From the NCBI GenBank assembly GCA_016202645.1, contig JACQOF010000054.1, positions 1-7,830 of the forward strand: a stretch of 7,830 nucleotides of DNA. The letters are read 5' to 3'. Source of the stretch: a bacterium (GTDB taxonomy: Bacteria > Lindowbacteria > 2-12-FULL-62-27). This document shows, piece by piece, positions 1 through 7,830 of the stretch (its first letter is position 1; each line of letters opens with the position of its first letter). The notes below the pieces were generated by a model. The model worked only from the letters and a program-made list of their open reading frames with translations. It did not search any database and was not told where the DNA came from. The translations under genes and the position numbers were made by a program.

Positions 1-331
1 CATGACCTCGCCTCTGGCGACGCACCCGCTCACGCAGGGCCTGCCGGTTGATCTGGCCCAACGCCACCATCGTCTCCCACAGCTCGCTCCAGGCCTCAAC
101 AGCCCGTCGGGCCTCCAACGCGTGAGTCCGGGGAACGTACAGGGCGGTGGAACTCCCCTCGGGATCGCGGAACTTCAGGTACAGGTGCGGGCCGTGGCGG
201 CGCGCCGGGTCGCGGTGGCACCCGCAGGAGGCCGTGCCACAGCGCAGGTAAACCTCAACCAGGGTGCCCTGCACGGCGCACTCGGCGAGCCGGGCGAGAT
301 GCTGCAGGAGTGCGGTGCGTGACCTAGCCAT
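1..331 (-). CDS. DUF6788-like Cys-rich transposon-associated protein (3' end outside window)
   Basis: The ATG lies at 331-329 and the frame stays open through the window's left edge, giving 110 visible residues with no stop. The N-terminal region is helical and is followed by a compact cluster with Cys31, Cys36, Cys38 and His39, then the run DPARRHGPHLYLKF. This Cys/His knot followed by an HGP-Y-like stretch matches small proteins annotated as DUF6788, which I recall as common beside transposase genes; their function is not established. The Cys/His cluster suggests a zinc knuckle (inference). The C-terminal part is a basic helix (RQALRERVRRQRR). The gene follows tnpB in the same direction, where the IS66 transposase tnpC would normally sit. 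It may be an extra gene of this element or belong to a second element. There is no clear ribosome binding site; a promoter lies just upstream, so the leader may be very short. Confidence 0.7.
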   Translation of the reverse strand, partial: MARSRTALLQHLARLAECAVQGTLVEVYLRCGTASCGCHRDPARRHGPHLYLKFRDPEGSSTALYVPRTHALEARRAVEAWSELWETMVALGQINRQALRERVRRQRRGH

Positions 332-344
332 CTTGATCTGGATA

Positions 345-372
345 GGTATCACACCGGCCCGAGGCGTGTCAA
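345..372 (-). promoter_or_regulatory. Predicted promoter with A-tract UP-like element for the DUF6788-like gene
   Basis: On the minus strand a perfect TTGACA (-35) lies at 372-367. A 16-bp spacer separates it from GATACC (-10) at 350-345, which has a TG extended -10 dinucleotide just upstream. Directly upstream of the -35, positions about 375-393 carry two A-runs in an otherwise extremely GC-rich region, as in UP elements. Transcription would start near 338, only about 7 nt before the ATG at 331. The -10 match is moderate, so the call is tentative. Confidence 0.45.
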
Positions 373-420
373 GAACTTTTTTGGGTTTTTTTGTTGGGGC
401 GGGCTCTCACCCAGGCGTCC

Positions 421-452
421 GCGGCGCGCGCCGCAGAAACCGCGCGGCCGCG
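421..452. repeat. Paired GC palindromes between tnpB and the DUF6788-like gene
   Basis: Positions 421-434 form a perfect 14-bp palindrome of G and C only, and 443-452 form a second perfect 10-bp palindrome with a GGCC core. They lie in the 152-bp gap after the tnpB stop. They could form a strong hairpin that limits read-through, but no U-tract follows directly; the A-rich stretch comes about 30 bp later on the minus strand. They could equally be a by-product of extreme GC content. Confidence 0.3.
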
Positions 453-483
453 GCGGCGGGGAGGGGTTGGCCTCGGCCGTCTG

Positions 484-873
484 TCAGGAAGGCGAGCCTG
501 CCGACGCCAGTCGTTCGTGCGGAAGACGGCGCCAGCGCTCGCGTCGGTGGGCTCCTCTCAGGTCCATCCCCTCCAGCATCAGCCCCAGCTCGCCGGCATC
601 CACCTCCACGTGGCGATCGGAGGCGGCCGGCTCGGTGGGCAGGTGGAAGGTTCCGCGCTCGAGCCGCTTGTACAGCAGGAGATACCCGGTTCGGTCCCAC
701 ACCAGCAGCTTGATCCTGTTGCGGCGACGGTTCAGGAAGACAAAGAGATGGCCGTTCAGAGGATCTTGCCGGATGAGGCTGCGCGTGGCGGCGGCCAGCC
801 CATCAAAACCACGGCGCAGGTCCACCGCCTCGGCGGCGACGTAGATGCGCACCGACGCGGGCAGCGTCAGCAC
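484..873 (-). CDS. tnpB: IS66 family accessory protein TnpB (Orf2)
   Basis: This 129-aa protein belongs to the IS66 Orf2 family. Hallmarks are the N-terminal [10 protein letters not shown] motif (about residues 17-26), the [20 protein letters not shown] core (38-57), WDRTGYLL, and the [11 protein letters not shown] segment (69-79). Its length is near the family's usual 110-130 aa, so it looks intact. In IS66 elements TnpB is needed together with TnpA and the TnpC transposase for efficient transposition, but its biochemical role is not settled. The GTG start at 873 overlaps the tnpA stop by 7 nt and is preceded by AGGAGG with a 7-nt spacer inside the tnpA tail, so the two genes are translationally coupled. 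The expected tnpC does not follow directly; a DUF6788-like gene begins 152 bp downstream. Confidence 0.93.
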
Positions 874-1223
874 CGCGGCGCCTCCTGAAGCACGGTCAGG
901 ACGCGCCGCAGGTCCTCGGCCTCAAATCCACAGGGAACCCGAACGCACCGCCCACCGCCCAGCTCGATCTCGATCGAGCGGCCGTCTCGCTGGCCCCCGC
1001 CACCCTCGGCCAGCCGCACCGGGTGGAATCGCATCGTCGACAGCTCGGACCCTTCAAGCCGCGACGCCCACCGTGACAGACGCCCCGGATCCACCCCGTG
1101 GCGCCGCGCGAACCTCGACAGCGTGCTGCCACTGCCCTGCCAGGCCTTGACCATGACCCGCGCCTCGGCCTCGCGCCAATACGATCGGCCCGCAACCTCC
1201 GCGACATCGATCTTCCTCGACAT
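867..1223 (-). CDS. tnpA: IS66 family accessory protein TnpA (Orf1, helix-turn-helix)
   Basis: This is a 118-aa IS66 Orf1 protein. Residues about 20-57 ([20 protein letters not shown] and the following [17 protein letters not shown]) form a transposase-type helix-turn-helix. The C-terminal part ([29 protein letters not shown]) is the usual IS66 TnpA tail. The protein probably binds the element's ends or assists the transposase; its exact role is unproven. The frame is open to 1292, but the ATG at 1223 is chosen because GGGAGGAG stands 3-5 nt before it and the family pattern begins there. It is the first gene of the tnpA-tnpB unit, about 90 bp inside the predicted element terminus at 1311. Confidence 0.92.
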
Positions 1224-1240
1224 CCGCTCCTCCCTTCGTA

Positions 1241-1252
1241 CCCGAATTCGGG
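1241..1252. promoter_or_regulatory. 12-bp perfect palindrome upstream of tnpA
   Basis: CCCGAATTCGGG is a perfect palindrome lying 18 bp upstream of the tnpA ATG, between the element terminus and the ribosome binding site. Its position suits an operator or protein-binding site of the IS (for example for the HTH protein TnpA), but there is no direct evidence of binding. Confidence 0.3.
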
Positions 1253-1291
1253 CACAAGGACCATCGCACGGGAGGGTGCCGCACGTAAACA

Positions 1292-1311
1292 TGGGAAGAG
1301 CGGACGGTTAC
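1292..1311 (-). repeat. Predicted IS66 terminal inverted repeat (tnpA side)
   Basis: Read on the minus strand from 1311 inward, the sequence starts GTAACCGTCCGCTC, matching the GTAA start of IS66-family ends. It is correctly placed about 90 bp upstream of tnpA. The partner repeat is not in the window, so the exact length of the repeat cannot be set. Confidence 0.55.
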
Positions 1312-1522
1312 TCTGGGAGAGCGTTCGCGGGCTGCTGTGTTGAGCCGGTCACCACAACTCCCGAGGAACGCTAACCCGCTCGCAACGACGGGCCAATACA
1401 TCCCAGGGAGCAGGCGACGTGGGAGCGATTACGTGGGCTACCCTGTCAGGGACAATCCGATACTCCAAGCATTCTATTACGGCATGTGGACAACGGCCTC
1501 GGATCGTCGCCGTGACGGTCTA
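1312..1522. other. Non-coding interval between the IS66 end and the cassette
   Basis: No frame here has convincing coding character on either strand. The composition shifts from the very GC-rich IS to a more mixed sequence. There is one tight inverted repeat (CCCTG-T-CAGGG around 1441-1451) but no U-tract, tRNA fold or clear terminator. The cassette's last gene ends at 1523 reading toward this region, so its transcript end should fall here. Confidence 0.5.
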
Positions 1523-2011
1523 TCACTTGCCTTTGGCGGCTGCGCCGCCGGTAAGGATGCCTAGGAGCACAAGTAGCACGACCCGCCACCTCCTGTTTCG
1601 GCATGCACCGCCGTCCAGCCGGTGCGCATCGAGAACTCTAGGATCCGTCGCCGAAGCCACTCCAAATATCTCACCGCGCTCCGGCTTAAGTTCAAAATAG
1701 TATTGAATGGTCTCCGCGTACGGTATCTGCGTGATGTACGTTAGGGACGGAGTTAGTGTCAGTTTTCTTCTTCTGTACCCCGGTTCAAGGTCCCTCCGAT
1801 ACAGGAGATAGATAGAGTCAATCGTCAGCGTTGTCCTGACTATGAACTCTAGCTCAAGTCCCTGTCCACCCCGACCGTCCCCGACACTCCCGCAGACGAT
1901 ACCCTTCTTCAGATTAACCTCCGAGATCTCTTCCGACAACGACCAGCCCCCTCCCAAAGAGACCATCAACAGAACGGCCTCCACCTTCGCCACAAACCCC
2001 CGTCCACTCAA
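1523..2011 (-). CDS. Hypothetical protein with C-terminal membrane segment
   Basis: I do not recognise a family for this gene. From a TTG at 2011 it encodes 162 aa. The middle looks beta-rich, with alternating hydrophobic and polar stretches (LELEFIVRTTLTIDSIYLLY, KLTLTPSLTYITQI). A single hydrophobic stretch near the C-terminus (VVLLVLLGILTGGAAA, about 144-159) is preceded by an Arg-rich CRNRRWR and followed by KGK, as in a tail-anchored membrane protein. The TTG at 2011 is preferred because it overlaps the upstream gene's stop (TTGA) and has GGGGAG 6 nt before it. An upstream TTG at 2047 is possible but lies deep inside the preceding gene. It is the last gene of the co-oriented cassette and is translationally coupled to the multi-pass membrane protein, so the two may act together. 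A role as a membrane-bound accessory or effector is speculation. Confidence 0.6.
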   Translation of the reverse strand: MSGRGFVAKVEAVLLMVSLGGGWSLSEEISEVNLKKGIVCGSVGDGRGGQGLELEFIVRTTLTIDSIYLLYRRDLEPGYRRRKLTLTPSLTYITQIPYAETIQYYFELKPERGEIFGVASATDPRVLDAHRLDGGACRNRRWRVVLLVLLGILTGGAAAKGK

Positions 2012-2733
2012 GTCTGGCTCCCCAACAGCGAACCCATAATTAGCCAATACACACGTCCGGATAGCACCCTAGACCACCAATACGTTAAGATATGAGCAAC
2101 TAAGGCTCCCACCCACGCTCTCGCAAACGTCAGCCGCAGAGCCTTCACCTGAGATAGGACGCGCGGAAGTATGTAAAGTGTGAAGTAAAATGTAACTGTC
2201 AACTCCGCCCCGTAGAACAGCCATGATCGCGCTCGCGCCGCGCCTGTCGCCGGCTCGGCATACAAAAGCAAATAACGGGCAGCTCCGAAGTAGTCGAGGT
2301 TCGGTGAGCTCCTATTGATGAACATCTCGAGCGCTTTAGCGAATACTTCCACTCGAACAGCCCAGACGATGGGGATCTGGCCACCCAAAGCGTACAGGCT
2401 CGCTGCCGTAGCCGCTCTGGTGATTCGTCGGGGGGAGCCCAAGAACCAGACCGCGATATTAAGTGTCATTACAAAAAAGGCTACGTTGATCAGTTGTGCG
2501 AGTCCATACAGTGGCATGCCACAGATCTCCAAGTAGGAGATATTCGGGTTCATAACTTTCATCACTGCGAATTGAATAATCAGCGAGATGGACAGGCCTG
2601 TAGCAAGCGAATTACAAGCGCTCTTGAGTGAGTCCAGGCTATTCTCGCCGAGGAGGATGAGCTCTTTAGAGCAAATGCTCTTCGCCCACCAAGCCGCTAG
2701 TTGATCAAATGGGAAGGCACGCATGGCATTCAC
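2008..2733 (-). CDS. Multi-pass membrane protein of unknown function
   Basis: This 241-aa hydrophobic protein has five to six predicted membrane spans at about residues 41-60, 74-99, 106-128, 170-190, 203-220 and perhaps 224-237, joined by short loops. A charged N-terminal stretch of about 40 residues and an Arg-rich turn (GSPRRITRAA) follow the expected topology signals. Length and layout resemble small Yip1-like or similar multi-spanning proteins, but no diagnostic motif is visible, so no function is given. The GTG at 2733 is the longest start; an ATG at 2724 is an alternative. Neither has a good ribosome binding site. The gene starts 16 nt after the stop of the basic protein, so translation is probably coupled. 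Its stop overlaps the start of the next gene. Codon use is less GC-biased than in the flanking IS and sensory genes, which supports shared foreign origin with the cassette. Confidence 0.75.
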   Translation of the reverse strand: MNAMRAFPFDQLAAWWAKSICSKELILLGENSLDSLKSACNSLATGLSISLIIQFAVMKVMNPNISYLEICGMPLYGLAQLINVAFFVMTLNIAVWFLGSPRRITRAATAASLYALGGQIPIVWAVRVEVFAKALEMFINRSSPNLDYFGAARYLLLYAEPATGAARARSWLFYGAELTVTFYFTLYILPRVLSQVKALRLTFARAWVGALVAHILTYWWSRVLSGRVYWLIMGSLLGSQT

Positions 2734-2749
2734 GCGAGGTGACAGCCGA

Positions 2750-3067
2750 TCAGGAGACCAGCTCCCTCGCCCTCTGAATCGCCGCCCTCACCCCCTTCGC
2801 CTCCCGGATCCTCCTGACCCGCGCCTTCTGCCTCGGCCTCAGCTGTCTCATGTAGCCCATGTAGCGGCCGTGGAGGACCAGGGAGGCACGGGCCTTCGCT
2901 GAAAGAGGAGGGTGCGATCCAGCACGGGGTTTGCGTCGACGCTCGATGCGGCCGTCCAGTTGACTCAGCATTGAAGCGAGGCGGCGGAGGGAGCTGTCAA
3001 GGGTGCGGAGAGAGCGGCGCATGGTTCGGATATCTTGTGCTATGCCGTATCGGCTTCGTCTTGGCAT
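2750..3067 (-). CDS. Small, highly basic helical protein of unknown function
   Basis: This encodes 105 aa, extremely rich in Arg and Lys and lacking Cys. The first half (about 10-45: DIRTMRRSLRTLDSSLRRLA and onward) has regularly spaced hydrophobics consistent with an amphipathic helix or short coiled coil. The second half (LSAKARASLVLHGRYMGYMR followed by RPRQKARVRRIREAKGVRAA) looks like a conserved compact helical module with a Tyr-Met-Gly motif. The composition suggests nucleic-acid binding, but I do not recognise the family. The start is the ATG at 3067, because AGGAG stands 5 nt before it. A longer frame reaching a TTG at 3181 has no ribosome binding site. The gene lies 141 bp after the protease gene and 16 bp before the membrane-protein gene, on the same strand as both. 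Confidence 0.72.
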   Translation of the reverse strand: MPRRSRYGIAQDIRTMRRSLRTLDSSLRRLASMLSQLDGRIERRRKPRAGSHPPLSAKARASLVLHGRYMGYMRQLRPRQKARVRRIREAKGVRAAIQRARELVS

Positions 3068-3072
3068 GGTAT

Positions 3073-3077
3073 CTCCT
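3073..3077 (-). promoter_or_regulatory. Ribosome binding site that fixes the start of the basic protein
   Basis: AGGAG ends 5 nt before the ATG at 3067. This rules in the 105-aa form over the 143-aa form that would start at a TTG at 3181. Confidence 0.6.
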
Positions 3078-3208
3078 GTACCCTCCCGTAGCCGCCCTGA
3101 TCCTGCCGGCCTCGAAGTGTCGCCCATGTCCATATTGGTTGCCGTCGGTACGGACGGGATTGGCTGGGTGGCGCACAACACACGGCCTTATCCGACGGAA
3201 GATCATTC

Positions 3209-4120
3209 TCATCGACGTTCTGCACGTTCCTTCACCGATCTATTGCCTTGGCGGATCAACGCAAAGCCCGCTCGCTCCGCTATCATCAAGGACACGAGCC
3301 TCGTTGGGTTACCCCGGTACATCATCCACTCTCCATAGTAGTCCACCTCTTCTTCCCCACAGCGAAGGTAGATCCTCGAAGGGATCGACGTCACACCTTC
3401 TCCACTCCTGAGTCCCTCTATCGCCCGAAAAGATCGCGGTGCAATTTCATATTCGCCTAGGGAGCCAACTGGCAACCCGATGTTCGCCCACACCCTCATC
3501 GCGTGTCCGCCCTTGAAAGCGTCACCACGCCAATCACATTCCCAAAGGACAATGGCACACTTCCGGACTGCGGTCTCCATGACCCTGTTGCTGGCCGCAT
3601 CAAACGATACTTTGTAGCGCTCGCTGAGCGCCTTCAGGAGGGGTAGCGATAACCCATCTTTGAATAATACCGACCGCCATTCCTTCAATGGCATCAGTAG
3701 CTCTGCGGCGAAGGCATCGCACAGGTGCTCCACCTCACGTGCTTCATTTGTTCTACTAATAACCTCTCCTGAGATGTGTCGCAACGCTTGGGCCAAACCT
3801 GTCGCCCCAAACAACTCTACGTGGCCGATCTCATGAGCTAGTGAGAATCGCTGTCTTACGAGGGGGGACTCCGAATTGATCGTCGCGACGTAGCCAGAGG
3901 CGGTCTCCTTCAAGACAGCATCCACGCGCAGTGGTTGCCTCTGCACTTCGATATGACGCTCCGCGGCGATTGCTTCAATGGGAGTCGCTGTGCCCGATTT
4001 CGCCAGAGTCGGCAACCTGCTCGCGAGCTTCATGGCACCCTCGTTCGCATCGCAGGTGCACATAATTCTCGCCAGGTTGTTGGCAACCGCAGAAACCCAG
4101 AGGCGTCGGCGTTCGCTCAC
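3209..4120 (-). CDS. ImmA/IrrE family metallo-endopeptidase (peptidase M78)
   Basis: This 303-aa protein carries the M78 (DUF955) signature. FSLAHEIGHVELF includes the zinc-binding HEIGH motif (His96, Glu97, His100). EVEHLCDAFAAELLMP follows, where Glu131 is the likely third ligand and FAAELLMP is the family's conserved helix. Known members (ImmA of ICEBs1, IrrE of Deinococcus, CapP) cleave XRE-type repressors in response to DNA damage or a related signal. The segment after about residue 190 is longer than a minimal protease and may sense a signal or bind the substrate. The GTG at 4120 is chosen because GAGGA lies 7 nt upstream, inside the end of the kinase-NDT-XRE gene whose stop is only 3 nt away. 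The two genes are therefore co-translated, and the fused HTH protein is the most likely substrate (inference). Confidence 0.92.
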   Translation of the reverse strand: MSERRRLWVSAVANNLARIMCTCDANEGAMKLASRLPTLAKSGTATPIEAIAAERHIEVQRQPLRVDAVLKETASGYVATINSESPLVRQRFSLAHEIGHVELFGATGLAQALRHISGEVISRTNEAREVEHLCDAFAAELLMPLKEWRSVLFKDGLSLPLLKALSERYKVSFDAASNRVMETAVRKCAIVLWECDWRGDAFKGGHAMRVWANIGLPVGSLGEYEIAPRSFRAIEGLRSGEGVTSIPSRIYLRCGEEEVDYYGEWMMYRGNPTRLVSLMIAERAGFALIRQGNRSVKERAERR

Positions 4121-4123
4121 CCT

Positions 4124-5938
4124 CTAGTCCTCGCTGACAGCTTCAGCGTTCTGGTCAGTAGGGTTCGTGCCGTTCAGGTCAGCCTTATACAGTCTGAGCC
4201 ACTGAGCGTCAGTTATCGCTGCCGGGGGGCCGCCCTCCGTGCCCCGCGCCGCGGCCGCCTCAAACTCTTTTTTCAACACGTCTCGCCCGAAGGCCTTCAA
4301 ACGGGCGTACCTTGCGTAGCTCAATTGCTCATTCCTCGCAAACTCTCTCAGAGTAGCTAAACTCTTGCGATACAAATCCTCGAACTGCTGGTCCTTTCCC
4401 GAAGCATCCCGGAGTAGCTCCGCAGGAGTCACATCCAGTGCCCGTGCGACCCGCCGGAGGTTCACTATGCTCAGGTTTGAAAGCTGCTCAGGCCTACTCT
4501 CTACGGCCTCTAGTTGCTCCTTAGGTACTCCTGCTTTCTCTGCCAGGCCATTGATGTCAAGCCTGTACTCCTCTCTGCGCGCTCGAATCCGTCTTCCCAC
4601 CCTCAGATGGTATTGACGCTCATGACTCTTTCTCATTAGCCGGAACCGACTTCGGTTGTCTTTGACAAATCCCTCGACAACTGTTCTGAGCCTATCAAGA
4701 TCGCCGAACTCGAATTCTCCAAGGATTGTTGCCGCTGTTCCTCGGAGCATTCGGGATACTCGCGTTCCCTGCGAATACAGAAGGACGATTGGAACCCCAG
4801 CGTTGCCAGCGATCTCAGCCTCTTGGCCCACTCCGTGGCTCGGGTCATCAGCATACACGAAGAGAAGATCAGAACCTGCAACGCGCTCCCGATCGATCCA
4901 ATAGACCTCGGGTGCAGTAAGGTCAGGGGTGTCTCCAGGCCCGGTGCGTTCAGCCGGCAGGTAGACAGACATGCCCCCCTGCGAACCGGCCGTCCTGACG
5001 ATCTCACCAACGTTTCTGGCTCTCTTTTCCTCTTCTGCGGTCGACCGAGAGAGCGCGCAAGCGAAGTAGGCCCGAAGTGGGATCATGAGAGGAACATTCG
5101 CTGCCAAGCGATCCATGCATGCGAGTGCGCTGGAGGGTCGATCATCCGGGTTGGGCGCTAGGAGATCACGCACGAGCCTGAAGCATCCTTCCCAGATGGG
5201 TCCTCTACCGCGTATGCGCTCATCGAACTTGATGTCGTGGCGCTTCTTGGCAGCCAGGAGGTCAGGTGTGCGGGTGATCCCAGAGAATACTTCACGGTTG
5301 TAGAGTAGGTAGTAGAGCGTGGCCCCGAAAGAGTAGAGGTCAGATCGGAAATCATACTGATCATCGAAGACATACTCTGGCGCGGAGTACCTGTATGTCC
5401 CGATGAATCGAGCATCCCCTTCCGTTACGCCGGGATCACGCAGGGAACGGACTATTCCGAGGTCGAGTAGTCTAAAGCGTCCCTGCAGATCCACGTGGAT
5501 ATTCTTCGGCTTCACGTCACGATGCAGTCTCCGGCTTGAGTGAAGATACTCCAGTGCGTCGAGCAGTTCGGTGCAGAATCGCAAAAGAGACTCGTCTTCG
5601 GGAGGATCGACACGTGTGCGCCAAGCCTCGAGGCTGCTTCCCTCACACCATTGCATCACCAAAAAGGGCGGACTTGACTCGCCATCTGCGTGAAACACCT
5701 TGACTAAGTGTGGATGTGAGAGTCGAGAGCCTGTACCAAACTCCTCGTCGATCCGCCTGCGCTGGGCAGGTTCGCGAAGGATCTCAGCCCGGTACACCTT
5801 AAGAGCAACCGTGGCTCCGGCTGGTGCGAAGGGGAGATCGCGATTCGTGTTGGCTTTCCACACCTCGCCTGCAGCACCAGTACCACAGATTTCCAGGCGA
5901 GTGAAGTCATCGAGTGAAACGATTCGACTGCTGGTCAT
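4124..5938 (-). CDS. Ser/Thr kinase / nucleoside deoxyribosyltransferase-like / XRE helix-turn-helix fusion
   Basis: This is a 604-aa soluble fusion with no membrane segment. Residues about 9-285 are a Hanks-type Ser/Thr kinase: Gly-loop GTGAAGEVW (19-27), VALK lysine 47, an alpha-C Glu at 65 or 66, catalytic HRDVKPKN (Asp141, Asn146), DLG at 159-161, SAPE ending at 188, and the late Arg267. All catalytic residues are present, so it should be active. Residues about 289-427 resemble the nucleoside 2-deoxyribosyltransferase fold: YFACALS at the first strand, SDLLFVYADDPSHGVGQEAEIAGNAGVPIVLL with Glu373 at the catalytic-Glu position. It could hydrolyse, transfer or merely bind a nucleotide. Residues about 447-509 form an XRE helix-turn-helix (GLAEKAGVPKEQLEAVESRP, ALDVTPAELL). 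A helical tail follows. The ATG at 5938 is preferred over the GTG at 5941 because GGAGG lies 7 nt before it. It is the first gene of the cassette and sits 3 nt before the M78 protease gene. Calling it a defence or stress switch is inference. Confidence 0.9.
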   Translation of the reverse strand: MTSSRIVSLDDFTRLEICGTGAAGEVWKANTNRDLPFAPAGATVALKVYRAEILREPAQRRRIDEEFGTGSRLSHPHLVKVFHADGESSPPFLVMQWCEGSSLEAWRTRVDPPEDESLLRFCTELLDALEYLHSSRRLHRDVKPKNIHVDLQGRFRLLDLGIVRSLRDPGVTEGDARFIGTYRYSAPEYVFDDQYDFRSDLYSFGATLYYLLYNREVFSGITRTPDLLAAKKRHDIKFDERIRGRGPIWEGCFRLVRDLLAPNPDDRPSSALACMDRLAANVPLMIPLRAYFACALSRSTAEEEKRARNVGEIVRTAGSQGGMSVYLPAERTGPGDTPDLTAPEVYWIDRERVAGSDLLFVYADDPSHGVGQEAEIAGNAGVPIVLLYSQGTRVSRMLRGTAATILGEFEFGDLDRLRTVVEGFVKDNRSRFRLMRKSHERQYHLRVGRRIRARREEYRLDINGLAEKAGVPKEQLEAVESRPEQLSNLSIVNLRRVARALDVTPAELLRDASGKDQQFEDLYRKSLATLREFARNEQLSYARYARLKAFGRDVLKKEFEAAAARGTEGGPPAAITDAQWLRLYKADLNGTNPTDQNAEAVSED

Positions 5939-5945
5939 CACGTCC

Positions 5946-5950
5946 CCTCC
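5946..5950 (-). promoter_or_regulatory. Ribosome binding site of the kinase fusion gene
   Basis: GGAGG is separated by 7 nt from the ATG at 5938. The adjacent GTG at 5941 would leave only 4 nt, so the ATG is the better start. Confidence 0.6.
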
Positions 5951-6042
5951 ACCCTGCGATCCTTCCCTTCGAGAAACGGGACCGTCTACCGCACCCAGTC
6001 CGACTAACCGAGAACGCTACGGGGGCCCGATTCAGAAACTCA

Positions 6043-6071
6043 AGTATAGCGGAATACAAGCCGACGATCGT
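6043..6071 (-). promoter_or_regulatory. Predicted promoter of the kinase-led cassette
   Basis: On the minus strand TATACT (5 of 6 matches to the -10 consensus) lies at 6048-6043. At 17-bp spacing the -35 position (6071-6066) reads ACGATC, a poor match to TTGACA. Transcription would start near 6036, leaving a leader of about 98 nt before the ATG at 5938. A good -10 with a poor -35 suggests control by a DNA-binding protein, and palindromes overlap the -35 position. Confidence 0.5.
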
Positions 6072-6083
6072 TTTTTGATCAAA
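6064..6083. promoter_or_regulatory. Tandem GATC-centred palindromes, candidate operator
   Basis: ACGATCGT (6064-6071) and TTTGATCAAA (6074-6083) are both perfect palindromes around GATC, with centres 11 bp apart, one helical turn. The first covers the predicted -35 position of the kinase-fusion promoter and the second lies just upstream. Two dimers could bind the same face of the helix here. The XRE domain encoded by the first gene of the cassette is the natural candidate ligand (inference). Confidence 0.4.
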
Positions 6084-6159
6084 TGATTGGGCGCTTCGCG
6101 GTAGCCTCTCAACTCTCGGCACTGCAACGGGATAAAGGGGCGTGCTACTTCTTCCCACC

Positions 6160-6208
6160 GCTGTTGGCCTTCCCGACCCGCGGCTGTTTTACTGGGTCGG
6201 GCTGTTGG
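6160..6208. repeat. 8-bp inverted repeat bracketed by GCTGTTGG direct repeats
   Basis: CCCGACCC (6172-6179) pairs perfectly with GGGTCGGG (6194-6201) across a 14-nt loop. GCTGTTGG occurs at 6160-6167 and again at 6201-6208, with a partial third copy (GCTGTT) in the loop at 6183-6188. In the plus direction a weak T-rich stretch follows the stem, so a plus-strand terminator is possible. A recombination or binding site is equally possible. Confidence 0.35.
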
Positions 6209-6327
6209 TGTTTTCAGTCACTCCTGCCTGCGCCCGCATGAGAAGGACGGCTGCCGTGACAGATCTGCGCAGCAAGGTGATCGGGGATCGGATGCATTCA
6301 ACGGACGCGCACGAGCAGTGAAACAAC

Positions 6328-6358
6328 ACATGTCGTCCGTCGATGAAAGACGACATGT
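6328..6358. repeat. 10-bp perfect inverted repeat with 11-nt loop
   Basis: ACATGTCGTC (6328-6337) and GACGACATGT (6349-6358) are exact inverse complements. The stem is longer than expected by chance in a region of this size. No T-tract follows on either strand, so it is not a typical terminator. It lies about 50 bp from the apparent edge of the island, near the gene-end fragment at 6408-6488, and may be a remnant of a mobile-element end or a recombination site. Confidence 0.45.
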
Positions 6359-6407
6359 TGGGCCGGGAGGAGTATGCGGGCGTATCCAACGGCCTAAACT
6401 ATCCCAC

Positions 6408-6488
6408 GGGAGCCGGCCCAAGCTCTACCGGCGCATGCGCCACTACGGCATCCCGATCCACTTCGGCAGGCAGTCCTCGAACGCGTGA
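6408..6488 (+). pseudogene. Possible 3' fragment of a plus-strand host gene
   Basis: Positions 6408-6488 read GSRPKLYRRMRHYGIPIHFG then RQSSNA and a TGA stop. Every codon in the stretch ends in G or C, as in the GC-rich flanking gene. Just upstream the same frame changes to CCT AAA CTA codons, with no start codon or ribosome binding site. This pattern suggests the last about 26 codons of a gene whose remainder was removed or separated when the island arrived. The stop lies 23 bp from the convergent stop of the GAF-GAF-PAS gene, a normal arrangement for two host genes. The family is not recognised, and the stretch is short enough that chance cannot be excluded. Confidence 0.35.
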
Positions 6489-6511
6489 CCCCGCCGTCGA
6501 TCTCCGGCGCC

Positions 6512-7830
6512 TCAGTGGAGGCGGATGTCCTCGTCCTCCTCCTTCCCCTTCTTGGCGCTGCGGGGGCGGCCCGCCCTGCGGGCGCGCGGCGGGTCCAGCA
6601 TGTGCAGCCTGCGGAGCTCCGCCTCGAGGGTCAGGAGGAAGCTGATCTCGACGGCGTAGGCGAGCACGATCCCCTTCCTGGCGACCGGGATGAAGGCCCA
6701 GCTCACGGTGCGATCGGCGCCCGTGGTCTCCATGACGATACCGTTGATGCCGGTGTCCAGGCACTTCCGGACGATCCCCTGCGTGTCCACGGGCAGGATC
6801 TCCTGGGGGTGGGATTTCCCCATCGACCGCGCCAGGCGCTCGGCGGCGCCGTTCCAGTAGCTCAGCGTGCCGTTGGCGGTGAACTCCAGGACGGGGTTGG
6901 GATCGGCGCGGGGGAAGAGGGCCAGCTTCTCGAGGGCCCGCTGGGCGCGCTGCCGTTCCAGCTCGGTGGCCGCGCGCACCGCGAAGACCTGGAGCAGGGA
7001 CTCCGCGGTCTTCTGGTTTTCCAGTGGCCTGGCGTAGAGCACGACCATCAGGCCCAGGGCGCGGCCCCCGGAATCGAACAGCGGCATCCCGGCGTACGCC
7101 TCGATCCCCATCTCCGCGAGCAGGCGGTCGCGCGGGAACAGGCGCCGCACGTCGCGCGGGTAGCAGCAGAGCTCCCTGCCGACGACGTTCTCGCAGGGGG
7201 TCCCTTTCAGGCGGTACTCGAAGTTGTCCAGTGTGCCGCTGCGCCCGCAGGCGGCGAGCGTCCTGACGCTGCCGGCGCCCGGGGTGGCCAGCGCGCCGAT
7301 GAGGGCGTAGTCCGCCTGCAGGGTCTGCACCAGGCGGTGCGCCAGGGAGAGGAAGAAGGCATCTCCCTTGGCCTCCGCGACCCCCTGGGCGAGGTTGCGG
7401 AGGGCCTCCTCCGCCCGCAGGCGCTCGATGACGCGCCCGAGCTGGATGCCGACCTGGTCCATGATCTCCAGGAACTCCTCGTCGGGCTCGAGCGCCTCGG
7501 GAGAGAAGAACTCGAGCACGGCGGGCACTTCATCGCGGATCTTGATCGGGAACCCGAAGCCTGCCCGCACGCCGATGTTCCTGGCCAGCTTCGCCCTGGG
7601 AAAGTTCGAATGCCTGGTCACGTCGCGGATCCACTCGGGCTTCCCGGTGGACAGCACGTGGCCGGGCAGGCCGATGCCCGGAGCAAGACGGGTCGCCTCG
7701 GTGATGTTCCGGAACGTGGCGAACCGCTCCGGGTCATCGAGGTGCCAGAGCTTCGTGGGCATCAGGTCGTAGGGCGGGTCGGTGGAGCGCATGTAGACGT
7801 GTCCCACGGGCCACCCCGTGAGGGCGCAGA
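6512..7830 (-). CDS. GAF-GAF-PAS sensory protein (5' end outside window)
   Basis: The 438 visible residues continue past the right edge. A GTG at 7807 is not the real start, because the frame upstream reads CALTGWPV, which joins GHVYM to give the typical opening of a GAF domain. Visible fragment: GAF 1 at about 1-130 (GLPGHVLSTGKPEWIRDVTR, GFGFPIKIRDEVPAVLEFFS), a helical linker (EEFLEIMDQVGIQLGRVIER), GAF 2 at about 150-290 (AYAGMPLFDSGGRALGLMVV), a second helical linker, a PAS-like domain at about 300-400 (NPVLEFTANGTLSYWNGAAERLA), and a basic-acidic tail with RRAGRPRSAKKGKEEDED. No histidine kinase, GGDEF, EAL or SpoIIE domain follows the PAS, so any output domain must be N-terminal or on a partner. 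Such proteins sense small ligands, redox state or light in the cytoplasm. Codons end strongly in G/C, so this is probably host backbone, with no evident link to the cassette. Confidence 0.85.
   Translation of the reverse strand, partial: CALTGWPVGHVYMRSTDPPYDLMPTKLWHLDDPERFATFRNITEATRLAPGIGLPGHVLSTGKPEWIRDVTRHSNFPRAKLARNIGVRAGFGFPIKIRDEVPAVLEFFSPEALEPDEEFLEIMDQVGIQLGRVIERLRAEEALRNLAQGVAEAKGDAFFLSLAHRLVQTLQADYALIGALATPGAGSVRTLAACGRSGTLDNFEYRLKGTPCENVVGRELCCYPRDVRRLFPRDRLLAEMGIEAYAGMPLFDSGGRALGLMVVLYARPLENQKTAESLLQVFAVRAATELERQRAQRALEKLALFPRADPNPVLEFTANGTLSYWNGAAERLARSMGKSHPQEILPVDTQGIVRKCLDTGINGIVMETTGADRTVSWAFIPVARKGIVLAYAVEISFLLTLEAELRRLHMLDPPRARRAGRPRSAKKGKEEDEDIRLH

Follow-up and report, generated by a model that had tools for sequence, protein, structure and literature searches.

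CapH/CapP, CapW and CapK/CapS controllers answer to DNA damage. Published accounts describe activation of the protease CapP by single-stranded DNA (ssDNA), cleavage of the repressor CapH and derepression of the operon; PprI is also activated by ssDNA, and its repressor is cleaved (PMC10904395, PMC13373217). CapW or CapH with CapP is associated with 219 of 544 operons for bacterial ubiquitination-like (Bub) systems, while CapK phosphorylates the repressor CapS and immune operons are thereby derepressed (PMC13373217). The stretch of DNA analysed here (the window) is a complete contig of 7830 bases from a 2.9 Mb draft genome, and it encodes a probable variant of the CapH/CapP controllers that carries a fused kinase and a putative nucleotide-binding domain.

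Domain content of the fusion protein

The fusion gene lies on the minus strand at 4124..5941 (stop codon at 4126-4124) and encodes, in order, a kinase, a DNPH1/nucleoside deoxyribosyltransferase (NDT)-like domain, an XRE helix-turn-helix (HTH) and a C-terminal tail. Translation from GTG at 5941 gives 605 aa and from ATG at 5938 gives 604 aa, the latter being the boundary in the preliminary description, which left the strand unstated; a purine-rich stretch (ggagggg) is found ahead of the gene start. The frame from 5941 to 4124 is uninterrupted, without an internal stop, and third-position G+C is even over the kinase (0.60), middle (0.56) and HTH (0.63) regions, compared with 0.94 in the upstream gene. 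This argues against a chimeric or joined assembly, so that the assembly error considered in the preliminary description is not supported as the origin of the fusion. No hydrophobic segment was detected in the protein by hydropathy and it looks soluble, as had been proposed.

The Hanks-type Ser/Thr kinase domain (residues 14-272; 5126..5902, minus strand) was identified with Pfam Pkinase (E 3.1e-36). Its catalytic motifs are intact, comprising the P-loop GTGAAGEV, the VAIK lysine K48, HRDVKPKN (HRD D142, N147) and D160 of DLG. The PD-T4-6 and MAD6 defence models matched this domain only (6e-48 and 2e-50, respectively). Assignment to either defence kinase was rejected: the match is to a generic kinase domain, the curated NCBIfam cut-off for MADS6 was far from reached (79.6 versus 460 bits), and no MADS genes were recognised by Pfam or NCBIfam near the fusion on the 7.8 kb contig. 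The XRE/Cro-C1 HTH (residues 452-509; 4415..4588, minus strand) was detected by Pfam HTH_3 at E 4.5e-5, a score just above the Pfam cut-off.

The domain between them (residues 290-428; 4658..5074, minus strand) had no meaningful match in Pfam. A single-sequence phmmer search detected an NDT structure at E 8e-4, and a profile of the window sequence with two distant relatives described below (L055 and L034), compared with the PDB, recovered the same NDT at 1.3e-6 and Rcl/DNPH1 at 7e-6. An AlphaFold (AF2) model of the middle domain, built from five sequences (pLDDT 83.9, pTM 0.82), has the NDT-type alpha/beta fold with five strands. Foldseek matched this model to DNPH1, MilB and deoxyribosyltransferases (best E 2e-6), and VIA-align gave Z 14.6 to MilB with CMP (4jem) and Z 14.4 to DNPH1 with hmdUMP (8qhq). 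The combination of kinase, deoxyribosyltransferase-like domain and XRE HTH in one chain, as claimed in the preliminary description, is therefore borne out by Pkinase, the predicted fold and HTH_3. The fold survived the structure prediction that had been suggested as a check; of the suggested HMM searches, those for the kinase and the HTH gave Pfam matches, with the middle domain found by profile.

In rat DNPH1, phosphate is held by Ser87, Gly89 and a partner-subunit serine (printed as Ser17', taken here as Ser117'), and the sugar by Glu93 and Met119' (PMC3834327). Alignment places Y292, D350, S368, G370, E374, S396 and M398 of the window protein at the positions that serve ligand contact or catalysis in DNPH1; these include the catalytic Tyr, Asp and Glu (Y292, D350 and E374) and the phosphate-binding serines (S368 and S396). 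The glutamate that had been proposed as catalytic is E374. As the serines for a 5'-phosphate are kept, a DNPH1/MilB nucleotide hydrolase is a better relative of the middle domain than a deoxyribosyltransferase. The kept DNPH1 contact residues make a nucleoside monophosphate the likeliest ligand as judged from sequence, and catalysis by the domain is possible. The GGR phosphate loop, which makes a backbone contact to phosphate, is missing from the aligned window, L055 and L034 sequences; its G12-R13 is invariant in seven stand-alone DNPH1-like proteins.

The part consisting of the middle domain and HTH had no match in plasmids or phages, and three scans of viral contigs for DNPH1-like sequences returned only two distinct stand-alone relatives. 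In one viral contig, a DNPH1-like ORF with 34% identity to the window domain (L143:2794-3618) is located near a cytidine-deaminase-like ORF. A phage ORF of this type is a possible source of the DNPH1-like domain.

An adjacent CapP-like protease and related loci

A CapP-like M78/ImmA-IrrE metallopeptidase of 303 aa (3209..4120, minus strand; Peptidase_M78 E 1.1e-14) starts 3 nt past the stop of the fusion gene. Among PADLOC models, capP was the best match (E 1.5e-28) with RmrA next (5.5e-12). The protease has HEIGH at 3821-3835, giving H96, E97 and H100 of HExxH, and E131 is a candidate third ligand, as judged from invariant residues. The HTH protein directly upstream of the M78 protease and the protease itself both match their Pfam families (HTH_3 and Peptidase_M78) above cut-off. 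Plasmid relatives of the protease include CapP proteins of Agrobacterium and Acinetobacter, whose genes directly follow a CapH-type HTH gene and are accompanied by CBASS genes. This protease, overlooked in the preliminary description, shifts the likely mechanism from the self-contained kinase switch proposed there to a protease-controlled repressor, and the evidence leans towards the fusion and the M78 protease forming a two-gene controller that, like CapH/CapP, is triggered by its protease.

An alignment of the protease was scanned against bacterial genome contigs, which returned 80 loci. In two of these, the protein encoded ahead of the protease has an HTH or HTH-like region behind its DNPH1-like domain: L055, found in a planctomycete (E 4e-16 for the middle domain; HTH_3 E 1.5e-8), and L034, found in an actinomycete (E 1.7e-10 for the middle domain; no HTH by Pfam). 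Phylum samples of the L055 and L034 genomes were then searched, yielding L156 and L157 and subsequently L158, L160 and L161. At least seven further proteins in Planctomycetota and the phylum of L034 thus have a DNPH1-like domain with a clear or weak HTH-like C-terminus, these counts being lower bounds from samples of collections. Pfam gave only a weak HTH match for L157 (E 0.011) and none for L156, L158, L160 or L161, where this region was assigned by alignment only. A CapP-like protease directly follows five of the seven, namely L055, L034, L157 (capP E 2e-23), L158 (4e-27) and L161 (3e-18); none was seen in the short flanks of L156 and L160. The proteases of six DNPH1-linked loci cluster (0 of 500 shuffles as low), with 3 label changes versus 5.8 when shuffled in one tree and 1 versus 5.6 in a careful tree. 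The uniting branch has support of only 57/0, too low to establish a single origin for these proteases. Another nucleotide-metabolism fold directly ahead of a CapP-like protease was observed on a Deinococcus psychrotolerans plasmid (L009:2189-4729), where genes for DUF4062, for a protein annotated as uracil phosphoribosyltransferase and for an M78 protease stand in a row.

The catalytic Asp at D350 is replaced by Asn in four of the eight family proteins (L156, L157, L160 and L161). The same Asp-to-Asn change is present in a human DNPH1 structure (8rps), described in its title as D80N with bound substrate. These versions hint at binding without turnover and, together with the missing GGR loop, speak for binding rather than turnover in some members of the family, among which the window protein need not be counted. 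This bears on an alternative in which the DNPH1-like domain is an effector that, once released or activated, starves phage replication by hydrolysing deoxynucleoside monophosphates, with the kinase and HTH as control parts. The kept catalytic residues and phosphate-binding serines in the window protein and the cytidine-deaminase-like neighbour of the viral relative are in keeping with such an effector; however, the substitution in half of the family and the missing loop make it an unlikely explanation.

None of the seven relatives has a fused kinase. A survey of 386 genomes from across the domain Bacteria gave no second fusion, viral contigs contained no close relatives of the whole fusion, and the plasmid matches listed for the whole fusion cover chiefly its kinase region. 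The middle domain and HTH are a recurring unit, a point not made in the preliminary description, and the kinase is an addition to this unit. With a single example of the kinase fusion observed, the role of the kinase is unreadable from conservation. If the fusion were a single-chain analogue of CapK/CapS, its kinase, the motifs of which are intact, would sense damage or a ligand and phosphorylate its own repressor part as CapK does CapS, the repressor part would leave the DNA and the protease would be secondary. This is rather more doubtful than the effector alternative, as the seven relatives lack the kinase but five have the protease, and CapK (a GHKL kinase) and CapS (a STAS-wHTH protein) are both unrelated to the window domains.

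Doc/Fic enzymes are a group-transferring toxin family, and in L034 and L160 the DNPH1-like gene is overlapped at its start by an intact Doc/Fic gene. The position of Doc/Fic is occupied by the kinase in the window, which may point to a functional parallel. A separate ORF upstream of L161 gave weak support for a degenerate Doc (E 0.024 versus 2.4 for the best shuffle); the N-terminus of L158 was also considered as a degenerate Doc domain and this was not supported. A PemK/MazF-type toxin gene on the opposite strand (L160:1081-1518) overlaps the far end of the L160 DNPH1-like gene. Further neighbours of L034 are an E1 gene (DUF6791-ThiF) and a multi-ubiquitin gene, and L156 adjoins a Prok-E2 gene. 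As Bub operons often have CapW or CapH with CapP (PMC13373217), this setting of L034 and L156 fits a controller of immune operons.

Near the end of the fusion protein, the motif TDAQWLRL (residues 577-584; 4190..4213, minus strand) conforms to an [ST]xxxWxxL element common to the partners of proteases in the CapP subclade. Of 13 partner proteins grouped with that of the window, 11 have this element, versus 8 of 69 others (Fisher 3e-7, with pattern and grouping chosen post hoc); on sequence grounds, it may be a docking or cleavage element. A similarity of the whole tail to cyanobacterial CapH tails was tried and rejected, as the profile scored under shuffled tails and only the short W motif survived. 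No inference was drawn on the tail from a model of the NDT-like domain, HTH and tail, in which its pLDDT is <50, and a cleavage site is not readable from the sequence.

Genomic setting and origin

A perfect 10-nt inverted repeat with an 11-nt spacer (6328-6358; RNA fold z -1.95) is located ~390 nt upstream of the fusion, in a 570-bp gap. It may be an operator or equally the terminator of the GAF-PAS gene, and no operator for the fusion was established in this gap. Downstream, the minus strand encodes a membrane protein of 241 aa with two or more hydrophobic segments by hydropathy (2008..2733), overlapped at its end by an ORF of 174 aa (1523..2047). The membrane protein had no match above cut-off in Pfam or NCBIfam and no plasmid relative; it is a possible regulated effector. 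A small basic protein of about 105 aa is encoded at 2750-3067, with a G+C content above that of its neighbours, a single copy in the genome and no family match.

Third-position G+C is ~0.60 in the fusion, the protease and the two downstream ORFs. The upstream GAF-PAS gene has 0.94, the IS66 genes have about 0.8 and the other kinases of the genome have 0.73-0.76. The low value relative to the surroundings makes this four-gene segment look acquired. Beside the low-G+C cassette are IS66 genes for TnpB and TnpA, together with a short ORF of equally high G+C (484-1292 and 2-352); the IS66 genes and foreign composition point to a mobile island. The search of the host phylum covered three genomes, and the fusion-protease pair had no matches in the genomes of two family relatives. 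No known immune operon was recognised by Pfam, PADLOC or NCBIfam on the 7.8 kb contig, which ends here. A general DNA-damage or housekeeping stress regulator like PprI/DdrO, with no link to phage immunity, would match the protease superfamily (PMC10904395) and the lack of known immune genes on the contig, but is very unlikely given the foreign G+C, the nearby IS66 genes and the two relatives that adjoin ubiquitin-like immune-type genes.

Proposed mechanism and comparison with known systems

In the favoured protease-triggered controller, the fusion would bind DNA through its HTH and repress its own operon. By comparison with its relatives, the M78 protease would be activated by ssDNA, as with CapP and PprI, and the fusion would be cut and repression lifted. 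The DNPH1-like domain, to judge from its conserved residues, may bind a (deoxy)nucleoside 5'-monophosphate and tune dimerisation, cutting or kinase activity. The N-terminal kinase would replace the separate Doc/Fic of some versions from the actinomycete phylum, and in the least certain step would either phosphorylate the controller or be a toxic output. The earlier interpretation is thus partly supported: the proposed link to nucleotides in a conflict system agrees with the findings, with a DNPH1/MilB hydrolase as the closer relative, and the adjacent protease makes a protease-controlled repressor likelier than a kinase switch.

A broader proposal, offered tentatively, is that these loci form a nucleotide-sensing class of protease-triggered immune controllers. 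Each would fuse a DNPH1-like domain to a repressor HTH and be cut by a CapP-type protease of its own. An interchangeable enzyme that transfers groups (Doc/Fic in the actinomycete phylum, the Hanks kinase in the window) would be coupled to it and act as the effector or as a second trigger, and one protein would thereby read both DNA damage and disturbance of the nucleotide pool. In a limited search of open papers, no description was found of a DNPH1-like domain or Hanks kinase fused to a CapH-type repressor. If the proposal holds, a nucleotide-hydrolase-type domain on a repressor would give the controller a second, nucleotide-pool input, and DNPH1-like domains serving as sensors, some with a natural Asp-to-Asn change, would put the fold to a use that is new within the papers searched. 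A kinase in place of a Doc enzyme suggests that such a controller is able to carry its own effector.

Among described systems, the PD-T4-6 and MAD6 kinases share a Hanks kinase domain with the window protein, the likeness being limited to that generic domain. CapK and CapS also link a kinase to a transcription repressor of immune operons, but as separate genes and with no homologous catalytic domain. The DNPH1 (Rcl) and MilB N-hydrolases share the fold and the Tyr, Asp, Ser, Glu and trans-acting Ser positions, whereas the window domain, known from sequence and model, is fused to kinase and regulator domains and has no GGR loop. PprI/IrrE and DdrO of Deinococcus are likewise an M78 protease and XRE repressor pair, with an ssDNA-activated cleavage that is inferred for the window; however, DdrO has no enzymatic domains, and PprI has its own HTH and a GAF-like domain. 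The likeness to CapH and CapP of CBASS and Bub operons is as follows: an XRE-type HTH gene directly precedes an M78 protease with capP as best match, and relatives adjoin E1, E2 or multi-ubiquitin genes. In contrast to CapH, which has about 105-120 aa with an HTH and a short C-terminal part, the window HTH protein has 605 aa and carries a DNPH1-like domain and a kinase, and its protease stands apart from the Agrobacterium and Acinetobacter CBASS CapP in the tree. Because of this size and the extra domains, and with no immune operon recognised on the short contig, the fusion is classed as a variant of CapH/CapP and not as a member.
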